From Lachnospiraceae bacterium P6B14 (GTDB taxonomy: Bacteria > Bacillota > Clostridia > Lachnospirales > Lachnospiraceae): DNA of 64,000 nt. A model generated the notes under the pieces. It was not told where the DNA came from, searched no databases, and was given only the letters and a program-made list of their open reading frames with translations. Positions 1-64,000 of this stretch are shown here, piece by piece. Each line of letters starts with the position of its first letter. The first letter of the stretch is position 1. The position numbers were made by a program, and so were the translations under genes. The stretch is taken from positions 1 through 64,000 of the forward strand of contig JHWZ01000011.1 in the NCBI GenBank assembly GCA_000687695.1, written 5' to 3'.

Positions 1-92
1 ACCGTTTTCTTGGAAACACCGCAGCTGTACGCGATGTTCTGCTGACTGATTCCCAGGCTGGAAAGCCTAAGAATCTCTCGGTACTTGGTCAT
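1..92 (-). CDS. istA: IS21-family transposase IstA, N-terminal fragment (cut by window edge)
   Basis: The minus strand from 92 encodes MTKYREILRLSSLGISQQNI and then AYSCGVSKKT, the helix-turn-helix start typical of IstA proteins of IS21-family elements. The start has a good Shine-Dalgarno, AAGGAGG, about eight bases upstream. The DDE catalytic part and the IstB helper ATPase would lie to the left, outside the window. Family assignment rests on about 30 residues, so the subgroup cannot be named. Confidence 0.7.
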   Translation of the reverse strand, partial: MTKYREILRLSSLGISQQNIAYSCGVSKKT

Positions 93-215
93 AGAACCGA
101 CCTCCTTATAATGTATTTGCATCAAAGATGCATACAAACATTATAAGGGATATAATATATCGGTTTCCAGTCCGGAATCATGGTTCCCATTATGCGGAAT
201 GACGGTTTCCTGTCA
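1..215 (-). mobile_element. end of an IS21-family insertion sequence
   Basis: Only the upstream end of the element is in the window; it continues left of base 1. It holds the start of an IstA-type transposase (bases 1-92, minus) and about 120 bases of non-coding end. That end has a repeated block, cggtttcc at 161-168 and again near 203-210, consistent with the multiple transposase-binding repeats of IS21 elements. The outer boundary is placed at 215 because the minus strand there begins TGACAGGAAACCG. This is inference: a related inverted copy (tccagtccgga near 165-175 and tcggactgga at 215-224) leaves the exact edge uncertain. Confidence 0.6.
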
Positions 216-749
216 TCGGACTGGAGGTGTAGTTTGGGCCGTATTATTCATATATTCTGATATAGTTTTTTTTATTTCTCTTATCTCTTGTCTAAAGATA
301 GGATAATACTTGTAATAATTCCTAATAATCTTCTTTTCACCACCATTATGATATTCAAATAATCCGCATTCAATCGTATTTCCATCGATTCCGATTAAAC
401 CCAACCTATTTCCTTCAACGTAGTAAAACTGAGGGCATTCGTACCCCTTTAGCGTTTTTTTGTAAGAAAGATAAAGTCTAGAGGCATACCGCCCCATTTT
501 TGTCCGACTTTTTGGGAGCCCTACACAGATCATCGACACTCCCTGCAGTTTTATCTTTTTGATATGAAACTCGTCCTGACTATAAAAGCCTCTCAATCCA
601 TTGTTTTCATAGCATGTAAGATAGATTTGAGGATTTGTCATCTCTTTCACCGCATAACCTGGACAACATAAGAAAACGCTGTACCATGCCAACGATAACA
701 CCTCTGTGTCCATACTGTACTTTATTTCTTCAATTTCAGCTAAATACAT
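213..749 (-). CDS. hypothetical protein, C-terminus ending at the IS edge
   Basis: A 178-residue soluble-looking protein of unknown family. The ATG at 749 is preferred over the upstream in-frame start at 893 because AAAGGAGG lies just before it. No signal peptide, membrane span or recognised motif is visible; the sequence is rich in Tyr, Lys and Glu. The last residues (NNTAQTTPPVR) look unlike a folded end, and the stop codon TGA coincides with the first bases of the putative IS end, so the native protein may have been longer. It follows the prepilin-peptidase-like gene on the same strand by about 75 bases, so a link to a pilus locus is possible but unproved. Confidence 0.55.
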   Translation of the reverse strand: MYLAEIEEIKYSMDTEVLSLAWYSVFLCCPGYAVKEMTNPQIYLTCYENNGLRGFYSQDEFHIKKIKLQGVSMICVGLPKSRTKMGRYASRLYLSYKKTLKGYECPQFYYVEGNRLGLIGIDGNTIECGLFEYHNGGEKKIIRNYYKYYPIFRQEIREIKKTISEYMNNTAQTTPPVR

Positions 750-825
750 AGTATTCCTCCTTTGAATTAAAAGCTTGCTATGGCAAGTCATAAGTTGTTT
801 TCTGCGTTCATAAAAATCATCTTGA

Positions 826-1146
826 TTAATGAAAAACAGCCCCGATAATAAGTGAATAAAAGAGTACAAAAAACACACCCGGTACGCCGACATAACTGCC
901 GACTGCCGCCATTAGTTTTCCGTCCGATGCGCCAAACATACGCCATCGGAAAAGAAAGAAAAATAGGATCAAAGGGATGATCATCCCTGCGAGCCAGGAC
1001 CACACACTGTTCAAGCCCTGCAGCTCAAGACGCCTGAATAGGCTTATGAAAAGACCTGCTACCGGAATCGCGTTAGGAATCCGATAACGGGAGAGATCAA
1101 AGAGGGAAGCAGGCAGGAGAACAAGGAATACAAAAATGTAATCCAT
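826..1146 (-). CDS. type IV prepilin peptidase-like protein (A24 family), short and probably frameshifted
   Basis: A 106-residue membrane protein. Family A24 enzymes cleave prepilin leader peptides with two aspartates in the membrane. Both are here: D17 in SLFDLSRYRIPN and D75 in the GASDGKL motif (family form GxGDxKL). Hydrophobic segments surround them. CpaA-type enzymes are usually about 150-170 residues, so the end is missing. A one-base shift in the T5 run just before the stop would join GAVF to SLIKMIFMNAENNL, ending at 788, which reads like the next A24 helix. The start at 1146 has GGAG upstream. Either a recent pseudogene or a sequencing error; the neighbouring IS favours decay. Confidence 0.6.
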   Translation of the reverse strand: MDYIFVFLVLLPASLFDLSRYRIPNAIPVAGLFISLFRRLELQGLNSVWSWLAGMIIPLILFFFLFRWRMFGASDGKLMAAVGSYVGVPGVFFVLFYSLIIGAVFH

Positions 1147-1325
1147 GTATTATCTCCAATCTCTGTCATGACCTGATAGTCATCCCTGTTTCATCTGTAA
1201 CTATTTTAACACGAAAACAATTTCATTGTCAATGAGCATTGAGACATCGAATTCGACCATTTAGACAAAATGTAATAGGGTTTTCTACGAAAAATATAAC
1301 AAACATATTATTGATGTTTTTTGTC

Positions 1326-1354
1326 TTGCAAAAAAAATGCTATGGGTGTATACT
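1326..1354 (+). promoter_or_regulatory. promoter of the dlt-like operon
   Basis: TTGCAA at 1326-1331 and TATACT at 1349-1354, 17-base spacer. The predicted transcript begins near 1361, just before the GGAGG ribosome site, which rules out the in-frame starts further upstream for the first gene. Confidence 0.6.
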
Positions 1355-1376
1355 CCTCTTTGGAGGTTCATATAAT

Positions 1377-2903
1377 ATGAAAACTAACATACTTGAATAT
1401 ATGGATGAAGCTGCAGAGAGGTTTCCCGACAGGGAAGCCTTTGCTGATGATGAGCTGTCTCTCACCTTCGGCGAGTTTTCTTCCCGTGCTAAAAGAGTCG
1501 GAAGCATGCTCAGAAATGCAGGAGCGGCAGACGAGCCCGTGATCATTTTTATGAAAAGATCACCGCTTACGCTGACAGCGTTTTTCGGTACCGTGGCGGC
1601 AGGATGTTATTATGTGCCTATAGATGTCGAGATGCCGAGACGAAGGATCGAGCTGATCCTCGAGACGACTGAGGCGAGATATATGATCACGGATGACTCG
1701 ACGATGGACACCGCAAAGGAGCTGGATTTTTCGGGTGAGATGCTCTCATACGAGGATCTGCCTGAAGTAATAGACGAGGCCGCGCTTGAAAGCGTACGGG
1801 AAAAAGCTCTCGACGTCGATCCAACCTACGTGCTTTTCACCTCGGGCTCCACGGGTGTGCCGAAGGGAGTCGTGGGCTATCACAAGGGTGTCATCGATTA
1901 CGCGGAGACTCTGACTGAGACACTCGGCTTCGATGAAACCTGTGTTTTCGGTATGCAGGCGCCTCTCTATCTGGACGCGTGCATGAAGGAGGTATTCTCC
2001 ACGTTCAAGTTCGGGGCGAAGACCCGGCTTATCCCGTCGGAATGCTTCCTTTTCCCGACGAAGCTCGTTGAGTATCTGAACGAGCACAAGATCAACACGA
2101 TATGCTGGGTCGTATCGGCACTTACCATGATCTCGAGTTTCGGAACATTTGATATAGTGAAGCCTGAATACTTAAAGAAGATAGCTTTCGGAAGCGAGGT
2201 GTTCCCTGCGGGGCAGTTCAATCTTTGGAAGAAAACCCTGCCGGACGCGGACTTTTTCAATCTGTACGGGCCGACCGAGGCTACGGGCATGAGCTGTTAT
2301 TTCCATGCTGACAGATTCTTTGATGAGGATGAGGTCATCCCGATAGGAAGACCTTTCAAAAATACCGAGATAATGCTTTTGGATGCTGACGGCAAGCCCG
2401 TTCCCGACGGAAAAGAGGGAGAGATCTGCATCAGGGGCACATGCCTCACCAAGGGGTACTACAGGAATCCCGAAAAAACAAATGAGGTGTTCACCCCGAA
2501 TCCGTTAAGGACGGAGTATGACGACAGGATATATCACACGGGTGATCTGGGTTACGTAAAAGGCGGCGAGCTGTACTTCGCCTCCAGAAAGGATCACCAG
2601 ATAAAGCACATGGGGCACCGTATCGAGCTCGGAGAGATCGAGGCCGACGCGATGAGAGTCGAGGGCGTGAAGATGTGCGCCTGTGTATTTTTCAGGGAGA
2701 ATGAAAAGATCGTCTTTTATTATGTAGGCGATATCGACAAGAGAGAGCTCACAAAGGAGCTGAAAAAGCGCCTCCCACGGTACATGGTGCCGAACGCGAT
2801 AAGGCAGATCGACTCGATGCCGCTTTTGCCGAACGGGAAACTCGATCGTATGAAACTGAAGGATATGTACACAGAGAGTAAAAATAAGAAAACGGGCGCT
2901 TGA
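1377..2903 (+). CDS. dltA: DltA-like amino acid adenylating ligase (D-alanine--carrier protein ligase family)
   Basis: 508 residues; activates an amino acid with ATP and loads it on the carrier protein encoded next door. The core motifs of the adenylation superfamily are complete: TSGSTGVPKG at 155-164, NLYGPTE at 295-301, YHTGD at 386-390, HRIELGE at 414-420 and the C-terminal NGKLDR lysine loop. The Asp of motif A4 (LD200) is kept; in this superfamily it holds the substrate amino group, so an amino acid rather than a plain acid is the likely substrate, and D-alanine is the default by homology. The start at 1377 follows TTTGGAGG and lies just downstream of the promoter. The next genes encode carrier, MBOAT and SGNH-like proteins, a Dlt/AlgI-style envelope acylation set. 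Substrate and acceptor polymer are inferred. Confidence 0.8.
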   Translation: MKTNILEYMDEAAERFPDREAFADDELSLTFGEFSSRAKRVGSMLRNAGAADEPVIIFMKRSPLTLTAFFGTVAAGCYYVPIDVEMPRRRIELILETTEARYMITDDSTMDTAKELDFSGEMLSYEDLPEVIDEAALESVREKALDVDPTYVLFTSGSTGVPKGVVGYHKGVIDYAETLTETLGFDETCVFGMQAPLYLDACMKEVFSTFKFGAKTRLIPSECFLFPTKLVEYLNEHKINTICWVVSALTMISSFGTFDIVKPEYLKKIAFGSEVFPAGQFNLWKKTLPDADFFNLYGPTEATGMSCYFHADRFFDEDEVIPIGRPFKNTEIMLLDADGKPVPDGKEGEICIRGTCLTKGYYRNPEKTNEVFTPNPLRTEYDDRIYHTGDLGYVKGGELYFASRKDHQIKHMGHRIELGEIEADAMRVEGVKMCACVFFRENEKIVFYYVGDIDKRELTKELKKRLPRYMVPNAIRQIDSMPLLPNGKLDRMKLKDMYTESKNKKTGA

Positions 2904-2928
2904 AAAGGGTGTCCGTTTGTGTTATAAT
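2900..2928 (+). promoter_or_regulatory. internal promoter for the carrier protein and downstream genes
   Basis: TTGAAA at 2900-2905 and TATAAT at 2923-2928, spacer 17. The -35 overlaps the stop codon of the ligase gene. It could add extra transcript for the small carrier protein and the acyltransferase. Confidence 0.55.
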
Positions 2929-2995
2929 GGAAGCTCAGCGATATGGGGATGGAACGTGGATACTTTCTACACATATAGAAAGAAGGATGTAGATC

Positions 2996-3241
2996 ATGGA
3001 TAGAGAAGAGATTCGAGAGGGCATACTTGCGCTACTCACTGAGCTGCACGAGGATGTTGATTATGAGGATGAGACAGGGCTTGTCGATGGCAAGATACTT
3101 GATTCGTTTGATCTGGTGACTCTGGTCACCGAGCTGAATGAGGAGTTTGATGTGGAGGTTACGGCGAGAGATTTTGTGCCGGATAACTTCAATTCGCTTG
3201 AGAGTCTGACCGATATGATAGTCAGACTGCTTGATGAGTGA
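2996..3241 (+). CDS. dltC: DltC-like acyl/aminoacyl carrier protein
   Basis: 81 residues, acidic, four-helix carrier protein. The phosphopantetheine attachment site is S37 in KILDSFDLVTLV; the D-S-F context resembles DltC carriers. The following helix (ELNEEFDVEVTARDFVPDNF) is the usual recognition region. It should carry the activated amino acid as a thioester from the ligase to the membrane acyltransferase. It lies 92 bases after the ligase gene, with its own apparent promoter, and an AGAAGGATG-type ribosome site precedes the ATG. The assignment as a carrier is firm; the cargo depends on the ligase. Confidence 0.8.
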   Translation: MDREEIREGILALLTELHEDVDYEDETGLVDGKILDSFDLVTLVTELNEEFDVEVTARDFVPDNFNSLESLTDMIVRLLDE

Positions 3242-3307
3242 AAACCATAACTGTTTCTGACAGAAGAATAGGGTGGAGATTCTTACAGAAGGACAGTAAG
3301 TCGAAAA

Positions 3308-4879
3308 ATGTTTATCAGCTATGAGTTTATAGCCTTTATCATAGGGCTGTTTGTATTATATTATATCATCCCGAAAAAGCTCCAGCAGTATTTGCTTCTG
3401 CTTGCGAGCTTAGGCTTTTATTATTGTGCAGGATGGACATATCTGATCTATATCATCGCGACCGCGACTACCGTGTATCTCGCCGGCTGCTATATCAGCA
3501 GACAGGACGATAGCTTCGAGCGGATGGCGGAAACAGCATCCAAGGAACAAAGAAAGATGCTGAAAAGGGAGTTTAATTCGAAAAAGAAAACGATGATGCT
3601 CCTTTGTCTTATTCTAAATATAGGCATACTTGCCGTGACAAAATATACGGCATTTGTTATCACAAATATAAATCATTTTTTATCAGCTGACAAAGAGATA
3701 TCCGTACCGGATTTGATAATTCCGCTCGGGATATCTTTTTATACTTTTCAGGCCGTCAGTTATCTTTTGGATGCGTACTGGGGCAAATGCAAGGTGCAGA
3801 AAAATTACCCGAAGTTTCTGTTGTTCGTGACATTTTTCCCGCAACTGATACAGGGACCGATAAGCCGTTACGGGGATCTGTCAAAAACACTGTATGGAAA
3901 GCATTATTTTGACAGGGTAATGGTTGGCCAGGGGCTGCAGAGGATACTCTGGGGTTACTTTAAAAAGCTTGTTATCGCGGACAGACTATCACCTGCGGTG
4001 GCGGAGCTCTTTGACGGAGCAAAGCACTACACGGGCGGATATGTTTTTATCATGATGATATTCTGGGCGATAGTACTCTACGCTGATTTCACGGGAGGTA
4101 TCGATATAACAATCGGTATCGCGCAGATGCTCGGGATCAGGGTCGAGGAGAACTTTGAAAGACCGTTCTTTTCAAAAAGCATTATTGAGTACTGGCGCCG
4201 CTGGCACATCACGATGGGAACGTGGTTCAGGGATTACGTTTTTTATCCCTTCAGTATATCAAAGCCTCTGAGAAAGCTTACTACATTCTCGAAAAATCAT
4301 TTCGGAATGAAGGTAGCAAAGAGGATCGCGGTTTATCTGTCGACGATGGTATGCTGGGTTGCGACGGGTATCTGGCACGGAGCGGCATGGCACTTTGTTG
4401 CGTGGGGCGTGGTGAACGGAGTTGTTATCCTTATTTCCGGAGAGCTCGAGCCTGCGTACGATAAGTTCCATAAAAAGCACCCGGCACTCACGGGCTCATG
4501 GGGATATAAGCTTTTCCAGGTCGGTCGTACATTTTTACTTATGTGCTTTATAAGACTGTTTGATGTATACAATTCGGCGAAGCTGGCAGTCAGACAGTTT
4601 ATCCATATGTTTACGGATATATTTACCTGCCCGGTGAAGGGAGCAAAGCTTCTCGATATGGGAGTATCGGTTGCAGACTATATCGTAGTGGCCGTGGGCG
4701 TGGTGCTGATGATCATCGTGAGCATGTGCGGAAGAAAAGAAAGAGTGAGTGCGAGACTTATGCGCGCACCGTATATCGTCAGATATGTATTGCTTTTAAC
4801 ACTGTTTTTGGCAACCGTGATGCTCGGGAAATACGGCTCCGGCATCGATGCCGCGCAGTTTATATACAACAAGTTTTAG
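3308..4879 (+). CDS. dltB: MBOAT family O-acyltransferase (DltB/AlgI-like)
   Basis: 523-residue polytopic membrane enzyme that moves an acyl or aminoacyl group across or onto an envelope polymer. The N-terminus FISYEFIAFIIGLFVLYYII and the segments YADFTGGIDITIG, EYWRRWHITMGTWFRDYVFY and GIWHGAAWHFVAWG are hallmarks of the AlgI/DltB group. H357 and H362 include the family's invariant histidine. Length matches AlgI (about 500) better than classic DltB (about 400), so the acceptor may not be teichoic acid. The following gene starts nine bases on, so the two are surely cotranslated. The symbol follows the carrier-protein context; AlgI-like is the alternative reading. Confidence 0.75.
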   Translation: MFISYEFIAFIIGLFVLYYIIPKKLQQYLLLLASLGFYYCAGWTYLIYIIATATTVYLAGCYISRQDDSFERMAETASKEQRKMLKREFNSKKKTMMLLCLILNIGILAVTKYTAFVITNINHFLSADKEISVPDLIIPLGISFYTFQAVSYLLDAYWGKCKVQKNYPKFLLFVTFFPQLIQGPISRYGDLSKTLYGKHYFDRVMVGQGLQRILWGYFKKLVIADRLSPAVAELFDGAKHYTGGYVFIMMIFWAIVLYADFTGGIDITIGIAQMLGIRVEENFERPFFSKSIIEYWRRWHITMGTWFRDYVFYPFSISKPLRKLTTFSKNHFGMKVAKRIAVYLSTMVCWVATGIWHGAAWHFVAWGVVNGVVILISGELEPAYDKFHKKHPALTGSWGYKLFQVGRTFLLMCFIRLFDVYNSAKLAVRQFIHMFTDIFTCPVKGAKLLDMGVSVADYIVVAVGVVLMIIVSMCGRKERVSARLMRAPYIVRYVLLLTLFLATVMLGKYGSGIDAAQFIYNKF

Positions 4880-4888
4880 GAGATTTAA

Positions 4889-6217
4889 ATGAAACTAATA
4901 AAGAACCTTTTTGTCTTCATATTGTCCGCGGCAGTACTCGTCGCTTCGCTGGCACTTCTCACCAGACTCGTGCAGCCGAAGTATGACGGCGGAGAGTTCC
5001 CTCTCGAGGGAAACTTCACTTCCGAGTACTATGATGAGACCACGGAACACGACGTGCTCATGATAGGTGATTGTGAGGTGTATGAGAACTTCGATCCTAT
5101 CACGTTGTGGAAGGAATACGGTATCACGAGCTACATCAGAGGAAACGCTCAGCAGCTCACCTGGCAGTCTTACTACATGCTTGAGGAGGCTCTCGAAAAA
5201 GAAACTCCGAAGGTTGTTATATATAACGTACAGGCACTCACTCACAAAAAGCCCGAGAAGGAAGAGTACAACAGGATGACCCTTGACGGGATGAAGTGGT
5301 CAAAGACGAAGTGGGACGCAGTGAAGGCATCGATGTGTAAGGGAGAAAGATTTATCGATTATCTTTTCCCGTTACTCAGATATCATTCGCGTATCACAAG
5401 TCTCGGTGAAGAGGATCTGACTTATTTTACCTCACCGAGAAAGGTTACCTGTAACGGTTATTACATGAGGATAGATACTCTTCCTGCCAGCGAGGGAGGA
5501 TTTGATACTACTAAGTGGATAGAGGAGCTCTATCCGGGACAGATCGCCGAGACTCCGGACAAGGAAAAAGATAAGGATGATAAAAAGGCAGAAGAGGATC
5601 CCTCTGATGTGGATGAAAGCTTCGGTGAAATAGACGATCCGTGGGATGATATGGATGTTGATAACATCGAGGAAGAGGATGAGGTAGCTGCCGAGGCGGA
5701 TGATGCAGAGGATACTTCCGAATCGGATGAAGCGGAATCCGAGGAGGATGAAGCCGATGATGAATCATCAATAAAGGATGAGGGCAAAAAGTTCGGAAAC
5801 CGCCCGATGAAATATCTCGAGATGATAAGAACTCTCTGTGAATCAAAGGGGATAAAGCTGATCCTTATCAAGGCGCCATCGCTGTCCCCGAGATGGTACG
5901 ATTCAGAAGAAGAGCAGGTGGTAAAATACGCTGAGGAGCATAGTCTTCCTTATATCAATTTTTATAAGCTGATAAAGGAAACAGGAATCGATTACGAGAC
6001 TGACACCTACGACGGCGGACTCCATATGAATTATACCGGAGCAACGAAGCTGTCAAAGTGGCTTGGAAAAGAATTAAAAGAAAAGTACGGGATCAATGAT
6101 CACCGCGCAGATAAAAAACTTGCCGGAGTATACAGAGAAAAGGTCGAGTGGCAACAGAAGATAATAGACGCGCAAAAAGCGGAGCTTGATCTGTATGGCG
6201 AGATCAAAAACTATTAA
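4889..6217 (+). CDS. DltD/AlgX-like SGNH-fold envelope protein with acidic insert
   Basis: 442 residues, one N-terminal membrane anchor (about 5-26), the rest predicted outside. The fold start MIGDCEVYENF (GDC at 60-62) sits where SGNH acyl-esterases have GDS, so the nucleophile position is Cys. A C-terminal D375-x3-H379 (DGGLHMNYTGATKLS) fits the Asp-His pair of the same superfamily. Between them, residues about 222-298 form an unbroken run of Asp, Glu and Ser, a flexible acidic loop not expected in the fold. It is the last gene of the ligase-carrier-MBOAT set, the place taken by DltD in dlt operons and AlgX/AlgJ in acetylation operons. Likely partner of the acyltransferase; whether it is an enzyme is open. 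Confidence 0.65.
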   Translation: MKLIKNLFVFILSAAVLVASLALLTRLVQPKYDGGEFPLEGNFTSEYYDETTEHDVLMIGDCEVYENFDPITLWKEYGITSYIRGNAQQLTWQSYYMLEEALEKETPKVVIYNVQALTHKKPEKEEYNRMTLDGMKWSKTKWDAVKASMCKGERFIDYLFPLLRYHSRITSLGEEDLTYFTSPRKVTCNGYYMRIDTLPASEGGFDTTKWIEELYPGQIAETPDKEKDKDDKKAEEDPSDVDESFGEIDDPWDDMDVDNIEEEDEVAAEADDAEDTSESDEAESEEDEADDESSIKDEGKKFGNRPMKYLEMIRTLCESKGIKLILIKAPSLSPRWYDSEEEQVVKYAEEHSLPYINFYKLIKETGIDYETDTYDGGLHMNYTGATKLSKWLGKELKEKYGINDHRADKKLAGVYREKVEWQQKIIDAQKAELDLYGEIKNY

Positions 6218-6243
6218 GCAAAAGTAAAGAAAGGAAGAAAAAG

Positions 6244-6741
6244 ATGAAAAAAGAAATGAGAAGAATCTTAAAAAGTGCAGTGGTATTTTTACTCGTGATG
6301 AGTATGGTTGCGCCACTCATCTTCACTACAAAAAGTGAGGCTGCAAAAGGATACTATTTTAAATACTCAGACGTGAGTGTTACTATGGGAAGCAAAGCTA
6401 AAAAGCTTATAAAAGCAGCCGGCAAACCTATTGCGATGAAAAAGAAAAAGAGCTGTGCGTTCAAAGGCTATGACAGAACCAGACAGTATACTGATTTTAT
6501 TCTCTACACGTATACAAACAGTAAAAAGGGAGCCGAGTATGTGAACGGCATCACCTTCAGAACATCCGCTGTAAAGACAAAGGAAGGAATCGGTATCGGA
6601 AGCTCAAAGCAGGATGTAGTAAATGCATACGGAAAAAGCCCGAATGAATTCGGAATGGTAATGTGCACAAAGGGAAAAACCAAGTTACAGATCAAAATAG
6701 ATAATAACAAGGTTTCGGCACTCAGATTTTTGCTTAAATAA
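6244..6741 (+). CDS. small secreted protein, SmpA/OmlA-like fold suspected
   Basis: 165 residues with a cleavable signal peptide (MKKEMRRILKSAVVFLLVMS, cleavage probably after SEA at about 33). The mature part is Lys- and Tyr-rich and basic. The stretch GIGSSKQDVVNAYGKSPNEF resembles the 'G-x-S-xx-D-V-xx-x-Y-G-x-P' pattern of SmpA/BLIP-like repeats, seen twice in weak form. The start follows GAAAGGAAG. It begins 26 bases after the acylation operon and 18 bases before the transglutaminase gene, so it is probably part of the same transcript. Role unknown; a cell-wall-associated protein is a reasonable guess given its charge. Confidence 0.65.
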   Translation: MKKEMRRILKSAVVFLLVMSMVAPLIFTTKSEAAKGYYFKYSDVSVTMGSKAKKLIKAAGKPIAMKKKKSCAFKGYDRTRQYTDFILYTYTNSKKGAEYVNGITFRTSAVKTKEGIGIGSSKQDVVNAYGKSPNEFGMVMCTKGKTKLQIKIDNNKVSALRFLLK

Positions 6742-6759
6742 TGGTGGTGGAATGATCGG

Positions 6760-8025
6760 ATGAAAAACAGGGGATATGTATACGGATCAAGGATTTGCTT
6801 TACGGTGTTATTTGTATTGCTTTTTTGCGCGACGATACTGTGTGCGGGCAAGGTAAGTAAGGCCGATACGGAACAGAAAAGTCCCAAGGTTTTGGCGAAA
6901 TCCTCAGAGGTATATCTTACAAAGATGAGGATGGAAAAGGATGTTACATCCCCGAGCGGATACAGGTTTTATGCAAAGATAAAAAACGCATCAAATCACT
7001 ATGTAAAAAAGGTGGTATATACTTATAAAGTAAGCTATACCATCAAAGGAGATGCATCCCAATCCATCCCTGATTCAGTTCAGACCGAAACAGAGACGCT
7101 CATAGTAAAAGGGATAGAATCAAAGGATGTTTCCGAGGAGGTCTCATGTGTCGGGGATCAGCAGGGAACCGTAGAGTCGATGAAGTTTGAATCCGAACAG
7201 GTATTTGCCGGCGACGCCGTATGTACCTACTATCCCGATACGGATACATACAAGACCGAATGGGGAACACCCGATACAACAGCACCTGTCATATCCGGGA
7301 GTATCGGTAAAAAAAGTATCTGCGGATCGGATATTTATCTGACTGTTTACAGTGACAAAAAGAAGGGTTTCAATTACAAAAGATTTATCACCGCTTCGGA
7401 TGACAGAGATTTAGAGGTAGACATTTCGGTAGATACCTCGAAATTGGATTTCGATGAGGGAGGAAAAGGAAAAGTGTATTTCACCGCTACGGACAGCGCG
7501 GGTAACAAATCGAAAGCCTGGAGCTATGTCAGGGTCATAGCCGGTGATAATCTGGAAAAGTGTTGCGATACCGTCCTGAAAAAAATAACGAAGAAGGATT
7601 GGTCGCTGATAAAGAAAATACGTGCTATCTACACTTACGTCAGAGGACATATTTCTTACTCCGATCGTGAGAAGCATGTCAACTGGAGAAATGAGGCTCT
7701 CGAAGGAATGATGTATCAGGCGGGCGATTGTTTTACTTATTATTCTCTGAGTCGTGCGTTACTGACCAGAGTGGGCGTGCCGAATGTCATGATCAGAAGG
7801 TATCCGCATGTGAATAATTATGATCATTTTTGGAACCTCGTTTATATCAAAGGCGGATGGTATCATTTTGACGCCACACCGAGACGCCAAGGAGGGAACT
7901 TCTGTTTGGTGACTGACAGCCAGCTCACCGGCTATGATTCCGGAACGATGTTTAGGTTCAAAAAGAGTTTATATCCGAAGAGAGCAACAAAAAAACTCTC
8001 ACCGGATCCTAAAAAAAATATGTAA
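6760..8025 (+). CDS. secreted transglutaminase-like domain protein
   Basis: 421 residues. The N-terminal hydrophobic segment (about 9-30) is a signal peptide or anchor. Residues about 40-170 look like a beta-rich domain, 175-265 like an Ig-type repeat (DTTAPVISGSIG ... VYFTATDSAGN), and 275-400 are a transglutaminase-like core. The triad is visible: C324 in AGDCFTYYSL, H356 in YDHFWNLVYI and D371 in YHFDATP. Family members cleave or cross-link proteins or act on peptidoglycan peptides; most bacterial ones of this layout are surface proteins. Neighbours are secreted or envelope-modifying, which supports an outer-surface role. Exact reaction unknown. Confidence 0.75.
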   Translation: MKNRGYVYGSRICFTVLFVLLFCATILCAGKVSKADTEQKSPKVLAKSSEVYLTKMRMEKDVTSPSGYRFYAKIKNASNHYVKKVVYTYKVSYTIKGDASQSIPDSVQTETETLIVKGIESKDVSEEVSCVGDQQGTVESMKFESEQVFAGDAVCTYYPDTDTYKTEWGTPDTTAPVISGSIGKKSICGSDIYLTVYSDKKKGFNYKRFITASDDRDLEVDISVDTSKLDFDEGGKGKVYFTATDSAGNKSKAWSYVRVIAGDNLEKCCDTVLKKITKKDWSLIKKIRAIYTYVRGHISYSDREKHVNWRNEALEGMMYQAGDCFTYYSLSRALLTRVGVPNVMIRRYPHVNNYDHFWNLVYIKGGWYHFDATPRRQGGNFCLVTDSQLTGYDSGTMFRFKKSLYPKRATKKLSPDPKKNM

Positions 8026-8050
8026 TTAAAAAACGACCGGCAGGATAAAA

Positions 8051-8830
8051 ATGAAACAAAAGAATGATAAAAAAACAATAGGAATAATAGGCGGTCTCGG
8101 ACCGATGGCATCTGTTTATCTGACAGAGCTTATCACCATGATGGCGGACGCGAAAAAAGACCAGGACCATCCCAGGATGCTCATGTATTCGATCCCTGAT
8201 ACACCGGACAGAACTGCATATTTGGAAGCAGTATCAGCCGGAGGTGATGCGGATGCGGAAAGCCCGCTCCCTCATATGCAGGAGGCGGCCCGAGTCCTGG
8301 AGAGTGCAGGAGCAGGATTTATAGTTGTGCCATGTGTTACCGCTCAGTGTTTTTACGATGATATATGTCAAGCGGTAAGAATACCTGTCGTTTCATTTAA
8401 TGTAAATGTAGCAGAGGCTGTTGCGGAAATGGGCATCAAAAAAATAGCGCTGTTTGCTACAGACGGAACGATAAAAAAGGGAATACTTGAATACGAGTTT
8501 AAAAAGAACGGAGTAGAGGTGATGAAACCCGAGCCTGAGTGTCAGGCCGAGGTTATGAAATTGATATATGACGAAGTAAAGACCGGAGAGATAACAGAGA
8601 CCACCGGAGCGGAACGTGCCCAGAAAAGGTTGAATCAGTTAGCTGATATCATGCTTGAACAGGGAGCTGAAAGAGTAGTGCTCGGATGCACGGAGCTTTC
8701 GCTGATACGAAGGGAAGCTCTTCATATGCGAACTGCGTCCAAAGGACGTTTTATCGATATGCTTGAGATCCTGGCAGCTAAAGCGGTAAGTCTTAGCGGG
8801 GCCGGTCTCCGAAAGGATTATGAGCTATGA
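8051..8830 (+). CDS. aspartate/glutamate racemase family protein
   Basis: 259 residues, cytoplasmic. GIIGGLGPMAS at the N-terminus and two catalytic-type cysteines, C95 (VPCVTAQC) and C213 (LGCTELSL), place it in the Asp/Glu racemase family, which moves the alpha proton between two Cys thiols. Around C95 the usual PCNTAH is changed to PCVTAQ, so substrate choice may differ from the standard RacX or MurI enzymes. It ends in a four-base overlap with the esterase gene, so they are translationally coupled. A D-amino acid made here could feed the upstream ligase or the wall, but that is inference. Confidence 0.8.
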   Translation: MKQKNDKKTIGIIGGLGPMASVYLTELITMMADAKKDQDHPRMLMYSIPDTPDRTAYLEAVSAGGDADAESPLPHMQEAARVLESAGAGFIVVPCVTAQCFYDDICQAVRIPVVSFNVNVAEAVAEMGIKKIALFATDGTIKKGILEYEFKKNGVEVMKPEPECQAEVMKLIYDEVKTGEITETTGAERAQKRLNQLADIMLEQGAERVVLGCTELSLIRREALHMRTASKGRFIDMLEILAAKAVSLSGAGLRKDYEL

Positions 8831-11001
8831 AAAAAGGTAGCCGTGTCAAAGCATTTTTCACCCGAAAAAAACGGGCTTGCTTTGTCATGGCATTTTTTGT
8901 ATCCGCACAGGTGGCATCAGGTGCGGCGGTGAGTGGCGGTGCTGTTTATACAGATGCGCTCGGTAGTCTCCGCTCGTATAAGGACAGTCCTGTGATCACC
9001 GGATATTTCAGCTATAGAGGAGCGTCCTCATCCAAGGATAAGAGGGAGAGATTCTTTTATTCGGACGGATATTTTAAAGAATCGGCAACGGTGTATGATG
9101 AGCATCTGGCGACCATGTCCATGTGTCTGGCGGGAGCTGCAATGTCGTCTTATGAGGGTGCGCAGATCGACTATCCGACAAAGTCCGTAAATGCGAGAGA
9201 ACTGTTGGATCGTATAGGATGTACTGACATCTGTGTGAACTCCGATTTTATGGTGAAGCCCGGTGAGGATACCATAGGAGTTTGTCTCGGAAGAAAGATG
9301 ATAAATATAGATGGCGAGGAGTATACTCTGATACCGATCGGTATCAGGGGAGCCGGTTATGAAAAAGAGTGGATAGGAAATATGAAGGTCGGCTCCGAGG
9401 GTGATTCGGCCGGCTTCAGGACAGCGTGTGACAGAGCGAAGGAAACCGTCGATGCCTATATAAAAAAGCTCAATATAGATACGACAAAAACGAAGTTTTG
9501 GATAGTGGGCTTCTCGAGGGCGGCAGCGGTAACGGACATGCTGACCGCAGCGCTTACGGACGCATATGATCCGACAGGGGCGAACGTATACGGCTATTCA
9601 TTCGCGACACCTCAGGCGGCTTATAACAAAACGAGGAGTTATCCAAACTCTCATTGCACGATAAATACTTCCGATGCCGTGCCGAGAGTGGTGCCGGCGT
9701 ATATGGGCTTTTCACATTATGGTGATGATGTGTATTTGGATGATGTATCACCCGGATTCAAAAGCTACAGAGTGTCGGTTGAGTATGCCGTGGATATGGG
9801 GAGTCTGACCATACCCCAGAATCTGGTTTTCTCGGAAACTGATACGTATCCAAACCAGAGTGTATTTCTCGACAGATTGATAGATGCTCTTCAGGGTGCT
9901 GTGTCTCCTGACAGACAGTCGTTTTCGACCCGAAAAATAGAGGACGGAGAGACGTTCGAGCAGATACTCGCAAAGCTTTTAAAGTTTATGATGACATCAG
10001 ATTCGAAGCATGTTGAGGAAGTGGCCTTAGCGGTTTCCGGTTTTCAGGACAGACTCGGAGTGGATGGCCTTTTAAAGCTTTCCGATATGGTCAATGCCGT
10101 AGAGGAAGGAATAAACACCGTAGAAAAGCCCGAGCGCGAAGAGCTGTACGCCACGACCTGGCAATGGTTCAGACCCGGGCTCGAGAGCACGCTTACAAAG
10201 GATGAGTTTGAAAAGCTCGGTAAAATGTGGGAGTCATTGAACTATATTCTTTTTGAGATAGCACATTACGACTATGTACATTCCGGAAGAGAGGGCTTCG
10301 CTCTGATAGGAACACTGATGAAAAATATGTCTCTTATCGGAGGGGCGCATAATCCGGAAAAATACTTTGATCTTGTGAAGTCAAAGGACAATTTTTACAT
10401 GAATGAGATCGGCGCTCCCGTTGAAAAAACAGAGGATGTTTTTCGAATAGGAGAGGCATCGGATGTGGACGCGGTAGTGTATGCTGACGGAAAGCCCGTA
10501 GCAGCGATACGAGGCGGGCGTACGAGTGCGGCTCACGACGGATCGGTATGTACAAAAAGACTGAGCGACAAGGGAAGCGATCTGAAGGCTGCGTATGAAG
10601 GGATTTTGTATGAGAACCTGAATCCGGACAATGAAAGAGCCGTGACCATGGATGCCGGAACGGATTACAAGGTTGTGCTTATCGCGAGAGAACGTGGAGA
10701 GGATGTAGAGTTTCAAAAATGGATAGATGAGAGCGGGACCGAGCTTTCTCAGAGTGAGACCTTCGAGATGGCCGTAAACCATGGCCATGCGCAGTTTGAG
10801 ATGGTAAAACCTGTTTACAGGACCGTGCCGAAGCCTACGCCGTCTCCGGGGCCTGCTTCCGCACCTGAACCTGAGCAAAAGCCGGGCGGTATCCCGGGCT
10901 GGATTTATATGGTCGCAGGAGGCATAGCGGCAGGTGGCGCGGTCGGCGGAATATATGCCAAAAAGCGAATAAACAAAAGAAAAAGAGATAACTTGCATTG
11001 A
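8827..11001 (+). CDS. surface-anchored lipase/esterase-like alpha/beta hydrolase
   Basis: 724 residues. A basic N-terminus and hydrophobic segment (about 18-36) form a signal. The alpha/beta hydrolase core covers about 55-300: S230 in IVGFSRAAAV is the nucleophile elbow of the lipase class-3 type, D283 in NTSDAVPRVVP the likely acid, and a nearby His (H297 or a later one) the base. The C-terminus has a Pro-rich spacer (about 670-690), one membrane span (WIYMVAGGIAAGGAVGG) and a basic tail, so the protein stays on the membrane with its body outside; no LPxTG motif. It overlaps the racemase gene by four bases. Lipid or ester substrate unknown. Confidence 0.7.
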   Translation: MKKGSRVKAFFTRKKRACFVMAFFVSAQVASGAAVSGGAVYTDALGSLRSYKDSPVITGYFSYRGASSSKDKRERFFYSDGYFKESATVYDEHLATMSMCLAGAAMSSYEGAQIDYPTKSVNARELLDRIGCTDICVNSDFMVKPGEDTIGVCLGRKMINIDGEEYTLIPIGIRGAGYEKEWIGNMKVGSEGDSAGFRTACDRAKETVDAYIKKLNIDTTKTKFWIVGFSRAAAVTDMLTAALTDAYDPTGANVYGYSFATPQAAYNKTRSYPNSHCTINTSDAVPRVVPAYMGFSHYGDDVYLDDVSPGFKSYRVSVEYAVDMGSLTIPQNLVFSETDTYPNQSVFLDRLIDALQGAVSPDRQSFSTRKIEDGETFEQILAKLLKFMMTSDSKHVEEVALAVSGFQDRLGVDGLLKLSDMVNAVEEGINTVEKPEREELYATTWQWFRPGLESTLTKDEFEKLGKMWESLNYILFEIAHYDYVHSGREGFALIGTLMKNMSLIGGAHNPEKYFDLVKSKDNFYMNEIGAPVEKTEDVFRIGEASDVDAVVYADGKPVAAIRGGRTSAAHDGSVCTKRLSDKGSDLKAAYEGILYENLNPDNERAVTMDAGTDYKVVLIARERGEDVEFQKWIDESGTELSQSETFEMAVNHGHAQFEMVKPVYRTVPKPTPSPGPASAPEPEQKPGGIPGWIYMVAGGIAAGGAVGGIYAKKRINKRKRDNLH

Positions 11002-11021
11002 CGGACGATTTTTGATATAAT
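10993..11021 (+). promoter_or_regulatory. promoter of iorA
   Basis: TTGCAT at 10993-10998 and TATAAT at 11016-11021, spacer 17, overlapping the end of the preceding gene. It places the transcript start downstream of the near-upstream start codons and supports the iorA start at 11085. Confidence 0.5.
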
Positions 11022-11084
11022 ATAAACTTGCGTGAGCGTGAGAGTGATCACGCTGAAATGCATAGTGAAAGGAGCAAACAAAAA

Positions 11085-12824
11085 ATGGGTGAAAGCAAGA
11101 TTATGCTTGGTAACGAGGCGATAGCCCGAGGAGCCTACGAGGCCGGAGTTAAGGTCAGTGCGGCGTATCCCGGCACTCCCTCTACCGAGATCAGTGAAAA
11201 CATCGTGAACTATCCCGAGATATACGCGGAGTGGTCACCGAACGAGAAGGTGGCAACAGAGGTTGCGATAGGTGCGTCGATGAGTGGTGTAAGAGCCATG
11301 GCATCCATGAAGCACGTAGGACTCAATGTCGCATCTGATCCGCTCTATACGGTTTCATATATCGGATCTAACGGCGGACTTATGCTGGTTGTTGCCGATG
11401 ATCCGGGACTCTACAGTTCACAGAACGAGCAGGATACACGCGCGATAGCACGTGCTGCACTCGTTCCGGTACTCGAGCCGTCAGACTCACAGGAGGCAAA
11501 GGACTTCGTCGGGGAGGCATTCCGTATCAGTGAGGAGTACGACACTCCCGTCATACTGCGTACGACTACCCGTCTCGCACACAGCCAGGGACTCGTTGAG
11601 CTGAAGGACAGAGTGGAGCCCGATGACAAGCCTTATGAGAGAAACGCGGCTAAAAATGTCATGATGCCGGGAAATGCCATAAAGCGTCATCTCGTCGTAG
11701 AGGACCGTATGAATCGTCTTGAAAAAGACAGCTCGGATTTTTCGATCAATAAAGCAGAATACGGTGATACAAAGATAGGCTTTATCACAAGCGGTATCCC
11801 TTATCAGTATGTGAAGGAGGTATTCCCTGAGGCATCTGTTCTTAAGCTCGGAATGGTATATCCTCTTCCGAAAAAGCTTATAGAGGAGTTCGCGGGGAAG
11901 GTTGACAAGCTTTACATTTTTGAAGAGCTTGAGCCTGTCATCGAGGAGCAGGTGAAGGCTTGGGGAATCGAGTGCGTCGGCAAGGAGATATTTACCAAGC
12001 AGGGAGAGTACAGTGCAAATCTGCTCAGAGAGAAGCTTCTTGACAGCGCTGTTACACAGAAACCATATCAGGATCTGCCGGCACGTCCGCCGATCCTTTG
12101 TCCGGGATGCCCGCACCGTTCTACGTTCTCGGTGCTTAAAAAGCTCAAGCTTCATGCAGCCGGAGATATCGGATGCTATACGCTCGGTGCGGTTCCGCCG
12201 CTCAGCGTCATCGATACTACGGTATGTATGGGATCATCCATCTCAACCCTTCACGGAATGGAGATGGCAAAGGGGAAAGAATATATCAAAAACTGGGTAG
12301 CCGTTATCGGAGACTCGACATTTATGCATACCGGAGTTAACTCCCTGATCAACATGGTTTACAACCAGGGAACCGGAACGGTCATCATCATGGATAACTC
12401 GACAACGGGTATGACAGGCCATCAGGATCACGCGGCTACAGGAAAGACTCTTCAGGGAAAAGAGGTTCCTGCGATAAGCATCTACAAACTGTGTGAGTCC
12501 ATCGGCGTGAAAAATGTAGTCGAGGTCGATGTGTTTGACATAGACAGGTTCGAGCAGGTTGTAAAGGAAGAGGTTGCCAAGGATGAGGTTTCCGTTATCA
12601 TAGCGTGTGGACCTTGCGCACTTTTGAAGGGAATGAAGTTCCCGAACAAGTGCGTACCGAATCCGGACAAGTGCAAGAAGTGCGGAGCATGCTTAAAGCC
12701 CGGATGTCCGGCTCTTACAAAGAATGAAGACGGTACTATTTCTATTGATGAGACCATGTGTAACGGTTGCGGACTTTGCAAGAGACTCTGCAAGTTCGAT
12801 GCTATTGATATTGTTCAGAAATAA
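11085..12824 (+). CDS. iorA: indolepyruvate:ferredoxin oxidoreductase, alpha subunit
   Basis: 579 residues. Oxidatively decarboxylates aryl pyruvates (indolepyruvate, phenylpyruvate) from aromatic amino acid breakdown to the acyl-CoA, reducing ferredoxin. The N-terminus MLGNEAIARGAYEAGV and AAYPGTPSTEI mark the pyruvate:ferredoxin-type domain; GDSTFMHTGVNSLINMVYN is the thiamine diphosphate region; CPGCPHRS lies between. The last 60 residues form a two-cluster ferredoxin domain (CKKCGACLKPGCP and CNGCGLCKRLCKF). The start at 11085 is chosen because AAAGGAG precedes it. The beta subunit follows ten bases on. Confidence 0.92.
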   Translation: MGESKIMLGNEAIARGAYEAGVKVSAAYPGTPSTEISENIVNYPEIYAEWSPNEKVATEVAIGASMSGVRAMASMKHVGLNVASDPLYTVSYIGSNGGLMLVVADDPGLYSSQNEQDTRAIARAALVPVLEPSDSQEAKDFVGEAFRISEEYDTPVILRTTTRLAHSQGLVELKDRVEPDDKPYERNAAKNVMMPGNAIKRHLVVEDRMNRLEKDSSDFSINKAEYGDTKIGFITSGIPYQYVKEVFPEASVLKLGMVYPLPKKLIEEFAGKVDKLYIFEELEPVIEEQVKAWGIECVGKEIFTKQGEYSANLLREKLLDSAVTQKPYQDLPARPPILCPGCPHRSTFSVLKKLKLHAAGDIGCYTLGAVPPLSVIDTTVCMGSSISTLHGMEMAKGKEYIKNWVAVIGDSTFMHTGVNSLINMVYNQGTGTVIIMDNSTTGMTGHQDHAATGKTLQGKEVPAISIYKLCESIGVKNVVEVDVFDIDRFEQVVKEEVAKDEVSVIIACGPCALLKGMKFPNKCVPNPDKCKKCGACLKPGCPALTKNEDGTISIDETMCNGCGLCKRLCKFDAIDIVQK

Positions 12825-12834
12825 GGAGAATACT

Positions 12835-13404
12835 ATGGAAACGAAAAATATAATGATCGTCGGAGTCGGCGGACAGGGAACACTCCTTACAAGCAGGATC
12901 CTCGGAGGGATCATCAGAAAAGCCGGCTATGACGTAAAGCTTTCAGAAGTTCACGGAATGGCACAGAGAGGTGGCTCTGTGGTTACCTATGTGCGTTACG
13001 GTGATGTTGTAAGAGAGCCTATCGTTGAGGAAGGTCAGGCTGACCTTTTGATCGCGTTCGAGAGACTCGAGGCGATGCGCTACGCGCACTTTTTGAAAAA
13101 GGATGGAGTTATGATCGTAAACGATCAGAGGATGGATCCCATGCCCGTTGTTATGGGGGCGTGCGAGTATCCGAAGGGAATCCTCGAGACTCTCGAAAAG
13201 GAGCACAAGGTTATCTCCATCGACGCAATGGATGAGGCGAAAAAACTCGGTAACGCGAGAGTATTTAATACGATCATCATCGGTCTCGCTGCAAAGAATA
13301 TGGATTTTGAAAAACAGCAGTGGCTCGATGTGATCGCTGAGACTGTACCGCAGAAGACGGTAGAGATAAACCAGAAGGCATTTTTGGTCGGATACGAGGC
13401 GTGA
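12835..13404 (+). CDS. iorB: indolepyruvate:ferredoxin oxidoreductase, beta subunit
   Basis: 189 residues, the gamma-type catalytic partner of IorA. Diagnostic stretches are NIMIVGVGGQGTLLTSRILG at the N-terminus, SEVHGMAQRGGSVVTYVRYG, and the closing NTIIIGLAAKNMDF. The ATG at 12835 is preceded by AATAAGGAG overlapping the iorA stop, so the subunits are coupled. Works in the cytoplasm with IorA in an alpha2beta2 complex and delivers low-potential electrons to ferredoxin. Confidence 0.93.
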   Translation: METKNIMIVGVGGQGTLLTSRILGGIIRKAGYDVKLSEVHGMAQRGGSVVTYVRYGDVVREPIVEEGQADLLIAFERLEAMRYAHFLKKDGVMIVNDQRMDPMPVVMGACEYPKGILETLEKEHKVISIDAMDEAKKLGNARVFNTIIIGLAAKNMDFEKQQWLDVIAETVPQKTVEINQKAFLVGYEA

Positions 13405-13429
13405 CCAATCATAACTTATGGGGGAAGCT

Positions 13430-14254
13430 ATGATAGTTGATATTCATGCGCATACTTATCCTGACGAGATAGCTGAGAAAACAGTAGCTAAGCTTGGCGA
13501 GATAGCAGGTGTGAGTGCGCATACAGACGGCACGGCAAAGGGATTATCCGAAAAGGCAAAGGAAGCGGGTATTGACTACACCGTGATCATGCCTGTTGCC
13601 ACAAATCCTCATCAGGTCGCAAAGATAAATGAGGTTGCATACAAAACAAATCTTTCCTCATCAAGGAAAGGCTTGTTGTCGTTCGGCGCCATACATCCCG
13701 ATTCGCCGGATTATAAAAGAGTGCTCAGAGGTATAGCATCGCTGGGGTTAAAGGGTATCAAGCTTCACCCTGACTACCAGGGGGCATTTTTCAATGACAT
13801 CCGGTACAAAAGGATCGTGGATACGGCAACCGAATTGGGATTGTATATCATGATCCATGCCGGGGTGGATATAGGACTACCGGAGCCGGTGCATGCGACA
13901 CCGGATATGATCCGCGACGTTATCCGCGAAACAGGGACCGACAGGCTTATCCTCGCTCATATGGGCGGATGGAAAATGTGGGACGAGGTAATGGAAAAGC
14001 TTGTAAGTGAGAATGTCAGACTGGACACATCGTTTTCGACAGGTGCTACGGAAGTGGACGGGATGCTCGACGAAGACAGGTTTGTGGAGATGGTAAGAGC
14101 GTTCGGCGCAAACAGGATTCTTTTCGGGACCGACTCGCCTTGGGCTTCGCAGAGAAAGAGCCTGAAATGGATCGAGCATACATCGTTAAAAAAAGAAGAA
14201 AAAGAATTGATTCTCGGTAAAAATGCTGAGGTGCTTTTGAATCTCAATAAATGA
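13430..14254 (+). CDS. metal-dependent amidohydrolase (TIM-barrel, TatD/amidohydrolase-2 type)
   Basis: 274 residues. MIVDIHAHTYPDE gives the HxH metal motif on strand 1; GIKLHPDYQGAFF carries the third-strand ligand region, MIHAGVD and LAHMGGWKMWDE supply further histidines, and LFGTDSPWA the final metal Asp. This is the full ligand set of the superfamily. Substrate cannot be told from sequence. The start at 13430 is preferred to the ATG four codons upstream because GGGGGAAG sits at the right distance. It is 25 bases after iorB, so cotranscription with the oxidoreductase is likely, but no metabolic link is evident. Confidence 0.8.
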   Translation: MIVDIHAHTYPDEIAEKTVAKLGEIAGVSAHTDGTAKGLSEKAKEAGIDYTVIMPVATNPHQVAKINEVAYKTNLSSSRKGLLSFGAIHPDSPDYKRVLRGIASLGLKGIKLHPDYQGAFFNDIRYKRIVDTATELGLYIMIHAGVDIGLPEPVHATPDMIRDVIRETGTDRLILAHMGGWKMWDEVMEKLVSENVRLDTSFSTGATEVDGMLDEDRFVEMVRAFGANRILFGTDSPWASQRKSLKWIEHTSLKKEEKELILGKNAEVLLNLNK

Positions 14255-14272
14255 TCGCCGCTGGAGGATGCT

Positions 14273-16144
14273 ATGAGAAAAAAGGAAGACGAATTCAAAA
14301 AGCTCGAAGAAGAGATGGTGGAAAAGGGCTCCATGGTAAAGCCCTTAGAGCGTGAAGCACCGCCTACAGTAGAGCAGATTGAAGAGGCACTCAGAAGGAG
14401 AGAGGAGGAGACTCTCAGAGAAGAGGATCCGAAGTTTGTTTCTCCCGAGGAGGAGGAAGCATTTCGCAAAAAAAAGGGAAAAATAGTCAGGATCGTAGTT
14501 TTGGTTACGATCCTTTTAGTGCTGGGTGCGGGAGCATTTTTCGCATGGAAACTGCTCGGTCCGAGTACTACAAAAGCAGATATAAATAAGGAGTTTAACA
14601 TCGGAAAGGATGAGGTCGCACTCATCATAGACGGTCAGATATCGGAGAAAAAAGGACGCGTGATAGATGGGCAGACCTACGTTCCGTCAGATATCGCGGG
14701 TGCCTATATGGATAACAGGATTTATGTTGATACAAAGGCAAAGATCCTTTCCTATGCGACAGAGGAGGGTGTTACGGACTATGCGTTAGACGAGGAAAAG
14801 GATGGCGAGAAGCCTTTAGCGGAGGCTGACGGGACTCTATATGTGGCACTTGGATTCGTCGCTAAAAATGCGATATGTGAGTACAAGGAGTATGAGAATC
14901 CGAGTCGCATAACTATCTTCTATGACAGGACGAAGACTTATTCGGTAGCGACACTCGGGCGTGAGGAGAGAGTTCGAAAGGGTCCGGGAAACAAATACCC
15001 GTACATCATGGATATGGAAGAGGGCGAGGAGCTTTTTATAGATCCTGAGAGAAAGGCGGAGAATGAATATCAGCCGATCATAACAAAGGATGGAATAAAG
15101 GGTTACATCACGACCGAGTCGATAAAAAAGACCGAGTCAAAGACCCTTGAGTTTTCCAAGGAGCCTACCTCTTTTACACAGAAGGCAATAGATGGAAAGG
15201 TTTGCCTTGGCTGGCACAATATCGGCAGTGAAAACTATACAACTCTTCCGATGAACGTGTCAGTGGCTACGACGCTAAATGTCATCGCACCAACCTGGTT
15301 CGTGGTCAGCGATAACAAGGGAAATGTATCGTCCATAGCAAATAAGCAGTATGTCGATGAGGCACATGCTGCGGGACTTCAGGTATGGCCGACATTGAGA
15401 GATTTCCCGACAAAGGGACTGAAGCATTCAAAGGTGCTCGGCTATACGAAGTACAGAAGAAAGCTTGTAGAAAATGTGATAGCTCAGGCAACGGATCTCG
15501 GTGTGGAAGGAATCAATGTCGATTTTGAGCAGGTGCCGTCAAAGGCTGCCGGTGGATACCTTCAGTTTTTGAGAGAGCTTGTGATCGAGGGACATAAAAA
15601 CAACTTGATCATATCCTCTGATAACTATCCGATACGTGAGTACAACAGCTACTATAACCCTCAGGAGCAGGGACGCGTTGTGGATTACGTAATATTCATG
15701 GCGTATGATGAGCATTATGCAGGAAGTGAGCAGGCGGGAAGTGTGTCCTCCATCCTCTACGTACAGGATGCTGTTGCAAAGGGTGTACAGAGAGTGGACA
15801 AGGACAGAGTCGTGATCGGACTTCCGTTCTTTACGAGGCTGTGGCTTGAGACCGAGACTGACAATGGCGTGGAACTCACCAGTGAGGTCATGAACATGAG
15901 CGAGGCCGAGAACTGGGTATATGCCCGTAGCTTAAAGCCAAAATGGGACAAGGAGATCGGACAGAACTACGTCGAGTGCAAGGAAGGAAAGAAAAAGACC
16001 TACAAGCTTTGGATGGAAAACGAAAAATCCCTGAAGCTGAAACTCAAAGAGGTCAAAAATCAGGATATCGCGGGAGCGGCATTCTGGGCCATGGGTGGAG
16101 AGAGAGCCATCACATGGGAAACGATTGCAAAATCGTTCAAATGA
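14273..16144 (+). CDS. membrane-anchored GH18-type glycosidase with SH3 domain
   Basis: 623 residues, type II membrane topology: a charged cytoplasmic head (1-70) rich in Glu and Lys, one span (about 71-94), then outside domains. Residues about 115-220 resemble a copper-amine-oxidase-N-like repeat (two 'DGQTYVPSD / DGTLYVALGF' units), 222-285 an SH3b domain, and 308-623 a glycoside hydrolase family 18 barrel. The GH18 signature appears as GVEGINVDFEQV with E419 as the probable acid. Relatives include spore-cortex and peptidoglycan hydrolases of the YaaH/YvbX type, so wall remodelling is likely. It begins 18 bases after the amidohydrolase gene. Confidence 0.78.
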   Translation: MRKKEDEFKKLEEEMVEKGSMVKPLEREAPPTVEQIEEALRRREEETLREEDPKFVSPEEEEAFRKKKGKIVRIVVLVTILLVLGAGAFFAWKLLGPSTTKADINKEFNIGKDEVALIIDGQISEKKGRVIDGQTYVPSDIAGAYMDNRIYVDTKAKILSYATEEGVTDYALDEEKDGEKPLAEADGTLYVALGFVAKNAICEYKEYENPSRITIFYDRTKTYSVATLGREERVRKGPGNKYPYIMDMEEGEELFIDPERKAENEYQPIITKDGIKGYITTESIKKTESKTLEFSKEPTSFTQKAIDGKVCLGWHNIGSENYTTLPMNVSVATTLNVIAPTWFVVSDNKGNVSSIANKQYVDEAHAAGLQVWPTLRDFPTKGLKHSKVLGYTKYRRKLVENVIAQATDLGVEGINVDFEQVPSKAAGGYLQFLRELVIEGHKNNLIISSDNYPIREYNSYYNPQEQGRVVDYVIFMAYDEHYAGSEQAGSVSSILYVQDAVAKGVQRVDKDRVVIGLPFFTRLWLETETDNGVELTSEVMNMSEAENWVYARSLKPKWDKEIGQNYVECKEGKKKTYKLWMENEKSLKLKLKEVKNQDIAGAAFWAMGGERAITWETIAKSFK

Positions 16145-16147
16145 TGC

Positions 16148-16176
16148 TTGTTTATTTGCCAAAAATGTGTTAAACT
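16148..16176 (+). promoter_or_regulatory. possible promoter of the tsaC fusion gene
   Basis: TTGTTT at 16148-16153 and TAAACT at 16171-16176 with a 17-base spacer, directly before AGGAGAG and the ATG at 16188. Both boxes are weak matches. Confidence 0.35.
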
Positions 16177-16187
16177 AGGAGAGATGT

Positions 16188-17681
16188 ATGCAAACAAGGA
16201 TTATCTCATGGGATAAGACTGAGGGATATCAGCCCGAGGACCTGCGCGACGCCGCAAAGATTCTTCGCGAAGGAGGGTTGGTGGCGTTTCCGACGGAGAC
16301 GGTTTACGGACTCGGTTGCAACGGGTTTGACGAGAAAGCCGCGTCCAAGGTCTACGAAGCAAAGGGGAGACCCAGTGACAATCCGTTAATACTGCATATC
16401 GCCGAGAGGGAGGAGCTCACTGAGCTTGTGAAAGAGATCCCGGAGTCGGCGGAAAAACTGATGGATACATTTTGGCCGGGGCCCATGACACTTATTTTCA
16501 GAAAGTCGGACAGGGTACCACAGGCGATAACAGGCGGTCTTGAGACCGTAGCGATAAGGATGCCCGCACATACGGGCGCGAGAGAGCTTATAAAGGCAGC
16601 GGGATTACCGGTAGCTGCTCCTTCGGCAAATCTGTCGGGGAGACCTTCACCTACCATGGCTGCCCACGTGATAGAGGACCTCGATGGCAGAGTTGATATG
16701 ATCATCGATGGCGGAGAGGTCGGAATAGGTTATGAGTCTACAATCCTGGATATGACAGGGCTCAGACCCGTTATACTCAGACCGGGATTCATCACGAGAG
16801 AAATGATCGAGGGCGTCATCGGTACACCCGGTGACGAGGCGATACCTGAGGCTTCGGAAGTGAGCGGAGATATAGTTCCGAAAGCACCGGGTATGAAATA
16901 CAGACACTATGCACCGGTAGCTGATCTTACCGTGGTCAGGGGTGATGAGGAAGAGGTCGAGAAAAAGATCGATGAGTTAGCGAGACAGTTTCCTCAGGAC
17001 AAGGTCGGCATTCTCACCACTGACGAGAGAAAGGATCTGTACGATTACGGAGTAGTTCTTTCTATCGGATCGATGAAGGACAATACTCTTGGGCACGGCC
17101 TGTATGGATCTTTGCGAGAGTTTGATCATCTCGAGGTCATGCATATTTTTGCGGAGACCTTCTACGGAAATGAGCAGGAGGATGCTCTGATGAACCGCCT
17201 GATGAAGGCGGCAGGCGGTCAGGTGATTGATCTGATGGATTATCACCGTGTGATTTTTGTCTGTAAGGAAAACGTAACGATATCACCCATGGCTGAGTGG
17301 ATCATGAAGAGTATCGTTATGGATAAATCCATCGAGATATGTTCAAGAGGATTGGTTGTTCTTTTTTCCGAACCGATCAATCAAAAAACGATAGACCTTT
17401 TGATATCGCACAGCGTGCCGATAGAGGAGCAGTCCTCGAGACTCCTTCGTGAGGAGGATATGGATGAAAACACGTTGGTGATCACGATGACATTTACCGA
17501 GAAGGTAAAGGTGTTGGAGCAGTTCGATCAGACAGAGCATGTTTATACGCTGAGAGAGTTCGTCGGACTCGAGGATGATGTTATGGATCCGTACGGTGGC
17601 GACGAGAGCGTATATGAATCGTTGTACATCGAACTCAAAGACCTTTTGTATAAGATGAAAAAGAGATTGGGGTGGCAATGA
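16188..17681 (+). CDS. tsaC: threonylcarbamoyl-AMP synthase (TsaC/Sua5) fused to a degenerate LMW phosphatase domain
   Basis: 497 residues. Residues 1-350 are a full Sua5: the YrdC domain (TETVYGLGCNG, KGRPSDNPL, APSANLSGRPSPT) makes threonylcarbamoyl-AMP for the tRNA t6A37 modification, and a Sua5 C-terminal domain follows. Residues 353-497 are a low-molecular-weight tyrosine/arginine phosphatase fold: VIFVCKENVTISPMAEW aligns with the P-loop CxGNxCRSP, and MDPYGG near 460 is the general-acid loop. C359 is kept but the essential Arg is I365, so phosphatase activity is doubtful. In Bacillus the same functions lie in order ywlC-ywlE-rpiB; here the first two are fused and rpiB follows with overlap. 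Confidence 0.85.
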   Translation: MQTRIISWDKTEGYQPEDLRDAAKILREGGLVAFPTETVYGLGCNGFDEKAASKVYEAKGRPSDNPLILHIAEREELTELVKEIPESAEKLMDTFWPGPMTLIFRKSDRVPQAITGGLETVAIRMPAHTGARELIKAAGLPVAAPSANLSGRPSPTMAAHVIEDLDGRVDMIIDGGEVGIGYESTILDMTGLRPVILRPGFITREMIEGVIGTPGDEAIPEASEVSGDIVPKAPGMKYRHYAPVADLTVVRGDEEEVEKKIDELARQFPQDKVGILTTDERKDLYDYGVVLSIGSMKDNTLGHGLYGSLREFDHLEVMHIFAETFYGNEQEDALMNRLMKAAGGQVIDLMDYHRVIFVCKENVTISPMAEWIMKSIVMDKSIEICSRGLVVLFSEPINQKTIDLLISHSVPIEEQSSRLLREEDMDENTLVITMTFTEKVKVLEQFDQTEHVYTLREFVGLEDDVMDPYGGDESVYESLYIELKDLLYKMKKRLGWQ

Positions 17682-18112
17682 TGATAGCTGTAGGAAGTGA
17701 CCACGCAGGATACGAATTAAAGCAGGAGATACTCGAGCACCTGAAGGAAAGAGGGGAGCAGTTCGAGGATTTCGGATGCTTTTCAAATGAGTCAGTTGAC
17801 TATCCTGTTTACGGAAAAAAGGTTGCGCAGGCAGTAGCAAGTGGCGAGTATGAGAAAGGCATTTTGATCTGCGGCACGGGTATCGGTATTTCGATCACTG
17901 CGAACAAGGTTAAGGGAATCAGAGCAGCACTGTGCGGCGACTGCTTTTCAGCTGAGGCGACCAGACTACACAACGACGCAAACATCCTTGCTCTCGGAGC
18001 AAGAGCAGTGGGTGGTGGCCTTGCACTAAAGATTGTTGATACATTTTTGGATACGGAGTTTTCGGGAGATGAGAGACATGCCCGGAGGATCAGACTGATC
18101 GAGGAGGACTGA
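17678..18112 (+). CDS. rpiB: ribose-5-phosphate isomerase B
   Basis: 144 residues. Interconverts ribose 5-phosphate and ribulose 5-phosphate in the pentose phosphate pathway. SDHAGYELKQEI at the start and ICGTGIGISITANKVKGIRAA, with the catalytic Cys, are RpiB/LacAB-family hallmarks. The start overlaps the stop of the preceding fusion gene (ATG at 17678, or the adjacent ATG at 17681); GGGGTGG precedes it. It shares one base with proC, so the three genes are translationally coupled. Confidence 0.88.
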   Translation: MMIAVGSDHAGYELKQEILEHLKERGEQFEDFGCFSNESVDYPVYGKKVAQAVASGEYEKGILICGTGIGISITANKVKGIRAALCGDCFSAEATRLHNDANILALGARAVGGGLALKIVDTFLDTEFSGDERHARRIRLIEED

Positions 18113-18909
18113 TGTTAGGAATAATCGGATGCGGCAACATGGGTCAGGCGATGTTGACCGGTATTTTGAAAAATAAACTGTACGAGCCTTCTGATGTGAT
18201 CGTTTCACATCTCGATGAGGAAGCGCTCAAGGATCTTCATGATCGCTTGGGAGTGAATACTACAACTGATAATGTAAAAGTGGCTGAGAGCGCGGATGTG
18301 CTTTTGATCAGCTTAAAGCCATATCAGTACGCGGATGTTATTCCCGACATCGCGGATGTGGTTACAGAGGACAAGCTTGTTATATCTATTGCTGCAGGTC
18401 AGACGATAGACTCTGTAATGGGGTATTTCGGAAAGGCTATACATCTGGTACGTACCATGCCAAATACCCCTGCCTTAGTCGGAGCGGGAGCGACCGGCAT
18501 GTGCTTTTCCGACATGGTAACAGAGGAAGAAAAGAAAAAAGCAGTAGAGATTTTTGAGAGCTTTGGTATCGTTTCGATCGTGCCGGAGTCTCTGATAGAT
18601 ACGGTTATCGGCGTGAGCGGAAGTTCACCGGCTTATGTGTTTATGATCATCGAGGCTATGGCCGATGCTGCCGTGGCAGACGGTATGGCCAGAGCGGATG
18701 CTTATCGTATGGCGGCGCAGAGTGTGTATGGCAGCGCGAAGATGGTTCTCGAGACAGGAAAGCATCCGGGAGAGCTGAAGGATATGGTTTGCTCGCCGGG
18801 CGGGACTACCATCGAGGCGGTACGTGTGCTCGAGGAGTGCGGCTTGAGAAGCGCGATCATCGAAGGGCAGATGGCATGCGTCCAAAAAGCTAAAGATATG
18901 AGCAAGTGA
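18112..18909 (+). CDS. proC: pyrroline-5-carboxylate reductase
   Basis: 265 residues; last step of proline synthesis, NAD(P)H-dependent. The Rossmann motif is GIIGCGNMGQAM at the N-terminus; VRTMPNTPALVGAGATGMC and the C-terminal VCSPGGTTIEAVRVLEECGL are the family's substrate-binding signatures. Length is normal (about 265-270). The start overlaps the rpiB stop by one base (TGATG). Confidence 0.93.
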   Translation: MLGIIGCGNMGQAMLTGILKNKLYEPSDVIVSHLDEEALKDLHDRLGVNTTTDNVKVAESADVLLISLKPYQYADVIPDIADVVTEDKLVISIAAGQTIDSVMGYFGKAIHLVRTMPNTPALVGAGATGMCFSDMVTEEEKKKAVEIFESFGIVSIVPESLIDTVIGVSGSSPAYVFMIIEAMADAAVADGMARADAYRMAAQSVYGSAKMVLETGKHPGELKDMVCSPGGTTIEAVRVLEECGLRSAIIEGQMACVQKAKDMSK

Positions 18910-18969
18910 GATGCGACGGGGCGGCTCTGATTTCTCTTGCCCCTGTAGGACACACATGAGGTATATATC

Positions 18970-19287
18970 TTGAGAAAGAGAGACGACGACAAGAATAGAC
19001 GCGAGATTATGACGGCCCTTGCGATGATCTTGCAGATAGGGTTAGCTATACTCGTATGTATGGCGATGAGTCTGGGTATCGGATGGTATCTGGATAAGTT
19101 GTTTGGAACAAAGTTCATTCTTATCATTTTTATGATCATAGGAATGCTCGCATCGATCAGAAGTATGATGGTTCTGACCGGAAAGTATAAGCCCGGTTCG
19201 GATACAAAGACTACTGATACTAAAAGAGAAAAATCTATGCTTGAACAGTATAGAGATTATGAGTTAAAAGAGGACAAGGATAACTGA
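18970..19287 (+). CDS. atpZ: AtpZ/AtpI family membrane protein at head of ATP synthase operon
   Basis: 105 residues with two membrane spans (about 15-40 and 46-66) and a charged tail. Small proteins of this type precede the F-ATPase genes in Firmicutes and are thought to help magnesium or assembly of the c ring. LGIGWYLDKLFGTKF is typical of the AtpZ family. Translation seems to start at TTG 18970, behind a weak TGAGG; the first ATG in frame (19009) would remove the charged head. It overlaps the next gene by one base. Confidence 0.7.
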   Translation: MRKRDDDKNRREIMTALAMILQIGLAILVCMAMSLGIGWYLDKLFGTKFILIIFMIIGMLASIRSMMVLTGKYKPGSDTKTTDTKREKSMLEQYRDYELKEDKDN

Positions 19288-19853
19288 TGGAGCCTCAGGA
19301 TGAGTTGATGAACGATACGGATACAGCCGTTATTAAAAAGTTTCCGGATCGGTTGATCGCGAAAAAAACTCTGCACAGAGTGATCCTCGGCATTTGGATC
19401 ATCGCTGCGGTTGTGATAGCGGTAGGCATCTGGTTCGTGCCGAACATCCTCGCGTGCTTAGCGGGTGAGCTTATCGGCAGCGGTATCGCGACGGCGCTTA
19501 TGTTTCACCTGTATCACTGCATCGATGTGGAGCTGGATATCGGTGAGGTAAAGGCCGGGGCGCATTCCAAATGGAACGCGATGATACGTCTTGCGATAGA
19601 GATTTTGGCGGTCGTGGGATGTTGTTTCATACCGGAGTGGATAAACCCGATAGCGCTCCTCATTGGACTCTTCGGAAGAAAGTTCGGAGCGATGATGGTG
19701 CCTCTGTTCTTTGATAAGGAAAGAAACGGTCAGATGACCGAAGAGGATAAAGAGCAGTTAAGAAAGCACGGAAGGCTGCTTTCAAGAAAAGAAGCGGAGG
19801 AGCTTCTTGAGAAGGAATTATCTCAGCAGGAAGAAGCGGTGAACGAAGAATAA
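19287..19853 (+). CDS. atpI: ATP synthase subunit I-like membrane protein
   Basis: 188 residues. Four membrane segments (about 30-50, 52-70, 95-112 and 116-138) and a long charged C-terminal tail. The sequence is poorly conserved; the assignment comes from its place between atpZ and atpB and from the four-span layout of AtpI, an assembly factor for the c ring. The C-terminal 50 residues are Glu/Lys-rich, longer than usual for AtpI. Start codon overlaps the atpZ stop (TGATG). Confidence 0.6.
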   Translation: MEPQDELMNDTDTAVIKKFPDRLIAKKTLHRVILGIWIIAAVVIAVGIWFVPNILACLAGELIGSGIATALMFHLYHCIDVELDIGEVKAGAHSKWNAMIRLAIEILAVVGCCFIPEWINPIALLIGLFGRKFGAMMVPLFFDKERNGQMTEEDKEQLRKHGRLLSRKEAEELLEKELSQQEEAVNEE

Positions 19854-19911
19854 TTATGTGTGTCTGAGAGACGCGCATGGGATATAGAATAACAAATGGA
19901 GGAGACAGCAT

Positions 19912-20616
19912 ATGGAAAATGTCGATTTTTACGTCCATGGTTACCACAAGCTAAGCTTTTTGGGAGCAGATGTCTACATCACGACTACCCACGTGTGCTT
20001 GGCGATAGTCATGATCATTTTGATCATCTTCGGTATCGTAGCACATAGGACGATCAAAAAGGCAGATCCGACCAAGGCACCAACAGGATTTCTAAACATC
20101 CTTGAGCTTTTGGTGGAAACGGTGGATGGTCTGGTTCTCAGTAACATGGGAAAGACTCTTGCGCCGAAGTTCAAAAACTATATCGGTGTGCTGTTCACAC
20201 TTATCATAGTGTGCAACCTGTCCGGTCTTTTCGGACTGAGGCCTCCGACTGCTGACTACGGTGTGACACTGCCGCTGGCGCTCATTACATTCGCGATGAT
20301 CCAGTACCAGGGATTCAAGTGGCAGAAGATGGGCAAGATCAAAGGACTCTTCGAGCCGATATTTTTGTTCCTTCCGGTGAATATCATCAGTGAGTTTGCT
20401 ACTCCGGTATCTCTCTCACTCCGTCTTTTCGCCAACATCCTTTCAGGAACAATGATGATGACACTCATCTACGGATTGCTTCCGAACTTCATCCTGATCG
20501 GTTGGCCCGCCGCATTGCACGGTTATCTCGACGTCTTCGCCGGCGCGCTGCAGGCATACGTGTTCGCAATGCTAACGATGGTATTCGTTTCAAATGCTGC
20601 GGACATCCAGGACTAA
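19912..20616 (+). CDS. atpB: ATP synthase F0 subunit a
   Basis: 234 residues, polytopic. Forms the ion half-channels against the c ring. The essential arginine is in SLSLRLFANILSGTMM, and the last helix ALQAYVFAMLTMVF is the family signature. Ribosome site GGAGGA precedes the ATG. A hairpin-bearing 153-base gap separates it from atpE. Confidence 0.93.
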   Translation: MENVDFYVHGYHKLSFLGADVYITTTHVCLAIVMIILIIFGIVAHRTIKKADPTKAPTGFLNILELLVETVDGLVLSNMGKTLAPKFKNYIGVLFTLIIVCNLSGLFGLRPPTADYGVTLPLALITFAMIQYQGFKWQKMGKIKGLFEPIFLFLPVNIISEFATPVSLSLRLFANILSGTMMMTLIYGLLPNFILIGWPAALHGYLDVFAGALQAYVFAMLTMVFVSNAADIQD

Positions 20617-20647
20617 AAAGTAACGAACGACTAACGCGTTTCCAGTA

Positions 20648-20671
20648 CGTAGTTTATCTGTTTAAACTACG
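20648..20671 (+). other. hairpin in the atpB-atpE intergenic region
   Basis: CGTAGTTTA (20648-20656) and its exact complement TAAACTACG (20663-20671) with a six-base loop. No U tract follows, so it is not a plain terminator. Position before the c-subunit gene suggests mRNA processing or stability control, as c is needed in roughly ten-fold excess. Confidence 0.45.
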
Positions 20672-20769
20672 ACCGCGCTCAAGCGGATGGTTGGTGTGGT
20701 TGTTTAAATAATGTAAGTAATAACAGAAAATAAAGTCCGCATAACGCGGCAGAAAGTGAGGAAACTATT

Positions 20770-21024
20770 ATGGAAATGGCAGAAGCTATTATCAGAGCAG
20801 CATCCGCGATTGGAGCAGGTTTGGCGGTTATCGCCGGTATCGGACCCGGTGTAGGCCAGGGTATCGCAGCCGGTTACGGAGCATCCGCTGTAGGACGTAA
20901 CCCCGGAGCCCGCGGTGAGGTAATGTCAACAATGCTTTTGGGACAGGCCGTTGCCGAGACAACAGGTCTTTACGGTCTGGCTGTAGCGATGATCCTGATG
21001 TTCGCGAATCCGCTGCTTCCGTAA
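20770..21024 (+). CDS. atpE: ATP synthase F0 subunit c, sodium-binding signature
   Basis: 84 residues, a two-helix hairpin. The ion carboxylate is E63. The neighbouring residues Q30 (GPGVGQG), V61, T64 and Y68 ([10 protein letters not shown]) match position for position the sodium site of the Ilyobacter tartaricus c ring (Q32, V63, E65, S66, Y70). Proton-type rings lack the Gln and the Ser/Thr next to the Glu. Hence this synthase probably uses sodium ions. Ribosome site GTGAGGA precedes the ATG. Confidence 0.94.
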
Positions 21025-21071
21025 TCTCTCCGGAGGTACATTTTTAAAAAAATGGAAAGGAGGGATATGAG

Positions 21072-21590
21072 TTGGATCCCAGAATATTTGGGTTAGACGC
21101 CCAGACATTATTTGACACATGTATCACATTGATCGCAATGCTGATACTGTTTATCCTTCTCTCCTACCTCTTGTTCAATCCGGCGAGGAAGCTGATCGAA
21201 AAGAGAAAAGCGTTTATCAAGGATCAGCTTGATGAGGCTGCTGAGGCTCGTGATTCCGCACTTGCCATGAAAGAGGAGTATGACGGAAAGCTTGCCAAGG
21301 TGGAAGAAGAATCCGAAGAAATGATGGCGGAAGCGCGCAAGAAGGCAAAAGCGCGTGAGACCGAGATCATCAGTGAGGCAGATGAGGAGGCACATCGTAT
21401 CATCACTCGTGCCGAGAAGGAAGCCTCTCTCGAGAAGGACAAGGTTAAGGATGAGATCAAGCAGGAAATCGTCCAGGTAGCTACGCAGATGGCAGGAAAA
21501 TTCGTGGAGAGCTCCATGGATGAAAAGACCCAGTCGGAGCTGGTGGATGAAACACTGAAGGAAATGGGTGATGCGACATGGCAAAGCTAG
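21072..21590 (+). CDS. atpF: ATP synthase F0 subunit b
   Basis: 172 residues: one N-terminal membrane helix (about 13-33) followed by a long charged coiled coil that forms the peripheral stalk, as usual for subunit b. Translation starts at TTG 21072; AAAGGAGGG ends about eight bases upstream and no in-frame ATG is better placed. It overlaps atpH by 13 bases, so the two stalk subunits are coupled. Confidence 0.88.
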   Translation: MDPRIFGLDAQTLFDTCITLIAMLILFILLSYLLFNPARKLIEKRKAFIKDQLDEAAEARDSALAMKEEYDGKLAKVEEESEEMMAEARKKAKARETEIISEADEEAHRIITRAEKEASLEKDKVKDEIKQEIVQVATQMAGKFVESSMDEKTQSELVDETLKEMGDATWQS

Positions 21591-22126
21591 TATCAAAGGT
21601 GTACGGTGATGCATTATTTGAACTTGCCATTGAGGAGAACAAACTGGAATCGGTTTGGGATGAGGTTCGTGTCATAGAGAAAGCGCTTACTGACAACCCT
21701 GCATTTTTGCCGACACTCAGACATCCTGATATGTCGATGGAAAAAAAGCAGGAGCTTTTGAAAGAGATCTTTGGCGGAAAGCTTTCCAATGATGTGATGG
21801 GACTGATCGATGTTATGGTCAGGAAAAATCGTATCGGTGATCTCGAGAAGGTACTTGAGTACTTCGATGAGAGAGCCAAGGAGAGACAGAAGATCGGTGT
21901 CGTAGAGGTTTGTACTCCGGTGGAGCTTTCCTCTGACGAGAAAAAGAAGGTCGAGGCGCGTGTGCTCGAAGTGACTGATTTTGCATCGCTTGAGATGAAT
22001 TATAAGTTAGACAAATCCTTGCTCGGCGGCATGGTCATCCGTATCGGAGATCAGGTACTCGATAACAGTATCAGATCAAAGCTGGATGCGATGGGACGAC
22101 AGCTCGCAAGCGTAAGGTTGCAGTAA
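21578..22126 (+). CDS. atpH: ATP synthase F1 subunit delta
   Basis: 182 residues, OSCP/delta family: N-terminal helical bundle (SKVYGDALFELAIEENKLE) and C-terminal domain ending DNSIRSKLDAMGRQLAS, the standard closing motif that binds subunit b. Joins the stalk to the top of F1. Starts inside the end of atpF. Confidence 0.93.
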   Translation: MAKLVSKVYGDALFELAIEENKLESVWDEVRVIEKALTDNPAFLPTLRHPDMSMEKKQELLKEIFGGKLSNDVMGLIDVMVRKNRIGDLEKVLEYFDERAKERQKIGVVEVCTPVELSSDEKKKVEARVLEVTDFASLEMNYKLDKSLLGGMVIRIGDQVLDNSIRSKLDAMGRQLASVRLQ

Positions 22127-22176
22127 AGAGCTTGTCACATTTACGCTGAGTTTTAGAAAGAAGGTGTATAGACGAT

Positions 22177-23685
22177 ATGAATTTAAAACCTGAAGAGATC
22201 AGTTCAGTGATCAAAGAAGAGATCAAAAAATACAGCACGGAGTTCGAAGTTGCGAACGTCGGAACCGTCATTCAGGTTGCAGATGGTATCGCCCGTATCC
22301 ATGGATTGGAAAAGGCGATGCAGGGAGAGCTTTTGGAGTTCCCGGGCGAGGTATACGGCATGGTGCTGAACCTCGAGGAGGACAACGTCGGAGCGGTGCT
22401 TCTCGGTAACGCATCCGGTATCGCTGAGGGTGATGTCGTAAAGACCACGGGTCGTATCATGACAGTGCCTGTAGGTGATGCGATGCAGGGACGTGTCGTA
22501 AACGCACTCGGTCAGCCGATCGACGGCAAGGGGCCGATCAATACCGACAAGCTTCGTCCTATCGAGCGTGTGGCGCACGGTGTTATCTCACGTAAGTCCG
22601 TGGATACCCCGCTTCAGACCGGTATCAAGGCTATCGATTCGATGGTGCCGATCGGACGCGGACAGCGAGAGCTCATCATCGGTGACCGTCAGACAGGAAA
22701 GACGGCTATCGCGATCGACACGATCATCAACCAGAAAGATCAGGACGTGCTCTGTATCTATGTTGCGATCGGTCAGAAAGCATCTACCGTTGCAAACCTG
22801 GTTAAAACATTGGAAGAATACGGCGCTATGGATTACACGACAGTCGTTGCGGCGACTGCGTCAGAGCTTGCGCCTTTGCAGTACATCGCACCTTATTCAG
22901 GATGTGCGATGGGTGAAGAATGGATGGAGGCAGGCAAGGACGTACTCATCATATATGATGACCTTAGTAAGCATGCAACAGCTTATCGTACACTTTCGCT
23001 GCTTCTGAAGCGTCCGCCGGGACGTGAGGCATATCCGGGAGATGTCTTCTATCTGCACTCAAGACTTCTTGAGAGGGCAGCGAAGCTTTCGGATAAGCTG
23101 GGCGGTGGTTCGCTTACAGCACTTCCTATCATTGAGACTCAGGCCGGAGACGTGTCGGCATATATTCCGACGAACGTTATCTCCATCACGGATGGTCAGA
23201 TCTATCTGGAGACAGAGATGTTCAATTCCGGATTCAGACCGGCCGTAAACCCGGGACTTTCGGTATCCCGAGTTGGTGGTTCCGCGCAGATCAAGGCTAT
23301 GAAGTCTATCGCAGGACCTATCCGTATCGAGCTTGCTCAGTACAGAGAGCTCGCAGCATTCTCTCAGTTCGGTTCAGATCTTGATGCCGACACCAAGAGA
23401 CAGCTTGATCAGGGTGAGCGTATCCGTGAGATCCTGAAGCAGGATCAGTACAATCCGCTTCCGGTTTGGTATCAGGTTATCATCATCTACGCTGCTACCA
23501 AGCAGTACCTGATCGATATCCCTGTAGAGGATGTGCTCGAGTTCGAGAAGGGACTTTTTGATCACCTTGACTCAAAGCATCCTGATATCCCTGCTGCGAT
23601 CCGCGATGAGAAGGTGATCAGCGAGGATACTGAGAAGAAGCTTGTCGCTGCTATAGAAGAATTCAAAAAGGATTTCTTGAAATAG
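22177..23685 (+). CDS. atpA: ATP synthase F1 subunit alpha
   Basis: 502 residues, usual length. Walker [15 protein letters not shown] and the signature [17 protein letters not shown] are present, as is the arginine-finger region that completes the beta catalytic site. Non-catalytic nucleotide-binding subunit. AGAAAGAAGG lies upstream of the ATG. It is followed by a palindromic repeat before atpG. Confidence 0.96.
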
Positions 23686-23694
23686 GCTGGATAT

Positions 23695-23742
23695 AGCCTT
23701 CCCCTTGAGGGGAAGGTGGCACCGACAGGTGCCGGATGAGGT
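23695..23742 (+). repeat. palindromic intergenic repeat, copy 1 (atpA-atpG)
   Basis: Two hairpins in tandem: CCTTCCCC-ttga-GGGGAAGG at 23697-23716, then GGCACC-gaca-GGTGCC, closing with ggatgaggtg. The same layout recurs at 26109-26156 with compensating base changes in both stems, so the secondary structure is what is kept. It reads as a mobile REP-like element in an operon gap. Confidence 0.75.
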
Positions 23743-23759
23743 GTTTAAGGAGGAAGCAT

Positions 23760-24683
23760 ATGGCTTCAATGAGAGACATAAAGCGACGCCGTGAGTCCAT
23801 AACCTCGACGTCGCAGATCACCAAGGCGATGAAGCTGGTCTCGACCGTAAAGCTTCAAAAGGCCAAGGGGCGTGCCGAAGAATCCAAGCCGTACTTTGAA
23901 AAAATGTACGAAACGGTCTCGGGCATGCTTGCCAAATCAGGCAATATTTCAAACCCTTACCTCGCCGGAAGTGAAAAAGAAGGGCCGAAAAAGACGGGTA
24001 TCATTGTCATCACGTCAAACAGAGGTCTGGCAGGAGGATACAACTCAAATATCGTAAAGCTGGTAAACAGTGCCGGTTTTGACAAGGAAAATGTTGTTAT
24101 CTATCCGGTCGGAAGAAAAGGCCAGGAGTCACTGCGTCGTCTCGGTTATGAGATGAGCGATGACTTCAACGAAGTGATGAACAAACCTCTTTTCGGAGAT
24201 GCCGTATCCATCGGAAAGACCGTAACAGGCGATCTCGAGAGCGGCAAGATCGATGAAGTCTATCTCGCGTATACAGTATTTAAAAATACCATGACACAGA
24301 CGCCGAGGCTCATGAAGATTCTTCCATTTACGGAGGAGGATCTCGAAAATGAATCTGACATGGGTGATCTGTCATCAAAGGATGAGGATTCCAAAAAGTC
24401 AGCAGATGAGCAGAAGGGTGCTGTGGCGCTCATGAACTATGAGCCTGAGGAGGAGGAAACTCTGTCCTATATCATACCGATGTACATGAACTCACTTATA
24501 TTCGGAGCGCTGGTAGAGGCTACCGCCAGTGAGAACGGTGCACGTATGCAGGCGATGGATAATGCTACATCAAACGCGGAAGAGATGATAGACACACTCG
24601 GACTTCAGTATAACCGCGCCCGTCAGGCGGCGATCACTCAGGAGCTTACTGAGATCGTGGCAGGGGCAGCGGCCATCGAATAG
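23760..24683 (+). CDS. atpG: ATP synthase F1 subunit gamma
   Basis: 307 residues, the rotor shaft. MASMRDIKRRRESITSTSQI at the start and TQELTEIVAGAAAI at the end are the two family signatures. Start chosen at 23760 after AAGGAGGAAG. There is an extra acidic segment at about 200-235 (ENESDMGDLSSKDEDSKKSA) that makes the protein some 20 residues longer than typical gamma; it falls in the globular part, not the coiled-coil shaft. Confidence 0.94.
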   Translation: MASMRDIKRRRESITSTSQITKAMKLVSTVKLQKAKGRAEESKPYFEKMYETVSGMLAKSGNISNPYLAGSEKEGPKKTGIIVITSNRGLAGGYNSNIVKLVNSAGFDKENVVIYPVGRKGQESLRRLGYEMSDDFNEVMNKPLFGDAVSIGKTVTGDLESGKIDEVYLAYTVFKNTMTQTPRLMKILPFTEEDLENESDMGDLSSKDEDSKKSADEQKGAVALMNYEPEEEETLSYIIPMYMNSLIFGALVEATASENGARMQAMDNATSNAEEMIDTLGLQYNRARQAAITQELTEIVAGAAAIE

Positions 24684-24690
24684 GAGGTAA

Positions 24691-26106
<1,416 letters not shown>

Positions 26107-26108
26107 AA

Positions 26109-26156
26109 AGCCTTCTCCTTGAGGAGAAGGTGGCCACGAAGTGGACGGATGAGGTG
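26109..26156 (+). repeat. palindromic intergenic repeat, copy 2 (atpD-atpC)
   Basis: CCTTCTCC-ttga-GGAGAAGG (26111-26130), then CCAC-gaa-GTGG and ggatgaggtg. Same architecture as the copy at 23695-23742; differences in the stems are paired (C to T with G to A), which points to selection or copying of the structure rather than of the exact bases. Confidence 0.75.
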
Positions 26157-26164
26157 TAAAAAAT

Positions 26165-26584
26165 ATGGCTGAATTAAAGCAATTTCAATTAGAGGTGATC
26201 TCACCTGAGCGCGTCTTCTATACGGGAGATGTCGAGATGGTCGAGCTCACTACGACGGAGGGTGATATCGGTATCCTTGCCGGACACATTCCTCTCACGA
26301 CTATCGTGGCCCCGGGAGTCCTCACTATCTCGGAGCCGGATAACGTGACGAAGGAAGCCGCCGTCTTAGAGGGCTTCATGGAGATCACACAGGAAAAGGT
26401 GACGATACTTGCGCAGTCCTGCGAGTGGCCGGAGGAGATCGATGTCGACCGCGCGAAGGAAGCAAGAGAGCGTGCCGAGCGTCGATTAAAGAGTGCTGAT
26501 GAAAACATCAACATGGCTCGTGCGGAGCTGGCGCTCAGAAAGTCTTTGGTAAGACTTGAGCTCGCCGAAGGCGAAAAGAAATAA
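26165..26584 (+). CDS. atpC: ATP synthase F1 subunit epsilon
   Basis: 139 residues. N-terminal beta sandwich (FQLEVISPERVFYTGDVEMV, TTEGDIGILAGHIPLTT) and C-terminal two-helix arm (VDRAKEARERAERRLKSA) that can clamp F1 and inhibit ATP hydrolysis. Last gene of the operon; a strong terminator follows. The ATG lacks a good Shine-Dalgarno, perhaps because the repeat supplied the upstream region. Confidence 0.94.
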   Translation: MAELKQFQLEVISPERVFYTGDVEMVELTTTEGDIGILAGHIPLTTIVAPGVLTISEPDNVTKEAAVLEGFMEITQEKVTILAQSCEWPEEIDVDRAKEARERAERRLKSADENINMARAELALRKSLVRLELAEGEKK

Positions 26585-26611
26585 TGTATTTATGTTGAAA
26601 GTAAAAGTGAA

Positions 26612-26646
26612 GAAATCCGTTCGCAGTGCGAGCGGATTTCTTTTAG
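26612..26646 (+). terminator. intrinsic terminator of the atp operon
   Basis: A 13-pair stem (GAAATCCGTTCGC with GCGAGCGGATTTC, one G-U pair), loop of three, then TTTTAGTTG. Lies 28 bases after atpC. Confidence 0.85.
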
Positions 26647-26734
26647 TTGTGATACTTGATATATGAATTGCAGCTAAGTTTTTTTGATCCCCCCCTATCT
26701 AGCAGCTCCTATTTGTTGTTTTGCCAGGAAAAGC

Positions 26735-27685
26735 CTACTCTGTGGAGACCCGCGCGAGTTGTTCTTTCAGCTCACGGATCTGCTCATCTTTCTCCTTGAG
26801 CTGTGCTTCCATTTTTTGGATCTTCGCTTCGTATTTCTTGGCGCGCCCTTCATTGGTGGCCTTGATGATTCCGACTACATCCTCTTCATATGACAATTCT
26901 GCTAACATATTCAACAGTCCCTCCTTGTCAGCCAGCATATCGCAGGCTCTGGCATAAATCTCAATAAACTCAGGATGTTCGATCAAAAAAGGTTCCATTT
27001 CTTTAGTATCCGTGATCGACAGAAAATCTATCCACTGGATCAGTTTTTCAGTAGTATGTGGCTTGTTTTCTCTAAATACATCCAAGCATATATAATCATA
27101 ATACTGAATAAACTCCAAGTCAAGGCCTGTATTTGATTTTTGCTCGAAATGATGGTGAAAATCCTTGAATAACTTAAAGATATCACCACTTTCTTCCATG
27201 AGCACGATCGTGTAGACAGGGTGGATATCTGAGTAATCCACATCCCCCTTCTTTTGGCCTTTTAGGATTGAATACTGTCGCACTACAGCATTCGCAGAGT
27301 AGACTACCGGACGTTCCGGTGGCATTTCGATGCCTCGTCTCTGAACCTCTACGATGGCAATCTCTCCATCTTCGAACTCAACCATGATATCAAACAGGAC
27401 GCCTTTGCTGTACTCACTGATATAGATGCCTTCTACCGGTAATGCTTTGATTATCCGAACATCCTTCCCGAGTATAGCGCCTATGAGTTTCGACAGCCAA
27501 TCTGGGTGAATCTCCGGATTGAAAACACCCTTGAACATTATATCTCTTAACAGATTTGGTGTTCGCTCACCGGCATCGATACTACGGAGCATTTCTTTTG
27601 CTGCCTCCGGAAGCTCGTTCCACTTATTCTTGAGCTCTTGGTCCTCGTTAATCATTTCGATTATTCGTGTTTTTATGTTGATCAT
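26735..27685 (-). CDS. Rpn/PD-(D/E)XK nuclease family transposase-like protein
   Basis: 316 residues. Members of this family (Rpn, 'PD-(D/E)XK nuclease family transposase') are DNA endonucleases that promote recombination and often lie in accessory DNA. The core runs D99 (VLFDIMVEF) to E113-V-Q115 (IAIVEVQRRG), the D-ExQ variant of the fold. FKGVFNPEIHPDWLSKLIGA is the conserved N-terminal part. The last 40 residues are a charged coiled coil (KKYEAKIQKMEAQLKEKDEQ). GAGAGGAGG precedes the ATG. The leader upstream on the same strand is a structured RNA ending in a terminator 27 bases before the start codon, so expression may need read-through. Confidence 0.8.
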   Translation of the reverse strand: MINIKTRIIEMINEDQELKNKWNELPEAAKEMLRSIDAGERTPNLLRDIMFKGVFNPEIHPDWLSKLIGAILGKDVRIIKALPVEGIYISEYSKGVLFDIMVEFEDGEIAIVEVQRRGIEMPPERPVVYSANAVVRQYSILKGQKKGDVDYSDIHPVYTIVLMEESGDIFKLFKDFHHHFEQKSNTGLDLEFIQYYDYICLDVFRENKPHTTEKLIQWIDFLSITDTKEMEPFLIEHPEFIEIYARACDMLADKEGLLNMLAELSYEEDVVGIIKATNEGRAKKYEAKIQKMEAQLKEKDEQIRELKEQLARVSTE

Positions 27686-27711
27686 ATTGAATCCTCCTCT
27701 CTAATTGTACG

Positions 27712-27738
27712 AAAAAAAGGCAAACGATTATCGTTTGC
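27712..27738 (-). terminator. intrinsic terminator in the leader of the Rpn gene
   Basis: Minus-strand hairpin GCAAACGA / TCGTTTGC (27720-27738, loop of three) followed on that strand by seven T (27712-27718). It faces the Rpn gene and ends 27 bases before its start, so it can act as an attenuator or as the end of a separate short RNA. Confidence 0.7.
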
Positions 27739-27916
27739 GAAGATGATCTGTTTTAATATCAAATGGGAAAAACAAGTACATTCGAATCCGAGCACCAAAA
27801 ACAAACGTCTTCACGACTTGAGCTGTGCTATGTACTTGTCTTCGAAATGTGCGGGGCAGAAGCCCGGCAATAGAATAATATAGAGTTGCCCTCCAGCACA
27901 GGGTGGCGAGTCTTTA
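27712..27916 (-). ncRNA. structured leader or small RNA upstream of the Rpn gene
   Basis: About 205 bases from a predicted transcript start near 27916 to the terminator. A ten-pair stem joins ACAAGTACAT (27772-27781 on plus) to ATGTACTTGT (27830-27839), continued inside by an AGCAC/GTGCT stem; upstream are GCCCT/AGGGTGGC, GGCAA/TTGCC and GGGGC/GCCC hairpins. No open reading frame of note fits. It matches no RNA family I can name. The 394 bases between the Rpn and rhuM-like genes hold only this element and two divergent promoters. Confidence 0.45.
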
Positions 27917-27922
27917 GTTTGT

Positions 27923-27951
27923 ACTATAACATATGATGGTTATAAATGCAA
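27923..27951 (-). promoter_or_regulatory. promoter of the structured RNA / Rpn transcript
   Basis: On the minus strand TTGCAT (27946-27951) and TATAGT (27923-27928), spacer 17. It starts the transcript that enters the structured leader. Confidence 0.55.
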
Positions 27952-28029
27952 GAGTTTTTGGTCGTGGAAGAGTTTTTCCATATAAGTTTGAGAAGCTGTT
28001 TTTGGTAAAATCTTGATCGAAAACGATCC

Positions 28030-28058
28030 TTGACATTTACGAACAAATGTTCTATAAT
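28030..28058 (+). promoter_or_regulatory. promoter with embedded LexA (SOS) box
   Basis: Consensus TTGACA at 28030-28035 and TATAAT at 28053-28058, spacer exactly 17. The spacer carries CGAACAAATGTTCT at 28040-28053, which matches the Firmicute LexA/DinR box CGAAC-N4-GTTCG at 9 of 10 fixed bases. LexA bound here would block the polymerase, so the rhuM-like gene and methylase should be DNA-damage inducible. Confidence 0.75.
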
Positions 28059-28079
28059 GTGTTAAGGAGGTTCTGGCTT

Positions 28080-29123
28080 ATGGGTAAGGATGATATTACG
28101 ATTCACTCTTCTGCGGCGGAGTATCTCACATTTATAGCTTCAAACGGGGATGATGAACAAAGCATCGAGATGCGTTATGAAGATGAGAATATATGGCTGA
28201 CACAAAAGATGATTGCCGTATTGTATGGGGTTGATGTAAGAACAGTTAATGATCATATATCGAAAATCTACGATGATGGTGAGCTATCAAAAGAGGCAAC
28301 TATCCGAAAATATCGGATAGTTCGAAAAGAGGGGAATAGAGATGTAGGAAGAAATCTGTTACATTACAATCTCCAAATGATCATAGCTGTGGGATTCAAG
28401 GTGGATAACGAGCGAGCAGTCAGATTCAGAGCCTGGGCGAACCAGATAGTAAAGACGTTTACCATCAAAGGATGGGTAATGGATGAGGAACGATTTCGCA
28501 ATGGCGGTGTTCTGACACAGAAATACTTTGATGAGCAGCTCGAGAAAATCCGGGAGATTCGGTTGTCAGAGCGTATGTTTTATCAGAAGATCACGGATAT
28601 TTACGCGACGTCGCTGGATTACGACAAGGATGCGAAAGAAACTAGAGATTTTTTTGCTAAGGTTCAAAACAAGATGCATTTTGCGGTACATGGTCATACG
28701 GCTGCAGAGGTTATCTATGAGAGGGCGGATGCAGGCAAAGATCATATGGGATTGACTACTTGGAAGGATGCACCGGAGGGGAAGATTATTCCTTCAGATG
28801 TTGTTGTTGCAAAGAATTATTTGGATGAGGATGAGTTATATCAGTTGGAGCGTATCGTATCCGCGTACCTTGATTTGGCTGAGGGGCGTGCAAGGCGCCA
28901 CATACCTATGACTATGCATGATTGGTCGGAGCGGTTGGATATATTTTTACAGGCTGACGATAGGGAACTGTTGCAGGACTCGGGGAAGATTTCTGCAAAG
29001 ATAGCTAAGGATCATGCATTAAGTGAATATGAAAAATATCGCGTGATACAGGATCGAGAGTTCTTATCGGATTATGACAGATATCTACTTGAACTTGATC
29101 AGATGGAGGATAGCCGAGGATAA
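28080..29123 (+). CDS. RhuM family protein
   Basis: 347 residues, cytoplasmic. RhuM ('virulence protein RhuM', named from a Salmonella island) is a DNA-binding-type family of unknown function common in mobile and defence-rich DNA. Family marks are WLTQKMIAVLYGVDVRTVNDHI (an HTH-like segment at about 43-64), LLHYNLQMIIAVGFKV, RAVRFRAWANQIVKTF, and the C-terminal FFAKVQNKMHFAVHGHTAAE. The start at 28080 follows TTAAGGAGG; the in-frame ATG at 28047 lies inside the promoter. A methyltransferase gene follows 17 bases on in the same SOS-type transcript. Confidence 0.8.
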   Translation: MGKDDITIHSSAAEYLTFIASNGDDEQSIEMRYEDENIWLTQKMIAVLYGVDVRTVNDHISKIYDDGELSKEATIRKYRIVRKEGNRDVGRNLLHYNLQMIIAVGFKVDNERAVRFRAWANQIVKTFTIKGWVMDEERFRNGGVLTQKYFDEQLEKIREIRLSERMFYQKITDIYATSLDYDKDAKETRDFFAKVQNKMHFAVHGHTAAEVIYERADAGKDHMGLTTWKDAPEGKIIPSDVVVAKNYLDEDELYQLERIVSAYLDLAEGRARRHIPMTMHDWSERLDIFLQADDRELLQDSGKISAKIAKDHALSEYEKYRVIQDREFLSDYDRYLLELDQMEDSRG

Positions 29124-29140
29124 AGCGGAGAATAACAGAA

Positions 29141-30250
29141 ATGAAAACAGAAAAGCCCGAATACTTATCAGAGCAGATCATCACCTACATCGGTAATAAA
29201 AGAGCTTTACTCGATTTCATCGGGGTGGCGGTTTCAGAGGTGAAGCATGATCTGAAAAAGGACAAGCTTGATATAGTTGATTTCTTTTCGGGGTCGGGGA
29301 TAGTATCGAGGTATATGAAGCAGCATGCGGATAAGCTGTATGTAAATGACCTTGAAAAGTATGCTGAGACGATAAACAAATGTTACCTGACAAACGAAAA
29401 GGAAGTCGATAAAAAAACTCTTGATAAGTATTATAATAGTATCAAAGATAAACTCGATAATGAGCCGCTGAAAAGTGGCTTTATTTCCGAGCTTTACAGT
29501 CCGAAAGATGATCAGAATATAAAGAGGGATGAGAGGGTTTTTTATACTGTAAGAAATGCAAATTATATTGATACCGCAAGGCAGTTAATAGAAGAAATAC
29601 CGGAGCCGTATCGGACTTATCTTTTGGCGCCGCTGATCTATGAGGCGTCGGTACATAATAATACAAGCGGAGTATTTAAAGGGTTTTATAAAAACTCGAA
29701 AACAGGTATCGGTCAGTATGGAGGAAACGGAAGAAATGCACTCCAAAGAATACTCTCTGATATAGAAATAAAAAAGCCGATATTCAGTAATTTTTCATGT
29801 GATGTTTTTATAAGCAGAGAGGATGCAAACGAGCTTGCGAATGAGCTTCCCGAGGTTGATCTCGCGTACATGGATCCGCCATATAACCAGCATCCGTACG
29901 GATCAAATTACTTCATGTTAAACCTGATAGATACATATGAAAAACCGACTGATATCAGTAAGGTTTCCGGTATCCCGAAAGGGTGGAATAAGTCAGATTA
30001 TAACAGTAAAAAAACAGCCAAAGAGTCGATGAAAGAGCTCTGTGAAAATGTAAAAGCAAAATACCTTTTGATCTCCTTTAACGATGAAGGATTCATCTCG
30101 AAGGATGACATGGTAGGCTTGCTATCAGATATCGGAGAGGTAAAGGTGTTTGATAAAGAATACAATACCTTCCGCGGCAGCAGGAACCTAAGTGGCAGAG
30201 ATATCCACGTGAAGGAGTATCTGTATCTGGTCAGGAAAACGGACTTGTGA
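29141..30250 (+). CDS. D12-class N6-adenine DNA methyltransferase, no partner nuclease seen
   Basis: 369 residues. The cofactor motif DFFSGSGIVSRY (about 47-58) and the catalytic D245-PPY (AYMDPPYNQHPYGSNYF) give the alpha-class order of Dam/DpnII-type adenine methylases; YIGNKRALLDFI at the N-terminus is the usual first motif. The target recognition region between them is not assignable by eye. No restriction endonuclease of the usual kind is adjacent; the partners are RhuM and, divergently, the Rpn nuclease. Codon use is visibly more AT-rich than the flanking housekeeping genes, suggesting transfer. Confidence 0.85.
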   Translation: MKTEKPEYLSEQIITYIGNKRALLDFIGVAVSEVKHDLKKDKLDIVDFFSGSGIVSRYMKQHADKLYVNDLEKYAETINKCYLTNEKEVDKKTLDKYYNSIKDKLDNEPLKSGFISELYSPKDDQNIKRDERVFYTVRNANYIDTARQLIEEIPEPYRTYLLAPLIYEASVHNNTSGVFKGFYKNSKTGIGQYGGNGRNALQRILSDIEIKKPIFSNFSCDVFISREDANELANELPEVDLAYMDPPYNQHPYGSNYFMLNLIDTYEKPTDISKVSGIPKGWNKSDYNSKKTAKESMKELCENVKAKYLLISFNDEGFISKDDMVGLLSDIGEVKVFDKEYNTFRGSRNLSGRDIHVKEYLYLVRKTDL

Positions 30251-30264
30251 AAGATAGGCTAGAA

Positions 30265-30293
30265 TTGACATTTCCGGCAAAAAGGCATATAAT
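30265..30293 (+). promoter_or_regulatory. strong promoter of the secreted-protein gene
   Basis: TTGACA at 30265-30270 and TATAAT at 30288-30293, spacer 17. It marks the right edge of the accessory island and rules out the in-frame GTG at 30247 as start of the next gene. Confidence 0.75.
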
Positions 30294-30354
30294 TATGGAG
30301 TGTTTGAAATCAAAAGGAGCGGGCAAGTGCATGCGCTCCGGAATGGAGGAAACT

Positions 30355-31527
30355 ATGAAAAAGACAACTTGTATCATGAAAAAAATCGCGTCGATCACCC
30401 TTGCGGTTGCATTGGTGCTGCCGGCATTCGTTGGCGTGAGCGTATCATCCGCAGCTGAGGCAGACGCGACTACAACACTGCTTAAGGACTATGCGGCAAA
30501 GATCACTTTCCTTGGATCAGATTCAACAAAGACCTACGACGGTCTGCTTAAGAAGGTATCAGCTGATGAGTCGCTTCAGATCTCAGCGGAGAATGTACCG
30601 ACTGATCCGATCGGATACAGGATCGACGACTTTGATCAGGATGGAGCTAATGAGCTTTTGGTACTCGAGCAGGATGCCGATCACTGTGGCAAGCTTGTTA
30701 TGTACGAGGTAGTTGATTCGGCAGTTAAAAAAATGGCCGAGACAGAGCTTGTAGAGTTTGATGCTGATGACTATAGAGAATGCTTCAAGAGCGGACTCGA
30801 CTGGACCATCGGAGACTCTTCATGCTTTGTATATGTTCAGGACGGAAAGAAGTATATCGGAGTGGAAGAGTACTCTTCAGCCAACTATATTGCGGACGGC
30901 TTCGAGTATTCATTCTTACGTATGACATATGACGGAACAAGTTTTAAACAGGATGCGAAGTTCCATTGGGACGGATCGGATATGAATCTCTACGACATAG
31001 TAGTAGGTATTTACAATAGTCTTAATCTTACAACTGATTTGGAAACCGCAGAGAGTGACAGCTTCAGAGTGAGAGACTTCGTTACAAGTAAAGTTGAGTT
31101 TGCAACTTCTTTAATTGTGGATGCAAATGTTGATTATGAGATAACAAGCAAAATGCAGCCGGGTGACTCGATCAAGGGATCTACTATCAGCTTTGCAACG
31201 AAAAACAATATTGCCGCTGAAACAGATAACCTCACCGATATAGGAGATGGTTCTCCGAAAAATCTCACACCAGGAAAAGCATCCGTAAAGAGTGTAAAAT
31301 CAAAGAGCGGTAAGCTTGTTATAAAGCTGAAGCATACAACAAAGGCACAGGGTTATCAGATCGAGTACAACGGAAAGAAAAAGAACGTTGACGCGTGGAA
31401 TGACACATGGCAGATCAAGGCTAAAAAAGGCAAGAAGTACAGTGTCAGAGTAAGAGCCTTCGCTGAGATCGGCGGAAAGAAAGTTTACGGAAAATGGAGT
31501 GCAAAAAAATCCGTAAAAGTAAAATGA
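30355..31527 (+). CDS. secreted protein with C-terminal fibronectin-III-like domain
   Basis: 390 residues. The signal peptide is clear (KKIASITLAVALVLPAFVG, cleavage near SSAAEA). A middle region of about 260 residues contains DQDGANELLVL, reminiscent of calcium-binding FG-GAP or dockerin-like Asp loops. The C-terminal 85 residues (from about 305) form a Lys-rich fibronectin-III-like beta sandwich (KATVKSVKSKSGK-type start, YQIEYNG, YSVRVRAFAEIGGKKVYGKWS), common at the end of exported proteins in this family of bacteria. ATGGAGGAAACT precedes the ATG at 30355. Function unknown. Confidence 0.75.
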   Translation: MKKTTCIMKKIASITLAVALVLPAFVGVSVSSAAEADATTTLLKDYAAKITFLGSDSTKTYDGLLKKVSADESLQISAENVPTDPIGYRIDDFDQDGANELLVLEQDADHCGKLVMYEVVDSAVKKMAETELVEFDADDYRECFKSGLDWTIGDSSCFVYVQDGKKYIGVEEYSSANYIADGFEYSFLRMTYDGTSFKQDAKFHWDGSDMNLYDIVVGIYNSLNLTTDLETAESDSFRVRDFVTSKVEFATSLIVDANVDYEITSKMQPGDSIKGSTISFATKNNIAAETDNLTDIGDGSPKNLTPGKASVKSVKSKSGKLVIKLKHTTKAQGYQIEYNGKKKNVDAWNDTWQIKAKKGKKYSVRVRAFAEIGGKKVYGKWSAKKSVKVK

Positions 31528-31542
31528 TTTGTGAGGTAAAAC

Positions 31543-32343
31543 GTGAAAACAATTAGCGAACTGTGGAATATAGCAGCAGTACGTCATGCAGTGATCAGTA
31601 TAGTTATTATACTGATCACTGTGGTTTTTTGGTTGATATACAGAAGCATCAAAAAATCCTACTTAAAGAAGAAAAACATCGATGAAAGAACCAGAGCGGC
31701 CAGCTCGGTCCGTTCGGTGATCTATGATACTATTAAAGTGTCGATATTCTTTTTGCTGGTGCTCACAATCCTTCAGATAAACGGAGTAAATGTAACATCT
31801 CTTATCGCCGGAGTCGGAGTCGCATCAGCCGTTATCGGTCTCGCGCTTCAGGATTTTTTAAAGGACATCATCATGGGAGTCCATATCATGATGGATGATT
31901 TTTATCAAATCGGAGATGTCGTAAAGTATGAGGACGAAGAAGGGACCATCGAGGCATTCAACCTCCGCACGACGAAGATCAGAAGTATCGGATCAGGTGA
32001 TCTCATCACGATATGTAACAGAAACGTATCTAAGGTTTCAAAAAGCTCACCGGACGTATACATCCACCTGCCACTCCCATATGATCTCAAGATAGGTGAT
32101 GCTAACGCGCTTCTTGAGAAGGTGGTTGAGAGCATCAAAGAATGTGAGGGCATCGCGGCCAGCACGTTCCTCGGGACGAACAACTTTGACGATTCATCCG
32201 TAGATCATCTGATAAAGGTTGTCTGTGAAAAACCGGATATGAAGCTGGGTTGCAGAAGACGCGCACTAGCGGCTATCAGGCAGACTCTTGAGGCTGAGCA
32301 CGTCGACATCCCGTATCAACATGTGGATGTTCATATGAAGTAG
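31543..32343 (+). CDS. mscS: small-conductance mechanosensitive channel (MscS family)
   Basis: 266 residues. Three membrane spans (about 14-34, 65-85, 90-115); the last is the pore helix with small residues (GVGVASAVIGLALQDFLKDIIMG), followed by the beta domain (YQIGDVVKYEDEEGTIEAFNLRTTKIRS) and the cytoplasmic cage. Releases solutes on osmotic downshock. Starts at GTG 31543, with GTGAGG upstream, 15 bases after the secreted-protein gene. Confidence 0.88.
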   Translation: MKTISELWNIAAVRHAVISIVIILITVVFWLIYRSIKKSYLKKKNIDERTRAASSVRSVIYDTIKVSIFFLLVLTILQINGVNVTSLIAGVGVASAVIGLALQDFLKDIIMGVHIMMDDFYQIGDVVKYEDEEGTIEAFNLRTTKIRSIGSGDLITICNRNVSKVSKSSPDVYIHLPLPYDLKIGDANALLEKVVESIKECEGIAASTFLGTNNFDDSSVDHLIKVVCEKPDMKLGCRRRALAAIRQTLEAEHVDIPYQHVDVHMK

Positions 32344-32385
32344 AGACGATTTTTTTGTAAAAATATCAAAATTCTACGATTTTTC

Positions 32386-32415
32386 TTTACAAACCATATT
32401 ATAATATGATATAAT
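32386..32415 (+). promoter_or_regulatory. promoter of the sodium:solute symporter gene
   Basis: TTTACA at 32386-32391 and TATAAT at 32410-32415, spacer 18. The predicted start falls at about 32421, inside the palindrome described separately. Confidence 0.6.
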
Positions 32416-32447
32416 ATATGCGCCTATGGGGAAAAATAGGCGCATAT
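32416..32447 (+). promoter_or_regulatory. 12-bp perfect palindrome at the transcript start
   Basis: ATATGCGCCTAT (32416-32427) and its exact complement ATAGGCGCATAT (32436-32447), loop GGGGAAAA. A smaller TGCGT/ACGCA hairpin follows at about 32450-32463. It can be an operator overlapping the start site or a 5' hairpin that protects the mRNA. Confidence 0.6.
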
Positions 32448-32490
32448 TCTGCGTTTTTACGCAAAAACAAAAAGAAAAGGGGAAGAAGCA

Positions 32491-34002
32491 GTGGTTATCA
32501 AAATCATTTTGCTCGTTGTATTTTTCGCTGTCATGCTTGGCATCGGCTTTTACACGAGAAAGCACGCAACAAATGTAGGAGGATTTGTATTAGGAGGACG
32601 TGCTGTCGGCCCGTGGCTTACGGCATTTGCATATGGAACCTCATATTTCTCGGCTGTGGTATTCGTCGGATATGCAGGTCAGTTTGGATTTAAGTATGGT
32701 ATCGCATCCACGTGGATCGGTATCGGAAATGCGGTTATCGGTTCACTCATCGCATGGGTTGTTCTCGGTCGTAGAACACGTATCATGACCAAACATCTTG
32801 ATTCGATGACGATGCCGGATTTCTTCGGAAAGAGATTTGATTCAAAGGCTCTGCGTGTGGCAGCGTCCATCATCGCCTTTGTATTTTTGATCCCGTATAC
32901 CGCATCGGTATATAACGGACTTTCAAATCTTTTCAATATGGCATTTGATATTCCGTATCAGGTTTGCGTTATCGGAATGGCAGTCCTTACGGGAATATAT
33001 GTAATAGTCGGCGGATACATGGCTACAGCATTAAACGACTTCATCCAGGGTATCATCATGCTGATCGGTATCGTGGTTGTTATCGGAGCGGTTCTCTCAG
33101 GACATGGCGGATTCATCGCTGCCATAAAGGAGCTCGCTGCTGTACCGTCGGATGTTATGCCGGGTGCGTATGCTTCGTTCCTCGGACCGGATCCGCTGGG
33201 ACTTTTCGGAGTCGTGATCCTGACGAGTCTCGGAACATGGGGACTTCCTCAGATGGTCCAGAAGTTCTACGCCATAAAGGATGAGAAAGCAGTACAGACA
33301 GGAACGATCATCTCTACGATCTTCGCTATCGTGGTAGCAGGTGGATGCTACTTCCTCGGAGGATTTTCACAGATCTCCGGAATCGAGCCGGCAGCAGACG
33401 GATCGGTCGCATTCGATATGATCATCCCGACGATGCTCTCAAGCCTTCCGGATATCCTTATCGGTATAGTGATCGTGCTCGTGCTCTCAGCATCGATGTC
33501 GACACTTTCGAGTCTCGTACTTACTTCGAGTTCGACACTTACACTTGACTTTATCAAACCATTGTTTGCTAAAAATATGAGCGAGAAGAAGAGCGTTTTA
33601 TGCATGCGCATATTCCTTGCGTTCTTCATCATCGTATCGGTAGTGATCGCTCTCGATCCGCCGGGATTCATCGCTCAGCTCATGGGTATATCATGGGGAG
33701 CACTCGCGGGAGCATTCCTCGCACCGTTCCTCTATGGCCTGTACATGAAGAGAGTTACCAAGGCAGCTGTTTGGGCAAGTTTCTTTGTCGGCATCGGCAT
33801 CACCGTGTCGAACATGATCTACCCGTACATCGGCTCCCCGATCAACGCAGGCGCCATCGCCATGGTAGCCGGCCTGATCGTAGTTCCGATCGTATCATTC
33901 ATCACGCCAAAACCAAAGAAAGAACTTGTTGATGATGTCTTCGCCTGCCTGGAAGAAGACGTCGTTGTTAAACGCAGAGTAGCCCTTCCAAAGGAAGATT
34001 AG
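32491..34002 (+). CDS. sodium:solute symporter (SSS family)
   Basis: 503 residues, about thirteen membrane spans. FVLGGRAVGPWLTAFAYGTS and the later LVLTSSSTLTLDF are typical of the SSSF (PutP/PanF-like) family that imports amino acids, vitamins or sugars with sodium. GTG start at 32491, after AAAAGGGGAAG. Single-gene transcript with a strong promoter. Substrate cannot be fixed; proline, pantothenate and carbohydrate carriers are all related. A sodium-driven importer fits the sodium-type ATP synthase in this window. Confidence 0.85.
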   Translation: MVIKIILLVVFFAVMLGIGFYTRKHATNVGGFVLGGRAVGPWLTAFAYGTSYFSAVVFVGYAGQFGFKYGIASTWIGIGNAVIGSLIAWVVLGRRTRIMTKHLDSMTMPDFFGKRFDSKALRVAASIIAFVFLIPYTASVYNGLSNLFNMAFDIPYQVCVIGMAVLTGIYVIVGGYMATALNDFIQGIIMLIGIVVVIGAVLSGHGGFIAAIKELAAVPSDVMPGAYASFLGPDPLGLFGVVILTSLGTWGLPQMVQKFYAIKDEKAVQTGTIISTIFAIVVAGGCYFLGGFSQISGIEPAADGSVAFDMIIPTMLSSLPDILIGIVIVLVLSASMSTLSSLVLTSSSTLTLDFIKPLFAKNMSEKKSVLCMRIFLAFFIIVSVVIALDPPGFIAQLMGISWGALAGAFLAPFLYGLYMKRVTKAAVWASFFVGIGITVSNMIYPYIGSPINAGAIAMVAGLIVVPIVSFITPKPKKELVDDVFACLEEDVVVKRRVALPKED

Positions 34003-34053
34003 CGAATCTGTTTGTCATATCTCGGATAGAGTTTCCATGAAAGGAGGATTAAC

Positions 34054-35358
34054 ATGGCAGGACAGCAAGTCAAAAAACGTCACAGCATAGTCTTCACGCT
34101 GCTTAGAATTGGCGTCATACCCATCCTCCTTTTAGGGATCGGACTGACGGTCTACAGCCAGTACTCCGTTCGCGAAGGAATGGATTATGAAATGGAGCGT
34201 GCGCTCTCGGGCATCGCTCACAACCTTCTGTCAACGTACAACTCGCTTGACGGTGGCGAGTTCAACATGAAAGAAGACGTCCTGTACAAGGGCGAGACAG
34301 AAATCTCGGCAGACTATCGTATTCTCGATGATCTGAAAACCGACACCGGAGATGATGTCACGATCTACTACGGTGACAAGAGAAGGATGACGACCATCGT
34401 CGATGATGATGGAAATCGACTTACGAATACCGGTGCACCGGACGGTGTCATCGAGCATGTATACGGTGAAGGTAAGGAGTATTTTTCAACGGACGTAAAC
34501 ATAGCAGGCACACTGTACTATGGATACTATGTTCCCGTAGAAAATGACGAGGGCGACATAGTAGGAATGACATTCGCGGGCAAGCCGAAAGACTCCGTGA
34601 TGCTCTCGACCCACTACATGGTTGTCGGAAATATCATCATCAGTATTTTTGTTATCCTTTTGGCGGCATTTATTTTGTATCTGTCGTCGTCAAAAATGGT
34701 GCTGGCTATCCAGCATATAAAGAGGTTCCTCGGACATCTTGCGGGAGGAGACTTCACGCAGAAGATGAGTGAAGAGGTGCTGAACAGAAAAGACGAGCTC
34801 GCTGATATGGGCGAGTATGCGGTGCATGTGGAGATCGCGCTTGACGATATGATCTCTCGCGATCCGCTGACCAAGCTTCTCAACAGACGTGCTACCATGG
34901 TGCGCGTTCAGAATACCTGGGAAGAAAACAACTTCGCTATAGCGATGGGAGATATCGACTGGTTTAAGGGAGTAAACGACAACTACGGTCACGATATGGG
35001 TGACGAGGTCCTGAAGTTCGTATCCGCCCAGCTGAAGGATGAGCTTGAGAAATCCGGATTCGTTGCACGCTGGGGTGGTGAGGAGTTCCTCATCGGCTTC
35101 GACGGAACGCAGGAGGATCTGGTTGAGCATCTGAAAGCAGTCACAGGTCGTATCCGTGCAAAGGTATTTGATACCGGTGAGAAGACATTCTCCGTGACGA
35201 TGACGATGGGCGTGACCATACGTCAGCCGGGCGAGGAATTCGAGACTGTCATGAACCGCGCGGATACACTTCTGTATAAAGGAAAGACCGGCGGTCGAAA
35301 TCAGATAGTAGTCGATGGTGAGGAACAAAACATTCCGGATGGGTTGGTTACCGGATGA
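34054..35358 (+). CDS. diguanylate cyclase with extracellular Cache-type sensor
   Basis: 434 residues. One span (about 12-32), an outside domain of about 150 residues of the single-Cache type (DDVTIYYGDKRRMTTIVDDDG, YYGYYVPVENDEGDIVGMTFAG), a second span (about 192-212), a HAMP-like linker and a GGDEF domain (about 275-425) with GGEEF at about 341-345. It should make cyclic-di-GMP. The inhibitory I-site RxxD just before the active loop is EKSG here, so product feedback by that route is absent. AGGAGG precedes the ATG. It overlaps the glycosyltransferase gene by four bases. Confidence 0.87.
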   Translation: MAGQQVKKRHSIVFTLLRIGVIPILLLGIGLTVYSQYSVREGMDYEMERALSGIAHNLLSTYNSLDGGEFNMKEDVLYKGETEISADYRILDDLKTDTGDDVTIYYGDKRRMTTIVDDDGNRLTNTGAPDGVIEHVYGEGKEYFSTDVNIAGTLYYGYYVPVENDEGDIVGMTFAGKPKDSVMLSTHYMVVGNIIISIFVILLAAFILYLSSSKMVLAIQHIKRFLGHLAGGDFTQKMSEEVLNRKDELADMGEYAVHVEIALDDMISRDPLTKLLNRRATMVRVQNTWEENNFAIAMGDIDWFKGVNDNYGHDMGDEVLKFVSAQLKDELEKSGFVARWGGEEFLIGFDGTQEDLVEHLKAVTGRIRAKVFDTGEKTFSVTMTMGVTIRQPGEEFETVMNRADTLLYKGKTGGRNQIVVDGEEQNIPDGLVTG

Positions 35359-36539
35359 AAAAGCTTATCATGTATACAGGCGGAATCGAGACGCTGATGT
35401 ACTTTACCCTACAGATGGGAAAGACATTCGAGAGACTCGGATATGAGATCTTTTATTACGATCTCAGAGATGAAGCCGGATGCATAAAAAAACTGAAAAG
35501 ATTCGTCCGTCCCGGTGAGACGATATCGGTCGGCTTTAATTATAACGGTTGCTCCGGAGAGGAGTTTTTATACGATAAAAATAACAAGCACCTGTTTGAT
35601 GAGCTCGGTGTCCCGATGATAAATACAGTTGTGGATCATCCGATGTATTATCACAAATTCGAACCGTATCTGCCCGCCGATTACATTCAGTTATCGATCG
35701 ATACGGAGCATGAGGATTATATAAAAAGATTCTTTCCGGAGATAAAAAGAGGCCCATTCCTGCCGCTCGCGGGAAGCCTTATTTGCGAGGACGGACTTAT
35801 TCCGACCTATGACGAACGTCCGGTAGATGTAGTATTTGCAGGTAATTATAATCCGCCTGAAATACATGAGCCGGTGATAAAAAGAAACGGTCCCGAATAC
35901 GAAAAGTTTTACAGGGATCTCATAGATGATATCATAGCACATACCGACCTCACAATGACTGAGGCGATAGAAAAACATATAAAAGAAAGCTTTCCGGATG
36001 AGTACTCTGAGGAAAGCCTGAAAGAAACCTTTCCATATATGATAATGATCGATCTGTACATCAGGCATTATTTCAGAGCCGAGGTGGTCAAAACCCTGGT
36101 TGACGCTGGAGTAAAGGTCGATGTATATGGCAAGGGTTGGGAGTGCCTAAAAGTAAAGCATCCCGAAAACCTGATCGCGCATGATAACACTGACTCACGT
36201 ACATGTTTAAAAAAGATGTGCGAGGCAAAGGTATCGTTAAACGTGATGCCGTGGTTCAAGCACGGAGCGCACGACAGAGTGTTCAGCTCGATGCTAAACG
36301 GTGCAGTGTGTGTGACGGATAAAAGCAGTTATCTTACATCTGAACTGAAAAACGATGAGGAAGTATTATTCTATGATCTTGAGGATTTAAACAGTCTTCC
36401 CGACATGGTAAAAGAAATACTTTCAGATAAAAACAGATGGAATAAAATACAAAAACAAGCCTATGAAAAATCGATCGCTTCCCATACATGGGAGCAAAGA
36501 GCGATCACTATACATAAAGAGTTATTGAGTAAATACTGA
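35355..36539 (+). CDS. CgeB-like glycosyltransferase
   Basis: 394 residues, GT-B type. N-terminal Rossmann-like part (LIMYTGGIETLMYFTLQMGK) and a C-terminal glycosyltransferase half with VDVYGKGWECLK, KVSLNVMPWFKHGAHDRVFS and NGAVCVTDKSSYLTSEL, the pattern of spore-maturation CgeB and DUF3880-linked transferases. Such enzymes decorate surface polymers or proteins. The start ATGA overlaps the cyclase stop, so the two are made together and cyclic-di-GMP might control the sugar transfer; that is inference. Confidence 0.75.
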   Translation: MKKLIMYTGGIETLMYFTLQMGKTFERLGYEIFYYDLRDEAGCIKKLKRFVRPGETISVGFNYNGCSGEEFLYDKNNKHLFDELGVPMINTVVDHPMYYHKFEPYLPADYIQLSIDTEHEDYIKRFFPEIKRGPFLPLAGSLICEDGLIPTYDERPVDVVFAGNYNPPEIHEPVIKRNGPEYEKFYRDLIDDIIAHTDLTMTEAIEKHIKESFPDEYSEESLKETFPYMIMIDLYIRHYFRAEVVKTLVDAGVKVDVYGKGWECLKVKHPENLIAHDNTDSRTCLKKMCEAKVSLNVMPWFKHGAHDRVFSSMLNGAVCVTDKSSYLTSELKNDEEVLFYDLEDLNSLPDMVKEILSDKNRWNKIQKQAYEKSIASHTWEQRAITIHKELLSKY

Positions 36540-36578
36540 TACGCGCGGATCGCGTTTACATCAGGAGGAAGAAAGAAA

Positions 36579-38915
36579 ATGGCAACAGTTAAACCCCGTG
36601 GAGATGAGAACCGACTTCCCACGGCACAGGCGACAGAATTATCGTTGGATGAGCCTCCTAAAAAGAGTCCCGTTCCAACCACTAAAAAACGTCGCAAAAG
36701 AAAACGCAAAAAGATCAAAAAGCATCGCAAGTTTTGGCTCGCGGTAAAGATCATTATTTTGGTCATACTTTTAGCCATACTGGGTGTCGGATTATTTTTG
36801 TACTTTAAATACGGCGATATGGTTTTCGCAATGCAGGACGAAGCGAAGGTTATCGTTGACGCATCAACACCGGAGACCTTCAGGCCGAGTGAGACCTCGA
36901 TAGCGTACGACAGCAAGGGGCGTCAGCTTGCAGTGCTGAAGGGCGAAAAGGACTCCTACTACATGACGATAGATAAAATCCCGAAGTATGTTAAGGATGC
37001 CTTCATCGTTACCGAGGATAAAAAGTTCTACTCACATAACGGAATAGATATCGGAGGTATCTTCCGTGCGGGGTGGCAGTATCTGAAGAACAACGGAGTG
37101 GCTACGCAGGGTGCGTCGACCATAACCCAGCAGCTCGCCAGGGGAACATTCTTAAGTACGGAAAAAACCCTCGAACGAAAAGTAAAAGAGATCTTCATCG
37201 CGATGGAGATGGAGAAAAAATACACCAAGGATCAGATACTTGAGTTCTACTTAAACTCCATCTATTTTATGAACGGCTACTACGGTATCGAAGCCGCTGC
37301 GAAGGGATATTTCAGCAAAAGCTGTACCGAGCTGACTTTGGGTGAGTTGACATTTTTATGTGCGATTCCCAATAGCCCCAGCCGTTATGATCCTTTGAGA
37401 CGTTATAAAAATACCATCGAGCGAAAGAACCGTATTCTCGATCAGATGCTCGCGGATGGTGTTATAAACAGAATAGAATATGACGAGGCGCGTTCACAGA
37501 AGATAGTTTTGAACGTTCAGGAGGTAAAGAGGAGAGATTATATCGAGACCTTTATTACCTACTGCGCTATCAGAAAGCTGATGCATGCGAACGGATTTGA
37601 GTTCCGAAACAGCTTTATGGATAAGGATGACAAGGCTCAGTACAACGAGCTTTATCAGCAGGAGTATACAACCGCGGAGAAAAAGCTGAAGAATAACGGT
37701 CTCCGTATTTATACCTCGATCGATCTGTCCATACAGAAGGAGCTGCAGAGATCTATAAACGAGAACCTGAAGGGCTTCAAGGAAAAGACCAAAAAAGGTA
37801 TTTACAAAATGCAGGGCTCGGGAACCTGTATTGATAACAAGACCGGACGTGTTGTCGCGATAGTCGGAGGACGTTCACAGCCGAATGACGGATACACACT
37901 GAACCGTGCGTTCCAGGCGTTCCGTCAGCCGGGATCCTCGATAAAGCCGGTTATCGTATATACGCCTTCCTTTGAGCGTGGCAAGACCAGAAGTACTATT
38001 GTCAATGACCACAAGTTTGAAGATGGTCCGTCGAACTCCGGCGGTGGTTATCATGGAAATGTTACGATACAGTATGCCGTGGAGCATTCGTTAAACACGG
38101 TGGCATGGCAGCTTTTTGAGGAGCTTACTCCTCAGGTGGGCCTGCAGTATCTGATCGATATGAACTACTCACATATCGTGGACAGCGACTACTATCCGGC
38201 GGCATCACTCGGTGGTCTGACCTATGGTGTGTCTACACTGGAGCAGGCAAGTGCGTACGCGACTATCGGTAACGGCGGAAAGTACAGAGATCCTACCTGT
38301 ATCATTTCGATCAAGGACGCTGACGGTAACGACGTAGTCGGAGAAGGAATAGAAGAAAAATACATATACAAGCATGAGGCAGCGGACACCATGCTTGATG
38401 TCATGCAGGGTGTATTCGCGAGAGGTACGGCAGCAGGTCATTCACTTAAAAACAGCATGCCGTGCGCAGGAAAGACCGGTACGACCAATGATAAAAAGGA
38501 CGGTTGGTTCTGCGGACTCACTCCGTATTATACGACTGCTATTTGGATCGGTTACGATTCGCCAAAAACAGTATATGACCTTCTCGGAAACACATATCCG
38601 CTCAGGACATGGGAGCAGTTTATGAATGCTATCCATGAGAATCTCCCGGCGAAGCAGTTCGAGATATCGAAGGCAGTTATCAAATCCAGAAACGACCATC
38701 CGGACGGACCTGTGGCAACTCCGACCAAAAAGCCGGAGAATGTAGATGAGGATCCGGACGATGATACGGATGTTGATGATGAGCCGGAGGAAGATGAAGA
38801 ACCGGACGACGATGGTGGTGAAGAACCGCCTGTTGATGTCGATCCCGACGATAGTGGCGGTGACGGCGGCGGTGGCGGTGACGGTAACGTAGACATCGAT
38901 CCGACGGACGGATAG
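36579..38915 (+). CDS. class A penicillin-binding protein (PBP1A type)
   Basis: 778 residues, bifunctional peptidoglycan synthase. A very basic cytoplasmic head (KKRRKRKRKKIKKHRK) precedes one span (about 50-72). The GT51 transglycosylase has VTEDKKFYSHNGID and GASTITQQLARG; the transpeptidase has S453-SIK456, the SLN box in EHSLNTVAW, and K632-TGT. The C-terminus is an acidic, Gly- and Pro-rich tail (about 705-778), probably disordered. AGGAGGAAG precedes the ATG. Length and layout are normal for Firmicute PBP1. Confidence 0.92.
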   Translation: MATVKPRGDENRLPTAQATELSLDEPPKKSPVPTTKKRRKRKRKKIKKHRKFWLAVKIIILVILLAILGVGLFLYFKYGDMVFAMQDEAKVIVDASTPETFRPSETSIAYDSKGRQLAVLKGEKDSYYMTIDKIPKYVKDAFIVTEDKKFYSHNGIDIGGIFRAGWQYLKNNGVATQGASTITQQLARGTFLSTEKTLERKVKEIFIAMEMEKKYTKDQILEFYLNSIYFMNGYYGIEAAAKGYFSKSCTELTLGELTFLCAIPNSPSRYDPLRRYKNTIERKNRILDQMLADGVINRIEYDEARSQKIVLNVQEVKRRDYIETFITYCAIRKLMHANGFEFRNSFMDKDDKAQYNELYQQEYTTAEKKLKNNGLRIYTSIDLSIQKELQRSINENLKGFKEKTKKGIYKMQGSGTCIDNKTGRVVAIVGGRSQPNDGYTLNRAFQAFRQPGSSIKPVIVYTPSFERGKTRSTIVNDHKFEDGPSNSGGGYHGNVTIQYAVEHSLNTVAWQLFEELTPQVGLQYLIDMNYSHIVDSDYYPAASLGGLTYGVSTLEQASAYATIGNGGKYRDPTCIISIKDADGNDVVGEGIEEKYIYKHEAADTMLDVMQGVFARGTAAGHSLKNSMPCAGKTGTTNDKKDGWFCGLTPYYTTAIWIGYDSPKTVYDLLGNTYPLRTWEQFMNAIHENLPAKQFEISKAVIKSRNDHPDGPVATPTKKPENVDEDPDDDTDVDDEPEEDEEPDDDGGEEPPVDVDPDDSGGDGGGGGDGNVDIDPTDG

Positions 38916-38944
38916 ACCGATAAAAATCAAAAATAAAAACGACA

Positions 38945-38974
38945 GGGGCTCAGCAACGATTGTTGCTGAGCCCC
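38945..38974 (-). terminator. terminator between the PBP and prs genes
   Basis: A 13-pair perfect stem (GGGGCTCAGCAAC with GTTGCTGAGCCCC), loop GATT. The T-rich run lies on the minus-strand side (GTTTTTATTTTTG), so it mainly ends the leftward prs transcript, but the symmetric stem may serve the PBP gene too. Confidence 0.8.
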
Positions 38975-39044
38975 TTGTGAAGGTATGTTATCAAAAGAGG
39001 TATTATTTTTAAGATTGTAAAAATAACCCACTCTGATAAGCTGA

Positions 39045-40217
39045 TTATTTTTGCCCGTATTTTTTGAGGGCACGCTCGATACGATCTGTCGGATCCAGAT
39101 ACTCGGAGATCGAGTAGTCATGGTTGAGCGTATCGATGAGCAATGCGATATATTTGCTCATATCTACATCGATATAGTATTCGCGTTTGAGAACCTCCGG
39201 ATCCTGATAAACCAGGTTCGTTGTCATAACGCGATCGATAAGTCCTTTTTCATAAGCATCGTCAAACACCTGCATACCGTTGGTGAAAAGACCAAAGGTA
39301 GAAGCGACAAATATTCTGCCGGCCTTGCGGCGTTTAAGCTCTGTAGCGACATCTATCATACTCTCTCCGGAGGAGATCATATCATCGATAACTACGACGT
39401 CCTTGCCCTCTACTGATGAGCCGAGGAACTCGTGAGCCACGATCGGGTTGCGACCGTCAACGATCTTTGTATAGTCTCTTCTCTTATAGAATGTTCCCAC
39501 ATCCACTCCGATGACGTTTCCGAAGTAGATCGCACGACCCATGGCGCCCTCGTCGGGAGAGATGATCATCATGTGATCGGCATCCATTTTTATGTCGTCT
39601 ACGTTTGCGAGCAGTGCCTTGATAAACTGATAAGTAGGCTGAACTGTCTCGAAGCTGTTAAGCGGAATAGCGTTCTGTACTCTCGGGTCATGCGCGTCAA
39701 ATGTGATGATATTCTCAACACCCATGCTGACGAGCTCCTGCAGAGCGAAAGCACAGTCGAGAGACTCTCTGGTAGTTCTTCTGTGCTGTCTGCCCTCGTA
39801 TAAAAATGGCATGATAACCGAAAGTCTTCTTGCCTTTCCTCCGATAGCGGAGATCATACGCTTCAGGTCCTGATAGTGATCATCAGGTGACATGTGATTT
39901 ATCTGACCGCACACCTTGTATGAAAGGCTGTGGTTACAAACATCGACAAGAAGGAATATATCCTTTCCTCTGACTGACTCGTTGATGATTCCCTTTGCTT
40001 CACCGGATCCGAATCTCGGGCATTTTGCATCGATGATATAAGAATCCTTTTTGTAGTTTGTGAAGTGGATCTCCTGAGCCGGATCCATGGCTGCCTCGCG
40101 ACGCCAGTCGGATATGTATTTGTCTACCTTTTCTCCGATAGCACGGCTGCTTTCCAAAGGAATGATCGCCAGGTCTCCATAAGGAATACTCTTGTTTAGT
40201 TCTTTTTGCGTTGGCAT
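39045..40217 (-). CDS. prs: ribose-phosphate pyrophosphokinase (PRPP synthase), extended form
   Basis: 390 residues against about 315 for the classic enzyme. Makes PRPP from ribose 5-phosphate and ATP. The PRPP loop is VVVIDDMISSGES, and MPFLYEGRQHRRTTRESL and ITFDAHDPRVQNAIP cover the ATP and ribose sites. The N-terminus (about 70 residues before FLLVDVCNHS) is longer than usual and the flexible parts differ from the RQD-type loop of standard Prs. GGGAGAAAAGA lies near the ATG. It is 54 bases after the helicase-loader gene on the same strand, so likely part of that leftward operon. Confidence 0.88.
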   Translation of the reverse strand: MPTQKELNKSIPYGDLAIIPLESSRAIGEKVDKYISDWRREAAMDPAQEIHFTNYKKDSYIIDAKCPRFGSGEAKGIINESVRGKDIFLLVDVCNHSLSYKVCGQINHMSPDDHYQDLKRMISAIGGKARRLSVIMPFLYEGRQHRRTTRESLDCAFALQELVSMGVENIITFDAHDPRVQNAIPLNSFETVQPTYQFIKALLANVDDIKMDADHMMIISPDEGAMGRAIYFGNVIGVDVGTFYKRRDYTKIVDGRNPIVAHEFLGSSVEGKDVVVIDDMISSGESMIDVATELKRRKAGRIFVASTFGLFTNGMQVFDDAYEKGLIDRVMTTNLVYQDPEVLKREYYIDVDMSKYIALLIDTLNHDYSISEYLDPTDRIERALKKYGQK

Positions 40218-40271
40218 TCTTTTCTCCCATCTAATAAATATGTTTTCAGTATCTATCTGAAACGATCGCGC

Positions 40272-41255
40272 CTATAGTTTTTTGAGGCGTATATCGTCAC
40301 CGATCAGTCTTAACATCTGATAGTTCTTTGCAATACGTGAAAAGATCCTCTCGGAATAAATCTCGTTCATATCCTGTATCGAAAGGTTTGTTGTGATGAT
40401 CGTCTGCAGGCGGTTCATCAGTCGTCTCTCGATAACATGATAGAGCTGAACGGTAGTAAAGCTGTTGGTAAGCTCGGTTCCGAGATCATCTACTATCAAA
40501 AGCTCGCACTCAGTTAAGTATGAGAACATGGAGCTTTTTTCCTGATAATTAAGTTCCTTGTCAAACTGTCTCGCTTCGAGTATCTCGAAAAATCTTATCG
40601 CGTCCAGATACAACACGGAGTGACCCTGAGCCAAAAGCTCGCCCGCGATACAGTGCGACAAAAATGTCTTGCCGATGCCGGTGTCTCCGTAGAGAAGGAG
40701 ATTGTCGAACTCATCATCAAAGGTTTTTACAAAACACATGCAGGAGTCATACACATCCTTCATGATCACGCGGGAGCTCATCCCGGTCAAAGGATCTGTC
40801 ATATCCTCCGGATATAAGGACAGATCGAACTTATCAAATGACTCCTCTTTGATGATGTCGCCGAGACCCGACTGTGAGTAAAAAAGCTCTATGGCCTGCT
40901 TCTTCAGACAGTGGCATTTTTCATTGCCGATGTAGCCGGTGTCCTTGCAGTCAGGGCACTCGTACTCAGGCTCGAGATAGTTCTCGTCAAAGCCGTGTGA
41001 CTTTAAAAGAGTCAGTCGTTCCGACTTCAGCAGTTCCATCCGCTTCTCAAATTCCTGTGAAGAAAGAGCGGTGTTTTTAGCATGGTTTTTGACATACTCA
41101 TAGGAAAGGTGACGCGCCCTGGCCTCCAGCTCGCGTAACTCAGGTATGTCTGCATATACCTTGATACGTCTTTCATCCAGCCCTGCCGAAGCACGTTGTC
41201 TGCGCTCTGAATAGCGGGCCATCAGACGGTCATATTGGCTGTTTGTGAGGTTCAT
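40272..41255 (-). CDS. dnaC: replicative helicase loader (DnaC/DnaI type ATPase)
   Basis: 327 residues. An N-terminal helical part leads into a zinc-type motif (YECPDCKDTGYIGNEKCHC), and then an AAA+ domain with Walker A LLLYGDTGIGKTFLSH and Walker B LLIVDDLGTEL. Such proteins load the replicative helicase at forks and the origin. DnaI of Bacillus has the same zinc site and ATPase layout. It overlaps the dnaD-like gene by four bases, so both primosome proteins are coupled. Confidence 0.88.
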   Translation of the reverse strand: MNLTNSQYDRLMARYSERRQRASAGLDERRIKVYADIPELRELEARARHLSYEYVKNHAKNTALSSQEFEKRMELLKSERLTLLKSHGFDENYLEPEYECPDCKDTGYIGNEKCHCLKKQAIELFYSQSGLGDIIKEESFDKFDLSLYPEDMTDPLTGMSSRVIMKDVYDSCMCFVKTFDDEFDNLLLYGDTGIGKTFLSHCIAGELLAQGHSVLYLDAIRFFEILEARQFDKELNYQEKSSMFSYLTECELLIVDDLGTELTNSFTTVQLYHVIERRLMNRLQTIITTNLSIQDMNEIYSERIFSRIAKNYQMLRLIGDDIRLKKL

Positions 41256-42370
41256 GGTGTTCCCTTTCTCTTTTGAAGAAATTGCAATTCCATATCTTCA
41301 TAATCCTCGTCAGTATAGTCGCGGCCTTTGAAGTTCTGGAAAGCATTGTTGTTCAAACGCTTTTTCTGCGCAGCGGAAGAACGCGTCTTTCTGGATTTAT
41401 GATATGCCTCTTCTATGCGGGCGATATCATCAAGTGTGTGTACATTTTTATCATGCCAACCGGCAAGTATTTTTGATACATAATTTAAGTTCGTATCGCC
41501 GGACTGGATCACTGTTTTTTTGCATGCCTCTGTGATTATCTCGTCGGAAAAATCATAAGCATCCCACGAATCGATTATCTCCTTTTCAGCCGGCGCGAAA
41601 TCTCTGTGGATCCCGAGCGCATGCGCAACCGGACGATACTTTCCGGCGAAGTCAGCGGCCTCTGCTCTCGCGTCAACTACGGTCTGGATTCCCTTCGTAG
41701 CCCAGTTTATCGCGATGGATTCGATGTAGCGGGTATTTGTTTTCTTACGCTCTGATGCCAAATCATAGAGATAGCAGATGAGATCTCCGGAAAAGCTGAG
41801 ATCACATATCAGATACATAACAAGCTGCATGTGTGCCGGAGTGACAGGCGCACCGAGTGCCTGCTCGATATGTGAAAGAGTTCGCTGCATCTCGACATCC
41901 TTTGATAGAGCCTCTATCTGCATCGGAGTATACTCGATACGTTCGGGGACGTTTACCGTCTGCTCCTTCGGCATCTCGTATTCCACTGCATCGCGCTCCG
42001 TGTTCAGCACACGAAGATGAGGCGCACCTGTCTCGATAAAGGTGTGCGTAGGATCGGGAGCAGCCTGAACCATATCGGGATTGTGAAGGGAGATGCCGAC
42101 GATGTGGTCGCCATCCATAAGCAGGGTCAGAAGTCCTTCCCTCTCCCAATAGTGCAAAGATCTAACGATATCGCGTTCAGTCAGATCCAGTCTGTCCGCC
42201 AAAGTCTCCACGGAAACCTGACCGGTGAGTCCCGGATTCTGGCTTGCCATGAGCAGGTACAGATAGATCTTGACGTTCTCGCCGTTTGCTCTCAATATAT
42301 AATGTAACAATATCTCATTCGGCACCTGGGTGTTTCCCGGTGTGCCGTCAGTGGTGATCATAAAACCCAT
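41252..42370 (-). CDS. dnaD: DnaD-domain primosome protein
   Basis: 372 residues. N-terminal winged-helix part (LHYILRANGENVKIYLYLLMASQ, VETLADRLDLTERDIVRSLHYWEREGLL), and DnaD/DnaB-like helical domains after about 150 (EKEIIDSWDAYDFSDEIITEACKK). The family helps DnaA and the loader open DNA and place the helicase. The start at 42370 is preferred: GAGGAG lies upstream of it and the promoter (42409-42437) starts the message at about 42402, so the GTG at 42406 is excluded. A DnaA-box array lies directly upstream. Confidence 0.85.
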   Translation of the reverse strand: MGFMITTDGTPGNTQVPNEILLHYILRANGENVKIYLYLLMASQNPGLTGQVSVETLADRLDLTERDIVRSLHYWEREGLLTLLMDGDHIVGISLHNPDMVQAAPDPTHTFIETGAPHLRVLNTERDAVEYEMPKEQTVNVPERIEYTPMQIEALSKDVEMQRTLSHIEQALGAPVTPAHMQLVMYLICDLSFSGDLICYLYDLASERKKTNTRYIESIAINWATKGIQTVVDARAEAADFAGKYRPVAHALGIHRDFAPAEKEIIDSWDAYDFSDEIITEACKKTVIQSGDTNLNYVSKILAGWHDKNVHTLDDIARIEEAYHKSRKTRSSAAQKKRLNNNAFQNFKGRDYTDEDYEDMELQFLQKRKGTP

Positions 42371-42408
42371 TCTCGGATCCACACTCCTCATAAAAACGAT
42401 TTGCACAT

Positions 42409-42437
42409 ATCATAACACAAAGTGAAAGAGGTTGCAA
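42409..42437 (-). promoter_or_regulatory. promoter of the dnaD-dnaC operon
   Basis: Minus strand TTGCAA (42432-42437) and TATGAT (42409-42414), spacer 17. DnaA boxes begin 38 bases upstream of the -35. Confidence 0.65.
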
Positions 42438-42474
42438 ACCCCCCGGAGTGTGCTCTTTTTATGTAGAAAACGGG

Positions 42475-42501
42475 TGTGGATAATGTGCATAATGTGGATA
42501 A
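42475..42501 (+). promoter_or_regulatory. three contiguous DnaA boxes
   Basis: TGTGGATAA (42475-42483), TGTGCATAA (42484-42492) and TGTGGATAA (42493-42501), each a perfect complement of the consensus TTATNCACA, head to tail with no base between. They lie upstream of the dnaD promoter. Confidence 0.85.
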
Positions 42502-42616
42502 CGTGATTTCGATCAGACTATTTATGTAGAAAAATATCCCGAAAGAGCCTTAAAATGGGAATTCTGATCAAGTATAATAAGAATTAAAGTTATGAACAGT
42601 AAAAAAGATCAAAAAA

Positions 42617-42674
42617 TTATCCACCACCTGATTGCGGATGAAAAAGTGCATAAGGTGGTGGATAATGTGCATAA
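42617..42674 (+). promoter_or_regulatory. second DnaA-box cluster
   Basis: TTATCCACC (42617-42625, 8 of 9), AGTGCATAA (42645-42653, 8 of 9), GGTGGATAA (42657-42665, 8 of 9) and TGTGCATAA (42666-42674, perfect; the last two touch). It ends two bases from the murC stop codon. The roughly 115 AT-rich bases between the clusters show no gene. Confidence 0.75.
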
Positions 42675-42675
42675 G

Positions 42676-44079
42676 TTACTCTGCTAAAAGGTCCTCTCCA
42701 ATATCTACTATGTTTCCGGCACCCATAGTTATCAACAAATCGCCGGCTAGTAAATTTTTTAAAATAAATTTTTTGATGTCCTCAAAACCGCCTAAATACG
42801 TTGCTTTTCCTCCATGGCTGTTTATGAGGTCCGCGATGTCTCTTGAAGAGATATCACCGGGGTCAGCTTCGCGTGCTGCATATATATCCGCGAGGATCAC
42901 GTGGTCTGCAGCAGAAAGTGCGTCCGCGAAGTCCGGTAAAAATGCCTTCGTTCTGGTGTAGGTGTGCGGCTGGAATGCGACCCAGAGCTTCTCGTGAGGG
43001 TATCTCTTGGCGGACTCCAGTGTGGCTCTGATCTCCGTCGGGTGATGAGCGTAGTCATCGATAATGGTAAAGCCGTGGGTGGTTCCCTTGTACTCAAACC
43101 TTCTTTCGGTACCCTTAAACTCGGAGAGTGCTGCGGATACTGCGTCGCCATCGATTCCTTTAGTATCAGCGAGAGCGATACATGCCAGAGTGTTTCCCAC
43201 GTTGTGCAGTCCGGGAACATTCAGCGTGTACGGTCCGGCCTCACCATTCGGAGTGACAGCCGTGAAGGATGCGTTGCCGTGGTCATTGTAGCTGATGTCC
43301 TTCGCGGTGTAGTCTGCAGGCTTCGTAGCAGAGAAGGTAAGTACCTTGCAGGAAAGACCCTCTGTGATCTCCTCATAGTTATCGATGTCCGCGTTTATGA
43401 TCAGGGTTCCGTCATCCGGTATGAGTGCCGCGAAACGCCTGAAGGAGTTGCGGATATCATCTATGTCTTTGAAGAAATCCATGTGATCTTCTTCTATATT
43501 AAGTATGATCCCGATGGTCGGGAAAAATTTCAAAAAGCTGTTGGTGTACTCACACGCTTCGGTAATGAAGTTCGGTGAGCGACCGATTCTTATGTTGCCT
43601 CCTATGACCGGAAGGATACCACCGACCGAGATGGTGGGGTCGAGTCCTGCGGACAAAAAAATATGTGAGGCGATGGAGGTCGTTGTCGTCTTGCCGTGAG
43701 TGCCGGCTATGGCTACGGCGGTCTGATAATTTTTCATGACCTGTCCGACGAGCTCAGCTCTCTCCATCATCGGCAGTCCTCTTTTTACGCACTCGGCGTA
43801 TTCGGGATTGTCAGGGTGGATGGCGGCAGTGTATACGACAGCATCGATATCATCGGTGATGTTTGCAGCTACCTGCTCATACGCTATGGTCACTCCGAGG
43901 CTCTCGAGATGCTCGGTGATAGGGCTTTTCGCGCGGTCGGAACCTGAGATGACAAAACCCATCGAGTGAAGCAGCTCGGCGAACCCGCTCATGCTGATAC
44001 CACCGATACCGATAAAGTGAATGTGCAGGGGATGAGAGGACTCGCCTGCTTTTTTGAAATCGATTGTATACATTTTCAT
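42676..44079 (-). CDS. murC: UDP-N-acetylmuramate--L-alanine ligase
   Basis: 467 residues. Adds L-Ala to UDP-MurNAc in peptidoglycan precursor synthesis. IHFIGIGGISMSGFAELLHS at the start, the ATP loop AIAGTHGKTTTTSI, NIEEDHMDFF, and DDYAHHPTEI in the C-terminal domain are all classic MurC. GGAGGAAATGAAA precedes the ATG at 44079. Own promoter upstream. Confidence 0.96.
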   Translation of the reverse strand: MKMYTIDFKKAGESSHPLHIHFIGIGGISMSGFAELLHSMGFVISGSDRAKSPITEHLESLGVTIAYEQVAANITDDIDAVVYTAAIHPDNPEYAECVKRGLPMMERAELVGQVMKNYQTAVAIAGTHGKTTTTSIASHIFLSAGLDPTISVGGILPVIGGNIRIGRSPNFITEACEYTNSFLKFFPTIGIILNIEEDHMDFFKDIDDIRNSFRRFAALIPDDGTLIINADIDNYEEITEGLSCKVLTFSATKPADYTAKDISYNDHGNASFTAVTPNGEAGPYTLNVPGLHNVGNTLACIALADTKGIDGDAVSAALSEFKGTERRFEYKGTTHGFTIIDDYAHHPTEIRATLESAKRYPHEKLWVAFQPHTYTRTKAFLPDFADALSAADHVILADIYAAREADPGDISSRDIADLINSHGGKATYLGGFEDIKKFILKNLLAGDLLITMGAGNIVDIGEDLLAE

Positions 44080-44140
44080 TTCCTCCGTTTACAATATGGT
44101 GTGCTCCGTCTGTGTGAGAGACTCCATATGTATATAAATT

Positions 44141-44169
44141 ATTTTAACAAGTCTTGATAAAAAAAACAA
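44141..44169 (-). promoter_or_regulatory. promoter of murC
   Basis: Minus strand TTGTTT (44164-44169) and TAAAAT (44141-44146), spacer 17. It diverges from the glgC promoter within a 217-base gap that is otherwise AT-rich and featureless. Confidence 0.5.
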
Positions 44170-44236
44170 GTCCGTTTTTTAATTGTGCACTTTTCACAAA
44201 AATGAAAAAAATCACAAAAAATTTTTGTAAAAAATA

Positions 44237-44265
44237 TTCACATTTGTAAAAATATGTGTTATAAT
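44237..44265 (+). promoter_or_regulatory. promoter of glgC
   Basis: TTCACA at 44237-44242 and TATAAT at 44260-44265, spacer 17. The in-frame ATG at 44264 lies in the -10, so the real glgC start is 44297. Confidence 0.65.
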
Positions 44266-44296
44266 GAAGTCACTATTTTACAACAGGGGTGATCAG

Positions 44297-45574
44297 ATGA
44301 TTAAAAAAGAAATGATAGCCATGCTTTTGGCTGGCGGACAGGGCTCCAGACTCGGTGTCCTGACTGCGAATGTGGCAAAGCCTGCTGTTGCTTTTGGAGG
44401 GAAATATCGTATCATCGATTTCCCGCTGAGTAACTGTATCAACTCGGGGGTTGATACGGTGGGCGTGCTGACTCAGTACCAACCATTGAAGCTGAATACT
44501 CACATCGGAATCGGTATTCCGTGGGACCTGGATCGAAACGTCGGTGGTGTGTCGATCCTGCCGCCATATGAGAAGAGTCAGAACAGTGAATGGTATACGG
44601 GTACTGCGAACGCGATCTATCAGAACTTAAACTACATGGAGTATTATAATCCTGATTACGTTCTGATACTCGGCGGAGATCACATCTACAAGATGGATTA
44701 TCAGGTGATGCTCGATTTCCACAAAGCAAACAATGCTGATGTCACGATGGCTACTATTCCGGTACCCATTGAGGAGGCGAGTCGTTTCGGCGTATGTATC
44801 ACGGATGACACGCATCGTGTGCTTGAGTTCGAAGAGAAGCCGGAACACCCTAGAAGCAATCTGGCTTCGATGGGTATCTATATTTTCTCCTGGCCGGTGC
44901 TGAAGGAAGCGTTGATCCGTCTGAAGGATCAGGCGGGATGTGACTTTGGTAAGCATATTCTTCCGTATTGTAAGGACAGGGGAGACCGCATCTTTGCATA
45001 TGAGTTCAATGGCTATTGGAAAGATGTCGGAACGTTGGGTTCTTATTGGGAGTCCAACATGGAACTTATCGACTTGATTCCGGTATTCAATCTTTACGAA
45101 GAATTCTGGAAAATCTACACCCGCAACGAGTGGCTCAGACCACAGTTCATTGCGGAGGATGCAGTTGTTGATCGCGCGATCATAGGTGATGGTTGCGAGA
45201 TCTACGGAGAGGTACACAACTCCGTGATAGGTTCTGACGTGATAATAGAAGAAGGAGCCATAGTACGTGATTCCATTATTATGAATTCCGTAGTTATTGG
45301 CAAGGATACGGTACTTGACCGGGCTATCGTGTCAGAGAACACCTCGATCGGAGCAAAATGCGTCTTAGGCGCAGGCGAGGAAGGCGTGACAAACAAGCTC
45401 AAACCGGATGTCTATGCTTTCGATCTTGTCACCGTCGGAGAAAATACCGTCATTCCGGATGGTATTTCGATCGGTAAGAATACTGCTATATCAGGAAGGA
45501 CTACAGCAGAGGATTATCCCGGAAATGTTTTGGCCGGGGGCGAGACTATGATAAAGGCAGGTGACATGTTATGA
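44297..45574 (+). CDS. glgC: glucose-1-phosphate adenylyltransferase, catalytic subunit
   Basis: 425 residues. Makes ADP-glucose, the first committed step of glycogen synthesis. [29 protein letters not shown], the catalytic [10 protein letters not shown] and FEEKP are all present; a left-handed beta-helix (hexapeptide repeats) ends the protein. AGGGGTGAT precedes the ATG at 44297. Four-base overlap with glgD. Confidence 0.95.
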
Positions 45575-46692
45575 GAGCGATAGGTATTATCCTGGCAGGA
45601 GGAAACTCCAGCCGAATGAAAGAGCTTACGAGAAACAGAGCTGCTGCGGCGCTACCCATTGCAGGAGCGTACCGTAGTATCGACTTTGCTTTGAGCAGCA
45701 TGTCGAACTCGCATATCAACAAGGTGGCCGTGATCACACAGTACAACTCGAAGTCACTTACAGAGCACTTGAATTCGTCCAAGTGGTGGGACTTCGGTCG
45801 TAAGCAGGGAGGACTTTTTGTCTTCACACCGACGCAGACACAGGGAAATAATTATTGGTACAGAGGTACGGCGGACGCGATCGCACAGAACGTGGACTTC
45901 CTGAAAACCTCACATGAGCCCTATGTGATCATCGCGAACGGTGACTGCGTGTACAAGATGGATATGAACAGGCTTTTAGAGTATCATATCGAAAAGAACG
46001 CGGACATCACCATTGTAACAAAGGACTTGGGCGAAGTGGACGATCCCAGCCGCTTCGGTGTTGTTTCGGTTGACCCGAGTGGAATGATCACCGAATTTGA
46101 GGAGAAGCCTCTGGTGACATCCAAGACTCTTGTATCCACGGGTATTTATGTTGTACGTCGCCGCCAGCTGATCGAGATGATCGAGCGTGCGGGAGCTGAA
46201 GACGGATTTGATTTGGTGAAGGATATATTTATCCGCTATAAGGGATTGAAAAAAATATACTCGTACCCGATGGATTCTTACTGGAGCAACATAACAACAG
46301 TGGATTCCTACTACAAGACGAATATGGATTTCCTGAACAAGGATATTCGTCGTTACTTCTTCAATGAATACCCGGCAGTAATGTCGAAGATCGACGACCT
46401 TCCGCCGGCGAAGTTCAACGCCGGATCAAACGTGAAGAATAGCTTGATTGCCAGTGGATGTATCATAAACGGAGAGGTATCGAATTCCATATTGTTTAAG
46501 GAGGTCTATGTAGGAAACAATTCAGTGATCCGCAATTCCATCATACTTAATGATGTGTATATTGGGGACAATGCCTACATTGAGAATTGCATAGTTGAAA
46601 GCCATGACACTATTAGCGCAAACGCCAACTATACAGGCACTCCGGACAACATCAATATTATCCTGGAGAAAAATGATCGCTACGTACTGTAA
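45571..46692 (+). CDS. glgD: GlgD, regulatory partner of ADP-glucose pyrophosphorylase
   Basis: 373 residues, a GlgC paralogue of Firmicutes that forms a mixed enzyme with GlgC. The nucleotide loop is degraded to [13 protein letters not shown] (GlgC: GGQGSRLG), and the sugar-phosphate site to [23 protein letters not shown] and FEEKP remain. In studied Firmicutes GlgD has little activity alone but raises that of GlgC. Translation is coupled to glgC by ATGA overlap. Confidence 0.93.
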
Positions 46693-46717
46693 TGGTTAGA
46701 CAGGAAGGGGACACAGT

Positions 46718-47017
46718 ATGCAGATAACGGATACCAGGATTCGTATGGTCACAAAAGAATCCAAAATGAAGGCAGTCGTATCTGTGACGTTTGACGATTG
46801 TTTCGTAGTTCACGACATCAAAGTAATAGAGGGCGAGAAGGGTTTATTCATAGCCATGCCCAGTAAAAAGACACCGGATGGTGAATATCGGGACATCGCA
46901 CATCCGATCAACAGTGAGATGAGAAGTTGCCTGGAGAAAACAATCCTGGAGGTTTATAAGGAGGAACAGGCGCGCGCTCCTGTGGATGAAGGTGGCACGA
47001 CTACTGAAGAGGCATAG
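46718..47017 (+). CDS. spoVG: septation/regulatory RNA-binding protein SpoVG
   Basis: 99 residues. [22 protein letters not shown] and [23 protein letters not shown] are the SpoVG signatures. The protein is a small nucleic-acid-binding regulator; in Bacillus it affects sporulation and septation. It sits 25 bases after glgD and is followed by a terminator. In Bacillus the order is spoVG-glmU-prs-ctc-pth-mfd; here spoVG-pth-mfd remains. Confidence 0.94.
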
Positions 47018-47031
47018 TTAATGCATTATTA

Positions 47032-47071
47032 CTACCCGGTCAGAGACGGAGGCTGACCGGGTAGTTTATCA
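47032..47071 (+). terminator. terminator of the glgC-glgD-spoVG operon
   Basis: An 11-pair perfect stem (CTACCCGGTCA with TGACCGGGTAG), loop of 11, then TTTATCATTTT. Confidence 0.8.
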
Positions 47072-47095
47072 TTTTACGAAGGGAACAGTTTACAA

Positions 47096-47665
47096 ATGTT
47101 TATGATAGTGGGGCTTGGCAACCCCGGTACAAAGTATGCCGCAACCAGACATAATATCGGATTTGATATGATCACCTATCTCTGTGATAAGTATGATATC
47201 AGATTAAAAAATAAGGAAGGTTTTGCTCTCACGGGAAAAGGAAACATCGAGGGTCAGACCGTCCTTTTAGTGCAGCCTCAAACCTATATGAATGAGAGCG
47301 GAAAAAGTGTCCGCGCACTGAAGGATTATTATAAAATAGAAGACGACGACATATTGATAATATGTGATGATATAAATCTCGACGTCGGTACCATCCGCGT
47401 CAGAGCAAAAGGAAGCGCCGGAGGTCATAACGGCTTAAAAAGCATCATTGCGCATCTCGCCACAGATCAGTTCGCCCGCTTGCGAATCGGCGTCGGCGAC
47501 CGCACCCGCGGCGATCTCGTCCACCACGTCCTTGGACAGTTTTCAAAAGAAGACGACGCCAAGTTCCGCGACATCTTTGATCTGTGTGATAAGGCAGTAA
47601 CCGCCTATCTGACCGAGTCAATAGACAAAGCCATGAACGCTGTTAACGGAGTAACAGTGCAATAG
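47096..47665 (+). CDS. pth: peptidyl-tRNA hydrolase
   Basis: 189 residues. Frees tRNAs from stalled peptidyl-tRNA. VGLGNPGTKYAATRHNIGFD with the catalytic His, QPQTYMNESGKSVRAL, and IICDDINLDVGTIRVRAKGSAGGHNGL match the family fully. Normal length. Followed by a large palindrome, then mfd. Confidence 0.95.
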   Translation: MFMIVGLGNPGTKYAATRHNIGFDMITYLCDKYDIRLKNKEGFALTGKGNIEGQTVLLVQPQTYMNESGKSVRALKDYYKIEDDDILIICDDINLDVGTIRVRAKGSAGGHNGLKSIIAHLATDQFARLRIGVGDRTRGDLVHHVLGQFSKEDDAKFRDIFDLCDKAVTAYLTESIDKAMNAVNGVTVQ

Positions 47666-47743
47666 CGCTCGCGCTTGGCCGTAACAGTTTTCTCGGTGCC
47701 GGATAAAGGCACCTCGATAAACTGTTACTCCGCAGCGAGCGCT
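47664..47743 (+). repeat. 80-base nested palindrome between pth and mfd
   Basis: Three concentric stems: AGCGCTCGC (47664) with GCGAGCGCT (47735), GTAACAGTTT (47681) with AAACTGTTAC (47719), and GGTGCC (47695) with GGCACC (47708). No T run follows. The core GGTGCCGGATAAAGG resembles GGTGCCGGATGAGG of the atp repeats, so they may be distant relatives. Confidence 0.7.
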
Positions 47744-47808
47744 TATAACTTCTGCAGTAGCATAAACAGGGAGGAGCAAATAACAGCGCTCCTCCCGGAA
47801 GGATAGAC

Positions 47809-50800
47809 ATGGAAACTATACTTGCACCTTTACGGGAAATAGAGGACTTCGCTAGCTGCGAAAACGCTATTGCGAAAGCAGACACACCGGTCGCGATGAC
47901 CGGCTGTTCAGATACGCAAAAAGCACAACTCATCGCCGCTCTTATGAAAAAGAGCGATTATCGCCTCGTGATCACCCATGACGAGATCCGCGCCCGCGAG
48001 CTGATCGAGGATCTCCGCATGTACGATCGCGAGGTTATGTATTATCCGGCAAAGGATTTGATATTCTTCAGTGCGGATGTCCACGGACAGGCTATCACCA
48101 GAGAGCGACTGGCCGTGATCCGCAGGCTGCAGACCGGCACGCCCACGACCATCGTTACAACAGTTGACGGAGGAATGGATGCGTGCCTGCCTTATACTTA
48201 TTATAAAAAGCACGAGATAGTTTTAAAGCAGGGAGATCATATCGACCTGACCGGGCTGTCCGATCTTTTGGTCGAGATGGGCTACGAAAACGTCGGACAG
48301 GTAGAGGGTGAAGGAGAGTTTTGTATCAGAGGCGGAATCCTCGATATCTATCCCGAGACGGAGGAGACAGCTTATCGTATCGATCTGTGGGATGATGAGA
48401 TCGACAGCATCAGAAGTATGGATGTCGAGAGTCAGAGATCGATAGAGAATCACGAAAGCGTCCGTATCACTCCGGCATCAGAGATGATGCTGTCAGCAGA
48501 CGTCTCCGAGGAAGGCTTAAAGAATATACGGAGCGAGTGCAAAAAGAGAGTCGACGCGTTCAAAAAGGAAGGCAAGGACGAGGCGGCCACGAGATTGTCT
48601 CAGACGATAGAATCTTTTTTGGATGCGTATGAAGCCTATCACGGGATGGTGAATCTCGAGAGCTATATAAGATACTTTTCTGTCGACGAGCCCGTGTCAT
48701 TTTTTGATTACTTTTGGGATCTCGACACGATAGTTTACATCGATGAGCCGACCAGAGTAAAGGAAAAGGCCGGAGCTGTTGAGACCGAGTTCGTCGAAGC
48801 CATGAAGATGAGACTCGAGCAGGGCTATATCCTTCCGAAGCAGGCGCAGATCCTATACACCGCGAAGGAGGCACTCTCAAAACTGAAGAGATACAGGACC
48901 CTTCTTATGTCAGCGCTCGATCACTCGGAAAAAGCCTTCGACGTCAAGCATATCTATCGTCTTCACATCCAGGGAGGAAGCGCGTATAACGGCGATTTCT
49001 CGATGCTGACAGCTGACCTGAAAAGATATGTAAAGGGCAAATACAGAGTACTGATCCTCACGGCATCCGAGACCAGAGGAAAAAGACTCGTAGACAATCT
49101 GGCTGATTATGACATCATATCATTTTATGACGGCACGATGAATCATGAGCTTTTGCCGGGCGAGGTGATGGTATCGAAGGGAAATCTCAGAAGAGGCTTC
49201 GAGTATCCGGATCAGAGATTCGTTGTGCTCTCGGAGAGTGATATCTTCGGGGCGAGACGGAAGAAAAAGAGAAAGAAAAGATATGACGGAGCGTCCATTC
49301 ACACCTTCAACGATCTGAAGATCGGAGACTACGTGGTGCATGAGGCGCACGGACTCGGAATATATCAGGGAATCGAAAAAATAGAGACCGGCCAGGTGAT
49401 AAAGGATTATCTGAAGGTGTCATATGCTGCGGGCAGTACGCTCTATGTGCCTGCGACGTCTCTGGAGCTTTTGCAAAAATACGCCGGCGCGGATGCGAAA
49501 CCGCCAAAGATCAACAAGCTCGGGACGAATGAATGGAAAAAGACAAAGTCCAGAGTCAAAAAGGCGGTCGAGGAGGTCGCCGAGGAGCTGGTGGAGCTGT
49601 ACGCGAAGCGAAGAGAGAACAGAGGGCATGCGTTTGAGACAGACACCATATGGCAGCGGGAGTTCGAGGAGATGTTCCCGTACGAGGAGACAGAGGATCA
49701 GCTCCGTGCCATCGAGGATGTAAAATCAGATATGGAGAGTGACCGCATCATGGATCGTCTGATCTGCGGAGATGTCGGTTACGGAAAGACGGAGATCGCA
49801 ATCCGAGCCGCGTTTAAGGCGGTTATGGATTCAAAGCAGGTTGCGGTGCTCGTACCGACAACCATACTTGCGAGTCAGCACTACTCGACATTTTTGGAGA
49901 GGATGAAGAAGTTCGGGGTAAACGTAGAGCTTTTGTGCAGACTGAAAACACCCGCAGAGCAGAGGCAGACCATCGCTGGTCTGAAAAAGGGAAGCGTCGA
50001 TGTTGTGATCGGAACGCACAAGCTTCTCGGAAAAAGTGTCGAGTTCAAAAACCTCGGCCTCCTTGTGATAGACGAGGAGCAGAGGTTCGGCGTGAAGCAC
50101 AAGGAAAAGCTGAAACTTCTCAAGGATACGGTGGATGTGCTGACGCTGACGGCGACTCCGATACCGAGGACGCTGCATATGAGTCTGGTCGGGATCAGAG
50201 ACATGAGTGTTTTAGCCGAGCCGCCGGAGGATCGAATGCCGATCCAGACCTTCGTCATGGAGAGGAGCGACGAGATAGTCCGAGAGGCGATCATCAGGGA
50301 GATCGGGCGTGGCGGCCAGGTTTACTATATTTACAACAGAGTTAATAATATAGATTATATCTCAGGCAGTATCCAGAAACTCGTACCGGAGGCAACGGTG
50401 TCATATGCTCACGGACAGATGTCGGAGAGAGAGCTCGAAGATACGATGTATCGTTTCATCGAGGGAGATATAGATGTTTTGGTCGCGACCACGATAGTGG
50501 AGAGCGGTCTGGATATTCCGAACGTAAACACGATCATAGTTGAGGACGCGGACAGACTCGGGCTGTCACAGCTGTATCAGCTCCGAGGCAGGGTCGGCAG
50601 GAGCGGCAGGGCTGCCTATGCATTTTTGATGTACAGGAGGGACAAACTTCTCAGAGAGGTAGCGGAAAAAAGACTGGCTGCCATCAGAGAGTTCACCGAG
50701 CTGGGCTCGGGCTTCCGTATATCCATGAGGGATCTGGAGTTAAGAGGTGCCGGAAACCTTCTGGGCACAGGGCAGCACGGTCATATGGCTGCCGTGGGCT

Positions 50801-51348
50801 ATGACATGTACTGCAAAATGCTCGAAAAAGCGGTAAGAAGACTGAAGGGAGAGTCGCTTCCGGTAGAGGATTATGAGACAACGGTTGAGATTAAGGTTGA
50901 CGCATTCATTCCTGTAGGGTATATTAAGAATGAGTTCCAAAAGCTGGATGTATATAAACGTATAGCTGAGGTTGAGACGGACGCAGAGGCTACCGATATG
51001 AAGGAGGAGCTCGCGGATCGTTTCGGGGAGATCCCGAAGAGTGTGGAAAACCTCATACGGATCGTGCTTATCAAGGCGAGAGCTCACAGGGTATTTGTGA
51101 CGAGCCTGGAGGAGGACGGGGATGAGCTTAAGGCTGTTCTGTATCCCGAGGCAAAGATCGATCCGATGAAGATACCTGCCCTGATAAAAAAGGCGAAGGG
51201 GAAGCTTCTATTCGAACCCGAGCGCACGGTTTTGAGACAAGGCAAGGAGGTCAGACTGGATCCGTATTTCCACTCGAGAATGGATGAGGATGCTCTGTCT
51301 GAGGCAGATTGGATTTTGGGGCAATTGGAACAATTAGCAGAAGATTAG
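47809..51348 (+). CDS. mfd: transcription-repair coupling factor
   Basis: 1179 residues. Removes RNA polymerase stalled at DNA damage and recruits UvrABC. Layout: UvrB-like N-terminal module (about 1-330), the polymerase-binding CarD-like domain (about 500-570, IGDYVVHEAHGLGIYQGIEK), the RecG-like motor with Walker A LICGDVGYGKTEIAIRAAF and DEEQRFGVKHKEKL, motif VI QLRGRVGRSGRAAY, and a TRCF C-terminal domain. The ATG follows GGAAGGATAGAC. The lipoprotein gene follows 27 bases later. Confidence 0.96.
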   Translation: METILAPLREIEDFASCENAIAKADTPVAMTGCSDTQKAQLIAALMKKSDYRLVITHDEIRARELIEDLRMYDREVMYYPAKDLIFFSADVHGQAITRERLAVIRRLQTGTPTTIVTTVDGGMDACLPYTYYKKHEIVLKQGDHIDLTGLSDLLVEMGYENVGQVEGEGEFCIRGGILDIYPETEETAYRIDLWDDEIDSIRSMDVESQRSIENHESVRITPASEMMLSADVSEEGLKNIRSECKKRVDAFKKEGKDEAATRLSQTIESFLDAYEAYHGMVNLESYIRYFSVDEPVSFFDYFWDLDTIVYIDEPTRVKEKAGAVETEFVEAMKMRLEQGYILPKQAQILYTAKEALSKLKRYRTLLMSALDHSEKAFDVKHIYRLHIQGGSAYNGDFSMLTADLKRYVKGKYRVLILTASETRGKRLVDNLADYDIISFYDGTMNHELLPGEVMVSKGNLRRGFEYPDQRFVVLSESDIFGARRKKKRKKRYDGASIHTFNDLKIGDYVVHEAHGLGIYQGIEKIETGQVIKDYLKVSYAAGSTLYVPATSLELLQKYAGADAKPPKINKLGTNEWKKTKSRVKKAVEEVAEELVELYAKRRENRGHAFETDTIWQREFEEMFPYEETEDQLRAIEDVKSDMESDRIMDRLICGDVGYGKTEIAIRAAFKAVMDSKQVAVLVPTTILASQHYSTFLERMKKFGVNVELLCRLKTPAEQRQTIAGLKKGSVDVVIGTHKLLGKSVEFKNLGLLVIDEEQRFGVKHKEKLKLLKDTVDVLTLTATPIPRTLHMSLVGIRDMSVLAEPPEDRMPIQTFVMERSDEIVREAIIREIGRGGQVYYIYNRVNNIDYISGSIQKLVPEATVSYAHGQMSERELEDTMYRFIEGDIDVLVATTIVESGLDIPNVNTIIVEDADRLGLSQLYQLRGRVGRSGRAAYAFLMYRRDKLLREVAEKRLAAIREFTELGSGFRISMRDLELRGAGNLLGTGQHGHMAAVGYDMYCKMLEKAVRRLKGESLPVEDYETTVEIKVDAFIPVGYIKNEFQKLDVYKRIAEVETDAEATDMKEELADRFGEIPKSVENLIRIVLIKARAHRVFVTSLEEDGDELKAVLYPEAKIDPMKIPALIKKAKGKLLFEPERTVLRQGKEVRLDPYFHSRMDEDALSEADWILGQLEQLAED

Positions 51349-51375
51349 AACATAAAAAGAGAGGAACACGATATT

Positions 51376-52401
51376 ATGATAAGGGCAAAAAGGAAGATAA
51401 GAACACTTATTTCTGTTCTCATGCTACTTTTTATGGTCACAAACATCGTAGGTTGTGGCGCTGATGAGCAGGAGAAATCTGATCAGACGACCAAAGAGGA
51501 ACAGGCCGAAAAGGATGCCGCACAGGAGCATGAAAAGGCTGTCAAGGTCGAAGACGGAACCATGAGTGAGAACTCAACAGTCATCGCCGTGGGTCAGACT
51601 CCGGTAACCTACGGTGAGTACAAAATGTACTATTATTTCATGAAGAATCAGTATGATGAGCTTCTCGGTGACCAGGTGTGGAAGCAGAGCTCAACGAGCG
51701 ACAAGACTATAGGTCAGGAGGCTATCGAGGATGTTCTGAGAATGATCATCCAGGTCAAAGTGATCTGCAAGGAGGCAGAGGTTTTGGGTATCACTTTGGA
51801 GGCTGATGAAAAAGAGGATGCCGACTATAACGCGCAAAAGCTCTGCGACAGTCTCGATGAAAAGATAAAGCAGGATGCCATGATCACCACACAGCAGATG
51901 ATCACCATATTTGAGGAAAACCGTCTCGCCGAGAAGGTATACAATGTGACTACGGGAGCGTCGGATGTTATAGGCGAAGTAGGCGAGAGTACCGCGTACA
52001 GGGTTCTTCTTCTATATAAGAAGGCCGGTGACGACAGAGAAAAGACCAGACAGAGTGTAGAAAAGCTCCAGAAAAAAATAGCCTCATCGAACAAAAGCTT
52101 CTATGCTTATGCAAGACAGGAAAGCGATCTGGATGAGGTAGAGACTATCATAGGCTCACTTGACAGCAGAAAAAATCTGTGGATGCAGGTGACGGCGCTG
52201 AAAAACTTCGTCGTATCTCCTGTGGTTGAGGAGGAGGACGGTTTTTATATCGCTATGGTCGTAGAGAAACCGAATGAAGAGATAAATACCGAATACAGAA
52301 ACAGTGTTGTAACCCAAAAACAGACAGAGGCCTTTCAGAAGTCCTATGAGGAATGGGCAAAGAGATATGACGTGGATGTCAGCGAGTCGCTGCTCTCTTA
52401 A
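51376..52401 (+). CDS. SurA/PrsA-like lipoprotein chaperone
   Basis: 341 residues. A lipobox NIVGC places the lipid on C27. After an acidic linker (31-60), the SurA_N-like region has STVIAVGQTPVTYGEYKMYYY. A rotamase core is less clear but the segment 225-300 fits a parvulin-like remnant. Relatives help secreted proteins fold outside the membrane. It follows mfd by 27 bases and probably shares its transcript. Its stop overlaps the malQ stop on the other strand. Confidence 0.75.
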   Translation: MIRAKRKIRTLISVLMLLFMVTNIVGCGADEQEKSDQTTKEEQAEKDAAQEHEKAVKVEDGTMSENSTVIAVGQTPVTYGEYKMYYYFMKNQYDELLGDQVWKQSSTSDKTIGQEAIEDVLRMIIQVKVICKEAEVLGITLEADEKEDADYNAQKLCDSLDEKIKQDAMITTQQMITIFEENRLAEKVYNVTTGASDVIGEVGESTAYRVLLLYKKAGDDREKTRQSVEKLQKKIASSNKSFYAYARQESDLDEVETIIGSLDSRKNLWMQVTALKNFVVSPVVEEEDGFYIAMVVEKPNEEINTEYRNSVVTQKQTEAFQKSYEEWAKRYDVDVSESLLS

Positions 52402-53885
52402 AGCCTGCCGTACAGACGGGTCATCGCATAAATCCTGGCTGCGAGCTTGTCTGTGAAGGCATCCTTTTTCATGCGCCACAGCCAGTTCGTTCCGATAGTG
52501 GAAGGAGTGTTGATGCGCGCATCCCCGCCCAAACACAGAAAGTCCTGCATAGGAATGATACAAAGATCGGAAACGCTCATCTCGGCGAGCTCAATCAGTC
52601 GCCAGGTGAGCTTTTTTCTTGAAGTAAATCTGCTCGCGCCGATGTAGCGCAGGGCAACATTTTTATCAGCGGCAGAAAGGGATTTCCACCAGCTGTAAGT
52701 AGTCTCGTTATCATGTGTCCCCGTGTAGACCACGGAGTTTCTCTCGTAATTGTGAGGCAGATAGTCGCTGTCCTCTCTCGTATCGAAAGCGAACTGCAGC
52801 ACCTTCATCCCCGGGAATCCGGAGTCGGAGAGCATGTTTCTCACGGAATCCGTCAGAAAACCGAGATCCTCGGCGATAACCTTAAAATCGCCCAGCTCAC
52901 GCTTTGCCGCTCTGAAAAGATCGAGTCCCGGACCCGGAAGCCAGTCGCCGTTGCGCGCGGTCTTGTCACCGTAAGGCACGGCATAGTACTCGTCGAATCC
53001 TCTGAAGTGATCGATCCTGACGATATCATACCACTCGTACACATGACGGATCCTGCCGATCCACCACTCGTAGCCGGTCTCGCGATGCGTATCCCATTTA
53101 TAAAGAGGGTTGCCCCACAGCTGTCCGTCAGCACAAAAAGCGTCCGGAGGACAGCCTGCAACACGGTTCGGTAAACCTTTTTCATCGAAATCAAAAAGCT
53201 CCGGATGAGCCCATGTATCCGCACTGTCCAAAGCGACATAGATCGGGATGTCTCCGATGATCTGGATGCCGTGTTCATTTGCATAAGTCTTGATGGATTT
53301 CCACTGTTTGAAAAACTCATATTGCAGAAACTGATAGAACATAACCTCGTTCATCAGCTTGTTTCGGTATGTGACCATGGCTTCGGGATCGCGGTTTCTG
53401 ATATCCTCGTCCCATTCGAGATAGCTTATACCACCGAGACTGTCCTTGATGGCCATAAAAAGAGCATAATCAGGTAACCAGTCAGAGTTCTCCTGAACAA
53501 AGGTGTTGTAGTTCGGATCGGTCTCTATGGAGCTTTCGGCAAATGCCTTTCTGAGAAGATCAAAGCGCTTTTTGTAGATCAGATCATAGTGGATGACCTG
53601 GTGACCCATCCCGTCGGAGCTGTCCTCGCAGTCCTTTCTCGTGAGAAAGCCGTCCTTTATAAGCTCGGATAGGGATATAAAATAAGGATTGCCCGCAAAG
53701 GTGGAGAATGACTGATACGGAGAGTCTCCAAAGCCGGTCGGACCCATAGGTAGAACCTGCCAAAAAGACTGTCCCGCTTTTTCGAGACAATCAATAAAGT
53801 CATATGCGGCCTGGTCAAAACAGCCGATCCCGTACTTGGAGGGAAGGCTGGCTACAGGCATCAATACTCCACTTTTTCGTTCCAT
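52398..53885 (-). CDS. malQ: 4-alpha-glucanotransferase (amylomaltase)
   Basis: 495 residues, GH77. Moves glucan segments between maltodextrins. RIDHFRGFDEYYAVPYG holds the nucleophile Asp, VIAEDLGFLTDSVR the acid/base Glu, and YTGTHDNETTYSW the third acid. KSGVLMPVASLPSKYGIGCF is the usual start. With glgC and glgD nearby it fits storage-glucan turnover. It converges on the lipoprotein gene with overlapping stop codons. Confidence 0.95.
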   Translation of the reverse strand: MERKSGVLMPVASLPSKYGIGCFDQAAYDFIDCLEKAGQSFWQVLPMGPTGFGDSPYQSFSTFAGNPYFISLSELIKDGFLTRKDCEDSSDGMGHQVIHYDLIYKKRFDLLRKAFAESSIETDPNYNTFVQENSDWLPDYALFMAIKDSLGGISYLEWDEDIRNRDPEAMVTYRNKLMNEVMFYQFLQYEFFKQWKSIKTYANEHGIQIIGDIPIYVALDSADTWAHPELFDFDEKGLPNRVAGCPPDAFCADGQLWGNPLYKWDTHRETGYEWWIGRIRHVYEWYDIVRIDHFRGFDEYYAVPYGDKTARNGDWLPGPGLDLFRAAKRELGDFKVIAEDLGFLTDSVRNMLSDSGFPGMKVLQFAFDTREDSDYLPHNYERNSVVYTGTHDNETTYSWWKSLSAADKNVALRYIGASRFTSRKKLTWRLIELAEMSVSDLCIIPMQDFLCLGGDARINTPSTIGTNWLWRMKKDAFTDKLAARIYAMTRLYGRL

Positions 53886-53922
53886 TGTTTTATGCGCTTA
53901 TGCGTACTCCTTTATAGTATCT

Positions 53923-55173
53923 TTAAAACGCGTCGTAGGGTGAGATCTCACGATCTATAACCACAGGCGCCTGCTGATATTCATTTGGTATCGTGACACG
54001 ATATTTTCTCTGGAATACATATCTGTACACATCAGCAGCGAACAGGTCTTCCTCGTAGAGATGTCTGGCTTTCTCCGACAACCTCGGGAGGTCGGCAGCC
54101 AGTCGTGTTACGATATGAAGTGTATCGTCGTCCTCGTAAATACCGGGCTCGTCTATACCGGCTCCTCTGAGCTCGCGGAGCAGGTGACCTGCTTTGGTAT
54201 TGAGTCCGAGCAGATGCAGATACGGCATGGAGGTATCGGTCTCCGTGAGTCCCAGGCAGGACTGTAACAGACAACGCTTCAGTCTGCTCTCCGTAAATGC
54301 CTTTGTTTTTATTTTTGAAATAAGATCTGATGTACATGTAAAGCCGTCGAGTTCGTTTTTGATACGGCCGAATATATCGAGTGACAGATCCTTTGCCGAA
54401 TCGATGACTTGATGGTGATTTTTAAGGTCGCCTTCCTTTCTGATCATGTCTCTCAAAGAGTAGCAGATCAGATCCGAGAAGTCATCAAGCATAAGGTGAG
54501 GTGTGTTACTCGAGTGTATACCTGCCCTGATGGCGGTCGATGAGGGATAACGTTTCAGTGAAGGATTGGTCGCGTCGCGGTAATCCTGTCCCTCTCTTAA
54601 AAGTGTCATCGGGATCAGCGGGCTTTTCATTTTTAACAGGGCGAGACAGTACTCTATTCCGAGGATGTTATTCGGCATCGAGAAAAACGGCTCGTCGATA
54701 TCCGTATCACCGATGACGTTCATCAGTGCTCTCGCTCTGGCATCAGGATATGAAAGTCCCTCGCGCAGCCTCTCCTCGAGCATGGTCTGGAACTCGGTTC
54801 TTGATTTGTCCTCGCGGTCCAGAGTTTCTGCCACCTTCAAAAAGCTGTCGATGTCACCCTGCTCACTTCCGAAGCATACGTGCGTCACGAAGCCGAGCTC
54901 CGTGAGTGCTTTGATTCCACCGTAGGCAAAATCTCCGGCGGAAGAAAGAGAGTAGCGTACAGGCAGCTCGAATACGAGATCCGCGCCTCCCTCCAGGGCG
55001 TCCTGGGTACGGGAGTATTTGTCAAAAATAGCGGGCTCGCCTCTCTGAACAAAATCGCCGCTCAAGATAACTACCACGTAGTCAGCCTCGGCCATTTCCT
55101 TGGCGCGTCTTATCTGATACGCATGTCCCGAGTGAAAAGGATTGTACTCGGCTATGATACCGACAACATTCAT
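53923..55173 (-). CDS. tmcAL: tRNA(Met) cytidine acetate ligase TmcAL (YlbM family)
   Basis: 416 residues. MNVVGIIAEYNPFHSGHAYQI is the nucleotidyltransferase start with the HxGH motif; ADYVVVILSGDFVQRGEPAIF and DLVFELPVRYSLSSA confirm the family, which acetylates the wobble cytidine of elongator tRNA-Met using acetate and ATP. The start at 55173 gives the canonical N-terminus. Promoter just upstream. A consensus member with no oddities. Confidence 0.9.
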   Translation of the reverse strand: MNVVGIIAEYNPFHSGHAYQIRRAKEMAEADYVVVILSGDFVQRGEPAIFDKYSRTQDALEGGADLVFELPVRYSLSSAGDFAYGGIKALTELGFVTHVCFGSEQGDIDSFLKVAETLDREDKSRTEFQTMLEERLREGLSYPDARARALMNVIGDTDIDEPFFSMPNNILGIEYCLALLKMKSPLIPMTLLREGQDYRDATNPSLKRYPSSTAIRAGIHSSNTPHLMLDDFSDLICYSLRDMIRKEGDLKNHHQVIDSAKDLSLDIFGRIKNELDGFTCTSDLISKIKTKAFTESRLKRCLLQSCLGLTETDTSMPYLHLLGLNTKAGHLLRELRGAGIDEPGIYEDDDTLHIVTRLAADLPRLSEKARHLYEEDLFAADVYRYVFQRKYRVTIPNEYQQAPVVIDREISPYDAF

Positions 55174-55247
55174 GTTTTGCACCATTCCAATCCGGGACTA
55201 AAACGCATTTGCGTCCTTATCCCTATCTCCGATTAACAGCTTATCCT

Positions 55248-55276
55248 ATTATATACGATTTTTGTGTATATGTCAA
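55248..55276 (-). promoter_or_regulatory. promoter of tmcAL
   Basis: Minus strand TTGACA (55271-55276) and TATAAT (55248-55253), spacer 17, both perfect consensus. Confidence 0.75.
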
Positions 55277-55293
55277 AAAACTTGAAAAAAATC

Positions 55294-55322
55294 TTGCGGA
55301 TGAACCGGATAGGTGTTATGAT
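55294..55322 (+). promoter_or_regulatory. promoter of the PurF-like gene
   Basis: TTGCGG at 55294-55299 and TATGAT at 55317-55322, spacer 17. The leader is only about 30 bases, with no room for a purine riboswitch. Confidence 0.5.
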
Positions 55323-55359
55323 TAGTATGCTGCGAATCATATTTTGAATGGAGGAAGAA

Positions 55360-56778
55360 ATGGGCGGATTTTTCGGAGTAGTCGAAAAGAAGAGAAAGTC
55401 TGATTGTACCTTTGATCTGTTTTTCGGTACGGATTATCATTCGCATCTGGGAACCAGACGAGGTGGTATGGTCGTATACGGAGAGGACGGCTTTGACCGT
55501 GCGATCCACAACATAGAAAACGCACCGTTCCGTACAAAGTTTGACAAAGACATGCACGATATGAGCGGTTTCATGGGGATAGGATGTATCTCTGATTATG
55601 AGCCGCAGCCCTTGATCGTGAGATCTCATCACGGGACCTACGCGATCACCACAGTCAGCAAGATAAATAATGTTGACGAGCTGGTCGAAAAAATCTTTAA
55701 TAATACATCACTTCATTTTCTGGAGATGAGCGGCGGTGAGATAAATGCGACAGAGCTGGTAGCCGCTATCATCAATCAAAAAGAAAACATCATAGACGGA
55801 ATCAAATATGCACTTGACCTGATCGATGGATCACTGACACTTATGGTGATGACACCGAAGGGGATATTTGTCGGACGTGATAAGTACGGTCGTACACCTG
55901 CGTTCCTCGGTGAAAAAGAGGATGCATACTGTATCACGTTTGAGGATTTTGCTTACAGAAATCTCGGATACAGAGACCTGAAGATCATAGGTCCCGGTGA
56001 GATAGATGTTATCGAGCCTGACGGAGTGAGAACCCTGGTGGCTCCGGGCGAGGATATGAAGATCTGTACATTTTTGTGGGTGTACTACGGATATCCTTCA
56101 AGCTCATACGAGGGCATCAGCGTAGAGCAGATGAGATATCGCTGCGGCGCCTGCCTCGCAAAGAGAGATACGGTTAAGCCCGATATCGTAGCGGGAGTAC
56201 CTGATTCGGGTACAGCGCATGCAGTGGGATATTCGAATGAGTCCGGTATACCGTTCTCCAGACCGTTTATCAAATACACGCCGACTTGGCCGAGGTCATT
56301 TATGCCTACCATTCAGAGTAAGCGTGATCAGATAGCAAAGATGAAGCTCCTGCCGGTGCACGATCTGATCGAGGGCAAAAGCCTTCTTCTCATCGATGAT
56401 TCGATCGTTCGCGGTACACAGCTTCGTGAGACGACTGAGTTTCTGTATGAGAGTGGAGCAAAGGAGGTTCATATCAGACCGGCCTGCCCGCCTCTCGTAT
56501 ATGGATGTAAATATCTGAACTTCTCCAGATCGCGTTCGGAGATGGATCTGATCACCAGAAGAGTGATCGCAAAGCTCGAGGGAACGACAGATGTACCCGA
56601 TGAGGTACTCAGGGAGTACACGGATCCGAACTCCGAGAAATATGATCAGATGGTAGAGGAGATCAGAAAAGAGTTAAACTTCACCTCGCTCAGATACAAC
56701 AGACTTGATGATCTGCTTGAGTCGGTGGGGATACCGCCTGAGAAACTGTGTACGTATTGTTGGGATGGAAAAGAATAA
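55360..56778 (+). CDS. amidophosphoribosyltransferase-like protein lacking the N-terminal catalytic Cys
   Basis: 472 residues, homologous over its whole length to PurF (glutamine PRPP amidotransferase). The C-terminal phosphoribosyltransferase half keeps the PRPP loop SLLLIDDSIVRGTQLRET and VPDSGTAHAVGYSNES. The N-terminus is MGGFFGVVEKK; true PurF reads MCGIFG or a propeptide before CGI, where the exposed Cys is the glutaminase nucleophile. Here it is Gly. The residues around it (HSHLGTRRGGMVVYG, IGCISDYEPQPLIVRSHHGT) still follow the Ntn-amidotransferase fold. So the protein likely cannot use glutamine; ammonia or another role is possible. GGAGGAAG precedes the ATG at 55360. Stands alone, with terminator. 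Confidence 0.85.
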   Translation: MGGFFGVVEKKRKSDCTFDLFFGTDYHSHLGTRRGGMVVYGEDGFDRAIHNIENAPFRTKFDKDMHDMSGFMGIGCISDYEPQPLIVRSHHGTYAITTVSKINNVDELVEKIFNNTSLHFLEMSGGEINATELVAAIINQKENIIDGIKYALDLIDGSLTLMVMTPKGIFVGRDKYGRTPAFLGEKEDAYCITFEDFAYRNLGYRDLKIIGPGEIDVIEPDGVRTLVAPGEDMKICTFLWVYYGYPSSSYEGISVEQMRYRCGACLAKRDTVKPDIVAGVPDSGTAHAVGYSNESGIPFSRPFIKYTPTWPRSFMPTIQSKRDQIAKMKLLPVHDLIEGKSLLLIDDSIVRGTQLRETTEFLYESGAKEVHIRPACPPLVYGCKYLNFSRSRSEMDLITRRVIAKLEGTTDVPDEVLREYTDPNSEKYDQMVEEIRKELNFTSLRYNRLDDLLESVGIPPEKLCTYCWDGKE

Positions 56779-56806
56779 AAATGAGCCCTACGGGGCTCAT
56801 TTTTGT
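56777..56806 (+). terminator. bidirectional terminator of the PurF-like and CapA genes
   Basis: AAAATGAGCCC with GGGCTCATTTT around a TACG loop, flanked by A and T runs on both sides, so it works for both converging transcripts. Confidence 0.85.
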
Positions 56807-56816
56807 TTACCTTTTT

Positions 56817-58100
56817 TTACTTGGATCGCTTCTTCGGCAGATCCAGATATTTGTTTTTCACGTTATCCTTCAGCACGTCGAATATGTAGTCGTAGTTAAA
56901 CTGCGAGCCACCGAGGTTCTTTACCCCGTGGGTGTCGGCCTGTTTCTTTTTGTAATCCTTCAGCCAGTATACGCGTATATCCTGATAACTGCCCCTGTAA
57001 TCCGTGACGGTCGGGATCAGCTTCGGCTCGACGATGGATACCGTACGCGTGTCATTCAGCATATCCTCCTCGCATCTGAAGGTCAGAGAAAGCACGGTTC
57101 CTATGAGGTTGTCTGCCTTTGACTGTCCTGAGATGAAATTGCCCAGGGAGTAGACACAGAAGGCTTTTCTGTCGCCGGATTTGACCCATTCGGCAGTCTG
57201 GACTACGTGAGGATGAGTTCCGATGATGAGATCGGCTCCCCATTTGGTAAGGTTTTTGGCCATGGAGCGCTGTGACTCCGTTACATAGTGTCTGTCCTCG
57301 TCGCCCCAGTGGCAGCTGACGATGATGACATCTGCTTTCTTTCTGGCGAGTTTTATCTGTTTCTTTATAGTGTCAGTCTGGTTAAGGTAAATAACACGAT
57401 ATTTCGAGCTGTCCGAGACTGACAGTCCGTTCGTTCCGTAGGTATAGGATAAAAATGCGAACTTTACATCATTAACGGTTTTTATAGAAATCTTCTTATA
57501 ACTATCATTTTTCACTCCTGTGATTCCGGAGGTAACCACGTCCTCAGGCATGGATTTCCAGAACTTTACGGTCTCGGTCAGGCCCTCCTCCTTTTGGTCG
57601 TAAGAGTGGTTGTTCGACAACGAGAACACTCTGAAGTTATAATCGTAAAGATTTCTCGCTATGTCGCCCGGAGTCGAGAATCTCGGGAACGTGCTCGGTT
57701 TAATGGTATCCGTCACCAGGGTCTCCTGGTTGATCCAGTTCAAATCCGTATTCATGAAAAAGTCTTTGACTTTATCGTAGCAGAAACTGAAGTCGTATTT
57801 TCCTTCCTTTCCGCGAGCCTTCGCCTGATTGTAAAGATAGGAGTTGATCAGGTTGTCTCCACACGCGGCGAAGGTTATATCCGTGATATCGGGATCCTCA
57901 TTGGAATCCTCGGTAGTCGGGGAAGGATTTACCGCGGGACCGCTTACGGCGGGGCCGGTAACAACGGGAGTGTCAGCAGCGACAGGCGGTGCCGGGGGCT
58001 CCACGTTTTCGGTCATTTTATGGACCGCGAGCAGGTATCCTCCATATGCCATGGCGGCACATCCGAGCAAAACCAACATCACGTGCAGGAACTTTTTCAT
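56817..58100 (-). CDS. CapA/PgsA-type poly-gamma-glutamate synthesis or metallophosphatase protein
   Basis: 427 residues. One N-terminal span (about 5-27) then a Pro-rich linker (APPVAADTPVVTGPAVSGPA), so the body lies outside. The PGA_cap domain (about 75-380) has DITFAACGDNLI, FSLSNNHSYDQKEEG, VIVSCHWGDE, IGTHPHVVQTAEW and YSLGNFISGQ, a calcineurin-like set of metal ligands. Members take part in capsule poly-glutamate export or act as phosphatases. No capBC genes are nearby, so capsule synthesis is not proved. AAGGAGA precedes the start. Confidence 0.82.
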   Translation of the reverse strand: MKKFLHVMLVLLGCAAMAYGGYLLAVHKMTENVEPPAPPVAADTPVVTGPAVSGPAVNPSPTTEDSNEDPDITDITFAACGDNLINSYLYNQAKARGKEGKYDFSFCYDKVKDFFMNTDLNWINQETLVTDTIKPSTFPRFSTPGDIARNLYDYNFRVFSLSNNHSYDQKEEGLTETVKFWKSMPEDVVTSGITGVKNDSYKKISIKTVNDVKFAFLSYTYGTNGLSVSDSSKYRVIYLNQTDTIKKQIKLARKKADVIIVSCHWGDEDRHYVTESQRSMAKNLTKWGADLIIGTHPHVVQTAEWVKSGDRKAFCVYSLGNFISGQSKADNLIGTVLSLTFRCEEDMLNDTRTVSIVEPKLIPTVTDYRGSYQDIRVYWLKDYKKKQADTHGVKNLGGSQFNYDYIFDVLKDNVKNKYLDLPKKRSK

Positions 58101-58137
58101 ATCAATATGCTCTCCTTGTAAGCTTCAATATGCTCCT

Positions 58138-58166
58138 ATCATATCACAGAATTACGTATCTTTCAA
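58138..58166 (-). promoter_or_regulatory. promoter of the CapA-like gene
   Basis: Minus strand TTGAAA (58161-58166) and TATGAT (58138-58143), spacer 17. Confidence 0.55.
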
Positions 58167-58173
58167 CTTATCC

Positions 58174-58202
58174 TTGTATTTTTTGCGAAAATGATGTATA
58201 TT
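58174..58202 (+). promoter_or_regulatory. promoter of ilvE
   Basis: TTGTAT at 58174-58179 and TATATT at 58197-58202, spacer 17. No T-box or attenuator fits in the short leader. Confidence 0.5.
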
Positions 58203-58248
58203 ATAGGTAATTGTTTTTCTAAATCTAAAAAAGAAAGAAGGAATCACT

Positions 58249-59280
58249 ATGGAGAAGCAGAATATCGATTGGCACAATATCGGATTTGGATACCAGAAGA
58301 CCAGAGCCCGTTACGTGTCAAACTTCAAGGATGGCAAGTGGGATGAAGGTATGATGACTGAGGATGACACGGTCACGATGAGTGAGTGTGCCGGAGTCCT
58401 TCAGTATTCCCAGAGTTGCTTCGAGGGTTTGAAGGCGTATACAACGGAGGACGGACGTATCGTCACATTCCGTCCTGATCTGAATGCCGAGCGTATGATC
58501 GATACGACAAAAAGACTCGAGATGCCGCCTTTCCCGGCAGACAGATTTATCGACGCGGTGAACAAGGTCGTCGCTGCCAACGCTGACTACGTACCGCCGT
58601 ACGGTTCAGGTGCGACTCTTTACTTACGTCCATATATGTACGCGAGTGGTCCGGTTATCGGAGTTAAGCCTTCAGACGAGTATCAGTTCCGTCTGTTTTG
58701 TACTCCGGTTGGTCCGTATTTCAAGGGTGGCGCGAAGCCGATCACTATCCGCGTGAGTGATTTTGACCGTGCGGCACCGCATGGAACAGGACATATAAAG
58801 GCAGGTCTTAACTATGCCATGAGCCTGCATGCTATCGTAGATGCCCATGAAAAGGGCTTCGATGAGAATATGTATCTCGACGCAGCTACACGTACGAATG
58901 TTGAGGAGACAGGTGGAGCGAACTTCCTTTTCGTTACAAAGGACAACACAGTCGTAACACCGAAGTCTGACAGTATCCTGCCGTCTATCACCAGACGTTC
59001 ACTTATGTATGTTGCTGAAAAATATTTAGGACTCAAGGCTGAGACCCGCGTGGTTCCTTTCGAAGAGGTAAAGGAGTTCGCCGAGTGCGGTCTCTGCGGA
59101 ACCGCAGCCGTTATCTCCCCTGTCGGAAAGATAAATGATCACGGCAAGGAGATCTGCTTCCCGAGTGGTATGGAGGAGATGGGTCCGATCACAAAGAAGC
59201 TTTATGAAACACTCACAGGCATCCAGATGGGACATATCGAGGCACCTGAGGGATGGATTCACGAGATACCATTGGACTGA
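58249..59280 (+). CDS. ilvE: branched-chain amino acid aminotransferase
   Basis: 343 residues, class IV PLP enzyme; last step of Ile, Leu and Val synthesis, or first of breakdown. The PLP lysine is in GTGHIKAGLNYAMSL; YSQSCFEGLKAYTTEDG, YLRPYMYASGP and NVEETGGANFLFV are family signatures. Length matches the long bacterial type. AGAAGGAATC precedes the ATG. The sensor kinase follows 19 bases on. Confidence 0.95.
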   Translation: MEKQNIDWHNIGFGYQKTRARYVSNFKDGKWDEGMMTEDDTVTMSECAGVLQYSQSCFEGLKAYTTEDGRIVTFRPDLNAERMIDTTKRLEMPPFPADRFIDAVNKVVAANADYVPPYGSGATLYLRPYMYASGPVIGVKPSDEYQFRLFCTPVGPYFKGGAKPITIRVSDFDRAAPHGTGHIKAGLNYAMSLHAIVDAHEKGFDENMYLDAATRTNVEETGGANFLFVTKDNTVVTPKSDSILPSITRRSLMYVAEKYLGLKAETRVVPFEEVKEFAECGLCGTAAVISPVGKINDHGKEICFPSGMEEMGPITKKLYETLTGIQMGHIEAPEGWIHEIPLD

Positions 59281-59299
59281 GCCGAAATAAGGACGGACG

Positions 59300-61708
59300 A
59301 TGACGGAAACGAGAGATAATACCGAGAATAAAAAGAGATTCAGACCGAAGCTGCTTTTGGTCAAGATTGCACTGGCAGTGTTTATGCTGACCGGTCTGAT
59401 TGTTGTGTGCGTAGCGGAGATTGCTCTCCCGAAGGATACCGACACCACGGGCTACAGCTGTGAGGAGTTTACCCCACAGTGGAGTCAGGTTCTTGAGGAC
59501 GGAGAAAGGGTTCCCGTTGAGATCCCCGGAAAGCTTGAGGGTGAAAAAGGAGAGACCTTTGTTATAGAGACAAAGGTTCCTGAAAAGCTGGCAAAGGCCG
59601 GTTATCTGTGCGTCAAGTCGTCACGTCAGGATGTAAAGATCTATGTCGGCGACGAGCTCAGAGCATCGTACTCGAGCGAGAACAAAAGACTTTTCGGTAA
59701 ATCGAGTACATCGTATTATGTATTCGCGAAGTTCGCCGTGCAGGATGAAGGCAAGACCCTCACTATCAAATACACGACGGATTCCGCTTATTCCGGCATT
59801 ATCAAAAACATGTACTACGGAAGCCAGGCGGGCATATGGATCAAGCTGTTTTCGATGTTTGGCCTGGAGCTTTGTCTGGGAGTACTTTTGGTACTGTTTG
59901 CCATCATATGTGTAATACTCGGTATAGTTATCCGTATCGCATACAAGGAAAGCGGGAAAAACGGTGACCTTATCTATCTCGGGTGGGGAGAGCTCCTCGC
60001 CGGAATATGGGTGCTTTCCCAGTCGCCGTTCAGACAGATAATCTGGAGAAATGTCTCCGTGTTCGGTGATCTGTCATTCTATGCGCTGATGCTGCTTCCG
60101 TTACCGTTCCTCATTTATATGAATGAAGTGCAGGAGGAGCGTTATCGTCTTTTCTACCGTATAGCATCGGGTTTGTCGGTGGCGACCACGGTTATATGCT
60201 GTACGCTTCAGGTGTTTAACATAGTAGACATGCATGAGTCATTGATCTATGTATTTGCTGTGCTTCTGCTGTGCTGTGTACTTTTCGCTGTCACCACGTT
60301 ACTGGATATCAAAAATAAACGGATCGATTCGTATATCCATGTGGCCATAGGACTGATCGGATTGGTCGTAGGCGGAACTGCACAGGCTGTTATCTATCTG
60401 CTCAGACCGATCAGGTTCGGAGCGACATCCTTGTGCTTGGGATTTTTGTTTATGCTGAGTATGGCGGTCATCAGACTCGTCAAGGTTGCCGCGATAACTG
60501 AAAACGAACGTCTGGAAGCGATCCAGGCGAATAAACTCCAGGAAGAGTTCCTGGCGAATATGTCACACGAGATCCGTACTCCGCTAAATGCCATCATAGG
60601 ACTGAACGAGATGGTTTTGAAGGAGTCGGGCGAGGAGTCGATAAAGTCCTATGCATCCGATATCAAGGGAGCGAGTAAGACTCTTCTCGGTTTGATCAAT
60701 GATATTCTTGATTTCTCAAAGATTGAGTCCGGAAAGGTAGATCTGCAGCCGGTGAAATACTGGACGACATTTTTGCTGACGGACAGCTACAACCTTATCT
60801 TAAAGCGTGCCGAGGAGCGCAATGTAGAACTGAAGGTCGAGGCGGACCCTGCATGTCCTGAGCAGCTTTTCGGTGATGAGACGCGTATCAGACAGATCAT
60901 AACAAATCTTTTGACTAACTCGGTCAAATATACAAATGAGGGTTCTATAACGATCAGACTTCATTGGAGAAAAACGAGTATTGAGACCGCGATGATCCGC
61001 ATTTCGGTTGCGGATACCGGTATAGGAATAAAGCCTGAGGATCAGGAAAAGCTGTTCCATTCATTCCAGCGCGTGGATGAAAAACGCAATAGAAATGTCG
61101 AGGGAACAGGACTTGGCCTGGTCATCTCCAAACAGCTTGTCGAGCTGATGGGTGGACGTATCTGGGTAAAGAGCGTGTACGGAGAGGGCTCGGAGTTCTT
61201 TTTCGAGATTCCTCAGAAGATCGTATCCGAAAAGGGAATGGGAGAGTTTTCACCGCATGCCGCGGGCTCGGATGATGTGATACTTCACTCCGCGACCAAC
61301 TTCACCGCGCCTGACGCGAGGATCCTGGTGGTCGATGATGTGGAGACAAACCTAAAGGTGATCAAGAATCTTCTCAAGGATACCGAGATCCATATCGAGA
61401 CTGCGACAGGCGGTCAGGAATGTCTGGATATGACGAAGAATACAGGTTACGACCTGGTATTCTTGGATCATCGTATGCCGGAGATGGATGGTATCGAGAC
61501 ACTGCATCATATGCGTGAGAGAAAGGATGATCCGAATGAAGAAACGCCTGTTATCATGCTGACTGCAAATGTGGTCGCAGGCGCAAAGGAAAACTACCTG
61601 AGAGAAGGTTTCACGGATTATCTGACCAAGCCGATCAGGCAGTCGGATCTGAAGCAGATGTTGATGGATTATCTGCCGCTGCATAAGGTGCATAAAGAGG
61701 ACGCGTGA
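59300..61708 (+). CDS. hybrid sensor histidine kinase with receiver domain
   Basis: 802 residues. Layout: span (about 18-42), an outside beta-sandwich-like sensor (about 45-175), seven or so spans (about 180-400; the 7TMR-DISM-like layout), HisKA with H423 in ANMSHEIRTPLNAIIG, HATPase (NLLTNSVKYTNEG, DTGIGIKPEDQEKLF, GTGLGLVISKQL), and a C-terminal receiver with D723 in LVFLDHRMPEMDG. No HPt domain or output regulator is adjacent, so the phosphate target is unknown. Gene is 19 bases after ilvE and may be cotranscribed. Confidence 0.88.
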   Translation: MTETRDNTENKKRFRPKLLLVKIALAVFMLTGLIVVCVAEIALPKDTDTTGYSCEEFTPQWSQVLEDGERVPVEIPGKLEGEKGETFVIETKVPEKLAKAGYLCVKSSRQDVKIYVGDELRASYSSENKRLFGKSSTSYYVFAKFAVQDEGKTLTIKYTTDSAYSGIIKNMYYGSQAGIWIKLFSMFGLELCLGVLLVLFAIICVILGIVIRIAYKESGKNGDLIYLGWGELLAGIWVLSQSPFRQIIWRNVSVFGDLSFYALMLLPLPFLIYMNEVQEERYRLFYRIASGLSVATTVICCTLQVFNIVDMHESLIYVFAVLLLCCVLFAVTTLLDIKNKRIDSYIHVAIGLIGLVVGGTAQAVIYLLRPIRFGATSLCLGFLFMLSMAVIRLVKVAAITENERLEAIQANKLQEEFLANMSHEIRTPLNAIIGLNEMVLKESGEESIKSYASDIKGASKTLLGLINDILDFSKIESGKVDLQPVKYWTTFLLTDSYNLILKRAEERNVELKVEADPACPEQLFGDETRIRQIITNLLTNSVKYTNEGSITIRLHWRKTSIETAMIRISVADTGIGIKPEDQEKLFHSFQRVDEKRNRNVEGTGLGLVISKQLVELMGGRIWVKSVYGEGSEFFFEIPQKIVSEKGMGEFSPHAAGSDDVILHSATNFTAPDARILVVDDVETNLKVIKNLLKDTEIHIETATGGQECLDMTKNTGYDLVFLDHRMPEMDGIETLHHMRERKDDPNEETPVIMLTANVVAGAKENYLREGFTDYLTKPIRQSDLKQMLMDYLPLHKVHKEDA

Positions 61709-61776
61709 AGCACCTAAAGACGACTCGAATCCTTTCAGGATTCTCGTGATCTTTAGGTTCTACAGTACAAAAAACT

Positions 61777-61818
61777 AAGGCTCAACGGATGTAAACATCC
61801 GTGAGCCTTTTCTTTTTG
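61777..61818 (+). terminator. bidirectional terminator between the kinase and rpsR
   Basis: AAGGCTCA-a-CGGATG with CATCCGTGAGCCTT, followed by TTTTCTTTTTG; the opposite side has a T-run on the minus strand (TAGTTTTTTG). Confidence 0.8.
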
Positions 61819-61836
61819 TTCTGCTTCACGCTTTAT

Positions 61837-62100
61837 TCAGTCAATTACGTACGGCATCAGTGCCACATGACGAGCACGTTTCACTGCTGAAGTAAGCGCT
61901 CTCTGATGCTTTGCACATGTGCCTGTGACACGGCGAGGAAGGATCTTGCCTCTCTCTGAGAGGAATCTCTTCAGTTTTGCTGTGTCTTTGTAATCTACAT
62001 ACTTAAACTCTTTGTCTGCGCAGAATGCACAAACCTTTTTTCTTCTACGAGGTGCGCGACGACGATTGTCTGCGCCACCCTTCTCTTTCTGAAATGCCAT
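61837..62100 (-). CDS. rpsR: 30S ribosomal protein S18, zinc-type
   Basis: 87 residues. [19 protein letters not shown] and [22 protein letters not shown]; the Cys-x2-Cys plus Cys-x2-His set is the zinc-binding (C+) form of S18. Start at 62100 after GGGAGGT. Third gene of the rpsF-ssb-rpsR operon. Confidence 0.96.
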
Positions 62101-62117
62101 AGTCAAAACCTCCCGGT

Positions 62118-62585
62118 TCAGTCATTGTTGAAAAACGGGATGTCGCCCTTGACGGTGCTGTCAATCTGAACGAAGTCATCATTGTCAGCATTATCCGGAC
62201 TTGGCGGTGCCGGCATCGGATTGTCGCCTGAACCGCTCGGAGCGGTGTAGGAACCGGAAGCATCCTGCGATTTGCGCTCTGCAAACTCGATGTCCTCAGC
62301 GATAATACGTACGCTGTAAACCTTCTCCCCGTTTTTGTTGGTATAGTTATCGTTCTCAACACGACCTGAAAGCAGCATCCGTGATCCCTTGTGGAAGTAT
62401 TTCTCCACAAACTCTGCTGTCTTACCGAAAGCCGTGCAGTTGAAAAAATCTGTGTTATCTTCACCGTCTCTTGCAAAACGACGGTTTACTGCGATCGAAA
62501 AACGTGCAATCGCAAGGTTTGAACTCTGAGAATAGCTTATCTCAGGGTCGCGGGTAAGATTACCCATCAGGATTACTTTATTCAT
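62118..62585 (-). CDS. ssb: single-stranded DNA-binding protein
   Basis: 155 residues. [16 protein letters not shown] and [21 protein letters not shown] are the OB-fold marks; a Gly/Pro/Ser linker leads to the acidic tip. The tip reads GDIPFFNND, so the usual terminal DIPF is followed by four extra residues. AAGGAGGC precedes the ATG at 62585. Confidence 0.95.
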
Positions 62586-62654
62586 GGTAAGCCTCCTTTT
62601 CAATTGATGTTACGCTCCGATGTCAGTACACGGAAACGTCTCACTACGGACGGC

Positions 62655-62945
62655 TTAGTCCTCTTCTGCTTTGACAACCAGGTATCTCAGCACGTTGTCC
62701 ATAATGCGAAGTCTCTGCTCGAGCTGAGCCGGAATATCGGTCTCTGCGTCGAACTGGATGAAGTAATAGAATCCCTCGTTCATCTTCTGGATCTCATACG
62801 CAAGCTGCTTTTTGCCCCACTCATCGACGTTTGTGATCTGTCCGCCGACTGAAGTGATAGCCTCTTTGGCCTTCTCGACCGTAGCTTCACGCACTTCATC
62901 TTCAACTTTAGCACTAACAACCAGAGCTAATTCGTACTTTTTCAT
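62655..62945 (-). CDS. rpsF: 30S ribosomal protein S6
   Basis: 96 residues. MKKYELALVVSAKVEDEVRE, WGKKQLAYEIQKMNEGFYYF and DNVLRYLVVKAEED are the S6 signature. First gene of the operon with ssb and rpsR. AAAGGAGGTGC precedes the ATG at 62945. Confidence 0.96.
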   Translation of the reverse strand: MKKYELALVVSAKVEDEVREATVEKAKEAITSVGGQITNVDEWGKKQLAYEIQKMNEGFYYFIQFDAETDIPAQLEQRLRIMDNVLRYLVVKAEED

Positions 62946-63019
62946 AGCTGTTCGCACCTCCTTTTGGTCTCTGGCCCTCCATCATAGTGAAGAGCAAGGA
63001 AATTACATCACGGAAGCCT

Positions 63020-63048
63020 ATTTTAGCATGTATCCGGGAAGCTGTCAA
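63020..63048 (-). promoter_or_regulatory. promoter of rpsF-ssb-rpsR
   Basis: Minus strand TTGACA (63043-63048) and TAAAAT (63020-63025), spacer 17. Confidence 0.7.
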
Positions 63049-63101
63049 CATTTTTTTTCGGGGGTACGCTTTCGCCGGTTCCGAACGCATCTTAATTATA
63101 C

Positions 63102-63130
63102 TTGAATGTTATATGTATTTATGGTACAAT
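63102..63130 (+). promoter_or_regulatory. promoter of pfkA
   Basis: TTGAAT at 63102-63107 and TACAAT at 63125-63130, spacer 17. AATAGGAGGCAGG follows near 63157. Confidence 0.55.
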
Positions 63131-63172
63131 TATTCTTAGCTATGGGCTTAGCAACGAATAGGAGGCAGGATT

Positions 63173-64000
63173 ATGAAGAGAGTAGCTTTTTTGACGAGTG
63201 GAGGAGACTGTCAGGCGTTGAATGCGACGATGCGCGGTGTGGCGAAGGCGCTTTATAACGCCGATCCAAAGACGCAGATCATCGGTATCCTCGAAGGATA
63301 TAAAGGCCTGATGTACGGGAATTACAAAGAGATGTCGCCATCAGATTTTTCGGGGATCCTCACAGAGGGTGGTACCATACTGGGATCATCCAGGCAGCCG
63401 TTCAAAAATATGCGCAAGCCGGATGAAAACGGCATGGACAAGGTTAAGGCGATGATCGATACCTACAACAAGCTTAAGCTTGACTGTCTCGTGATCCTCG
63501 GAGGGAACGGAACTCAAAAAAGTGCGAACATGCTTCGTGAAGAGGGACTGAATGTCGTAGGCCTGCCAAAGACTATCGATAATGATATATGGGGAACTGA
63601 TCTGACCTTCGGTTTTCACTCGGCGATCGAGGTCGCTACAAACGCGATCGACTGCATCCATACGACCGCTTTTTCACATGGACGAGTGTTTATCGTAGAG
63701 GTTATGGGACACAAGGTAGGTTGGATGACTCTGTATGCCGGTATCGCAGGCGGTGCGGATGTTATCCTGATCCCGGAGATCCCATACGATATAGATAAAG
63801 TAGTAGGAGCTATCGAGAAGCGTACCAAGGCAGGCAAGAGGTTTTCCATCCTTGCCGTGGCAGAGGGAGCGATATCAAAGGAGGATGCGGCTCTGACAAA
63901 GAAGGAGAGGAAAAATCTTCTGAAGGACAACCCGTATCCGAGTGTTTCATACAAGATTGGAGCTCAGATCGAGGAGCGCACCGGACAGGAGATACGTATT
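63173..64000 (+). CDS. pfkA: 6-phosphofructokinase, N-terminal 276 residues (cut by window edge)
   Basis: The reading frame is open to the last base. VAFLTSGGDCQALNATMRGV, GGTILGSSRQPF, LGGNGTQKSA and LPKTIDNDIWGTDLTFGFHS are the phosphofructokinase core. In the PFK phosphate loop the fourth residue is Gly (as in ATP enzymes) while the PKTIDND segment has Lys where E. coli PFK has Gly; this mixed pair is known in ATP-using actinobacterial enzymes as well as related to PPi types, so the phosphate donor is not settled by sequence. AGGAGG precedes the ATG. Confidence 0.93.
   Translation, partial: MKRVAFLTSGGDCQALNATMRGVAKALYNADPKTQIIGILEGYKGLMYGNYKEMSPSDFSGILTEGGTILGSSRQPFKNMRKPDENGMDKVKAMIDTYNKLKLDCLVILGGNGTQKSANMLREEGLNVVGLPKTIDNDIWGTDLTFGFHSAIEVATNAIDCIHTTAFSHGRVFIVEVMGHKVGWMTLYAGIAGGADVILIPEIPYDIDKVVGAIEKRTKAGKRFSILAVAEGAISKEDAALTKKERKNLLKDNPYPSVSYKIGAQIEERTGQEIRI

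Follow-up and report, generated by a model that had tools for sequence, protein, structure and literature searches.

In the window, the 64-kb stretch of DNA analyzed here, the gap between murC and dnaD together with the end of murC holds a conserved array of DnaA boxes in two modules. On balance we read the gap as a probable DnaA control region outside the origin, in which module II, next to dnaD, would regulate dnaD-dnaC and module I, at the murC end, would titrate DnaA.

Organization of the array

On the minus strand, in order of transcription, lie murC, a gap of ~270–310 bp, dnaD and a DnaC/DnaI-like ATPase gene (Table 1). Nine conserved box positions, each within one mismatch of TTATNCACA, span 42475–42737, and one of them lies inside murC. 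The preliminary description had counted seven boxes: the three perfect, zero-spaced boxes on the minus strand and their place upstream of the predicted dnaD promoter held up, while of the four reported at 42617–42674 all were found again but only that at 42666–42674 is perfect. The murC-dnaD boxes are confirmed as real, in an array larger than first described, with B6 and B1 counted as members on grounds of conservation. The GTG start of dnaD at 42406 is a mechanical call, and an ATGGG start common to the genus lies at ~42370.

Table 1 Features of the murC-dnaD region in the window
Feature	Position	Strand	Description	Basis
B1	42729..42737	+	TTATCAACA, one mismatch, murC 3' end, Leu-Ile codons	box scan; codon choice
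B2, cluster I	42666..42674	-	TTATGCACA, perfect, 1 nt past murC stop codon	
B3, cluster I	42657..42665	-	TTATCCACC, one mismatch, abuts B2; 5' arm of terminator hairpin	
B4, cluster I	42645..42653	-	TTATGCACT, one mismatch, 3 bp beyond B3	
B5	42617..42625	+	TTATCCACC, one mismatch, inverted; 3' arm of terminator hairpin	
B6	42590..42598	+	TTATGAACA, one mismatch, inverted and weak; position shared by most genus loci	
B7, cluster II	42493..42501	-	TTATCCACA, fits TTATNCACA	
B8, cluster II	42484..42492	-	TTATGCACA, fits TTATNCACA, abuts B7	
B9, cluster II	42475..42483	-	TTATCCACA, fits TTATNCACA, abuts B8; -35 hexamer 37 bp away	
murC intrinsic-terminator-type hairpin	42616..42666	-	built on B3 and B5	fold; compensatory pair changes
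Predicted dnaD promoter	42409..42437	-	TTGCAA-17-TATGAT, TG preceding second hexamer	consensus match
TTTTCTACA motif	42525..42533	-	ahead of cluster II	genus only
TTTTCTACA motif	42462..42470	-	past cluster II	genus only
dnaD-type gene	41252..42406	-	DnaD domain	PF07261/TIGR01446
Helicase-loader-type ATPase gene	40272..41255	-	IstB/DnaC/DnaI-like; overlaps dnaD end	
murC	42676..44079	-		

Nine boxes with at most one mismatch are packed into 270 bp, four of them perfect; when the window was resampled 60 times under a first-order Markov model, no resampling exceeded four such boxes or one perfect box. Across the whole window, TTATCCACA at one mismatch occurred 25 times (mean 14.3, reached by 2 of 100 shuffles), an enrichment only mild, such that the signal is the clustering. 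Genome-wide, TTATNCACA was barely enriched (97 matches vs. 78 for the reversed pattern), and tandem TTATCCACATTATCCACA with at most two mismatches occurred three times, always in the array (control 0). Perfect boxes elsewhere came no closer to one another than 934 bp in the list that we read by eye. The array is the only tight perfect-box cluster in the genome (35 contigs, 98% complete), and, as in non-oriC clusters, it comprises several boxes beyond chance outside oriC.

Conservation in the genus and family

We assessed conservation in the genus, where the DnaD search matched 36 of 39 genomes and 30 loci were read, one of which ran into a contig end and was excluded; six further genomes with a DnaD match contribute no locus to the count. 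The array was present in all 29 loci with upstream DNA on the contig, own genome included, and was kept while dnaD identity dropped as low as 33%. Each gap held 6 to 10 boxes in near-identical order and spacing (B1, 63, B2, 9, B3, 12, B4, 28, B5, 27–28, B6, then about 97–106 to the next run of abutting boxes), and in single loci individual boxes fell below the one-mismatch limit. A scan of named genomes with DnaD gave only four close loci.

Across the family, the spaced B2-B3-B4 pattern with one mismatch allowed matched 100 of 299 genomes, with zero matches for the reversed control throughout, and 29 of the 30 family pattern loci that we read lay between murC and dnaD. To remove selection for the array, we drew a sample of 100 family genomes picked by MurC alone. 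Of these, 94 were usable (four had no MurC at the cut-off, one ended at the contig end and one had a partial MurC), and 90 entered the MurC-end analysis, four more having no recognizable MurC C-terminal motif. dnaD was the next gene after murC in 93 of the 94, the remaining one being a contig end. A zero-spaced tandem pair occurred within 450 bp after murC in 71/94 genomes (reversed-pattern control 0/94), at least two perfect boxes in 61/94 (control 0) and four or more boxes at up to one mismatch in 71/94 (control 1), with a mean of 2.40 perfect boxes per genome vs. 0.01 in the reversed control; the genomes are related, so these counts are not independent. The tandem pair was absent in 23/94, though dnaD is the next gene. 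The preliminary description had held that boxes missing from the same gap in relatives would count against it, and the boxes were retained there in all 29 genus loci and, as tandem pairs, in 71 of the 94 family genomes.

The commonest words in the gap family-wide were fragments of boxes; an extended -10 (TGCTATAAT) and T-rich words of terminator type came next. The motif TTTTCTACA flanks cluster II on both sides and is conserved within the genus but not across the family. We rejected it as a family-wide element (TTCTACA in 7/90 family genomes vs. 4 in the reversed control); it is possibly a weak box or the site of another factor.

Distribution in the order and class

In the order sample, the B2-B3-B4 pattern matched 48 of 196 genomes, and 40 of 174 without the window's own family. 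Among 20 order loci that were read, 13 were at the murC end, one was with dnaD on a cut contig and six were elsewhere. Paired pattern matches on one contig were found in 14 order genomes, 161–166 bp apart in 13 and 140 bp apart in one, and the five of these that were read lay at murC-dnaD. In one other family of the order, three loci carried a second conserved tandem array, also with constant spacing, next to a bisphosphatase-like gene.

The class sample gave the pattern in 54 of 245 genomes. None of 27 class loci outside the order matched the murC, dnaD, dnaC, prs, dnaA or dnaN queries, which a divergent dnaD could escape; 18 had tsaD (gcp) within 1.5 kb and three had dnaB. According to the accessible text of PMC4447404, a DnaA peak in B. 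subtilis lies downstream of gcp and ydiF, so the tsaD flank of these 18 loci points to use of a B. subtilis-like place in other Clostridia orders, with murC-dnaD taking that role in the window's order. By this comparison, each lineage seems to maintain a single dedicated DnaA cluster, placed at a characteristic gene. Three loci from another order of the class had the tandem pattern ~50 bp past the 3' end of dnaB (replicative helicase), and three class loci had the box pattern beside a gene for a small zinc-ribbon-like protein.

Module II is phased to the predicted dnaD promoter

We determined the spacing between boxes and promoter in 41 family genomes that carry two tandem runs, taking the best consensus promoter past the last box. 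These promoters are consensus matches, with scores of 9.2–13.3 vs. 6.9–11.5 in shuffles. The predicted -35 lay 26–27 (seven genomes), 35–38 (11), 44–48 (17), 55–57 (four), 78 or 83 bp after the last box, with a period of 10.0 (R 0.83, a value that none of 5000 jittered sets reached); the 9-bp register of the boxes could account for part of this 10-bp stepping (R 0.66 at period 9). The 37 bp between last box and -35 in the window was identical, by eye, in several genus members despite differing leader length, and in the window the predicted dnaD promoter is clear of boxes. As at sda, the boxes are thus upstream of the promoter and not over it, at constrained spacing. An objection that the distance from the boxes to the dnaD start is too variable for promoter control was withdrawn, since it is leader length that varies, while the box-to-promoter distance is constrained.

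Activators that contact the RNA polymerase alpha subunit from upstream act at phased positions (-61.5, -71.5, -82.5 and -92.5). Because the boxes occupy phased positions like those of such polymerase-touching activators, and because the promoter is free of boxes, we prefer activation, which we judge somewhat more likely than repression or a null effect. DnaA would oligomerize on the abutting boxes B7–B9, and the oligomer would act on RNA polymerase at the dnaD promoter from ~60–95 bp ahead of the start site, keeping to one helical face, such that the supply of DnaD and of the DnaC/DnaI-type loader would track available DnaA, probably in its ATP-bound form. Module I (B1–B6) would add sites that titrate DnaA soon after initiation, as expected if the locus, being origin-proximal, is duplicated early. 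Timing of dnaD-dnaC and titration of DnaA had both been proposed from the window, and both survived tests at the level of sequence, from which we infer the function itself.

Another account would be a pure titration or DnaA-nucleotide control site, of the type of the B. subtilis clusters or E. coli datA and DARS, with dnaD nearby only through shared neighborhood; we consider this rather unlikely, though several results fit it. In three genomes of another family, B1 and cluster I lie behind murC while the next gene is convergent and dnaD is elsewhere, and no box was found within 600 bp upstream of the relocated dnaD. Retention of module I with murC but without dnaD in 3/3 genomes indicates that it has a role not tied to dnaD, and the lack of boxes at the relocated gene indicates that these genomes can dispense with DnaA control of dnaD. 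The same account would suit the tsaD (18/27) and dnaB (3/27) flanks in other Clostridia orders, and also the origin-proximal position of the array. Array and dnaA were on one contig in seven of 14 genomes tried, separated by 125, 134, 156, 257, 276, 287 and 406 kb (257 and 406 kb measured across the record start); in one further genome, dnaD lies ~33 kb from dnaA, a result that does not include the box status of its gap. Titration alone does not, however, need the quantized distance of cluster II to the dnaD promoter, with 37 bp in the window and several genus members.

Improbable in our judgment is that DnaA represses dnaD through oligomer growth or through looping between clusters I and II. 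The two clusters have the same orientation and lie 78–176 bp apart in the 41 genomes with a period peak of 11.1 (R 0.61), and several B. subtilis promoters are repressed by DnaA according to the available portion of PMC4447404. Against repression, no box overlaps the predicted promoter in the window, and R for the gap between the clusters is only 0.32 at 10.5. We retain activation from module II, combined with titration by module I, as the preferred reading.

Module I spans the murC end and its terminator

The first same-strand tandem run began 0–3 nt past the murC stop in 51 of 67 family genomes. For one set of loci examined for codon choice in murC, identical sequences were collapsed and two loci gave no MurC tail. 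The Leu codon of B1 was TTG in 68/90 family genomes vs. 7% of Leu codons elsewhere in murC, and its Ile codon was ATA in 75/90 vs. 16% of Ile codons elsewhere. Among genomes with tandem boxes, 56 of 67 had the exact B1 word, compared with 12 of 23 among those without. This retention of rare codons is selection on DNA inside a reading frame.

The one-mismatch boxes B3 and B5 double as the arms of the murC terminator hairpin, a 14-bp stem followed by T residues (-24 kcal/mol, z -5.16; none of 200 shuffles reached this stability). Across 25 distinct sequences from the genus (identical ones collapsed), ten pairs of the stem held in at least 24, inner pairs showed compensatory exchanges from A-T to C-G (17 and 8) and from G-C to A-T (19 and 6), and the outermost pairs were poorer (21 and 10 of 25). 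Since B3 and B5 form a hairpin with paired exchanges, one stretch serves in the genus as both terminator and box pair. It is very improbable that all boxes are a by-product of this terminator, conserved through the hairpin: B3 and B5 are its arms and do covary, but B1, B2, B4 and B7–B9 lie outside the stem and are equally conserved, and the outer 8 bp of the stem stay box-like, with only inner pairs covarying. We rejected a mere terminator by-product on these two grounds.

The array lies outside the replication origin

That the array is the chromosomal origin itself has next to no credence, even though no denser box cluster was found in the genome and the dnaA region has only three boxes with at most one mismatch. 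In the own genome, array and dnaA are on separate contigs. On the dnaA contig, GC skew rises around dnaA (56–57 kb), from roughly -0.1 or below to roughly +0.13 or above, whereas the window's contig shows positive values between 2 kb and its end, with a single exception at 40–42 kb (-0.032). In one complete genome (20 sampled stretches), the two flanks of the array (3.371 Mb) have negative skew (-0.219 and -0.119), and the sign turns positive past dnaA (3.496 Mb), with +0.135 at 3.616 Mb. With no sign change at the array in either genome, we rejected the array as the origin on GC skew, which supports the earlier statement that this is not the classic origin site. By eye, we saw no DnaA-trio and no AT-rich unwinding tract beside the array boxes; trio-like repeats and an AT-rich tract are kept at dnaA-dnaN instead.

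The dnaA region was also compared among relatives. Flanks of dnaA in other family genera had 6–13 boxes upstream (10 loci with full flanks) and 3–12 downstream (all 13 loci), and look like a normal bipartite origin. In the window's genus, they held 1–8 boxes in all (median 4; 26 loci, one with its upstream side cut). The dnaA-dnaN gap of the own genome (contig C12, 57321-57500) had zero boxes at up to one mismatch and keeps an AT-rich tract and conserved CTA triplet repeats, a candidate DnaA-trio; the box part of the origin seems eroded there. A tentative and fairly doubtful extension is that in the window's subclade the dnaA locus kept the unwinding element and lost nearly all canonical boxes, and that the murC-dnaD array became the only strong DnaA assembly site, setting free DnaA and loader supply. 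Were this true, initiation timing would be governed by a site physically apart from the place of unwinding.

In the DnaA recognition helix (RDHTTV), the near-universal Asp is replaced by Asn in 21 of 25 genus proteins (25 matched of 26) and kept in four; it is Asp in 13/13 other family genera. Among the genus loci, we saw no clear correlation between this change and the state of the dnaA region.

Comparison with known systems

To our knowledge, how initiation is timed in Gram-positives without Hda, SeqA, datA and DARS is an unsettled question, and we know of few non-origin DnaA sites described outside B. subtilis. Full-text searches of open-licence papers returned no description of a murC-dnaD DnaA-box array and no paper on DnaA boxes in Lachnospiraceae. 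A rigid, promoter-phased array before the helicase-loader operon, retained through a large family of gut bacteria, would connect DnaA level to loader supply in a way open to direct testing.

The array shares its box word and the presence of two box groups with bipartite oriC (rpmH-dnaA-dnaN), but differs in having no nearby dnaA or dnaN, no skew flip, and no trio repeats with an AT-rich unwinding tract. E. coli datA, DARS1 and DARS2 are likewise non-coding box sites outside oriC with conserved layout and position (PMC4585315 and PMC13220808), and a review describes these loci as absent in B. subtilis. The murC-dnaD array differs from them in box order and lineage.

The closest likeness is to B. 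subtilis, where, in the portions available of PMC5295017 and PMC13220808, there are six non-oriC DnaA-box clusters and deletion of all six leads to early initiation; DnaA peaks include gcp/ydiF, ywlC, yydA, ywcI and yqeG/sda. Like these clusters, the array comprises several TTATNCACA boxes outside oriC, and the gcp-side site is common to many other Clostridia. Unlike them, it lies at murC-dnaD, with two fixed modules kept across genera and several families of the order, a box in the murC coding end, an overlap with the murC terminator and phasing to the predicted promoter of the helicase-loader operon. At sda, DnaA activates from upstream boxes (PMC4447404, as far as its available text goes); the boxes here are also upstream of a promoter, from which we would expect similar activation, but the predicted target is dnaD-dnaC, the boxes abut head to tail, and spacing is quantized over 41 genera-level genomes. 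The array thus appears to be a new, rigid and lineage-wide form of the known non-origin DnaA-box clusters.
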